From Escallonia rubra (taxonomy: Eukaryota > Streptophyta > Magnoliopsida > Escalloniales > Escalloniaceae): a stretch of DNA of 64,000 nt. Each line of letters begins with the position of its first letter. Positions within the stretch are counted from its first letter, which is position 1. The DNA is taken from positions 62,001-126,000 of the forward strand of contig JAVXUO010000323.1 in the NCBI GenBank assembly GCA_033065855.1. The letters are read 5' to 3'. The notes beneath the pieces are model-generated. The model had not been told where the DNA came from. It made no database searches and worked only from the letters and a program-made list of their open reading frames with translations. Shown piece after piece: positions 1-64,000 of the stretch. Position numbers and translations under genes: made by a program.

Positions 1-1118
1 AATCAAGAAAGACCGTAGTTTTTGTTCGCAAATAGTTGTCTACGTACCTAAAGAATCCCCTCCTATATAAGCATAGGTGTTAGAGTCTAACAGGAGTGAC
101 GGCTGGGCCTGGCCTTGATCCTCAGGATCAAGCTAGTCTTTTTAAAAACTTAAGTTTGACCAGGAATGACAGGTGTCACTCAGTGATTGGGAGTATTATT
201 ATTATCTATATAAATATTAGCATCCATCTTCATAAAATTCAAAGCAACAACTAGAACGAAGCAGAAAAAATAAAATTCAGAATGATAAATAAAATTCCGA
301 GTGATCTCCTTTGCAGTCCAACTAGGCACGTGATCACAACCAAGGCCAGACAAACCTTTTGAAGATACAAGCAGTCGCTGCACGGAAGGAGACAACAGCA
401 AAAGAGGGACTTGAATTTTCCTAAACCCAGAGCAAGAGCAGATGGAAATAAAGTTGCGCAAGTGTGCACCCAATGCAGAACAAGCAAAAGCACTGGCCAC
501 AGGGAACGCATTAATGGGCATTCACTGATAGAACTCCATACGAATTGTCAAGATGTAGTCTAACGGTCTAACCTTTGGCCTTTGATTGACGTACGTAGGA
601 GAAGTTTGCACCCTGCAATACCAGACATAAGAACTTTGCAGTAGTAAGTTACTTTTCTGTAACATTAAATAGTTACATAGGCAGCATGTGGGGCAAAGTG
701 CATGAGCTAGCAAGGACTGCTTTGCAGATAAAATGAATGCATCCACTTATCTTTCAAAAAATAACAAAGAATGAACCCAAGACCTAAGCTTTTAAGCCAA
801 GCTGAGCGTACTCTGAGCATTTTTCGTCACTCTTGCTCCTGTTATCTCCCTTTAAAACTAGCCCATCAGCACAAAATTTCAAAATTCTCAAAACGAAAAA
901 CCGGAAAGTAAAATATTTCGATTGTTTCCAAGAAGCTGATCGAACAGGGGATTAAGCAAAGATCCAAAACAAAGAAATAGGAACAAAATTCAAACCAATA
1001 AAAACCAGTTCAAGCACAAGTTGCACACTTTTGCAATTTTATACAGGACGACACAAAACACTTGAATTCAAATCGTCCGGAAAAACTGCCAAACAGGTGA
1101 ACAAGCATGAAAAGGAAA
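1..1118. other. 3' flank of the F-box gene, no gene recognised
   Basis: Nothing here resembles a known protein. The short open frames lack compositional or motif support. The part nearest 1118 is probably the 3' UTR and transcript end of the minus-strand F-box gene. Confidence 0.5.
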
Positions 1119-4100
1119 TTAGTAAGCTGGAAACATAGGACCTGTCCCGCCTTCCTTGTCCGCATCAGGAATGCTGGAGTAGCAGTAAAGATTATTGGAC
1201 ATCTCCCAACTCCAGTCCAGCTTCCTTGACACAGACATACGAGGCCACCGGTTAATCCTCACATAGTGCGCCCTAATCTTTCCATCTGCCAAGAAGCTGG
1301 TAACAACGGAATAACAGGCCTCGTGACCACCCCACACCTTGTCACCGGGATCTGCAGTTTGGCTCCCATCCGGATGGAAGTAACGGCGCATCGGACGTCC
1401 CGTGCCCCTCCAGTAGGGATCAAGATTACGCCAATACTCAGGAGCCCGCTGCAGTAAGAGAATATTTTGTCACAGTGCACGCAAACAATGGATATAAATA
1501 GACTGCAGACATGGAATATATCCAGCTGTGATTATCATTATCTCAAAATATAGTGGACAAAGTTCCAAAAAAAAGGTCGCTTTATGTATAATAATACACT
1601 AAAACGGCCTAATTTGCTCCTACCATTTTTCTTTGAGGTTAATACCGAAACCGTCCCTCGATACCTCAAATACCATCAAGTGTGTCAAACTCAGTACACT
1701 GTTCAACATAGTCCACTTAATTAAATGTGCTCTGATGCCCATCAGAAACATGAGGTATTACTATGAAACAGTCAAAAAATTTGATACTGAAGTCGCACCA
1801 CGATAGAACTTGAGGTGAAGTCGTGAAATTTATCCCGTTCTCTCTTTCTCTTAGTGTTTTTGTTCTTTTACATTTTTTGTGTCGTCATGATGCATAATAA
1901 TGTATTAATTGTACCAAACAGGGGGTTAACAGCTCGTAGGCGAGCAGAAAATCAAGATTGTGCATATTCCAAAATTTTAGGCACCTCTTTTTCTCTTTTT
2001 TTTTTTTTTTTTTTTGGGTGACAAGTATTCCAAAAGAGTTGGCAAAGCTGGGAAGAAGGCAGATACCTGGTTAAAATGAAAATCCCAACCATGGTCCCAC
2101 AGATCTTCCTTCATGATGCGGGTCTAACATCAAGAAGTTAAGGTTAGGAGGAAGTTCACATGAGCATAAAATGATGAATGTGAGGAGAGAGTGAAATAGA
2201 GTCACTCACGCGCTTGCCGTCCATAGCGGACAATGAGTAAGCGGCCAACTTTGACAGTCCCCGGACTTGTGACAAGCGAGGTATGTGTGCTTTCCCAAGC
2301 CATAATTCCTCGCACTACAAAAAAAGGACACAATCTCTAATCTCAATCTCGTTTGAAGAAAAGAGCGACAAATAGACTCTGTCATCAATTAACAAAATAC
2401 TGCCATGGGAACCCCACTTTTCAACAGGTAAACGTAAAAGAGGCATCTCTTGGAGTAACATTATGTTAGCACAAGCAGTAACAAACTGTTTGATTTAAAT
2501 AAATGCAACTTATAACATTTACCAGTCTTAAGGAAGTTATCCCTGTCAATAAGGGATAGATCTGTGGCTTTTCTACCCTGTTCATTGCCCAAGAAACCCA
2601 AGATGACTGTTTAACACAAATCTCTAAAACATTGGATCTTTGCTAGTGCCTTTTATTGAACTTGAATTGAGCTAAAATTGCAAAAGACTCATGGATCTAT
2701 AAACCAATGAAAGCATGCTGGTCAAGCTTTTAAAAGAAGTTTGAATCACCAAAAACTCTCCTCTCCCCTCATACTCTGCTTCCAGAAAGTCAAGAAACTA
2801 CAAGTATGATTTAGAATCTTTCTTATCCTCGATACCTGATGTATTAAAGCCCTATCAATCATCCCTCAGACTATAGGGCCCTGACTGGACCCAAGTCTCA
2901 ATAATAGTTTTCAAATGTTCCGGAAACCCAAATATCTGTTATTTGCCAAAAGAAGCAAAAACAACAGCAGGATGCTCTTTAAAAAGGTTTTAACTTCTCT
3001 CCAACATTAATAAATTCAAGCTAGCACATTAGACTGCAAAACACACGAGAGGGTACTACTGATGAACGTGACAAAACCATCTTATTCATACAAAGGATGC
3101 CTTTCTACCTTCAAGCGTTCTTTTATAAAGCTAAAGCCAAATGCCGCACCAAAATCTAACATGGAGCTAGTGAATCATATCTGAGAAATGAATACTCTGA
3201 AACATTCAGGAAGGAGGAAGCTGTTCTTGGCAGTTGGCACACTATTAATCTCGCTTGTGTGCTCCTCCTGCATGGGTTGAATGAGAAGACGTACCTGTAA
3301 AACCCTAGCACAGAAGCTGCACAAAAATGGGTATCATGAAAAAACTACTAACTCGACATTTCCACCCCTTTCCCTCCCAACTATGGAGAGACAGTCCTGA
3401 GACGTAAGTGGGCATAAACTTTTCCCTTTTTGCTTCCTTTCTTCCCATTTAGAAACTCTAAAACTCCACTACTTTCCGTCTTCTAATCCTTCCTCGCCTT
3501 TCTAAAATCTTAGACGATTTGAAACTATTGAACATAAATCCCTTGATATGATCTTGCGTGTACATCCCTGCTTAATCTCGAATGTTATCAGTTCGGATAC
3601 CTAGACCAGATAATACTGTACATGGCTTAAGGACTACAATAACAGCAACAGAAACAAAAGACATCCTATACTTCCCACGGTTATAACTTCCTCTTTTCCT
3701 CTTTTTACCCCCTATTTGCGCAGAACCAAGATGCAAGCCAATCAACGGATGTTCATTGCACTTTCGAATATATTCAATCCACAAGATACCACCTGCAGCT
3801 CCTCCCCCCACAGAACCACAGGAGAAAAGTCACTACTCAATTATTAATCCTGCTAAAAGAAGCTACAACACAGCGCAAATTGTTTAAGGAGAATGAACAC
3901 GATGTATAATTACTCAAAGTGCGCGGGGATAAGGTATAGAATATGTCAAGCACAGAGTAACCCTTGCAGTAGCATAAATGAAGATTCTTGAAGGCTTCTC
4001 TAAAAAGCCAGTCAGCTTAAATTTTTTTTAACTCTTTTACCCACCATTATTGCTTTTGTTCTTCCAAAATATCTGCATCATTCAATTTGTTTTCAACAGC

Positions 4101-7100
4101 GTCATCTTCTCGGAGACACCATATCCTTTAGCTTGCACCAATCTCTTTCTTTTAGGATATTCTTGTGTCTAGTTCACAAAGAAAAACCAGGAAGAAGAAG
4201 AGAATAAGGATAGCAAATAGCTGGAATTGAAGAAAGGCTGTTTAATGATGAATCTCATTAGCATGAGCATTATAATAGTAGGGAATGACCTAAATAGTGG
4301 TGGTTACCATACAATTTAATTCTTCTTTTGGGAGGAACGATTGTGCTAACGATAATTTATGCTGGTAAAATGCTGCAAAAGCTACACAATCATCACAAAA
4401 ATCAAGAAATCACAACTTCATGTTTTTGGGATAGCCATGCCAGTGGCACTTGTTTTCCAGTGTTCTTCTTTGAGGGTTGGCTTTTGCTTTCCTCATTTCC
4501 TTTTTGGGAAAGGTGTGAGCTTTGTGGTTTTTGACGTGGCCTTGCCATCTACACATGTTTTCCAGTATTTCTGTTTGGGGTTAGTCTTTATTTTCCTTAC
4601 TTCTCAGTGACTCACCATTGCGATACTGTAGGCAGGCTATTTCTGCCTTTGGAGACCTTACACTCATGTCACCACGATGCCAAGGCTTGCCCTAACCTCA
4701 AGAAAAGAAAGTAAAACCAGTCAGAAAGTAAAAATAACCCACCTTTCATTCCAAAATCTTAAATTAAAGCACCCCACTTCCACACACAACGATTTTCTAA
4801 ATAGTATGCCCTCCAATGCCACACTATCTGATGCCTGAAAGGAACCACCCCACCCACCCCAAAAAAAAAAAAAAAATAGAAAACGAAAAGGAACACCCCC
4901 TTTTCGATAGCTCTGCCAACTATCAAAGTGATGGGTTTGAAGCCCTAAGGCAGCTCCAGAGTGACGAAGAGAAAGAAACGGGCAACATAACTTACATTAA
5001 GCATGAAGAAGCTTTATTGTAAGCGACGCATGATTGCTAGGTGGCTTCAAATGACGACCGACGATGATGGTAACTCCAGCCAAGGTGGATCACAAACAAC
5101 AACTCAGATTACTAAGCGACAACCAAAGAAGGATATGGGAATTGAGTTTCTTATGATCTCTGGGACTATGAAGAGGCTTCTAGCGACATCGTAACTTTGG
5201 AAAAGTCAAAAACAAAGGCAATATTCAAAAACGATGACACTGGTCTGTGCTCGCGTCAAACAGTCATGTTTGTCATATCATCGGTGTGGCTCAGCGCATT
5301 AAACTGTTGGTAGTCTCGGGATGGTGATGACGGTTCGAGTGGGAAAAAAATGAAGAGGAAGGAAGATACGGGCATCTTCTTGTGGTGGTGGTGGTGATTG
5401 GGAGTGAAGGGTGATGGTGACGAGCGTCTCAAGAAGAGCTTTCATTTATAACAAGAAAAAAATGATGAAGACGAAGTTGACATAAAAAAAAGCAGGAAAA
5501 AGAGCTGAATTAACACCTTAATACACACACACGAATGAAATGAACCTGCCGAAAAAGATTCATACTGCCTACAGAAAAAAGGGAATAAAACCCAAAGAAA
5601 CTTAAGAAACCGATTAACCAACCCATCCAAACAGATCCTTCCTGCAAAACTAGAGCAAAAATGTTAAGGTTCTTAAGAAAGTACTCTAAATGGAGAGATA
5701 GTTTGGTTAACATCTTCCAAACAGAGAGCTTATACTATTGATGACAAAAAAAAAAAGAAACTGGTAAGCATGAGCAGCGGCAATATCACAGTAGCAACTA
5801 CAAGCCTCCACATCTGTCGCCCTAACGCAATGGAAAAAGCATTTAGTTTTGGAATAGGATCCACACACCTTAGATAACTCTTAAGATACATATCCACTGT
5901 CAGCCTTCCACTATAGAAGCTATTTGTTCAATCACTTCATCATTGGTGAGCCAAAACATTACTTGTCAATTCAGCTGCTTATACTCATTTCTCCATGATA
6001 ATGTTTCTCAATAAGTTCTTCTATAACCTTTTCCAAGCCCATATGCAGAATCAATTTCTCACTGAAACTTTCAAGAACGATGATTTATGCAGCCGATATG
6101 CTCCTTGAAGTGTCCCATAAGCCACTAACCTGTACTACATGGCCTCTCAAGCAAAGAGCTTTTCTTCCCCTTCCTCACTCTTTCAATCTCCCATAGATCT
6201 TTTACCGCCATAATATAAACAGTAATGCAATATTATCAACAGAATTTTGTCCCCCTCACAACCAACTTATTGTCACATTTCTAAACGACAATTTGAACCA
6301 CAAATATAAACCTTATCCTGTTCAACTAAGAATTATCGTTCAAGTTAAAGAACAGATTTCCAATCACTGCCAATAACATTCTGCCGTGACAGACAAAATA
6401 AGCTCCAGTACCTCATAAGAATTTCAACTCTGTAGAAAGAGAAATGTAGGAAGAGTACCACACAGCCATCATTCAACACTCAAACGGGTCAGAAACCAAA
6501 AATTTCCCTCCCCCAAAAGGAATAAGAAAGGACCATCTATCAATATTCCAGTTTTGGGTGTTAAGTATCGGAAGTACAGATATGCAAGTGCTGAAAAGCA
6601 ATTTGACTACTGAGTAAAACATACAGTAAATAATATGTGAGCTTTTGACCATGAAATGAAGTCATAGCGCATCTTGAACATTGACCAACGCCTCAAGTAC
6701 ATTGTCTAATCCATAAGACCGGTTGCAATAGATGCAAATGATGCAAATTCCGCGGGTGTCATCCCCAAAAGCTTAAAATAATTAAGATTGCAGCTATGAT
6801 TTATCATATAATATAGTGTTCCATAAGATATGTATGGCTACCGAAACTCTTAGTCATTTTCTAATACGCACAATATTCTGTAACATTCTGTGTCTATGTC
6901 ATTATGTGAGATGCATGTTGCGTATCCTAAGACACCAAAAACTACGCTGAAAAGGTCAAGTCTTAAGGAAACAACAAAAGCCCATTTCGGTGTCCACAAA
7001 TACTGCAGATATACAACCTTAGCCTCAAAATGCTTCAGACCGAAGCAAACCACCATGTAGACAACAGAACCTGAATGTTAGCCAATTGCATTAAACCAGC

Positions 7101-7886
7101 AAAATTTGCTACAAACTCAACCAGGTGTAAACCACCAAAAATAGAGATACACACGGAAAAGAGGAACTAGAAGCGCTTTTTTATTTATTTATGGAAGTTA
7201 ATAAACCTGTAATCATTCATAATCACACCTCAAGTTCCTCGTGGAATTGCTCACACTGAACTCAATGGAATATGTGGCGAACTTGAACTAACTACCTAGC
7301 ACACCAATCGAAAGCAACAATAACCCAATAAGTGTCACACCAATCACACCCAAACCATAAACCCAAATGCAAAATTCTCCAACTATGATAATCGCATTCA
7401 ATCTTTGCACAAGTTCCTTACCTTTTCCACTTACATGCAACCTAACTGTTGAATAAATTCATTACTGATAGACGTTCTTTTTCACTAAACACAACAAACC
7501 CAAGAGCAAAATTCTCTCATATCTTCAACATGCAACAATAATCTAAAAGAAAGGAAGTGAAAACAAACCCAATAGAGTAAAAAACAAACCTTGCTGGCCC
7601 AGAGCCTGTCACTGGAAGCAACTCCATGCCACCCACGGGAGACAAGGAGCGATAGTGCCACGCTGCGTGCGTCGAGATAGCCCAGTATCACCATCATGAT
7701 GTCCGAGCCAAACAGAACAAGTGGGTCTCTAACAGGACCCCCATCCACTTGTTCTTCACTTTCCTCCCTTTTCCTCCTCCTCTTCCTCTTCCTAACACAA
7801 TCCTCCCCGTACCCACATCCCAGTCTTTCCATTTCCACCGCTTGGCTCTTCCTTTTGCTGAGTTCTTGGTACTTGAGTTCTCCCAT
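1119..7886 (-). CDS. F-box family protein, 4 exons, 262 codons
   Basis: Probable substrate-receptor subunit of an SCF (SKP1-Cullin-F-box) ubiquitin ligase; the substrate is unknown. Exons in transcript order are 7886-7590, 2314-2210, 2123-2067 and 1448-1119, all phase 0 with GT-AG borders, ending in TAA. Residues 1-50 are basic and acidic (RKRKRRRKREE). The F-box covers about residues 54-98 (DPLVLFGSDIMMVILGYLD and SRGWHGVASSDRLWASK) and runs into CEELWLGK at the start of exon 2. The conserved C-terminal region contains RNLDPYWRGTGRPMRRYF, FHPDGSQTADP, VWGGHEACYSVVTSF and HYVRINRWP, a pattern I recall from a small conserved plant F-box family (possibly like Arabidopsis At5g39250, unverified). 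I chose the start at 7886 because it gives the usual family length; an in-frame ATG upstream at 8003 would add an unlikely hydrophobic leader. Intron 1 is unusually long (5,275 bp) with no recognisable large transposon. Confidence 0.88.
2315..7589 (-). other. Large first intron of the F-box gene
   Basis: No coding exon was found between the splice sites at 7589 and 2315. It is AT-rich, with an A-run near 4861 and a degenerate direct repeat of about 100 bp around 4434-4620 (shared core TGTTTTCCAGT). A stretch around 5030-5420 is richer in GAY/GRN triplets and might be captured or transposon DNA, but no terminal repeats were recognised. Confidence 0.6.
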
Positions 7887-8244
7887 GGCCGTCCAAGGCA
7901 AGGCAAGAAAGAGGAGAGGAGAGAAGAGAGGGTATTTACATATGTACAAGGGGAGATAGGAGAATTGTTTGTTTGAGGGTGGAAAGGTCGGGGATGAGGA
8001 CATAGAAATCTAGTCATGTAACCTGCTTGAATTTAGTACTCTTTTTTGGTTTTGGAGTTTTCTGGGACTGTGTGAACCGACCCCGTCTGTGTGCGACAAA
8101 AGTAGCATTACAAAGGCAAAAGAAATGGGTGTTGGCCGGTGGGAGCCGAGGCTTCCCAGTTGGAAGGGTTTTCGATTTCATGGCCACGGGGTTCAAATGT
8201 AACATAATCACGGGGTTCATTTTGCTTATGTAACACTAAAAAAG

Positions 8245-8409
8245 ATGGTAATCGGTAAATTACATAAGCTATACATGTACTAGATTAAAACATTTTGCTT
8301 ATTAGGGGTAAACAGCTTTGTTTATTGAATCCATTTTTGGATTAACATAATCTGATTCAAATGTTTTAATGTAGTACATTTATAGCTTATGTAATTTACC
8401 GATTATCAT
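8245..8409. repeat. Foldback element (MITE-like hairpin) upstream of the F-box gene
   Basis: The first and last roughly 53 bp are near-perfect inverted repeats; both arms contain AATCGGTAAATTACATAAGC. The loop is about 60 bp. No clear target-site duplication is visible. It could be a MITE or a hairpin-forming small-RNA source. It lies about 360 bp upstream of the F-box start codon. Confidence 0.6.
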
Positions 8410-8639
8410 ATTTGTTAATGTTCATTTAGATGTTTATACATTAATCAAAGGGTAAATTACACTAAACACCCCTGAGATTTTACGTAATTACACTCCACTA
8501 TCGCTATCTTTAAAAATTACACTCAGCTCAAAAAATAACTTTTTCTCTTACGGTGTTAATGGTGCAATGCAAAAAGACATGAATACCCCTCAGACTGTTT
8601 TCTTGAAATTTTGGAAGGAAAACTTGTTTTTGGAAATTA

Positions 8640-9290
8640 CCTTCCCGCACAATTTACATGCAAGCACACGGGCACTCGCACACATGCACACAGCTGAAAA
8701 CACACACTCAAACACATCTACTGCCTCCTTTCATTTGTTCAGAGCCACCCAAAATACATTCAACCCACCTCACAGCACACTCACGTACACAGCTATATAC
8801 ACACCTCCAATCCACACCCACGCAACACACACTTGTGCACACATCACTCACACACATGCACTCAGAAATTGTCACACACACACACACACCCAACGCATGC
8901 ACACACATTTCAGCACACAGGACACACTTCACGGCTGATCTTTTCAGCCCTTCAACACTCCACACTTCACGGCACTCATACAACCACACTCACACTTGCT
9001 CTCAGCAAACACACTTCCTCACCCATATACTTATTCATCCACTCCACCAATGTATACACACACGAACAACTCCCTTGCACAGCAGCCTGTGCTACTCCTT
9101 TCGCAACCCACCTGCATTCATGGCAGCACCACGGCTGCCTCATCAACTCCCATCCTTCTTTCACCAAAAACCCATGAACCCACACCCGTATACACACCTT
9201 TCCCTGAACCCACTCTCACTAAACTCATCTCCATGCCATCACCAAACACGCATATTATTTTCTGTTCGTAGAAAACCCACCCGCGACTAT
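8640..9290. repeat. CA-rich low-complexity tract inside the MULE
   Basis: Long runs of CACACA, CACTCA and CACACTT fill this interval, including a pure (CA)n run near 8875-8890. All open frames across it are His/Thr/Ser-rich products of the repeat, not genes. Confidence 0.8.
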
Positions 9291-9472
9291 TTTTGAACCA
9301 CAACTTTTTGTGACGAATAAATTTGAATGGTCATGAGACTTGGAAAAAGACAGAAAAGAAAGTAAGCAAAACGATGCACCATAAGAAGATTTTGAGCCAA
9401 CCTAATTCAAATTGAATGCCCTAGTTGAACCCTAATTTAACGCCATAATTCACTTAGACACATAATTGAACC

Positions 9473-10349
9473 TATGGATGGCAATGGGGCGGGTGGGATG
9501 CGGATTTGATAAAATCCGACCCCGCCCCGCTAGTTATGAAACGTTGCCCCGCCCAACCCCACCACCGGGTTCTATTTATAGAATACCATATCCGATCCTA
9601 TGTGAATCTAGGAGACCCGCACCCGCCCCGCTCCGAACCGTTCTGCTTGGTTTGGCAAAAATATCACATTTTGTCAGATTGTGTGGTCGGCGGTGGTCTT
9701 CGGATCGATCTCAGATTGTGTGGTCGGCGGTGGAGTCGAAGAAGATGCGGTAGCCTTCGGATCGATCTCAGATTGTGTGGCCGGCGGTGGAGTCGCAGAA
9801 GATGCGGTGGCCTTCGGATCGATCTCAGATTCTCGGTGAGCAACGGCCGGCGGTGGAGTCGAAGAAGATGCGGTGGCCTTCGGATCGATCTCAGATTCTC
9901 CGTGAGCGACGACCGGCGGTGGAGAAGACGCAGCGGAGTCGGCGGTGGAGGAGACGCAGCGGAGTCGCATAGAAGAGAAAACGCAACGGAGTCGCAGAGA
10001 AGAGGAGACGCAGCGGCGCCGGTGGCTCTTTGGAGTTTGCAGAAGAAGAGAGCGCCGAGTGAGAGAGAGAGAATAGATGATCTAGGGTTTTAGTTTAGGA
10101 CAAAAGCTTATATATATTACATGATGGACCACTAGGATTAACTATGTATAGGATATGTATATCAGGGCGGGTACGGGTCGGATCACGGGGCGGGTTAGGC
10201 AGAATACCATACCCGATCCTAACCCGCTGCGGGTTTTAAAAAAAATTACCATACCCGCTCCGTGACCCGGTCAAAGTCAACATAATCCGCTCCTATAGGA
10301 GCGGGTCGGAGCGGATATCCTGCGGGTGCGGGTTGAATTGACATCCCTT
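9473..10349. mobile_element. hAT-like non-autonomous element nested in the MULE
   Basis: Imperfect terminal inverted repeats (TATGGATGGCAAT at the left; AAGGGATGTCAAT read inward from the right) are followed by GC-rich subterminal CCCGC/GCGGG motifs. The flanks ATTGAACC (9465-9472) and TTTGAACC (10350-10357) fit an 8-bp target duplication with one mismatch, although the flanking DNA is itself repetitive. There is no transposase. It contains a tandem array of 57-66 bp units at about 9678-9960. Confidence 0.6.
9678..9960. repeat. Tandem array of 57-66 bp GC-rich units
   Basis: About four to five units share GGTGGAGTCGAAGAAGATGC and TTCGGATCGATCTCAGATT. The array lies inside the hAT-like element and creates spurious arginine-rich frames. 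Confidence 0.75.
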
Positions 10350-10670
10350 TTTGAACCCTAAATTGAAGTAATTAAACCCTAAATTGAATGCCTTAATCGA
10401 ATCGAACCCTAAATTAAACTAATTAAACTCCTAATTGAACCCTAAATTGAATGCCCTAATCCAATCGAACCCTAAATTGAACTAATTGAACCCTAAATTA
10501 AATGCCCCAATTCAACTGAATCCTAAATTAAACTAATAGAACCACTAATTGAACCCTAAATTGAAGTAATTGAACCCTAATTAAACCTTAAATTAAATGC
10601 CCTAATCAAATTGAACCCTAAATTAAGTTAATTGAACCCCTAATTAAACCCTAAATTGAATGCTCTAATC

Positions 10671-11963
10671 TAGACCTGGCAAACGGGTATACCCGTCGGG
10701 GTACGGGTAAAACCCGGTCGGGTCCGGGTAAAAACGGTTCGGATAATTTTTACCCGGATTTTTACGGGTAGGAATTTTCAGGATCCGTACCCTACCCTTG
10801 CAGGTAGGGTAATACCCGCGGGTAAACAATTTAAATATTAATTTTCTTATAAACAGAATTTAATTACTATAAAATAATAAAATACCAATCTAGGGCTATT
10901 TTATTTCTTTTGCTTTTTCAGCTTCCTTTTGCTTTTTCAGCCAATAACATGTTCGGTGTTTCCTCATTTCACCAAAAAATAAAAATTATACATATCCCAT
11001 TCCCCTCCCACAATCCAAAATAAAGCAAATTAAATTTCCAATATATATACAATCCTATTTCCTACTAAGTACTAACAATCTAAAATACAACAACTACAAC
11101 TAAAATACAACTACTACAACTAAAATACAACAACTAACAATCTAAAATACAACAACTACAACTAAAATACAACAACTAACAATCTAAAATACAACAACTA
11201 CAACTAAAATACAACAACTACAACTAAAATACAACTACATCATATCATAATTCATATGCACTTCTCCTAAAATAAAATAAAAAATCATATGCATAAATAA
11301 TGAAAAATTAAATCTTCCATTCCTCGCAGAATTGGTGTCGATCGACGGTGAATAGCGGCGTCGCGGTGGTGATGCAACTTCAGATCGGCGTTGGTTATGC
11401 AACTTCAGATCGGCGGTGGTGATGCAACTTCAGATCGGCGGTGGAGGCGGCGGCGCAGATCGGTGAGGAGGCGGCGGCGCAGATCGGTGAGGTGGCGGCG
11501 CAGATCGGTGAGGTGGCGGAGCAGATCTGTGAGGAGGCTATGGAAGACGGCGATCTGTGAGGGGGCTATGGAAGACGGCGTGATGGCGGTCGACTGAGAG
11601 GGGAGGCGGCGATGGTAGAGAGGAAGGGGACGGCGTGATGGCGGTCGACTGAGAGGGGCGGCGGCGATGGTATAGAGGAAGGGGAGGGGACGGCGTGAGA
11701 GAGAGAGAGATGGGACTTGGGAGTCTGAGAGTGAGGTGAGAAGTGGGAAGAAGGGAGAGTGAATGAGATTAGGGCACAAACACCCTTTTTATATACGAAT
11801 GAAACCGGGTAACCCGCAACCCGACCCGGATTGATCCGAAAATTACGGGTCGGTTCGGGTCCGGGTCCAATTTCAGCGGGTAGGGAAAATGGCTACCCGT
11901 ACCCGGGATTTTGGACCGGGTACGGGTCGGGTAACGGGTCCGGGCAACATTTTGCCAGGTCTA
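10671..11963. mobile_element. hAT-type non-autonomous element, TAGACCTGGCAAA family, copy 1
   Basis: Perfect 13-bp terminal inverted repeats TAGACCTGGCAAA are flanked by a perfect 8-bp duplication CTCTAATC (10663-10670 and 11964-11971), diagnostic of hAT elements. Subterminal regions are packed with ACCCG/CGGGT motifs. The interior has an AT-rich minisatellite (about 11060-11240, CTAAAATACAACAACTA) and a GC-rich array (about 11340-11640, units with GCAGATCGGTGAGG). No transposase is encoded. Related copies lie at 35687-36347 and 48845-49695. Confidence 0.85.
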
Positions 11964-12339
11964 CTCTAATCTGACCGAACCCTAAATTAAACTAATTGAA
12001 CCCTAAAATGAGCTAATTGAACCCTAAATTGGCTAAATTAAACCCTCTAATTCACTTAGAGTTTGTGGAGTTGACTAAAATTTTGAAAAACCCACTACTA
12101 CAAGAAGACCACACAGGTGAGTAAAGGACAAATGTGGGGTATTTTGGGTATGAAAATTGCATAAAGTAATATGTCAAGGAATCTTTTCACGGAGTTGGGC
12201 CTGCCGTTAAATGTGTGTAGTTGTGTGTAATGCGGGTACAAACCTCGGGGGATTGGAGTGTAATTTTTAAAGATAGTGGTAGTGGAATGTAATTACGTAA
12301 AACCTCAGGGGTGTTTAGTGTAATTTACCCTTAATCAAA

Positions 12340-13709
12340 TTTATCGTATAATTTGATACAAAGCCAAATAAAAATCAAATAAACTCTAGGAATTATTTAA
12401 AACATGAGAAATGATTTTATTTTATATTAGATTCAGGTTAGGGTATGTTATCATTGGAGTTGATCTTGGTTCGAAGAATCCTAAAAATAAATCTTTCTTT
12501 TTTTAGCTTTTTTCGTATATTCTCCATCCTAATTTGGGTATTTGGTTTCAAGCCGAAATGGAAGCTTTCAACCCAAACCAGATCCAAGAATTGAAATCTA
12601 GTTGGATGCTCATATTGTTCCTGCTATTATAGCAAAAGTGTCGTTTAAAAAAAAGAAAAAAAAACTAGAATTAATATTGTTTGTAGCATCAGCTTTTGTA
12701 AAGTGACGCTAAATGGACTCCATATCCTATAGGTATATCCTATAGGCAGTATCAACGCCATACTCGAAAATTGGACTTTAAGAGATTTAAATTAGGCACA
12801 TAGTCTCGAATTGGGCTATGATCTTCTACCTATCGTTGGAGTGTGAGTGCATTAGAGCCTAGTTTTCCAACCTTATATGTTGGATTATGAGATTTAAATT
12901 TTGGCCTACTCTAGTTGTTGGAGGAAGAGCCTACAACAACTTTGTGCAATGGTAATTGATGTACTAAAATAGTTAGTGTGTTCAATTAGTGACACTAAAG
13001 GAGTGTCGCTTGGATTGTCGGTGAAGGTATCTACAAAGATTTAGTAATCATATTTCTTGACCATTAATTAGCATGACCGGGGGGTTGTTGTTTGTTCCTA
13101 CAACTGAGTTTGCAGTCAATTTTATTCTATATTTTAATCCATGCAGGTTACGTATCCTAAGTCTTATCCACTTTGTTTTACTAAATTATAATTTTTTTAC
13201 AATTTTTAAGTTGATATTAGAATATATGTAGAATATGAGTTAAATTATATTCAAGGAATTCACAAAAAACTGATAAATCTAGTTAAATGCAGAAATATAT
13301 CATTGCACTAATGCCCAGCAGGGCAGACCCAGGATGTATAATCGGGGGACCAAAAATTCATAAATAAATTAATGGCTAACATAAAAAATACGCGTCAATA
13401 TTGAATACGTTAAATATAAAATAGATTACTCAATTTGACTACTAATTATATAATTTCATATTCATGTTAATTTAAGTAACTTGATAAGGTTAATTAACAA
13501 TAAAATACTAATCTTGTATGAAAAAAATTAACTCTTATTGTGTATATTATTAATGGTCAAGTATGAGTTACCATACTATAAGAACATAAAAGAACAAACA
13601 TTGATCTATTCTTGTTTTCTTTATAATCCGAAAACTTAAAATTTAAAAGATTGAAGACGGACAATGGAATGAGACGCACAAAAAATAAAAAACGCAACAA
13701 AATAAAACT
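12340..13709. other. AT-rich intergenic DNA, nothing recognised
   Basis: No protein similarity and no clear terminal repeats were seen. Short motifs around 12650-12720 and 12990 (AAGTGACGCTAAATGG, AGTGACACTAAAGG) faintly recall the foldback MITE family near 60.5 kb, but not enough to annotate. Confidence 0.5.
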
Positions 13710-13718
13710 TTAATATAC

Positions 13719-13925
13719 GGACACGGATCCTCTGCTGTAACCCATGGTGGGTTACAGCAGGAGTGCTGTGACTAATCCTAGTCTTTCGATGCAAATTCAA
13801 CGCACCACCTTTTGTCACGTTACTGCATCTTAACCCACGAGTTACATCCCTCTCTCTCTCTCTTCCATCTCTCTTAACACAGCACTCTCGCCGTAACTCA
13901 TGGTTACAGCAGGGAATCCATATCC
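13719..13925. mobile_element. 207-bp MULE-type MITE
   Basis: Inverted termini (GGACACGGATCC at the left; GGATATGGATTCC read inward from the right), both followed by CTGCTGTAACC, are bounded by a perfect 9-bp duplication TTAATATAC (13710-13718 and 13926-13934). The element is non-coding. Confidence 0.8.
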
Positions 13926-14684
13926 TTAATATACTAATGATATAATATAGTAACATCTTCATAAATATCTTAAACATGATTATCCCCGCCACGTTCACAC
14001 TAGTGCTACGCCCAATAAGTAGCATTTAGTCTAGTTTGGGTAGATAATGTAAACCTTGTGTCATAGCTTTGACTCTCTATTTGGTCTCTCTGAAAGACTT
14101 CCCCAAAGATTCTTCCAATGCATTTATAACAACATATTTTGCTTTTACATCCATTTGGCTCCGAGTAGTTTCATTGCCGAAGTAGTTTGGACTTTGGTAA
14201 AGCAGTTTATATTTTTAGGCTGATTGGACAAAGCTTTTTTGGAATTTCATTACTATTTTAACGAAAATAATATACGATTTTGCATTAAAACTATTCTTGT
14301 TACTGGTCTAATAACTATTTGAGTACAAATTGTTTCTTGCCCGAGTTATGGATAATGTTGAACGTCTCTCGAATGTTCACTCTTAACTTTGCTAGATAAT
14401 CTTGAAGTTCTCGAATTTTCACTCGGCACGTAACTTTGATGTGTCTCACTGCATGAGTCAAGCATTTTAAATTATCAATTCATTAAAGAAGATCGTCGAG
14501 GAAAAAGGTAAGAAAAAGTCACACTTACTGGAAAGGAAAATTTTTGGTTGTTACTCGAGTTGTAAGAAGATGCTACAACTCCCTATATAGCGATGACTAA
14601 TAGTGATTGAATATTGTTTGTGTCTTTTGTTTAATGACCCGAAAAAGTGCTATTAAATTGTTACTGAAAGTATTAGAAAAAATA

Positions 14685-15892
14685 GGGTCAAATACACGTA
14701 AGTACCCTGAAACTACCACTTTATCTCAATTAAGGGTCCCAAAGTTTAATTTTTACACATAAGGGCTTGTAACTCCAAATTTGCAACAAGTAAGGGCATC
14801 CATCTAAATTCCTAATGGTTCAGCCCTTTCCGTCCGGGGCATTTTTGGGATTCCATATTTGAGAAATCCCCTTAGGGCTGCAAAAAAAAAAACAACCAAA
14901 CAAACTCAAAAGGAAACATAGTGCAGAACCCGTCTGACCCGCGCGTGACCCGTTCACGTATCTCTTCCTTTAACAAAGCTAGGATCCAATCCTAGACTCG
15001 TGACCCATCCACCCGACCCGCACACTGCATCTATCTCTCTCTCTCTCTCTCAACCCTAATCCATCGTTTCCTTCTTCGTGCCGCAACCCTTGGCGTCGCC
15101 GTCGCACCTCCTATGGTCTCACTGTCGCGCCTCCCCATCATCGGTATTCCTCATGCCCCGTCGCCCTTCTTCCTTTCTTCCATCCTTCATCATCCCACCT
15201 CCCCGCCGGTAGCCCCGAGCCGTACCCCTTAGCTCCGTCATCGCCTTTACGGCCTCACTGCCGCACCTCCCCATCCACGACATCCCCTACACCCCGTCGC
15301 CCTTCTCCCTCTCTTCCATCCTTCATCATCCCCCTCCCCGCCGGCAGCCCCGCGCCGCACCCCTTAGCATCGTCGTCGCCTCTACGGCCTCACTGACGCA
15401 CCTCCACATCGTCAGCATCCCCCACACCCCGTCGCCATTCTCCCTCTCTTCCATCCTTCGTCATCCCCCTCCCCACCGGCAGCCCCACGCCACACCCCTT
15501 AGCATCGTCGTCGCCTCTACAGCCTCACTGACGCACCTCCCCATCGCCGGCATCCCCCACGCCTCGTCGCTCTTCTCCCTCTCTTCCCTCATTCATCATC
15601 CCCCGCCTTCCCCGCCGGCAGCCCCGTGCCGCACCCCTGGTTAGCAATGGTAATCTGGATGTTTACCAAACAACTGCAAAAATGTTCGTAACCCTAGTTA
15701 GGAATTACCAAATACCAAATATGGAATCCCAAAAATGCCCCTGACGGAAAGGGCTGAACCGTTAGGAATTTAGACGGATGCCCTTACTTGTTGCAAATTT
15801 GGAGTTACAGGCCCTTATGTGTAAAAATTAAACTTTGGGACCCTTAATTGAGACAAAGTGGTAGTTTCAGGGTACCTACGTGTATTTGATCC
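14685..15892. mobile_element. Non-autonomous MULE with long TIRs and a GC-rich tandem array
   Basis: Inverted repeats of about 180 bp begin GGGTCAAATACACG (left) and GGATCAAATACACG (right, read inward). The flanks GAAAAAATA (14676-14684) and GAAAAATTA (15893-15901) fit a 9-bp target duplication with one mismatch. No transposase is present. The core is a tandem array of about 136-bp units. Confidence 0.82.
15120..15640. repeat. About four tandem copies of a 136-bp GC-rich unit
   Basis: Each unit carries CCCCGTCGCC, CTCTTCCATCCTTCATCATC, CGCCGGCAGCCCC and CCTCACTGACGCACCTCC in the same order. Period is about 136 bp by eye. The frames are interrupted and no protein is recognised. Confidence 0.75.
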
Positions 15893-16616
15893 GAAAAATT
15901 ATCTCTAACTATATTTAGTGCGTATTAATTATTATTTTACGAGGATTGTAACTATCTATCTACAACAATCCATGATAAAACAAAAAAAAATTCCTACTCA
16001 AAATTCACAAGGCACCAAGTAATAGAATATGCAACAAACTTATTCTATAGAATGAGGACTTTGACTTCATTCAACATGTAGTTGTTGAACTAACACATCT
16101 ACATATGTCTATCTAGCAATTAGAAATGTTTGGAATCCGACCTTGGTGCCCAAGTCCAAGTAATAGTTATAATTAATGGGTTAATTACTCACGACACACT
16201 TGAGGTTTATCCTAAATTACACACGGACCCCCCCTATCTTTTGAAAATTACACTCCGCTCCATTTCTTCGATGGTGTTAACGGTGGGACGCAAAAAGACA
16301 TTTTTACCCTTGTATAGTAACTACACAGTATCGTCTTGGATTTTGGAGGGACTGTTTTGGAGGTTGCTGCGGGCGGTGCTTCCAATGGAGGGCAACGGTG
16401 TCAGGCATGCGGCTTTGGGTTCACAGGTGATGAAGCCGTGCGGTGTTCGGTGTCGCAGTGGTGCGCAGTACTTCCAGTGAGGGGTGTCGCAGGAGAATGA
16501 GGGGTGGTTGACCACGAGATGGCACCGAAGATGGCATCGGAGATGGCGTAAATGATAAATCCCGCGCGGTGGTGGTCGCCGCTGTTATGTCGTGGTGTAC
16601 ACTGTATGCGACGTCG

Positions 16617-16717
16617 GAGAAGAAGCCCACCGTCGCTGAAAAGAAGCCCAAGGCCCGCAAGAAGCTCCCCAAGGAGGCTGGCTCCGCCGCTGCCGGAGAC
16701 AAAAAGAAGAAGAAGGC
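16617..16717 (+). pseudogene. Captured fragment: histone H2B N-terminal tail
   Basis: The translation contains EKKPTVAEKKPKARKK, LPKEAG and GDKKKKK, the lysine-rich plant H2B tail pattern. It carries no start codon of its own in the expected place and runs into unrelated sequence. It lies inside the Pack-MULE. Confidence 0.8.
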
Positions 16718-16839
16718 AAGCAGCGCCGCTAGTGCACCCCCGCCTCATCACAGTCACCGCCACGGCAGCTCCTCCGAGAAAAAATTGGTGCCATACCGAT
16801 TGGAGATGGACTTGGTGCAGACGGTGTTTGTGTCAGATC

Positions 16840-17035
16840 CGTCAGGGCCCAGGCTCATGCCGTCTCCATCACCGCTGAGCAGACCTGCTCCCTTTTCGAG
16901 CAGAAGCATGCCTCACTCTCTTCCGAGTTCGCCGCTCTCCAATCACAGCACTCGCGGCTTGCCTCCTTCCTCGAACAGCGCCTCGCCGAGCTTGCCCAGC
17001 TCCAGGCGGACAAGCGCCAAGGCCATCTCCAATCG
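16840..17035 (+). pseudogene. Captured fragment: nuclear-pore anchor (NUA/TPR) first exon
   Basis: One frame reads SVRAQAHAVSITAEQTCSL, then FEQKHASLSSEFAALQSQHS and RLAELAQLQADK, then HLQS. This matches the N-terminal coiled coil of plant NUA, the TPR homologue, as I recall it. The similarity stops at a GT that looks like the original exon-intron border, so genomic DNA rather than cDNA was captured. It sits in a different frame from the H2B tail. Confidence 0.75.
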
Positions 17036-17130
17036 GTAATCCATGACCACGGCACTTCAGATCCTCGTCGTCTAGTTCAGATCTGGTTGATCGCCGTCGA
17101 CCGTGTGGCTTCGGTGGCAATGCACAACTG

Positions 17131-17205
17131 ACCTACAAGATCTACATCTTCAAGGTCTTGAAGCAAGTCCACCCGGACATAGGGATCTCGAGCAAGGCCA
17201 TGGGG
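17131..17205 (+). pseudogene. Captured fragment: histone H2B core, first helices
   Basis: The translation is [16 protein letters not shown] followed by IGISSKAMG, the canonical start of the H2B histone fold, and then diverges abruptly. About 410 bp including the NUA piece separates it from the H2B tail fragment. Confidence 0.88.
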
Positions 17206-17510
17206 AGGGCAAGGGTTAATGATTTTTCAGGGGAGGGTAATTTGGGGATGAAAAATCCAAAAAGTAAGGTGTCAGAGAATCTTTAGACGGAGTTAGGGTC
17301 CCCGTCAATTTTGTGGGGCTCCGTGAAATGCGGGTACAAACCTGGGGGAGCAGAGTGTAATTTTCAAAAGATAAGGGGGTCCGTGTGTAATTTAGGGTAA
17401 ACCTCAGGGGTGCCGTGAGTAATTAACCCTAATAGTTATTATCTAATAGTAGAATAAGACGACCTTTTGTGGGCCGAAGGGTCTTGTCTTCAATAGAGAA
17501 ATCTGAAAAG

Positions 17511-18515
17511 ATGGAAGAAGTGAAGCTGCATGAGGATGGTCAAGTCCATTTAACTTCAGATCCAGTCATATGAACTTTGAAGCTTAAGGGCATACCTTTT
17601 GAATACATAGAGGAAGATCTTTCAAACAGAAGTGATTTGATTCTCAAATGCAATCCAGTTCACAAGAAGGTCCCTGTGTGTGTTCATGCTGGAAAACCAA
17701 TACGTGAGGCCATGGTCATCCTTGAATGCATAGAAGATGAGCAACCCTTTGCTCCCAAGTGATCCTTACGACGGGGCCGTGGATCGGTTTTGGGCAAAAT
17801 TTGCAGAAGACAAGGTATTACAATTAGCAATTTGTATAGTAGTCCTATATATGGTTGTATTGCATTAACTAGTTTTGCCATTGCTTCTCACCATATTTCT
17901 TCCACTTTGAATTTATATTGGTGCATAACCAATAAAGGAATACCCTCGTGATGCTATTGATTGTCGCCATTACTACATGACAATGACGAACGTTGTCGAA
18001 AAAACGTTATCGGAAAAGTTTGTGCTTTATGGAAGTGCGGACCTTTTACCAAAGAAAAAGAAGTAATAGAAGAATACTAATGGAGTTAATCAAGGCAAAG
18101 TTGGTCAAATTAAAAGCAATGAAGGGGAAATAAGTCAGGTATTAACGTGCTAGTTTGCTCTTTCCTTTGTTCTACAGGGTATTGTTACTTGGTCAATGTA
18201 CAGAACCAGTGGGGAAGAACAACAAAAGGCCATTAAGAACAGTTTGGAACTGCTGAAAAACATAGAAGAACATGCCCTTGGACAGAAGGAATTCTTCGGC
18301 AGGAAAAGGATTGGAATTATTGACATAGCCTTGGGTTGGGGGTTATAGAGGACGTATCAGGGTTGAAATTGCTCGAAGCTTACGCGTTCCCTTGCTTGCA
18401 CGCATGGATCAGAATATTCAAGGAAGTTCCTGTTATCAAGGAAAACCTGCCCGAAATTGACAAGATGTTGCATTTTCTCAAGCGTCACAGGGAATGTTGC
18501 TGGCTACAACAACAC
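17511..18515 (+). pseudogene. Tau-class glutathione S-transferase pseudogene
   Basis: It starts MEEVKLH at 17511. Exon 1 runs to about 17813, and exon 2 starts at 18178 after a CTACAG acceptor, the single-intron layout of tau GSTs. Recognisable parts are [79 protein letters not shown] and EVPVIKENLPEIDKM. It is broken. The SSPF catalytic-serine region is out of frame between two shifts around 17533-17560. The WAL tryptophan has become TGA at 17573-17575. There is a frameshift near 17757, and a shift or deletion in the GWIAHWLG segment near 18330. A live gene would have detoxified electrophiles with glutathione in the cytosol. The Pack-MULE ends about 80 bp upstream of its start. Confidence 0.88.
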
Positions 18516-20046
18516 GACTTTTTTTTTTGGTGCAAACAACAACACGACTTCAAAGCATATCCTATGCTTAGACTTTAAACTATGCTCCCTATCTGATCAA
18601 GAACTAGTTAATATGGCCAATAATAAGATCATCACGTGTCTCTTTGAACTACATTTTCAAGGCATTAGTACCTCAAAGGACAATAGAAGTTCTTTGCATA
18701 TGCATCGATCCAAGGGATTACTTCTTGTAGCATTCTACTTCGGTTTGAACGATATTTCGTTGTTGCATCATTTTTTCCCGATAATATCCAGAATGTCTTT
18801 CTTCTTTCCTTTTTTTTTATAGTTCATTTTAAATTAAAAAATAAGATACAAAATGACAGAAGGGTATTCCTACCCTCTTCTGGACATGCTTAGAAAGGTA
18901 AGTAACTAGAACAACACATTAGAGTCTGAGAAATGGCAGTGCTGCGACAGTGAAGGCGCGGAGCGAGTATAGACAACAATCTAGAGTCTAAAGCTGAGGT
19001 TCATATGTCAATGTCTAGAGTTATGGTCTAGAGTCAAGATCCAGAGTCAAGGTCCATGCTTAGGGTCCGGAGTCTCGGGCCTTTCTCTCTCTAGAATCAT
19101 TTAGCTCTGAAGTTTTAGAGTGAGAAAGTGAATGTGAAATGAGTTATGTTCTTCTATATATGAAATCTCAAAGTCCCATATTTAAAGGAGTTCAAAAGGC
19201 CATTTCATCGAGTGATACAACGCTCCCTATGAGTGGCACCTCGTCTAGGGGGCTACAATTACGGGTGCTACACGGACTATCGTACCGAATATTTACTCGA
19301 CATACCCCGCACAGTTTCGCTCTGCCTGCCTAGGAAGACTGACTCACAGAACGCCGGTGTGGCCAAAGAATGACCTTGATCTAGGCACTTTTTCAAAGCT
19401 CTTACTATGTTCCACGGGGGCGTCGAACTTGGTCGTAGTGGGGAAGGTTCAATGCTCAACTGCCCGAGGTGACTAAGCGTTATGCCCTCCGAAGACCTAC
19501 TCCCCACTCGGATTAACGCGGTGGTCATTATCCCTAGAATACAGATGAAAACCCAGACACTAGAGCAAGTAGACTACTCATCACGCCTATGTAGTGTTCT
19601 GGAGGAGTCACCTACCCGACATGCTGAGTGAATCTCTGCCAGGGAGCTCCCAGTTTTCCGGCATGAGGAATCCTCTTCTCCCAGGTAGGTGACTCCTTTG
19701 TGACACAAGGGAGTCGCATATCCCGTGATGAATCATTGTGCCGGAACATATGGAGGGCAACAAGGTAGTATCTCGGAGGACTTGGCTAGCCGACATTCTT
19801 AGTCAGTATCCCGGAGGAGTTGCCTACCTGGCGAGAGAGGAGTCCTCTTGCTGGAGCACTCAGCTCCATGAGGTAGTGTCCTGGAGGAGGAGTCTACCCT
19901 CAGGGATGTTGCACTCTAGAGAGTAGATCGAAAAATATTCTCTGACTAAAGCGAGGTGCACATGGCATGGTGAAAAGATAGACCGACGTCGGGGGCGTGG
20001 TAGTGTAACCGATGGTAGGGGCACGATTTCATAAATTGCACGGTGC
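18516..20046. other. Unassigned block, moderately GC-rich, with short degenerate repeats
   Basis: From about 18960 on there are repeated motifs such as CTAGAGTC / GTCTAGAGT, then scattered variants of GGAGGAGTCACCTACC and GGTAGGTGACTCC (19600-19910). No protein is recognised. It ends at the left border of the solo LTR. It looks like transposon-derived non-coding DNA of unknown class. Confidence 0.45.
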
Positions 20047-20051
20047 GTAGG

Positions 20052-23000
20052 TGTAATATCCCGAACTTCGAGAGCCTATTAAAATAACCATCTAGGCTCC
20101 GAAAAATAAATGGGTGATAATTTTGGGCAATGATATTGTATTAGTAGCATATGGAAGCTTAAAATAATTTTGGGACAAAAATATAATTTTTGAAATTTTG
20201 GGGGGCATTTTCGTAATTTTGGAAACTTGAGGGATTATTTTGCAATTTTATGAAAATAATTTAAGAACTATGTTTTTTTAGAGTCTTGCCACCTCCTACT
20301 AGCTTAGTGACTAAGCCAAATTAAATGGTTTGATATGGGATTGGATAGGTGAGAGAGTTCGCATGGAATCAAGAAAAGAAAACAAAGGAGGAAACTTTCC
20401 CTTTCGGGAAAGAAAGAACAAAAACAGAATAAGAAACAGAGAAGAAGGAGAAGTAGAGAAGAGAAAGAAAACAGGGAGGATTCGAACTAAATCTTCTTAA
20501 GGTGAATCTAAACTTAGTTTTGGAATTTATATATGTTTCAATTTTGGGGAATGATCTTGGTGGCATGTGTCTGTTGAGTGTGCTTTTTGAGTGTTCATGG
20601 CTGCCGTGGGGTATGGGTGAGTTAGAGGTAACCGTTTGGGTAAGGTGTTATTATAGTGAGTGTTGGAAGATTACGGGGATGGTAGCAGTAGGTGTGAGGG
20701 TGCCATTCGTGAGGTTGGTGCACGTTTTAGCATGTGCAGTGTGTGAGTTCTGAGTGTGCTTCAGTGTGTGTGTTCATATGTGTTTTCGGGTGAGTGATGG
20801 GGGTGTGTAATGATGTGATTAATTGTATGTTAGTGTAAGTATTTAGGTGTAAATTCATTGTGTGGGGTTTTGGGAGTATTTGGAAGAGATGCCGTGGGTG
20901 AAAGGAGTGTATCAGTGAGTGGAGTGTGTGTTGTGCGACGGTGTAGTGTGTGTTCTTGAGTGTGTGAGTTTCGGCTGTGTTTGTGGGTGTAATTTCAGAG
21001 TAGGATGGTGTTAGTGTATGTGTTTTGGATAGAGTAATAAGAGGTTAATGTTTTGGAGTGTGTTGGAAGTGTACCCACGTGTGTTCGTGAATGGTATGTA
21101 TGAAATTGGTCTCGGCAGGGAGGAAGGTTGAAGGAGATGTGTGTGGAAAAGGTGAATTAGTGTGTGTTCTAATCTAAATAGTAAGTGTAAGTGTTGCTAA
21201 AGGTGAAATCAAATTGGGCAGATTTAATCCAAATTTTTATAAATAGCTAGGGGAAAAATTGGATCAAGTACAAAACTGTAACCCATAATATTTTTATGAG
21301 AACTACGCTTTGGAATTTTTGGAGAATTTTCGGGGTCACCAAAGGACGCTAAATTGGGGTACCGATTAGGGAACTTTCCAAATTTATTTAACCTAGTAAA
21401 CTAAGTTATTTTAATCTGAAATTTTTATGGAAACTCTATTTTACTGATATGATTCATGCTCTAAAATTTCGGGCCATTCTGAGGCCGATAGGTATTTTTC
21501 GCGAAACTGGCTTTTTAGCGCTCGATCCGGACACTGGTTCGGAATTTTCAGACGAAAATTCTTTAAAATACTTTTTAGACCAGAAATGATGTCAGGATGC
21601 TTAAAATAGCGTTTTAAGATATTTTTGAGATTTGTCCGGTGCCAGAAACCCCAGGGGCATTTTGGTAATTTGCCACCCGAAGGGGTATTTTGGTAATTTG
21701 ACCTAAGAAAGGTATTTTTGCATAAATTTACATATGTGAAGCTTATTTCAGTGATTCTACTTATGGGAAGACCATTTTGGTAATTTAAGTCCGAGAAGGG
21801 GCATTTTGGTAATTTTACACGCTGTTTCGGTAATTTTACATACCCGGTGAGGGGAGGTTCATTTTGGGAGTATGTGTGAGTCCGTATTAAGTTATAATAT
21901 TGTCCTATAGGCTGTGTTCTAATGATTTGATTATTCCGTTTAGCGTAAGGTTAAAGACTTTTTTCGGTTAGGATAATTTAGCTGCGGATCCAGGTAAGGG
22001 ATTCTATCTGAACCCTGGGTAAGGACTTTCGTCCGAACCCTCGTTGTGATAACTCGTACTCATAAGTATTCCTTTGATATATTTATGACTAATGTCAAAT
22101 TCTGAATTATGTATCGATATCAGCATGTTATTGCCAGAAAACCCCAATATTGAACCTGAATCGATTATTGAAAATCTTATGATGCTCTCATGTATTTCAT
22201 GCTGAATAAATCTGATAATTCTTTGTATCCCATTCTTCCGAATTGTTATGCCTAAATCCGATAATCGTTTTGCTACTTATTGTGATTTTCTTCTGAAAAT
22301 TCTGAATGATGACTTATTTTGATATGTTATGGTTATTGAAATCTGATCTGATTCTGGTGAAAATTCTGCTTTCTTCTGAAAATTCCGAATGCTGACTTTA
22401 TGTCAGTATGATTATTGTTATTGGAATCCGAATTGATTTCGGTGATTGAGCTTAGATTAAAGCTCATTGATATTGTTGATTTTCTGTGTTGACCTGGGTT
22501 TCCGTTCTGTGGGAGGGCGTAATAAGGCTGGTCTGAATCCTGCAGGAAAAGCAGGCTAGTACCCAAGTGGACTAGTATTTTGGTACATCATGCATGTGTA
22601 CATTCTGTTAGCTTGCCGGAATGGCATTGCTATTGCCCAGGATCAACGTTGATTTTTGATTTTCTCTGCTCTGGAAAGTATTATCTGAAATGATTTGTGC
22701 TTCTGTTGAAATCCTTTGGAAAATCTTCATTGTTTTCTGAAAATGATATGTGATTGATTGATTTGGAATCCGTCATGTTTGTTCTGATTTATTTTGGTAT
22801 CTATTTCTGATGAGTTTTTTAGCCTTTTGGAAATCATTGAGTTTTTTACCATCCGAAGTATTCTGGAAAGTTTCATCGGTTAGATTCTTCGGAATCACTT
22901 GTAATCCTATTGTTAGTCCTTGTGCGACCTTACTGAGCTCTCAAAAGCTCACCCTCCGTTGGCTCCCTTCTGCAGGTGATGATAAGCTGTAGCAGGTTCG

Positions 23001-23297
23001 GGAATGGGTTAGAGTCTGAGTGAAATTCCGGTGAGCCGATCACTACCGTATAGTAAGATCTCTGCGTGGGCCGGTACTATTATTTGATCTTAGAGAATTT
23101 GAATTGTGAAGAACCTAAGTTGTAATAGTTTAATCTAAGCAATTGTGATTTAGTATTGTGAGAAGTTTGAGTTGATTCGAAATTAGATGATTTGAAGTAT
23201 GTATTAGTGAACAAATCTGACAGGTTTGATGTGATTCGGTAGGTTAACGACCCAGGAGTTCGGGGCGGCGGAGCTCCGGATTTCCGGGGGCGTTACA
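20052..23297. mobile_element. Fossil solo LTR of a Ty3/gypsy (chromovirus-like) retrotransposon
   Basis: The block begins TGTAATATCCCGAAC and ends GGGGCGTTACA, the TG...CA ends usual for plant chromovirus LTRs. It is flanked by GTAGG and ATAGG, a 5-bp target duplication with one mismatch. Near its 3' part is the ACTGAGCTCTCAAAAGCTCACC and CTTCTGCAGG pattern often seen in these LTRs. No coding sequence and no second LTR copy were seen. About 3.2 kb is long for one LTR, so a deleted element is an alternative. It is an old, inactive relic. Confidence 0.6.
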
Positions 23298-23509
23298 ATA
23301 GGCGTGACCTCAATTGCGACATCTTTGACTAGTCACCAACAAAATTCTGGCCATCGCTGGCTTGAAACACCAAGCCCCAAATTTTCTTTTGGAGCATCCC
23401 CTATCCAAACGAATCAAGCTGATAAAAACCTTTATGGTCTGATTATTGTGAATCGTACAACTCTCTTAGATAGACAAATTGCATAGATTTAGAAGATTCA
23501 AAACATGTC

Positions 23510-26500
23510 TGAAGCCAATAAAATTACTCTAGAGGGAGGGGGGGAGGTGAATAAGGGTTTTGAAAATTAATGGAGAATTTAAACTAAGCATTATCACGAA
23601 TCTCAATCAAACCAAGTAATAGTTCAATGAAGATGCTAACTACACAATCTCAAGCAATTATAGGGAAATAAGTAAAGAGATTGAGTTAGAGATACTTGAC
23701 GAGGAGATTTAAATGGTTCGCCTTGAACTACCTCAAGCCTACATCCACCTTTTCAAGGAAGTCCCTTGTAAGAGCACTATAATCAACTAACAACAATTTT
23801 CTTCTGGGTCAAGATCAAAACCCTTACAACACTTGGTGATATCCCCACACCAAGCACAAGCCTTGAATCCACAAAGCTCACCCAAGACTTGACAAACCCA
23901 AACCTTGATCACAATCCTTTTACAAAGATCAATTGTGTACAAAGAAATCATTTTGAAAGGAAATGAGTACAAATGAAGCTCTAGTACAATGGAGAGATGA
24001 GAGAATTGATGACTTGAAGAATGTTCACTCTCAATCAAAGAATTGCTCACAAAGATGCTCCATTTAATGATGTAAAATCATGAACATGAAGAGAAAAAAG
24101 TTTAATCTATGAGTCTTGATGTTTCTCTAATGAATGGAGGCTTAGAATATGGTTTCCATGGTGTATGATGAAGCCCCAAAATATTTTTATAGGGTGGATA
24201 TCAAATATAGCCGTTATGAAAAGATTTGACATTATTTTGGGGAAAACTAGCCGTTATTTCTCACCCAACGGTCAATAAAGTCGACTGCATTTCCTTACTG
24301 CCCATTTCTCAACTGTCTCGCGAAACCTCCTTTCTTATTTTGGGCATAACTTTCTTTAGAAAAATTGAATTAAGGTAACGTTTTTTTTGTTTTGGAAAGC
24401 TAATGAAAAGTTTTATCAAGATATAAAAAGATTAGCTCCAAAAACATTCTTGAGAAAGTTCACTCATTTTCAAGAAACACACTTGTGTGAAAGGTTTACT
24501 GAACTCACATGCAATGCATAAGGTGTCATGAGGTCATTTTAGGCTATAGTCATCAATCCAAGCATCAAACCAAGATTAGTTACATAATATTAAAGTTCAA
24601 TCATAATCAAAAGTAACTTAGCCTATGCATTCTTTGTTGCTCTTTGTCATTGGACTCGATGAAGCTTCCACAGCATGTCCATTATAATTCCAAACTTCTT
24701 TGCCTTTAATCCATATATCTAACTTCTAAAATGTGTCTTCATGAGCGTGTATGTGTATACATACTAAGAATCCACTCAAAGCACACATTAAAACATAATC
24801 AATGTGTAGTTACCATCAAAATAAGATGTAAACCTAGGTTATTCAATCATAAGACTAACAATCTTTCCCTTTTTTATGATGACAAATTTTGATTCTATAT
24901 AAGGTATGATATATCATATGATAGTAAATTAAGCACAATAGTTTCATTTAGAACATTCAATCATTTCTAGTATACTCAAGATATGTCAATTTATCTCATA
25001 TAGCAATTAAGCTCATAGCTCGCTTCCCCTAGCTAAAACAAGATATGCTCTTCCTCTAATGTTCTCGCGAAACACACAATCACATAGCATATAAAATTAA
25101 GATTATTTCTCCCTTTTTGTCATCAACAAAAAGACAAGGGTATACGTGTGTGAAGAGATATTTATAAGCAAGATAATGGCGTAAAGTGCATATAACTCAT
25201 GAACTCATGCAGATGACATCAAGAGTTACTTTATGATCCAAAGAAAGATATGCAATGTAGCTTAATAATCTCATTTACTTCATACATTTTTCAAGAGTAA
25301 CAAGATATTATGTGATTCAAGCATGTAAGCTTCCCTATCAAGTTACCATATACATATTTCATCCTAATGTATGCTCTCCCTCAAATAATGCCAACAATAT
25401 CCAAAAAACATAACTAAATGTCTAACTGAATTGTGCTCTATTTTTGGCATCACCAAAATATGTGTGTGTAGGAATGGCAACGTGAAGCATTAAGACGACA
25501 TAATCACAACATGGAATTTTCACAAAGTGAATAATGGTCATAACCAGTCACTGTTTCTAATATCAGTGCAAGATGACCATTCATTGTCATCTAAATCCTA
25601 CTGGTATCCAAGATTATAACATAGAGAAATAAACAATCAACGACTCACAATTTAGACCATAGTTCGCATGGATTAACAAGCAAGTTTTTTTTATAGATTT
25701 GACAATTTAAGCATAATTGATGAAATATAAGTTTAGCACATAGCACAATGTTGAGAAGATCATTAAGTTTTACCCCTCTTGGTAAATAATTAAGGAATTG
25801 AGCTCATGAGTGATCATTCATGAAGTCCGTTTTCTTTGACAAGCTTTGAGGCTCTTCTCATTTGATGCAGCATGTCCAATCTTGGAATGTTTATCCCCCC
25901 TTAAGATTTAGCTTGTTGCTCATCATTTTCAAAATTTTCTTGAAGCCTTCTCCTTGTTGCTATTTGCCTTTACTTTGAACAACTTACAATCACAATTTAG
26001 GTCTAACTTTTGGTACCCACATTTTCTTGGGTCCATAAGTGTTAGTCTTAGCAACATTAAGAAACTCTTTAATAACCAATATTTTCTTTACACCTCCAAC
26101 ATAAACAATTCTACAAGGACAATAACTAGTCGTATGCCCTTTTTTATTGCACCAACCATGTTGTGTAAATGGTGTGCAATAGTTCGTAAGTTGTCTTGTA
26201 TGAACACTTAATCTAGCTTGTTGTTTAAAAACATAAGGAGGCAAGGTGAAGTGATCTAATTCACCGCCTTTGTTTAGACCAACTTTTTGGTGTCCAATCA
26301 TGACATCTAAGTTATTTTTACCATCAACAAATTTTGTAAGACATTTTTTCAAATCACAAATCTCAAGCCTTAAAATTTTATTTTGTTTTTCTAGAATCAA
26401 AGTATCACAAGAGATTTTTTTTGTGCTAGTAATGCCCACAATCAATTCAACCAAATCAATAGTCACATGTTCCACATATAAATGGCTAGATATGCATTCA

Positions 26501-28098
26501 TTGTTGGCATGCGACTCATTATTTTCACTTTTTAAGTCATCTACTTCTTTTGAAATCGCATGCACTTGTTTTTTCAAAGCATAATTTTCTTGGCTCATTT
26601 CATTGATTCTTCATATAAAAGAGCATAAGCATCACAAATATCATCATTGGAGCAATTGCTATCACTATCACTATATAAAGAATTTACCTCATCATCGTTT
26701 TGAGCCATGAAGCATAAATTTACATCTCTATCATCGAAATGAACACATCCATCTCTACTTGAATCATTATCACTACAAATGATGGCTTCGATTGTGTCTT
26801 TATGGAGTGTTTCTTTCTTGACCCTTTCTTCTTCTTATTCTCTCATGAGGTAATCTCTACACGTGAATCATTCTTACTTTTGTGTGAGTTTCCAACTTTC
26901 TTAATTTTGATATTCTCATTGAATTCCTTTTCAAGTATGTCCACCTCCTTATTATTCAAGTCTTCTTCTTCTTCACTTGAAGATTGATTCATCATTGATG
27001 AAACTTTAAGAACAATGTACTTCTTTTTCTTCTTTGGACCTTTTTGCCCGGATGATTCAAGTTGCATTTCGTAGGTCATCAAGGAGCAAATTAATTCATC
27101 CAATGTGGAGGTATTAATATCATTTGATTCTTGAATTGTGGTGATTTTTGCATCCCATTCTTTAGGTAATGACCTAATTACCTTTCTCATAAGATCACCG
27201 TTAGAGAAATCTTTTCCTAATTGTTTCAAAATATTAACATTTTTAGTGAAATGAAAATTCATTTTCATAATGGATTTATCGGAAAAAATTTATATTTTCT
27301 ATGCCATAAATTCATCTTTGAATTTCTTTGAAGAGAGATCTCTTCATGTGTGACTTAAAGTGTATTCCACATAGAATAGAGAGATGAGAGAATTGATGAC
27401 TTGAAGAATGTTCACTCTCAATCAAAGAATTGCTCACAAAGATACTCCATTTAATGATGTAAAATCATGAACATGAATAGAGAAAAGTTTAATCTATGAG
27501 CTTTGATATTTCTCTAATGAATGGAGGCTTAGAATATGATTTCCATGGTGTATGATGAAGCCCCAAAATATTATTATAGAGTGGATATCAAATATTGCCA
27601 TTATGGAAAGATTTGACATGATTTTGGGCGAAACTAGCCGTTATTTCTCACCCAACGGTCAATAAAGTCGACTGCATTCCCTTACTGCCCATTTCTCGAC
27701 TGTCTTGCGAAACCCCCTTTCTTATTTTGGGCATAACTTTTCTCTAGAAAAATCGGATTGAGGTGCCGTTTTTGTGTGTTGGAAAGCTAATGAAAAGTTT
27801 TATCAAGATATGAAAAGATTAGCTCCAAAAAAATTCAATCATAATCAAAAGTAACTTAGTCTATGCATTCTTTGTTGCTCTTTGTCATTGGACTCGATGA
27901 AGCTTCCACAACATGTCCGTTATAGCTTCAAGCTTCTTTGCCTTTAATCCATATATCTAACTTTTCAAATGTGTCTTCATGAGTGTGTATGTATATACCT
28001 ACTAAGAATCCACTCAAAACACACATTAAAATATAATCAATGTGTAGTTATCATCAAAACAAGATGTAAGCCTAAGTTATCCAATCATAGGGCTAACA
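23510..28098 (-). mobile_element. Fossil Ty1/copia retrotransposon, gag-only, deleted
   Basis: A perfect 5-bp duplication ATGTC (23505-23509 and 28099-28103) brackets two direct repeats: a left LTR copy at 23510-24860 and a shorter right copy from about 27379 to 28098. Read on the minus strand, the LTR begins TGTTAG and the sequence beside the left copy is a purine-rich tract, placing the 3' LTR on the left. The interior holds gag remnants only: a UBN2-type gag part near 26843-27268 and a zinc-knuckle part near 25990-26598. No pol was seen. LTR copies look roughly 94% alike by eye over about 100 bp, suggesting an age of some millions of years. It is clearly broken. Confidence 0.82.
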
Positions 28099-28103
28099 AT
28101 GTC

Positions 28104-28988
28104 GACATCACAGATCTCATAGCTCAGAGGGTAAGACACCTATACCCAAGCACCACCAACAGTTCATCAGCTCTACTGCCGGCCACCCTATGTGAACTCC
28201 TTGCGAGTATCACAAAAATAAATTAATCTATATAAAACAAAGAACGGGGATAAGGGGTTTCAAGCCATTCCCCACCCCTTCCCTTGTTGGCTTTTTGCGT
28301 GGGTGTGACTTAAGAGAGAAAGTTAGGGCCGACCAACGAGGCTTCGGGTTCCCAAAAACTCTGTTGTACTCCTTAAGGGTCTATGATGCATTCTCATTGT
28401 GGTGATTTATTATCAATCTAATAATTTGATGGTTTATGCATGTGCATCATAGATTCCAACCACCCCCTACACCCACACACAAAGACAAAGATAATGCCGA
28501 AGACTTTGAGGAAAATTCTATGGTGCATTCTTACTTGTTTCGAAGGCCATGCCCACTCTTATTTTACCATTTCATAAGTGAAGAGTACTACCAAAGAACC
28601 AAATTGTACTAGAAAATGACAGGTGCTGTTCAATTTTGATGGACCCAGTAAGACTACTCACGGTTTTACAACAACAATGATGGTTTCTAAAATTACTAGG
28701 TTTGGTAATTTTGCAGTAACTATTGATTATTTTAAAGTTGCTTTTATTTACTTAGCAATCGTATCTAACGAGGACGGTGCATCCGAGATCACCGGAATCC
28801 ACCATAGCCGGACCCCAATTTTTAAGCAAACTTTTACATTGACTTTTTTGCCATCACGATAATAAACCTCTAGACATTAAGAAGAAAAATACACTACTTT
28901 ATCTCTCATTCCCGAGACACCTCAACCTTAACACCTTTTCTTTCTACGTTTGCATATGTATAACATATACCGCTGTAACTAGGGAGGC
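28104..28988. other. HCAR upstream intergenic region
   Basis: No gene, terminal repeat or protein similarity was recognised. The proximal part should hold the HCAR promoter. Confidence 0.5.
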
Positions 28989-28995
28989 TATAAAA
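28989..28995 (+). promoter_or_regulatory. Candidate TATA box of HCAR
   Basis: CTATAAAAGG lies 121-127 bp upstream of the HCAR start codon, a sensible distance for a plant core promoter with a 5' UTR of about 90 bp. An ACGT-core motif (ACGACGTCGC) lies just downstream, in the presumed leader. Confidence 0.5.
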
Positions 28996-29115
28996 GGAGA
29001 AAAACATAAAACTTCGAAACGACGTCGCCTCCGCCTTTTGAGTGATCCCTTCACCGTTATTCTGAGTTTGTGGCGGAAAACCTCTCTCTTAGCACACCTC
29101 TGTTATTTGCCCATT

Positions 29116-32100
29116 ATGGCCATTGTCACTGCCAACCTCTGCTCCTTGCCCCTCACACCCTCCATTCTCTGTTCAACTAAAGGTATAAGTGTGTGTTTGT
29201 GTCTCTTTGCATGTGTGTGATATTCTGAGATGGTTTGTTGGTGCTTTAGTGTGTATGTGTGTGCGCGCGCGCGCGAGAAATGCTGAGATGGTTTCTTGGT
29301 GGGTTTGTAGGTACAGATGCAAACCCAAGCCCAAATTCAGTAAAGCTTAGGGAGGACTGGAGGAAAAAGTCGAGGCCCATTCCACCTGGCGGGACCTACC
29401 CGGCGAAAGACCATTGCAGGTTCACTTTTCCATTTTTTTTTTTGACAATACCCATTTGTCAAATTTCCATTTTTTTTCTTGAGTTTGACTTTGATGAATT
29501 ATCAAGGAACTTTTGTAGTGGTTAAGTCGAATTTTGCTTAACTTTTTGCAGTCAGTGTGGGTTGTGTGATACTTATTACGTTGCCCATGTGAAGAATGCA
29601 TGTGCTTTTCTGGGAGATGGCATGTCTAGAATTGAAGTAAGTTTCCGGTTTCGTTTTGAAGATTTTGTGTCTTCATTTTGTTTTAAGTATAAAATTGGCT
29701 TCTTGAGACACTAATGCAGTGAAAATCATAATAATGTGGTGCCATAGCTATATTATAAAAGATAAACATATATGGTCTTTCAAACCACCAGTGACATTAT
29801 CATGGACTTGGTGTAAGCTCTTAAAGCTTAGAAATCAGTGCCAACAGTTATGTACCTATAAAATTGGTGATGGTAAGGACACTTGGCTTTGGCTTGACAA
29901 TTGGTTGCCTGGTGGAAACCTTAAGCAGCAATTTGGGCTCAGGATTGGTTATGATTCAGGACTTGGCCTGAACTCAAAGGTAGCAAGCATAATACAGAAC
30001 AACACTTGGACTTTGCCTACTACCAGATCACATGCATTGAGGGCACTGCAGAATATACTGAACATTATACTAGCCCCAAAGTCTGACCACAGAGATGAGA
30101 TACAATGGAGATTGCAGCCAACTGGTAAATTCACAATCAAATCTGCATGGGATCATTTCAGAACTAGAGCAAGAGTGGTGATGTGGGGACACTTAGTTTG
30201 GTTCCCTGGTCATATTCCCAAATGTTCCTTCATTATGTGGATCTTGTGCAAAAATGGAGTGAAAACAAGATCAAAAGTGAAGGAGTGGAACCTTATTCAA
30301 GATGATAGGTGTCTGCTATGTTTCACAAACCAAGAAACTGTAGACCACCTATTCATTCAATGTCATTATGCCCAAGTACTATGGAAAAAAGTGATGGATA
30401 AGCTTGGATTGAGGATTCCATTGGACAATTGGAATCAATTCTTAAATGATATATCACTGGCTGCTAGAGGGAAAAGTTTTAGAGCAAGAATTTGTAAACT
30501 TTCCATTACTACAGCTGTCTATAGTCTATGGAAAGAGAGAAATACCAGATTGCATGAGCTAATGCAGGCTGAACCTCTTGGGTGCTGGCTTGTCATACAG
30601 CAGTGGATTAAGTGGAGGGTGTGTAGCTGGAGGAATATACCAAAAACTGCTAAGAATGAGCAGTTGTGCAGGGAATGGGGGATTACTGATAGTGTGTTTC
30701 AATGTAATTAGGAGTAGTTGATTGATTTGTATTCATGTATTCATTGTAAATAAGGTGACATAAAGAGAGAAGAGTACTACACTACAGAGGTGTAAAAGAT
30801 GTAATAAGGAGAGCACTATAATTGTACAGATTAATGAGAATTTTTTTGGACCTTGACCAAAAAAAGAAAATCATTATAATGTACGAATGTATACATTTGG
30901 CTGTAGACATTGTTGTTACTAATGGTTATGTCAGTGCACACATTTGGTGACTAAATTTTGTGATTAGGCGTGGATATAAGAAAAAGTGTTGTTGATGTAG
31001 ACTCTCCTGATATTATAGGACGGATGAATAAGTGAACTAGTAGGAGTAGTGAAGCAATAGTGGAGAAAAAATTGTCTGACATCTTTGTTTTTAGTATGAG
31101 GGATCAAAATTAGGTCCATGTGCTTGGAAGCCTTGTATTTTGTATATACAGCTGCATTCAAGGAAAGGAACAAATAGGAATCTAGTGTGGAGGGGACAAT
31201 TGATCAAGTAAGGAAAAGGAAGTTAGAAGAAAAGCACGTGTGGAGATAAATGGGTCATAATTTTGTAAGTTGTTGTTCAGCTACATTAGTATGTGAGACG
31301 AGTAACATGCTAACATCCCCAGTCAATATTTCCAGTCAACTTCTATCTTGAAGAGGCGCAAATGGAAGTAGCGTCCATAAGGCTAATGACAAATCTTTTA
31401 GATTCCCTTGATGATAGCATGTAGTTCACAGTTGTTACCGTGCAAATGTATAGTGGGCGCCCAAGTGTAGGCCGACATTGGAATCTTCTGAAAAAATTAT
31501 ATTTTGACACGGCAGGACAATATAAAATACTAAATATTGCCCTGCTTGAAGTGTTGGTGCTTCATACAAGAAGACCCTCATCACTCCTTTATAATCTCTT
31601 TGAAGTCTGATTTACCATCACTGTTAGATCAGATCCCTTTTGAGAAATGTAAAGCGCTAACGAACGCCTATGACTCTTATGGAGAGAAACATCATAAACA
31701 GAAAAAATGAGTTATGCAAAAATTGAAGATAAACACCGGAGAACAACTTTCAACTGGAGCTGCAAAACCTTAGTAGATTTTGATGCTATAAGTTCTAGTA
31801 CCTCACAACTTGGGTATCAGTCTGATTTGGAGCCAGTCATGCATTAATGACATTTATCTATGAGAGACATGCCTTTTCAGTTTAAAGTTTGCGCTATTGT
31901 GAAATGGTTATTTATCAGATTATGATCCATTTCATAGATACATCTATCTTTGGTGTTTCTTCTCCTGAATTTTCTGCTCCAGGGACTGGAACCTGTGGTC
32001 CATGGCCGTGGGAGAAAAGGAGAGTCACTGGATGAGGCGTACTTAGGGGTATATGAGGAAGTATTATATGCTCGCAAAACTAAGCCTGTAGAAGGTATTT

Positions 32101-35100
32101 TTCTTATAAAGCTCCTGAATTTAACCTTCTTATGTCATAATGTTGGAGATTTCGGGTGCAAGCATTGATTATATGACTAAGTTGTAAAAATATTGTTTTA
32201 GCTGTGAGACGAGGAGATCTGTCGACTCCTTTCTCTTAGTTATGGAGAGCTGTGGCAGTGGGTTAAGCTTTCATGGCAGGTGATCTGGCAAATCGGGAGG
32301 GATGGTATTTCGTTTATTGTGTGCAGATGATACCATTACATGGACTGCTGCTTTGAGGAGTCCCAGCTGTGTCACTCGCAATTGGTTTTTGCAATTCGTT
32401 GTGGCTTGCTGGGGACTAAGAATCAATGTGCCCAAGAGTGAAATTATCCCATGGACGAGAGTCCAGATGTGAATTATTTGGATTTTCTTTGGCTGTAGGG
32501 TGGGTTGCATTTTAAGGACTTACCTGGGTTTTACCATTTGGGATATCGTTCAAGAATAATGCCTGTTGGAGGTCAATAGCCGAATCCTTTGGAAAGAGGT
32601 TGGCAGAGTGAAAGAGACTCTACCTATCTAAAGGTGGTAGGTTCACTTTGATTTAAATGTAGGCTCTCTAGCTTACCAACCAACTTTATGTTGGTATTTG
32701 CCATTGCTGCCTCAATTAATAACAGATTGTACTAACGGAGCTGAATTCTACCGGAGATGGCTGGGGGACCAGAGGACGTATCAACTTGTGAGTTGGGATA
32801 GGGTGTGCACTCAAGGGGGCATGGGAATTGATGACTTGGGATTGCTGAATTCTGCATCACATCATAAAGGGCTTTGAAAGTATACGGTTGAGGGGTGAGC
32901 TTTGCAGAGGACAGTAGTAGTGGGAAAGTTTGGGGAATGAAGGTTGGTGGTCACCTAGGTATAAAGTGATGGAGCCTAGGTGAGGTTTTGGTTTGTTGGA
33001 AGTGGTGGTGTGTCTTGGAATTGGTGTCTAGAAGGAATCTGCATGATTCTTAAGGTTTTTGTGACATACGTTTTGTATTTCTCTCCACTTTTGTCGTAGA
33101 CTTTTGTTTAATTATTTGCTTTTAGCTTGAACTTAACGCGTTCCAGTATCTAATTTTCTCTTGCTTTAATAGATCATTTGTACATATGGTCACCATTCCA
33201 CATAAGCAACTTTTTGCACTTGGACGTCTTTCCCATTGTACTTTTACTCTTCCATTACAACTTACTAGACAGAACCACTTCATTAATATGTCATAGTCTA
33301 TTGTTGTAGTTGGTGGTCATGAGTTAGCCCATACGATGCCAATATTGATTTTAGCGTCCTGCATGAATCTATTTGTATCTAGGAGCTCAATGGACCGGCA
33401 TAGTGACAACAATCGCAATTGAAATGCTCAAATCAGGCATGGTCGAAGCTGTCATTTGTGTACAGAGGTAGTAACATGTATATGTAATCCTGAATATTGG
33501 ATTGACCTCTCTGTTTATACATTTATTAATGCTACATTTGAAGTCTCACTTTCTTGACATTATTATTCTAAAACTTACAGCGATCCCGAGGACAGGCTTG
33601 CTCCAAGACCTGTTTTGGCTAGGTTTGCTTCAAATTTTATCATTTGTTACTATGGCAAAATTCAGGTAAATTATTATCCATCTATTATATGTTCTTGAGA
33701 TGTTTATCCCTTTTCAACAGGACACCAGAGGAAGTTTTAGCAGCTAGAGGTGTTAAACCGACATTGTCTCCTAACCTTAACACTCTTGCTTTAGTCGAGG
33801 TGCTTTCTATCACTTCCTTTAGTTATTGAAGTTTCTCTTCTTGTGATTTTTTTCATTCTTATGTTGTGCTATGTCAACTTCTAGTTGATATATCCCGTCG
33901 AACTTGGGCGTGCTTGTTTAAACTTGTTTTGTTGTTCAGAGCTGAGCTTTGATCCCTTGGTTTCCTGGGCATTTAATGTATAGAAATTACCTTTCCCATT
34001 TTCAGATTATATTGAATCCTTAAATTTTCTTCTGTTTAGAGGAAGGTAATATACATCCCCTTCGTTCAAACTTGTTTGGTTGTTTGGAGCTGAGCTTTGA
34101 TGCCTAGGTTTCCTGCGCATTCAGTTCGGAAGCACCAGATTTTCCATTATTCCTCTTACTAATTCCTTAAACAATCCTCAATTGTAAGAAATGTAATAAG
34201 TAAGATATATAAAAAAAATATACGCAGACACACACACATACACATTTATATGCATTTTTTTTGTGTAAAATGGCCTATCCTTTGTTGTACACTCATCCAC
34301 ACATACTTGGGGTTATATTTTTTAAGTTACCATCTGCTCTAAAAGCTTAAGGTGTTAAAGAATGGGCCCAACAATGTTATTATGCTTAACACTCCCCCTC
34401 ACGTGCATTCCACCTATATGAGGAGAGACAAATCAATGAGAATAAATCAAGGTGCACCACCACCAGTTGCCCAAATAAACAGAGTTCTAGTTGCACTATT
34501 ATAAGGAGGGGACCAAATATGCTAGCGGGAGGAATCAAACCTATGAAGCACCGGTGCGGCAGTCTGGGAGAAGCACCAGCACCGAGTGCATGTCGGGTGC
34601 GTGTCTGAAACTAATTTTTTTTTTCTATTTATTTTCTGGATCTTGGGTGCGGCTCGAACATGCGCCCAGGGTTTTTTGGCAGAGAGTAGAAGAAGAAGAA
34701 GAAAGAGAAGAAGGAGAAAAAGAAAGAGAAGAAGGAGAAGAAGAAGGCAAAGAGAAGAAACAACCTGCGCCAGAGCGGCGAGGGTCTTCCGGCGAGAGGC
34801 GACCGGCGTTGTCCGGCAGCAGCCGCGACGGCGCCCCTCCTTGCAGAGCTGTCAATGTTCTCTATGTTGGGTGACGGCTGTGTTAGAAGTTGTAAGCTAG
34901 GGTTTCTATGGAACTTTCTGTTTATTATGTTTAACTCCCAACTTTCTTGAAAATATTTTAAAATAGCCCCACTATTTTCAAAAAATAACATAACTTCTAC
35001 AAACTTTGTCATATTTGGCTATGCACATTCAATATTTCTGAAGTAGCCCACCAAATTCACAAAATACCTTATTATTTGTCTAAAATAGCATTATTTTTGT

Positions 35101-38100
35101 TACATATAAATAATATATATTAATAAATTTTTGCCGTATAGTATCCTATTTTTTGATAAAATGACGTATCCGCGTATCCGCACCCGCACCGGAATCCGTG
35201 CTTCTTAGAATCAAACCTAAGACCTTGCGTAACAAGAGCCCTGATACCATGTTAAGTTACCATTTGGTTTAAAAGCTTAAGTTGTTATAGAATGAGCGAA
35301 CAGTGTTATCATGCTTTACATCATATTCTACTTATGTAGCAGTACAGAGACTAACCAAACACAAAATGTAAACAGAAATCAGAACTTAGCATATCAAGTT
35401 CTCTGGGATATTTGAGCTTCTACATTACAGCTAATTCATACATGTTATTGTTTCCAACTACTAACTCCTCTAGGATGATCTGAGCCTCATTCTTTGGTAG
35501 CGAACCAGAGAACTTTCTTTTTGGGATCTGGTACAACCAGAGTGTCCTTTAATGAACAAGGAATGCAGTTGATAAAGAGTGTTCGACTTTCTTTGCCGTT
35601 GCAGGGATCGGCGATGGCAGGCAATCTCAAAGGCACAAAGCTTAGCACACAGAGAAATCAGTACTGACAGTTTTTCTTGGGAGTAGTAGACTTGGCAAAC
35701 AGGTACCCGCGGGTCAACCATGGATAACCAAACATTGGACGAGTCTGATGGATACGGGTAGAACTTACCCAGACTATTAATGGTTGCATTTTCTTGTACC
35801 GATGCCCGACCCACCTTGGGAGGGTCATCCAATGTTTCCCCAGTTTTTTTCTCCCTTCCTTTTTTCCAACATGCACACAAACACAGAGACGCAATCATGT
35901 GCAGAATAAACAACACACACAAACACATACATAATAAACAATGCACATTCACACAGACACAACACACAGATGCATTCACACTTACAAGCACACACTTAAG
36001 CACGGAACACGCACGCAAAAACCCCACCATGAGACCATGGTGTGACAATCGGGATATAGAAGGTAGCTGGCTTAAAACTATTGAGCACACAGTGTTGGAG
36101 TTGGTGGTTAACTGAGTGGAATAGATAAATTAATCGAGAGACTAAAAGTTAAAATACTAAGTATTATTTACCCGCGGGTATGCCCAAGCCCGACCCGCTT
36201 TTACTCGACCCTGTGAGTATGGGTAAAAATTACCGACCCTGTGGGTACCGGGAAAAAAATTACCCGTGAATTTACCTGTAAACAAAACGAATGCCAATAC
36301 CCGGTCTTTTGCCCCATAAACACAGCGGTTAGGCTTTGCCAGGTCTAGGGTGTAGAGAACATCTATAAGAAAATAACTCATTTTTTTACTTGGAAATCAA
36401 GAACATATAGTACTAATTATATCAACAAAATTGCTAAACCACCATAATCCCCAAAGTTCTATTAGTACTACAAGTACAGCCAAATAAATCAGTTATTTCG
36501 CACAATTATCATGATATTAATCCCGCGCTTAACTCCAATCATTTTCCTGTTTTGGTTTGTTAAATCTTACTGCTTTCTCACACCCTATGCACTGTGGCTG
36601 CTATATAACGTAAAGTTTATATTTCTGACAGGCCGCTTACCTGATCTCCAATCATTGTTTTTTTGTGTCATGTACATATGCCTTAATGATATATTATTAT
36701 TACAAATTCCTTCATTAGGCGACTCTTTCAAGTTTTTGATGTTACTGAAACTGTGAACTTCATCATCATGTACAACAGGCAGCAGGTGTAAAGCGTCTTC
36801 TATTCTGTGGCGTCGGGTGTCAGGTGCAAGGTATGTTTTATGTCAATCTCTTAGTTTGTGCTTTGATTCTTTTCCTTGTCATGACTTGTACAATTATAAT
36901 GTAGAGCACTTTCTTAACCTGCAGCATTAAGATCAGTGGAGCACCATTTGAATCTGGACAAGCTTTATGTCCTAGGCACAAATTGCGGTAACTACAAATT
37001 TATATCAACTGTTGTATGCTTACTGTGTCACATTAATTACAATTTGGCCACTAAATACTACTTTGAGTCTTATCCAAGTGATGAATATTGGATGTGTTGG
37101 AAAAGTTTTTTGTGGTAAAGTGAATTAAATCATAAATAGTTAATAAGGACACCGCCCTAGTGTGTCCTTGCGAGTTGGGTTAGCAAGCACCTAGACCATA
37201 ACTATAGACCAAAGTCTCATGCCAATAGCCTTTCCAGTGCTTTTTCCTAAACATACATATACAGAGAAGATACTTCATTCAGCTCTTTCATGCCCTATTG
37301 CCCTTTGTTCTCTTCGATGTTACTGAAAACTCGTTACAATTTTTGGTATAGTTGTGGTAAGTTCCTTTTAACTGGACTCGCCCTTGTTGGTACCATTTTC
37401 AAGACTCCTCCAAGTGGCTGGTGGCTAAAGTTAAAAAAACAAAAAAAGGAGAGTAGTATTAAAACCGATTGTCATTGACTAATCAAACTTGCCTCTGAGG
37501 ATCTATAATTTCCTGACAAGGTCTTCTAGATTTTATTCCGTATCCATCGTACGTATTTTGACCAATCACAGTTTTGAAAGCCAATACTGTTGCACGTCAT
37601 GTAATGCGAAGCCGGAAGCCCAATGATAGATCACGTGAATGATCTCTGTATCAAATCAATAAGCTGGCTTTCTGTGTTTTTACTTAGCAGTGCAGGGAAG
37701 CCAGCTTCCATTTATGGGACAAAAGAGTGATAAGCTTTTGGGAAATGCTATTTCCACTCCATATATGCTTTCCACCCCCTTTTTGTTGCTAAAAATATAC
37801 ATTGGTGACTAGTGTTGACCTTTTGGCGACAAAAAAGGAGGGGGATTAGCATATTAGGGGGTGGAAATAGCCTTTCCTAAACATTTTAAGTCGCATTGAT
37901 CAAATGATTTGGGAAAACTCTGACACTTTATGTTCTTGATAGTGGATAATGGAAAGCGAGAAGGACTAGATAAATTTCTGAAGGCTGCTAGCAGCGAACC
38001 AGAAACAGTTCTCCACTACGAGTTTATGCAAGATTACAAGGTTCGACTGAATACTGCTTTTATGGTTTTCTCATCACATCCGTGTGCATTTGGTTGCTGA

Positions 38101-41100
38101 ACTGCACAGGTGTCTATATATCAACTTCTGTCCAACATATACAACTTTGAAATTTTGTTTATTAATGTTTTGCGCTGTTTGATTACTGTAAAATTCCTGG
38201 AAGTACCAAGGAATAGCCTGTTGTATTACTTCCTCTCCTATTAGTTTAATGACGCAACCTAAAATCGAACTCCAAAAGCGTGTTGGTATTTAGCATTCAA
38301 AGCTTAAAACACATAAGCTTATAAATCGATGTTAGCTATTATCAAAATATCAGTTAGGGCTAACATAAGACATCCCGAATAGTAACACACAAAGATACAG
38401 ATAACGGATGAATGAATGTATGGGAATATCTTAGTTGTTTTTATATAATTGATTAGGCCAGGGTTGTACTATCTATCATTATTTTCGTTCAGTACACTCC
38501 TCCAGGCTAGCATGCAGTAGTGGTAGCAGCCGACTATGACCTGTTTTACACGTATTGTGAAGTGTGTGGAAGTAAGCACTGTGCGTCAGACTCCAGCTGG
38601 TGATAGAAGATTCTAGGTACATTAATGAGACGCAACCATGTTAAGGAGGAGCAAGGGGGTGTCCTCGTGCAAAGCTATATGGCGTGCAAATGTCCCACCT
38701 AAGTTTGTCCTCTCTTGTGGGGTCAACAGCTTGAAGCTACTCTCGCAATGGGTAATATGGATATAAGAAAAGGGAACCAGTTAATAGCAAATGTTGTTGG
38801 ATGTGCAATAAGTTGGAAGAGTTGGTATACCATCTACTTCTACATTTTGATGTGGTTCTATGTTGTGGTGCTTTTCTCCTTTCTGTTTCCCATGGGTTTT
38901 TTTGCCTTTTGATGAGAGCCTCTATAAGTTGGAGGGATTTGAAGATGGCCAGGAAAAAGAGAAAGGTTTGGAATTTGACACTACTGTCTCATGTCTGTGG
39001 AAAGAGAGAAATAGGCGGACTTTTGAGGGGATTGGGCTTCCTGTGCAATGGGCTTTTTTTTTTTTAATGACACAACCTGGTTGGCAGCTGTTATTAAAGT
39101 GGAATGTTGGATAAGTAATTTATATTTCACAAAAGCTTAGTTGCAGTCCGATCTATATGTTTTCCCGAAAGTTGCCGCTAACACCCAAACTTTACACATT
39201 AGCTCCCAAAACCCTTGTTTTTGCCTATTGTTGCAATCTATCGGAACACGTCAGTATCTAACTAACAATAATATAAAATTTTAGTCTTATCTTATCCTAT
39301 AGTAAAGATTGTATTTCAAATGTAATCATGACTTCATGTGCTTACTTCTGATGTATTGATCATCGTGGAAAAGTTAATGAGAACATTTCTATTTTTCTAC
39401 ATGTATCCTGAGCCCAAAGTCTCACTATAATTTTTTTCCTCACCCACCATGGCTGCCTCTTCATCAAATTCCACATGCAATCTCATTTTTCCCTTGAATC
39501 ACATTCAAAATCTAGTCTTTGTCAAACTTTGAAAATTACCTGCTTTGGCGCTGTCAATTTCTCCCTCTTTTTCAAGGCTATAATTTAGTTGGTTTTGTTG
39601 AAGGATCTCACCCACCATCACCTAAATATCTTGATTCTACTGAAGCTGAACTGCCTTCATGTACCTCTAAACAAACTGTCATATATCCACAATTATCATC
39701 TGAAAATAACCCTGCTTATCTCAGCTGGCATAAACAGTACCAGCTTTTGCTTAGCTCGCTGTTGTCCTCTCTAACCGAGCCACCGACCAGGACACCAGAC
39801 ACCTCGATTTCTAATAAACCAGATTTTGGACACCGCAGGATACCGCTGAATTTTTTTAATATATTTCCATGTTATATATATTCATTAAATATCAAGTACA
39901 TTCCACACCTAAAATAGTAAACACTTATCAATAACGACAAAAACAAGCAGCTCAAGTAAGTGTCATACTTAAATAGGAAAATAGAAACAGAAACAGGGAA
40001 ATACATGGCACAACTATTAGTTTTATCCTTCGATCAAGGGCTCAATCTACATCAATAATATCATCTTCTTCATTTCCCTCTTGACCTCCATCATTAGTCT
40101 CCTCCCTGCATACTTCAGCTTCCATCTCTGGATAATCAAGTGACCTATAACCCTTTTGGGTTATAGGTTTACTTTGACTTTATATTCTAGTTTCATGGTT
40201 GTAGGTTCAGTTGTTATGACAAGGTTAAGAAGCTGGACATGGCAGCGGCTTGGTAACCTAAAAAAGGTAAGAAGAAAGAGATGAGAAAGAATGAACAAAG
40301 GTACCTTTTGCTGGAATCTGGCGAGATCCTCCAGCGAGAAGCTCGGTTGTCCGTCTGCTTCGTCTTCTTTTCTCTTGGTTAGGCAGACAGCAAACTTAGC
40401 AGCAGCAGCATACAAGAAGACTTAAAAAAGAAAGGTTTGGGTTGATGTTGATGTTGATCTAACTTAGGGTTTGGTTTAAAAGTTAATTTCTTAAAAGCCC
40501 CAGACCTTGCCAAATATTACATACAGACCCGGAAATATGTTTAGGAAATTTCATTTTGGCCCCATACTTGTGGACACTTCTTGAAGAATTGTCCGACACG
40601 GTGTGCAATAATTATTCGTACATGCTGAAAGTTGTCGGAGATGTTACCCATGGTATTGGGTTAGGTGTCGGGGTGTCGGACACCATACCTCAACCCATAT
40701 GAGGTGTTGGTGCTTCCTAGTCGGTCATATCCTATTCCTGATGATGATCTAATACATGCATTGTTGTCTGGACTTGGGTCGGACTACCAATCTTTTGTGA
40801 CCTCCCTCACCACCCGACCTGAACCCATCTCGCTTGACTCCCTTCATGTCTTACTTCATACACATGAAACCCAAATGGAGCCATGCCAAACTCGTGAGTT
40901 GCCCCCTCCCTTCATGTCTTACTACTGGAAGCTTTGCATGTTTTTTTTTCATTTTAAAAAGTTTCAAAAAATTTAACTGGCCATAAAATTCGAACTCTTC
41001 ATAGAGGTTGGAGAGGGCGAGTACCGATCTCCTCAAATTTCGGCCCCTCACCCTATCCTATCTATACGACCCCAAATAATCTCCTATTTCAAATACCAAA

Positions 41101-44100
41101 TTTCATGCTTTCTTAAATTCCAATTTACCTTACCAACACCACCCTCAAATTCGGCCCATCCCCTCGTCCTATCCCAAGAAACCCCAACACCATCTCTTGT
41201 TTTAAATTTTAAATCCCCTACATAATTAAATTTAAACTTACCCTTAGCAACCTCCCCCTCTTTTGCACCTGTCAGCCCAACGACATTTTCCTCCTTTAAA
41301 TTCCACCTTACCCCAACACCCTCCTCATATGTTCACCCCTAAGCCTATTTGTAGCATTTCAAAAAAGAAAAAGAAAGGAGAAACTAAATTCGTTCTCCAT
41401 TGCCTTGTACTAAATAAGTTATACAGTCTTTATAAGAAATTATATCACCAAGGTATGAAATTCCTTTAAAGAAGGCCTAATCGAATCCTTAATATCAAGG
41501 GATCTCCTTTATTTGAAAATAAAAAACTTACACAATAATAACAAATCTACTTTCCCAATAAAACCATAATTGAGTCATTGACTTGACAAGATTTTGCAAA
41601 TTATCCGGGTTAATGGCCTGATCTTCCTCATAAATCGACACTCCCCCTCAAGTTCGTGCATAGATATCTATCACGCCCAACTTGCTAATAAGAAACTCAT
41701 AGTTAGGCCTAAATGGTCCTTTGTAAGAATATCTTCAACTCGTTGTGATGTCGGAACAAAAGGCATACAAAGAGCTCCTGCTTCATTTTTCTCTCTTATG
41801 AAGTGCCTTGTCAATTCTGACAAGCTTTTCTCTTTCATGTTGAATCGGATTATGTGCAATGTTAATGGCTGCCTTGTTGTCACAGTACAACTTCATAGAT
41901 TTGGTCTCAGGTCTTGTTAGTTCTTCTAAAACTCGTGTCATCCACATCATCTCACAAATCAAATGAGCTATCGCTCTATACTCAGCCTCCACTACTAGGA
42001 GCCACCACACTTTGTTTCTTGCTTCTCCATGTTACTGGGTTTCCGCATACAAAAGTGCAGTGTCTTGATGTAGACGTCTTATATGTAATTGATTTTGCTC
42101 GGTCTGCATCTGTGCATGCTTCAATATTTTGTTCTTCGTTCTTTCTAAAGAATAGCCTTTTTTTTGGAGAACTTTTTAAGTATCTTAGGATGCGGTAGAC
42201 TGCTTCAAGATGCTCTTTATGAGGAGAATAGACAAATTGACTTACTAGACTTACGGCAAGTGCCATGTTAGGCCCTGTATGTGACAAGTAAATCAGCTTC
42301 TCAACTAGTTTCCGGCATCGAGATGTATTTACTGGATCTCCCTTTTTATCTCCAAGTTTCTGGTTCGGATCAATTGGTGTTTCTGTCGGACGACACCCAC
42401 TCATACCAGTCTCTTTAAGTAGATCAATCACATACTTCTTTCGTGAAACTGCAATTCCTTTCTCTGATCGAGCTATCTCCATTCCGAGAAAAAACTTCAA
42501 TGATCCCAAGTCTAATTTCAAACTCGGAGGCTAGGCGCTGCTTCAACCGCTACATCTCCGTTGTGTCATCCCCAGTTAGAATGATCTCATCGACATTTAC
42601 TATGAGAATGGCTATCTTTCCATCAGTTAAATGCCTTGTGAACATAATGTGATCTGCTTGTCCCTGAATATATCCTTATCTCTTAACAAATTGTGTGAAC
42701 CTTCGAACCAGGCTTTTGGTGATTCTTTTAGTCTGTACAGAGACTTTTTCAGTTAACATACCTTTGGTCATACTTCATTTTAAAACTGGAGGTGGATCCA
42801 TGTAAACTGCCTGTTCTAGGTCACCGTTGAGAAATGGATTGTTCACGTCTACTTGTTGTAGGGGCAATTTAGATTTGCTGCAATTGACAGTCTCACTCTC
42901 ACTGTATTCAATTTTGCAGCAGGTGCAAAGGTTTCTAGATAATCAATACCATATGTTTGTGTGAATCCCTCAGCGACCAGACGTGCCTTGTATCGCTCGA
43001 GATACATCTTATCTGTATTTGGTTATGAATACCCATTTGCAGCCAACTGTCTTTTTCCTTTGGTAGCTCCATTACCTTCCATGTCCCGTTCTTCTCAAGG
43101 GCCCTCATTTCTTCAAGAATAGCCTCCATCCACTCAGGAACATGTAAAGCATCCCGTACAGTCTTTGGAATCTCCACACTAGACAAATGTGAGGTGAATG
43201 CAAAAAAAATGGGTGACAAGTATTATAGGACACAAAGTTTGACACTGGGTACTTGACACATTTTCAGATACCTTTATGATGAGCAATGGGTTTATGAAGG
43301 TTAGATGTACTAGTCTCGGACTGAGATGATTCAGAGCTAGGTAAATTCAAATGGATGGGTTTAGTATGAGTATCACCTGGAGCTTCAATGGAGTTCTGAA
43401 TGGTCTGTGTTATAGACTTTTGAAAGTACTGTGCATCATCGGTCTCATTTCCTTGAATGTGTTTCCTCCTTGAATAGACAAGAAGTTCTATTGTACTTGT
43501 TGTTCCTCCATTTTGGTTCCCATCAATATCATGAGATAGCCTAACTGATTTTGGATCCAAGTTTTTATTATTTAAACCACTAAGTTCCGTGTTTATTAAA
43601 AAAATTGGACCATCAGCCATGGTGATGTTTTTTAGGTGATATTGTGGGTTGAGAATCAAAAAACTCTTCCAAAAGCTCCGAATCTTCATCCTTATTCCCC
43701 CCCCCCCCCCCCCGAAAGATGAGTGTCAAAAAATGGTTCAGACTTGAAAAGAAATGTCTTCCACTGTGACAAGCCTTTTTCAGAACAAGGATCATAACAT
43801 TGTATCCTTTTTGAGTTGGAGCATAGTCTACAAGTACACATTTCCTTGATGGAGGATCTAATTTCCCATGGTTTTGATCATGTATATGAACAAAGTCACT
43901 ACTCCTGAATACTTCTAACAGTAAATCAGAAGTCAACCTAGAAGTGGGAAAGTTGTTTTTCAGAACACTTAGAGGTGTTTGAAAGTCTAAAACCTTTGTA
44001 GGCATTCGATTTATAAGGTTAAAAGAGCTTCAACCCGAATGTACTTAGGAACCCTAGTTGTAAACACCAATGCCCTAGTAACTTCAGCAAAATGTTTTTG

Positions 44101-47100
44101 TTCACTCGTGCAACTATGCCATTTGTTGTGGCGTGTCATTGCAAGAGCTTTGATGTGTTGTACCCTTTTCAAGAAAAAATCTCCTACAACTTTGTTGAAA
44201 AATTCTCTACCATTATCACTTCTAAACACCTTGATGTTTTCTTGAAATTAAGTTTCCACCATTGTGTAGAAAACATTTAATACCTTTTATACTTCAGATT
44301 TTAGTAGCAGGAAACTCCTAATATGGTGACTCTTCTCTCTCGGAAACTCGCTTTTTCGATCCCAAGTTAGGAGCTCCATGGGATCTCAAGCTAATATGGG
44401 AACTCGATGGCTTCAGCTGGACAGAGATGCATGGAACAAGTGAGAGAGTACCTGAAAATCAAGCCCTATATAACTCAATTCCTTGTTTCTTTCTTCCTTC
44501 AAGTCCTTAAAGCCTCCTTGTCTGTTGTTGCTGGCTACCCTCCTCGAGAGAATAGAGCTTGTCAATCAGTGCGCTCTCTCTCTCCCTCTCCCCCCCTCCC
44601 TCCCTCCCTCCCTCCCCCTCTCTCTCTCTCTAAACAAATGGTAATACTCTTTACGCATTTTATGCATTTATTTATTCAACCCGCTCCCAACCTCCGATTC
44701 TTCCAGCTGCTTACGCTCCCCTGCCCCCGTTCCCGCTCCTGCCCTGCCCCCGCCCCCGCTTTGTGCAACTAAGCTTCAGATTTATTTCTTAACAAGTATA
44801 CCCAAGGTGATGCTTTGCCAATCCACAATTTTCACATTGAAACAAAGATGGACTTTTATTTTTGAATAAACTAGGAAACAAGTTTTGTAGATAGGAAAAA
44901 TTTGGATGTCCTCATCTATAGCGCCAATGCATAACCACCACAGGCCATTGTTCTCACCTCCATGACCACCAGAGACACCACCACTGTGCCTAAAATCGGC
45001 ACTACCACCACCGGAATTTCCCCTAAATCTTCCATCACTTCTAGGAGAAAAGTTTGATAAAACCAATTTTCTCTACAACTTGTTTGGATCTGCACCCAAT
45101 TTAATTTCTCTGAATCCCAATCGAATAGGCCCTGCACAACCACCATGCATCCTACCTAAAACAACTGCCACACTCGTCGATGCACAATGACAACATCATA
45201 ACTGAATATTGCCCCTCATATTTGTGGATCTCGTCATCTCTCCCAATCACCACCGCATAAGACCACTAGAAATCAAGAATCATCTTGGTGTTTCAGTACT
45301 GGTTTGGACTTAGAGTTATGGGTGATAGGTGGTGGTCGGGGGAGATTCAGGTGTCTTGTTCAAAGTGGTAGTGGTGGTAATTGCGAGGTCGTGTCCCACA
45401 ATGCTGGTATGGTCATTTTTCTGGTTGCAGCGGTGGTTATTGCGGTTGACAAAGAACAAAGTTGAGGAAGATGGGCGGTTTGCCTGAATTGACAGTTTTA
45501 CCTCTCACTTTTCCATCGATTGCAACGAAATGTAAACCTCAGTGTTTTGAGAGCTAAAGTGGACCTTTGGGGTCTTGGCTGCAACTTTTGGGGAATCACA
45601 GGGTTTGGAGTAAAATTTAGCCTTTCACAAATGAGTATATGTATTGAAACATGCTATTCTCATCCACCTATCGGAGAAACAAATAGTGCTATATGTATGA
45701 ACTGTAACACTTTAAGTAGGATACCTGTTTGTAACCGTGTCATTGATCTTTGACTGTTCATTTCTTTGAAAGGTGCATTTGAAGCATCTGGATGGCCACA
45801 TTGAAGAGGTAACAAGATCCCCATATTATTCATTTGCCTTTCAGTTTCCCTAACATTCTGTTTCATCCAACCTCAAACTTAATTAAAGCAGGTTCCCTAT
45901 TTCTGTCTACCAGCAAATGACTTAGTCGATGTTATTGCACCATCATGCTATAGGTAAAGTCTTGATTTTTAATACCTCCACCATCTAGCTCTCTTCGAAT
46001 GTCTAGATTATAGTTATACTTGAATCTTTGAGTGCATACATTACCTGTGCAAAACTATGAAAAATGCAATATAATTGACTAGGGGAGTTGTGTTAGATTC
46101 TTTTACAATTTGACTTGCAGCTGATAACGTAACTAGTTTTCAGGATACTTGATTTCTACTTACAAATGGTTTGATCTCTAAGAGTAACTAGAGAATTGCA
46201 GTAGCGGATCTTCTTATCTTGCAGCCGACGATTTTATCCAGTAAATTCCTTACAGATACATGCACAAGGCATTTTGAGTGACTAAACAGAATTGCAGAGA
46301 AGAATCTTGTGGTTAATGTAATTAGGGACTTGGCAAGACTGATGGTTTTTGCTTATTTAACCAAGCTATTTAAAGTACGGTGATAATAACACCTACACAT
46401 AGATGGCTATCGAGGTGTGAAATTACATTGTAATAATTAAGTTGTCTCAGTTGTGCTCGACTACACCAAAATAAAGATGGTGGTGGATTTTTTTCAACAT
46501 GCATATTGAAATGTTTGTGATTGTATTAGAACTTTCTTTGAGGAATTTGATCAAAGACATCATCTGAACATTTTCAATCATCAACCATCAGCAAGATATT
46601 GAGGAAAAAAGGTTGATAATGTTTTTCATGTACGTAATATCATTTACAAGGAAGCCCCAATAAACGGGTGCATAGTCTTGTGTTTTTTGGTTTTAGGCAA
46701 TGTAAAGACGCAACTCCAAGAATGAGCAACAAAGTTGAAGTTTTTGGTTCTAGGCAGTGTAAAGATGCCATTAGCAAACCATCAACTTTTTCATTTTAAA
46801 CAATTGTGGTTCATATTAAGCAAAACTTGTTTTTCTGCTCATTCCCCTCAAAAGACAGGTATATTGAATCAATCTTATTATGCATTTAGCATGGCATCTT
46901 TGATGCTCATTGTTTACTAAACCTGAGGTCAAACTTTAACCGTGAAAAGCAATAACTGCTTTCACAGTTTTCCTAGAGTATGCATGAGCATGATACAGTT
47001 TCTGTTTTAACTGTAGATTTATCTTTACCTGATGCGATATAGGTTTCTTTCCTATCATTAATCTGGTAGTATGTGTAGAGTGTATTTTAGCAGACTTATT

Positions 47101-50100
47101 ATTTTGTGGTTGACATATTTCGGCTATTAGGGCTGTATCAGGGCCAAACAGAAAGGGATCAGTTTCTTATTTTGGGAACGTAGTTTTAGTAGAGTTTTGT
47201 TAAGCTAACAGGTTATGAATGTGGTAAGTACCGAGTTTAGTAGAGCTTTATCCGCTAGTTGTACCTTTGTCCTTGACCTGCAAACATGAAGCTTTATTGG
47301 TCTACAAATAGTCAATATCTTGCAAGGGTGCTACATCATGTCTCTTACCGTTCAGTATAATGTGCTCATCCTTAGAAATGTGTCAAATCATTCTCTCATA
47401 AAAATTCATCCTCATATTTCTTCATGTGAAATGCTTCATGCGGCATTTGCATTGCTTGTAGTTGACTGTAAGGTGCCGGTCTTCATTATATCTTTTCTTC
47501 ATTCTGAAGCTTTTGTTCTGTTCTGCAGCTGTTTTGACTACACAAATGCATTGGCGGTGAGCTTTCTCTTCTTTGTGGAGACATGTAATTTCTAGAGGAT
47601 GTATAATAGGCCTTTGTTATACTGAGACGTTTGAAAATATTGTTATGCCCATGAAATTTATGGTTTTTGTGTCATTTGAAGCAATTCGGAACTGTTCTAT
47701 TGCAAATTGGTTGACTTTTTGGTGTTAGTAGTCAGGTGACTGAGGTGTTCTAGATTCTTCGTAGTTGGTTCTCATCTCAAAAGTTATTAAGCTCTACAAA
47801 CTTATGACACCGTAGAGAAGGTAATAGAAGTGAACTTATAAAAAATCTCAATACTGAATTTTTGGTTGGTCCAAAGAGGAGAGGGCAATGGAAAGCTGGA
47901 GTTACCGAAGGAGATCAGGGATGTTTTTTGGGCCAAACAAAACACATAATATTCGAATGAGTAACATGCATTGTTTGGTGTGCCCTATCCTGTTTCCTGT
48001 TCTTTTTCCTTTGTTCTCCACTCCTCTTCTTTAACAAACTAAGGGAAGATGATCAGCCTACTTTCCTTCTTTAGTCCCAAAGTTGAATCTTCTATGTTTT
48101 GCATGAACAAACAGAACAAGGGTACTAAGTCATCATCTGTAGTTCAATATGTAATCTTCTTCCTTTTCTTGTTATGTTTTTCCTTTTTTTCTCGGTTTGT
48201 TTCAGAGGTTTCACCTTATCTTTTGTGTTTGTTTCCATATGTAGTTTTAGTGCTTCTATAGACCCCTAGAACAATCTTGTATATGTCAAAGCCTTAGCAT
48301 TGACTCATCCTAAGGAGGGATCTGAATATGAACAACAAGCTTGTATCTATACCAGTTTGGCACAGATGTCCTAAGTACTCTTGTTCTTTTTCCAGGATTT
48401 GGTGGTGGGATACATGGGTGTTCCGAAGTATGCTGGAATCAGCATGCCACAACATCCACAATATGTTACCGTCAGGTTAATTAGCCTCGATTCAAATCAT
48501 ATTTGGAATTGCGCTTGACTACCTCTACCTTTCATACATTGATCTTTGTTTAGATGGAGAAATAAATTAGCACTTTGACATTTTTATCCAAACACAGAAA
48601 TGAACGTGGAAGAGAAATGTTGAGCCTGGTGAAGGACCTTCTCGAGATTACTCCTACAACGAGTGGAGTAAAACCCAGTTCTATTCTATGCACACACTAA
48701 ATATCTTGTGTTTTAAGCTCTCTTGCTTACAAAATGAGTTTTTTTTTTGGTTTTCAGGGTGACCGGCGACCATTTGTCATGGAAACCGTCAAGGCAGATG
48801 ATAATGCTAAGTTCGGTATGTAGTGGTATCTTCTTTATGACAATTGACCTGGCAAAGGGGTATCCTGACCCGCGGGTCTACCTGACCCTTAAAAAACCCC
48901 GGTATTGGCATAAAAAACCAAGACCCGTAAAATTTTTACCCAGCCAGACCGGCCCGTAAATTCTAGTTTGGTCAGGGACTCAGGGCCAGATACGAGTTAA
49001 CCGGGTTACCCGGTTATCTATGGTATACATGTCACTTGGTTTATGTTTTAGGGTTTCTCATCTTTTAGGGTATACCCAAACACATTTTCACTCTTATCTC
49101 CTCTCACTCTGCCTGCTGCCGCCTCTCTCTCTCTATCTCTTAACCTCACTCATTTGTTTCTCATGTCACTTCTCTGTCGCCACCCCCACCCGCCGCCCCT
49201 CTCTCTTCTCCTAGGCACGCATTCACACTCCACTCCAGGACTCCATAGACCACGGTCCTCGCCGCCATCATGACCACATATATCACCGCCGACACGACCA
49301 CAGATCTTACTACCTACTCAGTCACGGCTCCTCGCCGCCGACACGGTTGCGACACAATCGTAGGTCCTCGGCGTCCTCACTTACAGACGTAGCTCCTCGC
49401 CGCCGCCTTCCTTTTCCACTGTCCGCCGTTGCTTCTCTCCTCAGACAACGAACCACAGTCCACACGAACACGATGCAAGGAGATCTTCATTCTTCTCACC
49501 TCGCGCTCACAAATCCACCGAGTCCACACTCACTGATCAGATCTGCCATATGTAATTTGAAACGCTTACCCGTGAGTCTAACCGGGTATGGAAAAGGGTT
49601 ACTTGAAAAAAACTGGGTAATTCTTACCTGGACCCATTTTGCCCGTACCTGTCCGGGTGTTACCGCCTGACAAGCTAACCCATTTGCCAAGTCTAATACC
49701 AATGAATTCTTTGTGGATCTTCTAGATCTTTGGGATTCTATAGATTTTGTCGATTCTGTAATTGGCCCATATGTAGATGCAATCACATGTGCATATGTGT
49801 AGATGTAACAACTTGGGCTACGACCCATCTGCAAGGCAGTGCTTCTCTCAAAAGGGCTAGCCAAGTAGGTACTTGTTATGTTATCATTTACTCTTGAAGC
49901 TTAAACTATTAGAGAATGAGTTCTTAATTGTACGTGTGGATAAAAATAAATGAGAAATAAATCAAGGTGCACCACCACCTAATTGCACAATAAACGGAGT
50001 GCAAATTCAATTGTTAAAGAGAGGGACTAAATGCAGAGGGAAGGTCGAACCCAAGACCTTGCGCAACAAGTGCTCTGATACCATGTTAAGTTATCATTTG

Positions 50101-51007
50101 CTCTAAAAGCTTAAGTTGTTAGATTATGGGGAAAAGTATTATCTTGCTTAATCATTCTCATCAGTTCATGGCACGGTCTTATAAGGTTAATCGCAAATAT
50201 CTCACATCCAATATGAGATATTATATTCTTCCCGCCTTATGCCTCATCGTCCCCCTAAAGCCCATTCTTAACCTTAACCAAACATTGCCCAAAATCTTCC
50301 TCTCTAACCATTGTTGGATAATACTACTAACCCAATCGGATCAGCCCGATTAGAGTATGCCTATGTGTCCCAACCTGCAGTAACCCGACTCGATAGCCTA
50401 GGCTTAGCTTTCGAAAGTCGCACTGATACCATACGTAATGACCCAGTCCACAGTCCCATTACATGGCAATACCTCAATCAAAAGTGCTAGCCAAATAGAT
50501 ACTTATGATTTTAGGGTTAATTACTCACGGGCTTTTCTTTAGTATCTTGTGTTTGTGTCACAAATAAGTTTGTTGCCGTTTTATCGCAGGGAGAGGCCCT
50601 CCTCAGCCGGCCCCAAAGTTTGTTGGGAACTTGATAGCATTCATTTTGAACCTAGTAAGACTTGCTCTTAGTTTTGCTTATCGTGGTAAGTGTTTACAAT
50701 AACTTCTTTAAAGACCTTGCATTTTACTTGGTTATTTTGGTTCAGATTGGCCCAAAGGGACTAGAATTTGCCCGTTATTCACTGGATTACCACACAATCA
50801 GGAATTATCTATATGTAAATCGCACATGGGGAAAAGAAAGGTATGCATGAAGAAGTGTTTATCCTTACAATGGTCCTGCAGGTTTCCTAACACATTTGAA
50901 ACTTTGATGAATACAGAGCTGATAGGCACATGCCATCATATGCAAAGAAGATTGTGTCTGCATACAATCAGAATGGTGAAATAGATCAGATGCTTTCCAA
51001 CAAGTGA
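29116..51007 (+). CDS. HCAR: 7-hydroxymethyl chlorophyll a reductase, 19 exons, 458 codons
   Basis: Chloroplast enzyme that reduces 7-hydroxymethyl chlorophyll a to chlorophyll a with ferredoxin, the last step from chlorophyll b to a; the family uses FAD and iron-sulfur clusters. Exons: 29116-29182, 29311-29419, 29552-29636, 31983-32094, 33383-33467, 33581-33622, 33721-33799, 36779-36830, 36925-36987, 37943-38040, 45773-45808, 45892-45953, 47529-47556, 48396-48475, 48598-48667, 48758-48815, 50590-50654, 50746-50840, 50917-51007. All phases agree and the frame ends LSNK-TGA. Residues 1-30 resemble a transit peptide. [17 protein letters not shown] gives a CxxCGxC cluster site at 58-64. Further conserved cysteines lie in FCGVGCQVQ (202-210), GTNCVDNG and [14 protein letters not shown] (292-305). 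The FrhB-type C-terminal half ends [19 protein letters not shown]. Length matches the family. Introns 3, 4, 7, 10 and 16 are swollen by transposons, yet no exon is disrupted. Confidence 0.96.
29738..30865 (+). mobile_element. Young 5'-truncated L1 LINE in HCAR intron 3
   Basis: Flanked by a 17-bp target duplication GAAAATCATAATAATGT (29721-29737; one mismatch at 30866-30882). It keeps an uninterrupted frame to 30711 of more than 320 codons, the C-terminal end of L1 ORF2: [17 protein letters not shown], then a zf-RVT zinc-binding region ([33 protein letters not shown]) and [13 protein letters not shown] 3' UTR of about 155 bp and a short A-rich tail follow. Reverse transcriptase and endonuclease are absent (5' truncation), so it cannot move itself. 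The intact frame and near-identical duplications point to a recent insertion. Confidence 0.88.
30883..31982 (+). other. Rest of HCAR intron 3
   Basis: AT-rich intron DNA after the LINE. No further element or coding similarity was recognised. Confidence 0.5.
32240..33050 (+). mobile_element. Decayed L1 LINE fragment in HCAR intron 4
   Basis: Interrupted frames give a reverse-transcriptase catalytic block ([15 protein letters not shown], then [13 protein letters not shown]) followed about 400 bp later by [20 protein letters not shown], the usual order in plant L1 ORF2. Several stops and frame changes show it is old. Ends are approximate. Confidence 0.72.
34319..35320 (-). mobile_element. Fossil TRIM-like short LTR element in HCAR intron 7
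   Basis: Two short direct repeats of about 72 bp (about 34319-34391 and 35250-35320; core AAAAGCTTAAG) act as LTRs. Beside the right copy is CTGATACCA, which read on the minus strand gives the initiator-Met tRNA primer-binding motif TGGTATCAG. Beside the left copy is CTCCCCCTC, a polypurine tract on the minus strand. There is no coding capacity. Without the nested insert it would be about 330 bp, typical of terminal-repeat retrotransposons in miniature. A related copy is at 49874-50154. Confidence 0.65.
34544..35207. mobile_element. DNA transposon (MULE-like, non-autonomous) nested in the TRIM
   Basis: Inverted ends (GAAGCACCGGTGCGG at the left; GAAGCACGGATTCCGGTGCGG read inward from the right) are flanked by the 12-bp repeat GAATCAAACCTA (34532-34543 and 35208-35219). 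The duplication is longer than the usual 9 bp of MULEs, so the superfamily is tentative. The interior has a GAAGAAGAAGG microsatellite (about 34686-34760) and GC-rich DNA without a recognisable protein. Confidence 0.6.
35687..36347. mobile_element. hAT-type element, TAGACCTGGCAAA family, copy 2
   Basis: Ends TAGACTTGGCAAAC (left) and TAGACCTGGCAAAG (right, read inward) are flanked by GGGAGTAG and GGGTGTAG, an 8-bp duplication with one mismatch. Subterminal ACCCGCGGGT motifs match copy 1. The interior includes a CA-rich tract (about 35870-36000). Non-coding. Lies in HCAR intron 7. Confidence 0.78.
37740..37877. mobile_element. 138-bp MITE in HCAR intron 9
   Basis: Terminal inverted repeats of about 45 bp begin GGGAAATGCTATTTCCAC (left) and GGAAAGGCTATTTCCAC (right, read inward). 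The flanks TAAGCTTTT and TAAACATTT are only partly alike, so the duplication is uncertain. It ends 65 bp before exon 10. Confidence 0.6.
38640..39115 (+). mobile_element. Decayed L1 LINE 3' fragment in HCAR intron 10
   Basis: Split frames show zf-RVT traits ([34 protein letters not shown]) and the terminal motif [12 protein letters not shown], in the order of L1 ORF2. Several stops and frame shifts are present. Confidence 0.65.
39449..40930 (+). mobile_element. Fossil copia gag fragment, interrupted
   Basis: Two gag parts lie in order on the plus strand: an N-terminal part near 39449-39780 ([40 protein letters not shown]) and a middle part near 40690-40890 ([37 protein letters not shown]). 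About 0.9 kb of unrelated DNA separates them. The relic is broken. It lies in the opposite orientation to the copia pol remnant downstream, so they belong to different insertions. Confidence 0.7.
41390..44245 (-). mobile_element. Fossil Ty1/copia pol remnant with 3' LTR
   Basis: On the minus strand, in order: integrase core end and C-terminal region (about 44229-43613), reverse transcriptase (about 43220-42300) and RNase H (about 42250-41680), as in copia elements. A polypurine tract (minus-strand CTTGAGGGGGAGTG) ends at 41642, and the TGTCGATT sequence beyond it should be the LTR; its far end near 41390 is approximate. No gag or 5' LTR was seen. It carries many breaks and is inactive. An 18-nt run of C lies near 43700. 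Within HCAR intron 10. Confidence 0.8.
44573..44632. repeat. CT/CCCT-rich simple repeat
   Basis: Tracts of (CT)n and (CCCT)n run together here within HCAR intron 10. Confidence 0.85.
45954..47528 (+). other. HCAR intron 12
   Basis: A 1.6 kb intron between exons 12 and 13. No transposon or coding similarity was recognised. Confidence 0.5.
48845..49695. mobile_element. hAT-type element, TAGACCTGGCAAA family, copy 3
   Basis: Ends TGACCTGGCAAAGG (left) and TAGACTTGGCAAATGGG (right, read inward) have the GGGTA/ACCCG-rich subterminal pattern of copies 1 and 2. The flanks ATGACAAT and ATACCAAT are an imperfect 8-bp duplication (6 of 8). The CT- and CGCCGCC-rich interior gives spurious open frames. 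It begins 29 bp after HCAR exon 16. Confidence 0.7.
49874..50154 (-). mobile_element. Fossil TRIM-like element, copy 2, in HCAR intron 16
   Basis: Short LTR-like direct repeats (about 49874-49932 and 50084-50154) enclose about 150 bp that includes TCAAGGTGCACCACCACC, shared with the TRIM at 34319-35320. CTCTGATACCA beside the right copy is the tRNA-Met primer-binding motif on the minus strand. Non-coding; no clear target duplication. Confidence 0.62.
50155..50545. repeat. Mixed LTR-like and MULE-end debris
   Basis: CACTGATACCATACGTAATG near 50420-50445 resembles an LTR end plus primer-binding site of another retroelement. GCTAGCCAARTAGRTACTT occurs both here (about 50490) and at 49857, bracketing the TRIM. 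GGGTTAATTACTCACGG at about 50514 is a lone end of the MULE family seen at 16178-17429. Confidence 0.4.
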
Positions 51008-51136
51008 TTGTGTTAGATGGGAAGTTTGGGTGACTCGTGATTCCATGTATGTGCCATTTTGATCTACGTCCTTTCCTACTTGGCCAAAAACTATGTGTTT
51101 TGTAATTCTACTAAAAGACAGGTCTTGTAGTGTTAA
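51008..51136 (+). other. Probable HCAR 3' UTR
   Basis: This AT-rich stretch lies between the HCAR stop codon and the target duplication of the next Pack-MULE. No coding signal. No unambiguous polyadenylation motif was picked. Confidence 0.45.
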
Positions 51137-51398
51137 TATTTTTTAGAGTTAAAGACAAAACTGTCCTTTGAGGTTTACAGGTATTTGCACTTTGCTCCCA
51201 TGTTTACAACTTTTGCAATAGTGTCCCCTGAGGTTGACAAAACCATTGCAAACAGCTCCAAAAGTGGATGGCCGTTCAATTTCGGGCGTTAAGTCCGCAT
51301 GTGCGGTGCACATGCCATTTTGGCATGGACAAATTTGTCATTTTCCTACCCCCATCTTCCCATTCTCACTCTGGTCATCATCTTCTTCTTCTTCTTCT

Positions 51399-51542
51399 GA
51401 TGTAGCTGGTCTCTAAGGGTTTGATGTAGACGCCATCCATTCCAACAACAGTGAGAGAATGATTGGCCACCGCAAGAAACATTTTTTCGTTCAATATGGT
51501 GTTAATGACACGGAGAAGATAGGCCTTGCCATAGTCCACCAC
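51399..51542 (-). pseudogene. Captured fragment: laccase (multicopper oxidase)
   Basis: The minus-strand frame reads YGKAYLLRVINTILNEKMF, then LAVANHSLTVVGMDGVY and IKPLETSYI. This is the plant laccase pattern between the first two cupredoxin domains (GK-Y-LRVIN, ANH-LTVV, YVKPF-T). It then passes into an unrelated arginine-rich run encoded by a TTC repeat. Only 48 codons are recognisable, and no copper-binding HxH motif is included. Confidence 0.75.
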
Positions 51543-52139
51543 AGCTTTGAATGTCCCTGCAACCATGGATTGAGATACAAATCTGGTAATTATAAGGCTG
51601 GTAACCGCTTTTTTCAAGAGAAACGTGGGCAAGAAATTGCGGCTCTCACAACCTTGGGGCGAATACAGTCTTAAGCACTGAAATACATCAAGTTCAGCAT
51701 CTGTACCAACCTGGTTTGGAACATGGATAGAGGTCTCCTGGTTGGCCATTAATGGTGAATGCATCTGATTGATTGGGCTCACCTCCGGTTGCCAGGGCAT
51801 CCTGAATTATCTCCATCACATCTCCCTTATTCCAAGACGCTTATAATCCAAGAATGCAGTAACAATCAGTCAGAAAAAAGTTTCAAATTAATCATAAGAA
51901 TGGAGCTGGGTCGAAATTTAATCAAAAAAGTTTTAAATTTAATCAAAAAAGTTTCGAAGTTCCAACATTTCATTCTGTTAATCAATCAAGGCCCATGAAT
52001 TCGTCCAATTCAAGTTACAAACCATCTGGGTTTCGCAATACGAGAGAAATGAGCGGTGGGTTTGGGTTCAAGTCGCCGGCAGTTGGGTCGAAAGTTACTA
52101 AAATCCTGTAGTACATTGAAAGATTCCTGTGGGCATCAC

Positions 52140-52215
52140 CTGATCTTCCTTGCAATTTCTCTGCAATCAGGTTCCAATTCTGGGGGCCATGAAGGGTAAC
52201 AAGTTCCTCAAGGTT
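52140..52215 (-). pseudogene. Captured fragment: R2R3-MYB, end of R2 repeat exon
   Basis: The minus-strand frame reads NLEELVTLHGPQNWNLIAEK then LQGRSG. This matches the R2 repeat of the MYB52/54/56/105/117 group, as I recall it. Similarity ends at GRSG followed by GTGATG, consistent with the conserved MYB exon-intron border, so genomic DNA was captured. Confidence 0.78.
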
Positions 52216-52397
52216 GATCCATAAGGATTTACTTGTTCTTTGTACTACGATGCTTATGTGAAAGTGCCTTTTTATGTTTTTGGGTTTTTATGATGTGCGT
52301 GTTGAAGATTTACTTACATATATTGTTTTTGAGGTCTTGGAAGATCTTAATGGGAAGTTTTCCTGTAATAGGGGTTGGATCTCTATTTTTTGCACTT

Positions 52398-52523
52398 GCG
52401 GAGGATGAAATAATTGTTGAGGACGATGAATATGATGATCTCTACAATGATGTTAACCTTGGAGAGGGTTTCCTGGAGCTGCAGAGGTCTGAAGCACCAT
52501 CTCTTGGTGTGGGCAATGGGGGA
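52398..52523 (+). pseudogene. Captured fragment: acidic N-terminus of an RRM-type RNA-binding protein
   Basis: The frame AEDEIIVEDDEYDDLYNDVN then LGEGFL resembles the DEYDDLYNDVNVGEGFL motif of plant RRM proteins related to the cleavage-factor CFIm/CPSF6 group (recalled, unverified). No RRM domain is included. Confidence 0.6.
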
Positions 52524-52804
52524 CGCAAGAGAGGGAGAGAGAGAAGAAGAACATGAAAAAGATGAACAGAGTGAGAAAGGGAAGACGGGGGTAGGGAAAT
52601 GATAAATTTGCCCATGCCAAAATGGCATGTGCACCGCACATGCGGACTTAACGCCTGAAATTGAACGGCCATCCACTTTTGGAGCTGTTTGCAATGGTTT
52701 TGTCAACCTCGTGGGACACTATTGCAAAAGTTGTAAACACGGGGAGCAAAGTGCAAATACGTATAAACCTCAGGGGACAGTTTTGTCATTAACCCTATTT
52801 TTTA

Positions 52805-54189
52805 GCATGCCTGCTTAGGGATAGGAGGGTCTTCATTACCATTTGTGTCCTACTCGTCTTAGTATGTCATTTTGTATCTGTTAAATGATCACCATTTAGT
52901 AGGAATGAAGCTAGAATTTGAAGTCCCTTATTCATGCAAGTACGAAAATATTGTATAGATTAAATCTGGAAGGTCAGTTAAATCTGGTCTATATTCCTGG
53001 TAAATCAGGGCATCCTGTAATTTTTTGGGTCACCGCCCCCTTCATTTATAGTTCTTTATTCATGTGTTACAGAAGCCTTGTTTTTGTTCAAACTCGATTT
53101 ACCAGTGATTATATATTTGTGAATTTAACTCTAACCTTTTACAACTTTTGCATTCTGAGTGACTCATCGTCTGCCTTTGATTTCTTGATTTTTCCTTAGA
53201 AGAACTAGTATATATTCTTCCCTACTTATGAGGATTGGATTCTGTTAACTGTCTGTAGAATTCAAGCATGTCACAACTATTTTTGTGTCTGGTACTCTTA
53301 TTATCTATGGAAAAAACACCTATGCACATGATATGCAATCACTTGATTTTTGGATGTGTGTGTGTGTGAGAGAGAGAGAGCTTATTCCTGTTTCGCTGTA
53401 CCTAACTGAACTAATCGCCCGTCGTGTGAGCCTTCCACTAACTCCCTTAGACTAGACTTTTGAATCAGGCTTGTGCTTCTTGGCAGCTATCTGGCATTGG
53501 GTGTATTTGTCAATTCCAGTCCAAATAACTATAGAAAGTTTCAAAATCAATTCTTGTTTTGACTAAATAGTTATCATTCCTAATTGGTGAAATCATAGAT
53601 ATTTTGTCAAATCATAACTCTGAATATTGAATATTGGTATGGGCTGATATGTAAAGGACATCCTTTATTTTAGAATTCATAATATGTATGATAGATATGG
53701 AATAAAACCAAAATACCCAACAAGCATTAGCTCTCCCTGATGTCAAATTTGTAGGTGTACATGTATCAGTCAATGCAACGAAGAAGCATCCTTTACCCAG
53801 TAGCGAAGAATTTGAACCAAGATTTCCAGATGGACTGGATAGGGTATTAGTATATCTAACACATAAGCATCTCCTTAGATGGAAGAAGATTCTCTTTGAA
53901 AAGTAGCATCTTGTTCGGAAAAGAATCAAGAGTAAAAGAAACAAGCAGAATTGATCGATATATTTCTCGAAATAAACGAAAATGTATGTGGTCCTCTTAG
54001 CACTCCCATATACATCATTGAAGCACTAGGTATGCCTCTGATTCCAGGAGTGCCATTACCGATTAAGGCAGTGTCGTAGGTTTTTCATTCTGTCGAATAT
54101 TTCACATAAATGTCACCAAATTCATTTCCTTGCTTCATACTTCAAGTTGCTCCTTATCTGGAGTAATTTTATGGAGGAAAGAATGAGAT
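52805..54189. other. Intergenic DNA, nothing assigned
   Basis: AT-rich. A (TG)n(AG)n microsatellite lies at about 53357-53380. No convincing coding sequence. Confidence 0.5.
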
Positions 54190-54425
54190 ACTAGTAGATA
54201 CTTGACATTGTTAAAGACATGCATATGGACCAACAAAAATGCGTAATGCCTTGGATGGTTTGGACACGTTTAACGAGACCCATAACTTCCCCAGTTAGGA
54301 AAGAAGAAAACTGTGTGGACTGAGGTAGCAAGAAAAGACATAATGAAGTTTTTTCCGTAGGACATATGGCCCTAAAGAGCGGTATGTGCATGCGTAAAAG
54401 GATTCATGTAGCGACCCACGATGGT
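54190..54425 (+). mobile_element. RTE-type LINE 3' remnant
   Basis: Across shifted frames the stretch gives MVWTRLTRPITSPVRK, then LCGLR/VWTEVARKDIMKF, then a KRIHVA-like end. This is the order seen at the C-terminus of plant RTE LINEs (WFGHVQRRP, TWTEVVRKDL, WRRRIHVADP). Stops and frame changes are frequent. Confidence 0.5.
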
Positions 54426-54636
54426 GTGAAAGTCTTTATTAAGTTGAGTTATCTAGTAACACCTTGGAGATAAATAGGTCGAGTATATTATGGCTTCAAT
54501 TAGACAGTTATTGCCGAAGCTTGTTGTCCTGTTGCATCTTGCCAAAAGCTTAATGGGAATTATCTATTAGATGATGATCATAATTAAAACTCTCTGCTCT
54601 GTAGATCGTATTTCATTTACTGATAAATTGGACAAC

Positions 54637-54868
54637 ATAAGATATCTGTATCCTTGTTCTTGTAAAAGAAACGCATGTTTAACGCTGTTCTAAATGAAAT
54701 CCTTCTGCATACCCGATGAGTCCTCACCCTTGGCAAATGTCAGCAATTGGACTCCATAAGATATCTGTATCCTTGTTCTCATAAAGAAAAACATGCTTGA
54801 AACTTGTCTAATTGATATCTTTCTGTATACCAGATCAGTCCTCACCCTTGGCAAATGTCAGCAATCAT
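54637..54868. repeat. 119-bp tandem duplication, two copies
   Basis: ATAAGATATCTGTATCCTTG starts at 54637 and again at 54756, and TCCTCACCCTTGGCAAATGT occurs once in each copy. Copies differ at several positions. Confidence 0.8.
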
Positions 54869-55299
54869 ACTTCCGCTAATGTGAGAATGAATGATGCGAA
54901 CTGGAGATAGGTGTCAAAGCCACGAGTTTTCTCGGCCATCATCTCACCAGAATAATGCTAGGACTGGACATGTCAAAGGCGTAAGTTCAGTAAAAACATG
55001 CCATCTAGTAGCAATGTATTTTTGTTCATTATGGTAGTTTGGGACTTTCTTGAACATGAAGAAGGGAAGAGACAAGCGAGGATATTATCTTGCTGACATC
55101 TTCTTATCTATGAATTGTCCTTCAAGCATGTATATGTCCTCATTTTCCATAGCTTCAATTAACTCACATGTGAATACATCTTTATATTTTTTTGCAGTTT
55201 CATTTAGTTATTTGTTTTTATAAGTCTTGTCGTTAAATGCATAATAGTAGTGCGACCAATGTACATGAAGTGACCTCTGTAAAAATAATGTAGAATGTA

Positions 55300-55700
55300 A
55301 GTATGGTGAAGTAAACACTTCAACTTTGCTTCACCAAAAACATGCATAAGAGTCAAACAGTAGTCTCCATAATCACTAGCCATTGGTCAGTGTAATAGAA
55401 GATGATCCACACTTGCCACTGCCCTTGCACATAAAGAACTGATAAATACAAACTTTTTTATGCATCCTCATATTATTCCCCAATGCGGCCACTACTCTAG
55501 CCTCGTCCCACGTAAGACATCTCACTTCAGAAGGGGCATTCATCTTCCAAATAACCCTCTCTCGACCATGTTACTTTTCCTCAAGAGTGCGTTCATTAGT
55601 ATACTCCGATCATGCAGTACTCTTCGTGCAGTCCTCACCACCTACCTCTCCATGAAAGATGGCCTGAGCTATCTACTTTGCTTTCCTCGGGCATCACAAT
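55300..55700 (-). mobile_element. Decayed L1-like zf-RVT fragment
   Basis: The minus strand gives VIWKMNAPSEVRCLTWDEAR and then FMCKGSGKCGSSS, resembling the IWK-APxKVxxFxW and CxxC part of plant LINE zf-RVT domains. Short and degraded, so this is a tentative call. Confidence 0.4.
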
Positions 55701-55740
55701 CATCCCTTTGTATCAAACTTTGGTGAGTTTACCTTATATC

Positions 55741-57040
55741 TATTGGCGTAGTTCTCCAACCATATTTCTAGGTTGTAGCTAACTGATTTGAAGGCCTCGT
55801 GCTTTAGTTCCAGTAGTTAAAGTACCTCATGTGTCACTACCCATTCTATTAAGTAGCCCATCAAACTTTGCAGCTATACTTTACCTTTTTATGCCAAGAA
55901 TTACTTGTACAATTGTACACTGTATCTTTAGGGTTTAATTTTAGCCTCTCGTGTGCTGGTATTCCTTGTCTTGTATTTGCTTTAGGCATTCACTTAATCG
56001 GTGGATCTAATGTTAGTTCCAGTCGGATAAATGCCAAATCAGTTTAGTTTAGCTTCCGTATTGCACTGGATTCATCTGGTAATCAGCTCTAAATTAGTGA
56101 TAGCCAGGAAAAGCGATTTTAAGTGGCAACCTTGAATTTATTTCTGTCCACAAATTTTAACCAAAAGGAAATGATCGATTAATATTGTGAATAGATCTGA
56201 CCGGGATTAATTATTTGCATGGACCAAGGTTTTCAAAAGAATCTGGGAATTTACAAAATTTAAATAACATATTAAAGGAGCTGGTTGACTCAAACGACCC
56301 CCAAACAATCCAAAAGAGGTCGTAAGGCAGATATAGTGGTAGATAGGATAAGAGTTGAGAATGTTTGTTGATACTTGATTAAAAACAAGGACTTACAGTC
56401 AGATTGAGATCAGAAAATATCTGTTATAAGAGATAGAGGAATGCAGTAAGATACTTAATATGCCTTCGGTCGTAAAAAGCCCTTTTGGGCACGTAATTTA
56501 TAGAGTTACGGGTGTGTACGATCCACCAGATGGAGACCACGGCTCACATAACTTTCCAAATTAAACCCTGCAGCCGTTAATTGTAGGTTGGAGCAGAATA
56601 CAATACATTGAAATGGTGCAAGCTACTCACGTGCTGTTTATTTTGGTCAAGAGTCCCAGGCTGATTAACTTCTTGTTTGATGACTCACATCGTGTTTTGG
56701 CATTCAGGAATTACGTAGAACAGGTATACTGTGTAGATTCTTGTTTATTAACCGAGTGACGTCCAGGCAGTTCAACCAAGTGATGTCCAGTTGGCTTCAT
56801 GCAGCCTGGCACAACTCTGCAACTAATAGGACCATATAGAACCAAATACAGTCATGAATAACAAGTGAGCATGGAACAGTTTCAAGGGCATGATGACTTA
56901 ATGGGCAAGGGCTTCTCGGGGGACCTGCAAAACTAAGATACAAAGACAGAACATCCTACCCTAGTGAACACTAACAGATTAATGGCAGTGATGAGTGATG
57001 TATCACAGTAAGAAGGAATGGGCATTCATGTGAGTGTCTT
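55741..57040. other. Intergenic DNA, nothing assigned
   Basis: No gene, terminal repeat or protein similarity was recognised. Confidence 0.45.
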
Positions 57041-57044
57041 TAGT

Positions 57045-57205
57045 TTCTTGTGTCTTTGTTGTTCTTTTGGGGTGTGCGTGTTTGGACTATCTTTAGTTGT
57101 GTATATTCCTCAAGCAGGGGTGTAGGGCCTTCTCTTGTGAGGGTCGAACCCTGCTCAATAGGGTCGCTTCAATCTTATTAGCCCACTAGGCTGCACCCCT
57201 TTGCT
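57045..57205 (-). mobile_element. tRNA-derived SINE
   Basis: On the minus strand a polymerase III A box (GCAGCCTAGTGG, 57195-57184) and a B box (GGTTCGACCCT, 57150-57140) are spaced as in plant tRNA-derived SINEs. A 3' region ending near an AACAACAAAG run follows. Target duplication was not resolved, so the ends are approximate. It does not fold as a whole tRNA: no acceptor stem was found. Confidence 0.62.
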
Positions 57206-60200
57206 CTACTGAAAATATATCTGGTGGCCACCCCATGTGTTTTCCTCTATTGGTAAATGTGATGTCTTCTACTATGGAAAGCCACAGAAGTTCCAATGGA
57301 AAAGGACATAATACAACTGTAGCTTCCATGTTACTAGATGGAAGCAGTGCAGAACTCAGAAGATCAAACCTTCGCAGGAAACAAAGTTGAAGAAATTCAA
57401 GAAAGAGAGCTGCCGGTTGTATGCTTATCAAAGGTCCGAAGTTGACTTGCATTATTCTTTAAGCTGTATGTGTGGTGGTGAAGCAACTTTGAATGGGCCA
57501 CTGAGTTAAAGGTTTTCTACATGTTGCATCAGCAGTATGGGAACTCATATGGCTTGTCTATGTATCTATTTTTATCTTTCTCCATGCAAAGAATATTAAT
57601 ACAGTTCTTTATTTAGTTTAACTTGGAAATTTAATTCATGTTGGATCCAAGGAAAGGCAAGCAAATGACAGAAGTTCCATGTTATCTTCATGTTTGGTGA
57701 TAAACATGGCTATATAGCGAAACTAGCAACTTTCTTGCAGTGTGACATTTGTGATCTTAGCATGAAGAATTGTTGTCATAAAGTTTTCTGCAATTTGTAC
57801 ACATTCCCGACTTCAAAAGGTGGAGAGCAAGAAGTAAAATGAAAACAGTTAAATGAAAACAAAGAAGAGAAAAAAAGAAATCCATATATGTACATATGTT
57901 CAAATAGGAACTAAAAAAATGACGGTGCTAACAACTTAATTAAGTTGCTAGCGGTGATCTAAATGTGCAAGTTGTTCATGTTGTCAACGTGGACGGTTTA
58001 GATTTTTTTTTTTAAAGTGAATTTCGTCATACGTCTCATCATATGGCAGACAGTAATTTACCGTCCGTGTGAACGTTCACATTGTCCGTGCGAACATTCA
58101 CTCCATAAAGGACCGGACGACGGAGAAATTTAATAAAAAGTAAGTTGGGCGAAGTTGGGCGTCAATTTGTGGATGGACATCTAAATCAACTCTGCCCAGC
58201 AGTGACAGTGAATCAGCTCTCATATGTGATTATATACCATATAATCTTTGAAATAAAAAAAAATAATAAAAAAGAGGTCTTACCTGAAAGAAAAAGAAGA
58301 GAAAGCTACAAGAGAGAGAAAAAACTGCTGAATTCAACAATTTGAATCTGTTTGAAATCATTTTCAATTTTGATTTTTTGTTTCTAAAAAAATAAAAATC
58401 AAAACTAGTTTAGTTTTTATTTTTTACAAAAATAAATGAGGGTATGATTACCCAAATTTTATTTTGAGGTTTTTTTAGGTGTTTGATTATTCAGTTTTTA
58501 TTTTGAATTTTTTTTTTGGTGGTGGTTGCGGTGGCGGTGGTGGGCGCTTGGCATTGGGGCGGCGGTGGGCCAGCGGCGTTGGGGGCCGGCGGGTGGTGGT
58601 GGTCGGCGAGGGCTGGCGGTGGCTGTGGCGATGGGGGGTGGTTGTGGTGGTCTCAAAACAAAAATCAAAACTGGAAACTCAAAACTTCAAAATGAAAGTT
58701 TTAAAAAACAACAATGTTTTAAAAACTGCTGGAAAAAAAAATGAAAAGTGTGTGCCGAACGGAATTTTTTTTTTCTAGTTTACAAAATTGGAAAAAAAAT
58801 TGAAAAATTTAATGGTTTTCAAACGCTACATAAACTTGGGATGATTCTGCTGCAGCAGGTTAGAGGTTTTCACCATTACTCCCTCACCTCTGTATGTGTA
58901 ACCTCTGCATCGAATCTGACTGCTTAGAGCCTTAGACTAAAAATGAAATTTATTTGTCTCTTTCCTTATTTATCCTGGGGGAGACAAGATGGCAAGTTTG
59001 AAAGTGAGAATAAATGTTATGTTGACTTGACTTTGAGAAGAGTGATTGGTGGATGAAAAGGGAGTTGAACTGTAAGAGAGGCTTTGGGGAATGGAAGTTT
59101 ATTCAACCGTTGAATTGCATCCCTCAGAATTTATGATGTCTACGAGTATATATAGCTTGTGATGAATGCAGATACATGCAGCACTCTCGTGGCTCATGCA
59201 GGCTGTTGGAAAACACACTTGTTACTACTAACTAGACTAGTCACACACACACTCTCTCATTTATTGTTAGCGTGTTGTTTCAACTGTTTTCTTCTTATTC
59301 TCCTTCTACCATGTTAGTTAATGTCGTAGTTTGAAAACCTGTTCTAGCACATCATTAGGTGTTACCATGGGCCCGAAAGGAAGAATCGGTAACAAGTGCA
59401 CGAGGCTCCCTACTAGAACCGTAAATGAACGGCGGTGTGCATAAACCCCAATTCACCGATTAGCTCATTTAGGATTTGATCACGCTATTTCATTCACTAT
59501 ACGAGTAGAGTTTTATGTCGAAGTTAGAGCTTGTTTGATTAACAAGTGAAGCTTGAAATCATCTAGCATACATAAACAAGCTCATGGACATGTTTTTCTT
59601 TTTTTTTTTAAGGTTTCCGATATTTTGCACAGGGAAATATACCATCATTTCCAATTTTTAAATATATATACATGTTTTTGTCAAGTTAAAGATTCGTACT
59701 AGTGTTAAATTAAAAATTGTAGGTAAGTGAATCGAGCCCAGTGATGAACACGAGCTCAACCACTCAAGTGCAGCACATTTGTTTTTTTTTTTAAACAAGC
59801 CAATGGCAAGTTGATTACTGGTTTTCGATTTGAGCTTAATTGAGAATATAGCTAGACGAACACGAGTCCGACCACAACTAAATGAGCAGAGAACTAGTCT
59901 CACTTACAGCCCTACACATTGATTAGCCAATTGAGAGGAATGATGTATGCTTTAGCCACCAAATCCTTCTAGAGCGATCACGGCATGCACTCAATCTTGC
60001 TTCCCATTCATCTCGTCACGATGCGCTTTCACACTCTTAATACTACTAAATATGCGTTTACTTTGTCTACTCTCGTCTTCTCACCTGCGCTGCTTACGAA
60101 AAAGTGATTTAGATTCTTACTACACACTTACTTGGCTCCGAGGCCTGGCAGTCCTCTGCACCTAGTTTTCTAAAGCTCCTTGAAGTTGAGATTTACATTT

Positions 60201-60410
60201 TACTCCACACCGTGGGCTCAATCCATGTGCTGGGGCAACACAGAGATCTAGATTTCCTGTATGCTTCCTGAGGCAGACATCACATTGAATAGAAGAGAGA
60301 TGTTGGGGAATAATAACACAGGGCCCACCGTATTTAATGGGCCCTAGGGTGGACCTGCAGCCCATGAATTGTATTGATTGACATGGTGATGGTGTGGTGG
60401 ACCAAATTAT
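57206..60410. other. Intergenic DNA, mostly unassigned
   Basis: No host gene recognised. About 58345-58830 is an A/T-run-rich block enclosing a GGTGGTGG/GGCGG-rich core (58515-58660). Its outer parts (GTTTGAAATCATTTTCAATT and, inverted, GTTTGAAAACCATT) suggest a non-autonomous TIR transposon, without a clear target duplication. Confidence 0.4.
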
Positions 60411-60414
60411 GGAT

Positions 60415-60433
60415 GGGGGGGGGGGGGGGGGGG
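60415..60433. repeat. 19-nt G homopolymer
   Basis: An uninterrupted run of G on the plus strand. Its length could vary with sequencing or slippage. Confidence 0.9.
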
Positions 60434-60441
60434 TGTTGGAT

Positions 60442-60662
60442 TTGGCTGCTATTTCGAATTTTTCTCCTGCTCCCTATATAGCGATAATCAATCGTCTCTA
60501 AGTATCTCTAGTGACTTTAATTTAGTGACGCCAAAAAGTATTGTTAATAATTGTCGTTGAAAGTGTTAGAAGAAAAGTCACTGAAAACATTTAGTGACTA
60601 TTAATTATCAATATACACGGAGTTAGAGGAAGATTCCTACAATACGAGTATGAGCCAAAATT
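60442..60662. mobile_element. Foldback MITE, CCCTATATAGCGAT family, copy A
   Basis: The two halves are inverted repeats: TATAGCGATAATCAAT with TCTAGTGACT, and AGTGACTATTAATTATC. The outer ends resemble CAAATTTTGGCTC. It shares sequence throughout with copy B at 60964-61195 and with the split copy at 14570-15970. It could fold into a long hairpin. Non-coding. Confidence 0.65.
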
Positions 60663-60963
60663 TGTTCGTGAGAGAATACCAGAGAGTATTTTTTATTGCA
60701 CAAGTTCTATACAAGTTTCTCACAACGGATAATTGGAAAAGCCTCATCTTCCTTTACAAAGAAATGCCTAAAGCCATTCTAAGACTTGGGATATTTACCG
60801 GAGAGGGCTGCTCTCTGTTTCATGTGTTACAAACTCATCTCAGTCTAATCTCTCAGCTACAAAACAAAACTACAAGAATAAAATTTTCAAAGTTCTCCCA
60901 CTCCCACTGCATGATTAATTTCTCTTCTGGACACGACGTGAAGGTTTTTCAATTGAATAAACT

Positions 60964-61195
60964 TTGACTCATACCCGAGTTCTAGGAATCTTCCTCCTAC
61001 CCTTTATATAACGAAAATCAATTGCCTCTAAATGTTTCTAGTGACTTTTATTTAATGACGCCAAAAAGTGCTGCTAATAATTGTTACCGAAAGTGTTATA
61101 ATAAAGTCACTTGAAACATTTAGCGACTATTGATTGTTGCGATATAAGGGGTATGAGGAAGATTCTTCCAACCCGGATAGCGGCCAAATTTTTTC
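60964..61195. mobile_element. Foldback MITE, CCCTATATAGCGAT family, copy B
   Basis: Same orientation and layout as copy A: AGGAATCTTCCTC, a TCTAGTGACTTTTATTTAATG stem arm (first 20 nt shared), GACGCCAAAAAGTG and the returning arm. It lies 91 bp beyond the YUCCA stop codon and so may be within that gene's 3' UTR. Confidence 0.65.
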
Positions 61196-61285
61196 CTTTT
61201 CAATTATAACCAGGAAGTTCGAAATGCAAACAGCGTCTCTTCGATAGCACGACCAAACCCGCTTGCATTTTAACTTTCTCTCGCA

Positions 61286-63295
61286 TTACAAATGTGTTTT
61301 GCATCTCCATTGGCAGGCCAAGGCGACGGCGACAGAGTGCTTCTTATGCCTTGTTTCTTCTTTCCAGATTTTGCCAATGTCTTGTGCTACTCTCATGGCA
61401 TCTAAGGATGCACCAGAAAGACCTCTCTTTGTGAAACCAACTGCATATATTCCAGCTTTGCCTTTCCACCCATCTGGAAATGGAGCTATTGGGAACCCCT
61501 GGGTTGAAAAGAACTCATTTTCCTGTGCAAAGAAACATTCCACATTCGTTTAGCTCATTTATGCTCCTTTCTAGGAAAATAGTATCTACTCAGACATGGC
61601 ATGAAGTAATCTCTGAATCTACTTTTCGCTTCAAAACAACTTGGTATAATATTAGAACCAAACTACCAAAGGTAACCCAATCCTCAGATTGATGTTAATG
61701 TCATTAACTCCATAAGGGATGATGTGGGTATAACTGCTACCCTACAGTCTGTACAGCACAAATGCAATTCAAATGAACACATGGATAACAGAGGAATCTT
61801 CCGAAGCATTCAAATTTTGACCTGAATAAACCATAAAAAAATTCCAACCATCAAACAGACCCTGACCATTTATAGCATTTTGATACAGGAACAGAGAATC
61901 TAGCCAAAACCCAACCTCCATAACTGTCACATGAATCCCTAAATAGAAATAAAGAATTTGATATGTGCTGCTCCTGATAATAATTTAAAAGTTTCTCACC
62001 TTTAGCCATGAGGGAACATTGCTGCAATACCCTGTTGCCAAAATAACTGAATTTATCTCAAGAGTTTCTCCATTGACAAACTCGACCCGACCGCGCGAAA
62101 ACCTCTTGATTCCAGGCACTATCTTGATCTTGCCAGATCTAATTTTTTGTAACGCACCAATGTCTAAAACTGGGGTCTTTCCTTCAGTGTTCTTGAGCTG
62201 TAAAGGACCCATCGATGGCCTTTTCAGACCATACTTCTCTACATTGCCAAGTACCAACCTTGCAGAAACCAGCATTATTTTATCTACAACCTTTATTGGC
62301 AACCATTTCATCATTGAGACTGCTAATTCAAATGTTGATTTCCGAAGAATTTCCCTTGGCAGCACATGAACCTGAGCATGGAATGGCATAATCCAGTCAT
62401 GATTTGCATTTGCACATATAAATGTTGGTATTCTGAAAAGTATTTTTCTTGGTTTAATGCTTTTAGCTTTGCCAGACTCCATCCCTTATTTCACAAGTCG
62501 ATGGTCAAAGTTTACTTTCACAAATCTATTTTAGTAGTGTACAGGTCTCTTTTAAAGGAACAGAAAGAACAAAAATAAGGGAAGTACCATAAGGAAGTGT
62601 TATCAAACTCTGCCTTGGCAACTTACCGAACTTCGAACCACCATTGATGGACTGGCATTGTGGTGGCAAAGATCAAGAGAGACTTCCATGCCAGAATTGC
62701 CACAACCAACTACCAATACGCGCTTCCCTTCGTAACCCTCCCCTGACCTGTAATCACAAGCATGCATGACACGTCCACCAAACTCCTCTAACCCTTCAAA
62801 TTCAGGCACCACCTTCTCTGCATTCTCTCCTGTTGCCACAACGAGCCACCTACTTATGTACTCAACCTCTCCCCTCATTAAACCATTCGTCGTGACTGTC
62901 CTAACGCGCCACAAACCACATGTTTCATCGTACTTAGCCGACTGCACGGACTCGTTGAACTTCGGGTTGATATCGAAATGCTTGGCATAAGATTCAAGAT
63001 AGCTTATGAACTGATATTTGGTAGGGTATTCTGGGAAGTCTGGCGGAAATGGGAAGTAGGGTAGTTGGCAGAATTGTTTAGGGAGGTGAAGTTTTAGGCG
63101 ATCGTAGGTTTGGTTTTGCCATAGAGAGGCAATGCAGTTGGCACGGTCGAGGATTACAAAGGGTACACCTTGTTGTTTTAGGCCCGCGCCCACCGCTAGA
63201 CCCGATGGACCAGCGCCAACAATGACCGGTCCATTCACTAGTATGCACCTGCGTGCAAAGAACTCGTCTTGATCGCATTCGGTATCATAAACCAT
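61286..63295 (-). CDS. YUC: YUCCA flavin-containing monooxygenase, 3 exons, 425 codons
   Basis: Converts indole-3-pyruvate to the auxin indole-3-acetic acid with FAD, NADPH and oxygen, the rate-limiting step of the TAA/YUC pathway. Exons in transcript order are 63295-62627, 62371-62000 and 61522-61286, all phase 0 with GT-AG borders. Motifs: FAD-binding GAGPSG (27-32), ATGE (154-157), FMO signature [11 protein letters not shown] (172-182), NADPH-binding GCGNSG (197-202) and ATGY (335-338). [37 protein letters not shown] and [16 protein letters not shown] place it nearest the YUC3/5/7/8/9 clade, as recalled. The start is chosen at [17 protein letters not shown] by family length; in-frame upstream ATGs add a hydrophobic stretch unlike known YUCs. 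The C-terminal tail ([19 protein letters not shown]) looks longer than the usual basic end, so exon 3 may end differently. Confidence 0.95.
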
Positions 63296-63488
63296 TGTTG
63301 GTATGTGAAAATTAGTGCAACGCATATCAAGAAAAGTGGTTCCCAAGTATGGCAAGTAGTTTTGTCTATGTTGAGAGACGGATAAAGGACAAACAAGCGA
63401 GAAAGAAAGAAAAAGGTAAAGGTATAGAGAATGGTATATGAGTTTGTTTGGAGGAAATGAGTGGAGGGGGTAAGAGGGGATGGAGAGG

Positions 63489-63496
63489 TATAAATA
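63489..63496 (-). promoter_or_regulatory. Candidate TATA-like box of YUCCA
   Basis: TATTTATA on the minus strand lies about 195 bp upstream of the chosen start codon, followed by a CT-rich leader-like stretch. Position is plausible; no experimental signal is visible. Confidence 0.35.
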
Positions 63497-64000
63497 GGCA
63501 AAAGTTGGCAATGAGAGCAAAGCATGTGATGGGGATTTGGAAATTGATGCTTTCTGAGGGTCCTTCTCAGATGATAAAGTCTGTGGCCGCCTCCTTTTAT
63601 TTGTTTATTGGGCTATCTTTCTGCACATTAATTCACAAACATACCTCTATGCTGCTTTGTTTAAATATGTGAAACTCAAATATGTCACCGAGATAGAATT
63701 TTGGAAGCCAAATATATCCTCAGCCGACCTTTGGGTTAAGAAGCTTATTTTCAATTCTTACTTAGTACGTTTAGCAAGCCTTGCAAGACCTAGCATCCAT
63801 ACTCGATACCCTACACGGAAAAATTGGCCTCCAAGGGTTGGCACATGGTCGTCCTGAAATCCTCCCATAAATTGGTTCCTTCCAAAAGGTCCCATTGCTT
63901 TGACTACTAGTATTTCCCAAGTCTTCCTTGGTATGTTTCACACTTGGGATTTCTTAACAACTCTCCTGATCCCCCAACCCCCTCCCACCGAAATACACAC
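63497..64000. other. YUCCA upstream region
   Basis: No coding similarity was recognised. It presumably holds YUCCA promoter sequence. Confidence 0.45.

What the first reader, a model, noticed from the sequence alone, without database searches (positions are those of the whole stretch)
51146..52795. Three-gene Pack-MULE (laccase, R2R3-MYB, RRM-type protein) abutting the HCAR 3' end
Long TIRs, an exact 9-bp duplication and fragments of three unrelated genes in mixed strands show repeated capture. The laccase and MYB parts face HCAR, so a transcript from the element could run antisense to the HCAR 3' end. The element could also supply its polyadenylation site.
Basis: partly seen in the sequence, partly recalled or inferred. 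Interest (0 to 1): 0.72.

Follow-up and report, generated by a model that had tools for sequence, protein, structure and literature searches.

The report
Four-gene Pack-MULE downstream of HCAR
A 1.65-kb plant jumping-DNA element beside a chlorophyll-breakdown gene carries scraps of four unrelated host genes, and its relatives suggest that such scraps were added in steps and swapped between elements; the kind is known, the assembly record is unusually readable.

Summary
Window 51146-52795 is a 1650-bp element with ~253-bp terminal inverted repeats (TIRs, 92%) and an exact 9-bp duplication. Donor loci lie in the same 566-Mb genome: laccase (98%), R2R3-MYB (95%), RRM-protein gene (90-91%). The TIRs flank 20 other scored elements; 11 of 21, window included, have 9/9 duplications.

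Relatives show stages. C3144 has all four fragments; C2287 lacks laccase; the C1904 group has only RRM beside the TIR. Filler between laccase and TPR copies the TPR-MYB junction (17 nt exact), so laccase was probably added last, by template-switching repair. The left TIR and TPR piece of C2287 group with another Pack-MULE subfamily, evidence for cargo exchange.

It is a non-autonomous Pack-MULE: a new member of a known kind. Effects on HCAR (stop codon 138 bp upstream) are untested; a motif scan gives no support for a poly(A) site at its left end.

The parts
51005..51007 (+). HCAR stop codon, 138 bp before the element
   Evidence: last 83 aa of HCAR match PDB 5dqr, E 1.4e-43; position
51137..51145 (.). 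left copy of the 9-bp target site duplication, TATTTTTTA
   Evidence: null
51146..51398 (+). left terminal inverted repeat
   Evidence: in TIR trees with the window's right TIR, C3144, C2287 right and C1904 (that part unresolved)
51398..51891 (-). laccase fragment (two exon parts and the sequence between them), from the C2261 / C1041 laccase genes
   Evidence: 97.8% to C2261, 95.7-96.8% to four C1041 copies; Pfam 1.3e-12; PDB 1.8e-13
51892..51952 (.). filler between laccase and TPR pieces: 17 nt identical to the TPR-MYB junction of C3144, and a perfect 21-bp x2 tandem duplication at 51914-51954
51957..52092 (+).
   Evidence: 92.6% to C2520; ORF and TPR domain of the host gene; same fragment in other TIR elements
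52100..52207 (-). R2R3-MYB fragment (end of an exon and start of the following intron), host locus C2628
   Evidence: 95.4%; Pfam 9.2e-6; host gene Myb repeats
52228..52389 (+). non-coding part upstream of the RRM-protein ORF, host locus C3206
   Evidence: 91.4% over 162 bp
52387..52523 (+). N-terminal coding part of the RRM-protein gene (before the RRM domain), joined to the former part by an internal deletion (826 bp apart in the donor)
   Evidence: 89.5% over 143 columns; deletion junction shared with C3144
52542..52795 (-). right terminal inverted repeat
52796..52804 (.). right copy of the 9-bp target site duplication, TATTTTTTA

Best explanation
The interval is a non-autonomous Mutator-like element (Pack-MULE) that transposed as a unit into the 3' flank of HCAR, making a 9-bp duplication (structure shown; the transposition itself inferred from TIR and TSD). 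Between its TIRs it carries four host-gene fragments in alternating orientation: laccase (-), TPR-protein (+), R2R3-MYB (-), RRM-protein (+) (shown). Inferred assembly: RRM next to the right TIR is oldest; the TPR-MYB-RRM block existed before laccase was added; laccase was copied from the C2261/C1041 laccase genes beside the left TIR by a repair event that switched templates, leaving filler copied from the TPR-MYB junction and a 21-bp tandem duplication. Some cargo was passed between Pack-MULE copies rather than freshly captured: C2287 combines a left TIR and TPR piece of one subfamily with the MYB, RRM and right TIR of another. Movement is presumably driven in trans by a MULE transposase elsewhere in the genome (inferred). 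At HCAR it is most likely a passenger without strong effect. My odds: Pack-MULE 0.97; laccase last 0.75; cargo exchange between elements 0.65; a measurable effect on HCAR 0.15.
For: TIRs and TSD. TIR family: of 21 elements scored (window included) 11 have 9/9 TSDs at BLAST-defined ends, 4 have 8/9, and C2287 has 9/9 with a 1-bp shift. Donors: laccase (longest perfect run 222 bp), MYB and RRM, TPR. Intron or other non-coding sequence in the laccase, MYB and RRM pieces, inferred from translations and alignments. Copies at different stages: C3144 with all four; C2287 without laccase and with more RRM-gene sequence; C1904, C3164 and C1905 with only RRM beside the TIR at the same junction. Filler shares 17 nt exactly with the C3144 TPR-MYB junction; the longest match of 300 simulated fillers to the two elements was 13; perfect 21-bp x2 duplication. 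C2287 left TIR groups with C752/C1136/C3195 at 100/99 and 100/98, and its TPR piece with C752/C1136a/C1136b at 93/84. MULE transposase domains are abundant in the genome.
Against: No element with both this TIR and a transposase was found: the one transposase region read (C1121, L070, 5.5 kb) has no such TIR, and the others were not read. C2287 may have lost laccase rather than never had it. Segments conflict: window, C2287 and the C1904 group share a 6-bp deletion in RRM that C3144 lacks, while window and C3144 share an RRM-gene deletion junction that C2287 lacks, so no single tree fits. The TPR tree rests on 73 bp for C2287 and its bootstrap had not settled; the window and C3144 TPR pieces are unresolved in it. 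Four of the 21 scored elements, C3144 among them (5/9), have no convincing TSD. The filler comparison with C3144 uses a relative, since the window's own TPR-MYB junction shares only 10 nt exactly.
Confidence: 0.9

Rival explanations
1. The four pieces were captured independently and directly from the host genes, in one or several events, with no exchange between Pack-MULEs; C2287 is a separate element or a deletion derivative.
For: Each piece has a host donor outside TIR elements. Laccase is carried only by the window and C3144 among the places listed, so it fits a single direct capture. The filler and 21-bp duplication also fit a multi-template repair event.
Against: C2287 shares the TPR-MYB and MYB-RRM junctions with the window, yet its left TIR and TPR piece group with another TPR-bearing subfamily. 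The filler copies the TPR-MYB junction, so laccase joined an element that already held both. TPR pieces in other elements share differences from the C2520 host gene with the window, which fits descent within elements, unless C2520 itself changed.
Confidence: 0.3
2. The cargo was gained by tandem insertion and re-mobilisation: two neighbouring elements used their outer TIRs and carried off the DNA between them (model for Pack-TYPE elements in PMC8903248, passages seen).
For: A product of two neighbouring elements could have unlike TIRs, as C2287 has.
Against: The laccase, MYB and RRM donor loci show no TIR of this family in the stretches held (for donors as queries; searches list no TIR match near them); fragments are 100-500 bp, orientation alternates, and the laccase junction carries templated filler, which this model does not predict.
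Confidence: 0.1
3. The element changes HCAR or laccase expression: it supplies a poly(A) site or antisense transcript for HCAR, or read-through RNA antisense to the laccase genes yields small RNAs against them.
For: It begins 138 bp after the HCAR stop codon. A plus-strand read-through would be antisense to laccase; 174 to 299 of 474 possible 21-mers are perfect in each of the five laccase copies. Captured gene pieces as siRNA sources are known from maize (PMC13317346, passage).
Against: No RNA data. No AATAAA-like site in the first 275 bp of the element; no unusual RNA fold in 51008-51300 (z 0.72).
Confidence: 0.15
4. The interval is a chimeric host gene under selection, using the 140-aa (-) or 88-aa (+) open frame.
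For: Open frames 51378-51800 (-), 140 aa, and 52290-52556 (+), 88 aa.
Against: The pieces run in alternating directions; synonymous and non-synonymous counts against donors (3 and 5, 1 and 3, 1 and 1, 4.8 and 9.2) show no constraint, though they are too few for a test; C3144 has a deletion of about 175 bp across the laccase/TPR junction.
Confidence: 0.03

Closest known systems
Pack-MULEs of rice and other plants (Jiang 2004, recalled and seen only as cited in PMC13317346)
   Same: Non-autonomous element with long TIRs, 9-bp TSD and fragments of host genes whose parents lie elsewhere; several loci in one element is known for Pack-TYPE elements (PMC8903248, passage).
   Different: Four donors in 1.65 kb with relatives at different stages, a templated junction filler, and a relative whose two TIRs belong to different subfamilies.
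[quoted passage not shown]
   Same: Family of Pack-MULEs sharing an acquired gene piece, with A/T-rich 9-bp TSDs; variant TIR arrangements among copies.
   Different: One acquired gene there, and changes by TIR duplication; here several genes and a TIR of another subfamily.
Maize Helitrons with stepwise capture (PMC3288121, passages)
   Same: Works alike: related elements with nested sets of gene fragments show sequential capture.
   Different: Helitrons are another class; this element has TIRs and a TSD.
Animal Pack-TIRs formed by gap filling or fork stalling and template switching (PMC8277862, passages)
   Same: Template switching as the likely mode of capture.
   Different: Plant MULE; four donors; stages preserved within one genome.

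Membership tests
Mutator-like element (MULE) | long terminal inverted repeats | tested here: met
   about 253 bp, 92%
Mutator-like element (MULE) | 9-11-bp target site duplication, different at each insertion | tested here: met
   window 9/9; across the family 11 of 21 9/9, 4 of 21 8/9, with different sequences; four without a convincing TSD
Mutator-like element (MULE) | mobilised by a MULE transposase that recognises these TIRs | tested here: inconclusive
   PF10551 is abundant (150 scored of 3309 candidates), but the one transposase region read lacks this TIR
Pack-MULE | host-gene fragments between the TIRs, with parental copies outside the element | tested here: met
   four donors, C2261/C1041, C2520, C2628, C3206
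Pack-MULE | no transposase gene inside | tested here: met
   1650 bp accounted for by TIRs, four host pieces and short joins; longest open frame from ATG 140 aa, overlapping laccase
Pack-MULE | element has moved as a unit (copies at other sites) | tested here: met
   C3144 has the same four pieces but no clear TSD; C2287 has three of them with a 9/9 TSD
Helitron | no TIR and no TSD, insertion between A and T | tested here: not met
   TIRs and 9-bp TSD present; the defining feature is recalled
CACTA / hAT elements | 3-bp or 8-bp TSD, short TIRs | tested here: not met
   9-bp TSD and 253-bp TIRs; the defining features are recalled

The most novel reading that the evidence does not exclude
Multi-gene Pack-MULEs in this genome are assembled largely by cargo exchange between existing Pack-MULEs (end replacement and template switching inside shared cargo or TIRs), with fresh capture from host genes as the rarer step, so that a cargo pool evolves reticulately; C2287 preserves a half-swapped product and the window element preserves the filler scar of the latest capture.
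Probability: 0.4. Interest if true: 0.55.

Novelty: new member of a known kind. Interest (0 to 1): 0.38.

Why it matters
The origin of Pack-MULEs is called perplexing in PMC8277862 (passages seen), with gap filling and fork-stalling/template-switching as models; another proposal is tandem insertion and re-mobilisation (PMC8903248, passages seen). This element has identifiable donors for all four pieces, relatives at different stages of assembly, and a junction filler that looks templated from inside the element itself, so the order and mode of capture become testable in one family. It also sits 138 bp from the HCAR stop codon, so any read-through transcript would carry sequence antisense to five laccase copies (up to 222 nt perfect), a concrete small-RNA prediction.

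Tried and rejected
Empty-site test inside the genome: the HCAR 3' end has only itself as a match, so no paralogue or second haplotype showed the pre-insertion site; by their descriptions the other collections are phages, plasmids, bacteria, archaea and metagenomes, and I did not search them. Autonomous partner: the PF10551 search scored 150 of 3309 candidates, but its loci could not be cut; one region read (L070) lacked this TIR; not resolved. Retro-copied (cDNA) origin: rejected because the laccase piece seems to retain intron sequence, the MYB piece runs into the intron after the exon, and the RRM-gene piece starts in non-coding DNA (inferred). Selection for protein function: small counts of synonymous and non-synonymous differences (laccase exon 3 and 5 against C2261; RRM 1 and 3; MYB 1 and 1; TPR 4.8 and 9.2) show no constraint but are too few for a test. 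The open frames of 140 aa (-) and 88 aa (+) are therefore not claimed as genes. Methylation signature: C>T/G>A makes up 16 of 28 private changes in C3144, 7 of 16 in the window, 11 of 17 in C2287; the relative-rate test gives p=0.016 for laccase alone but 0.07 over all segments; suggestive only. RNA fold of 51008-51300: z 0.72, nothing. Cargo of other family members: Pfam matched 0 of the 7 translated pieces sent; PDB matched a glycosyltransferase fragment in C1035 (6.2e-22) and nothing for the C396 piece that looked like XTH to me from memory. Papers: Ferguson 2013 and Juretic 2005 are not held.

Full report
What was checked. The window lies in a 566-Mb genome of 3222 contigs (window = C1125:62001-126000). 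The interval 51146-52795 is bounded by TIRs of about 253 bp, 92% alike, and flanked by TATTTTTTA on both sides. Its ends read GAGTTAAAGACAAAA and GGGTTAATGACAAAA; 28 of the 40 ends of the other 20 elements scored read GGGTTAATGACAAAA or GGGTTAATTACAAAA.

It belongs to a family. A DNA search with the element scored 40 of 1503 candidates of its first look and listed 108 matches, many of them TIRs. I scored 21 elements, window included, whose two ends were in hand. At BLAST-defined ends, 11 of 21 have a perfect 9-bp TSD and 4 of 21 have 8/9; C2287 has 9/9 after a 1-bp shift; C3049 has 8/8; C1855, C3144, C1136b and C1041e have no convincing TSD. Random 9-mer pairs match 9/9 in 3.5e-5 of draws. Of 14 further elements fetched, 4 carry the TPR fragment and none shows laccase, MYB or RRM sequence; one of the others, C1035, carries a glycosyltransferase fragment (PDB 6.2e-22).

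Cargo and donors. Laccase, 51398-51891, minus strand, two exon parts and the sequence between them (exon limits inferred from translation); five host copies, C2261 at 97.8% and four on contig C1041 at 95.7-96.8%; longest perfect run 222 bp. TPR-protein, 51957-52092, plus strand, coding DNA near the start of a long ORF at C2520, with TPR repeats further on (TPR_1 6.1e-9); that it resembles DnaJ/TPR proteins is recalled, not tested. MYB, 52100-52207, minus strand, the end of an exon and the start of the next intron of an R2R3-MYB at C2628. RRM-protein gene, 52228-52389 (non-coding part) and 52387-52523 (N-terminal acidic coding part) at C3206; the two parts are 826 bp apart in the donor.

The TPR fragment is a frequent cargo. 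One search listed 20 matches to 51860-52110: the window, one laccase tail, C3144, C2287, the host gene C2520, and 15 others. Of these 15, 12 have this TIR on both sides, 2 (C674, C1136a) on one side in the stretch held, and 1 (C1530) on neither in the 2.6 kb read. C2520 has none in the 3.1 kb of L053.

Stages of assembly. C1904, C3164 and C1905 keep 85 bp of RRM next to the TIR, at the same junction as the window; these three share flanks (C1904/C3164 97.9% and C1904/C1905 95.2% in long matches), so I count them as one insertion. C2287 has TPR-MYB-RRM, more RRM-gene sequence and no laccase. C3144 has all four pieces, with a deletion of about 175 bp over the laccase/TPR junction. Divergence from donors falls in the order RRM (9-10%), TPR (7%), MYB (5%), laccase (2%), which fits laccase being last, although rates differ between genes and the pieces are short.

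The laccase/TPR junction. None of the 19 other matches covers the 61 bp 51892-51952 (that search skips simple repeats and very common words, so this is no proof that they are unique). They hold AGCTGGGTCGAAATTTA, which is the TPR-MYB junction as preserved in C3144; the window's own junction shares 10 nt exactly, and 300 simulated fillers shared at most 13 nt with the two elements. Across 51914-51954 lies a perfect two-copy 21-bp repeat that resembles the laccase end (family D1). Templated filler of this kind is what repair synthesis with template switching leaves (established knowledge), and it suggests that TPR and MYB were already joined when laccase came in. C3144 has lost this stretch, so the filler cannot be checked there.

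Reticulation. In TIR trees the left TIR of C2287 lies in the clade of the TPR-bearing elements C752, C1136 and C3195 (100/99 with 34 rows; 100/98 with 46 rows), while its right TIR falls outside that clade, near the window, C3144 and C1904 TIRs (unresolved). By distance the right TIR is 8.1-9.0% from the window and C3144 TIRs, the left 11.5-15.0%. The TPR piece of C2287 sides with C752, C1136a and C1136b (93/84, 73 bp, bootstrap not settled). Yet the TPR-MYB junction of C2287 is that of the window. The simplest reading is recombination inside the TPR piece between two Pack-MULE subfamilies. The MYB piece hints at the same: C933, with other TIRs and MYB sequence spanning about 620 bp of the donor, shares 4 sites with all three copies against C2628 and one with C3144 alone, against 5 sites private to C933; these may be changes in C2628. 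The RRM segment groups window, C2287 and the C1904 group (6-bp deletion) against C3144, while the RRM-gene deletion junction groups window and C3144 against C2287.

Rates. Private changes since the donors: window 5 and C3144 16 in laccase (p=0.016), 16 and 28 over all segments (p=0.07). A quieter chromatin history of the window copy is possible but not shown.

Effect at HCAR. HCAR ends at 51005-51007 and the element begins 138 bp later. Nothing here shows transcription. The sequence gives one prediction: a plus-strand HCAR read-through would be antisense to the laccase genes; 174 to 299 of 474 possible 21-mers are perfect in each of the five.

Prior art seen. Rice has over 3000 Pack-MULEs from more than 1000 genes (PMC13317346, passages). 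Pack-TYPE elements with several loci are known (PMC8903248, passages). Stepwise capture is described for maize Helitrons (PMC3288121, passages including part of the abstract). Captured sequences as siRNA reservoirs are known in maize (PMC13317346, passage). My searches listed no paper whose title or shown abstract reports cargo exchange between Pack-MULEs; I saw passages of five papers only, and the library lacks most subscription papers, so this is no proof of novelty.

Noticed in passing
   Followed up: yes
L009 (C2287:187537-190940): A Pack-MULE whose two TIRs fall in different parts of the TIR tree, with a 9-bp TSD.
   Followed up: yes
L010 positions 2849-3055 (C2287:191232-191438): A further diverged TIR (77%) lies about 680 bp beyond the C2287 element, a possible second or nested element.
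   Followed up: no
window 48850-49700, HCAR intron: A stretch rich in ACCCGG/GGGTCA-type motifs whose ends look like TGGCAAA-type (hAT-like, recalled) termini; an inverted-repeat search of 48700-49800 found only two short palindrome-like pairs.
   Followed up: partly
G000, PF10551 matches: Many MULE transposase copies with near-identical scores and open frames of 777-783 aa, suggesting a recent burst; the one region read lacks this TIR.
   Followed up: partly
L035 (C933:825360-827337): A Pack-MULE with MYB sequence spanning about 620 bp of the same donor, split by about 0.8 kb of other DNA.
   Followed up: partly
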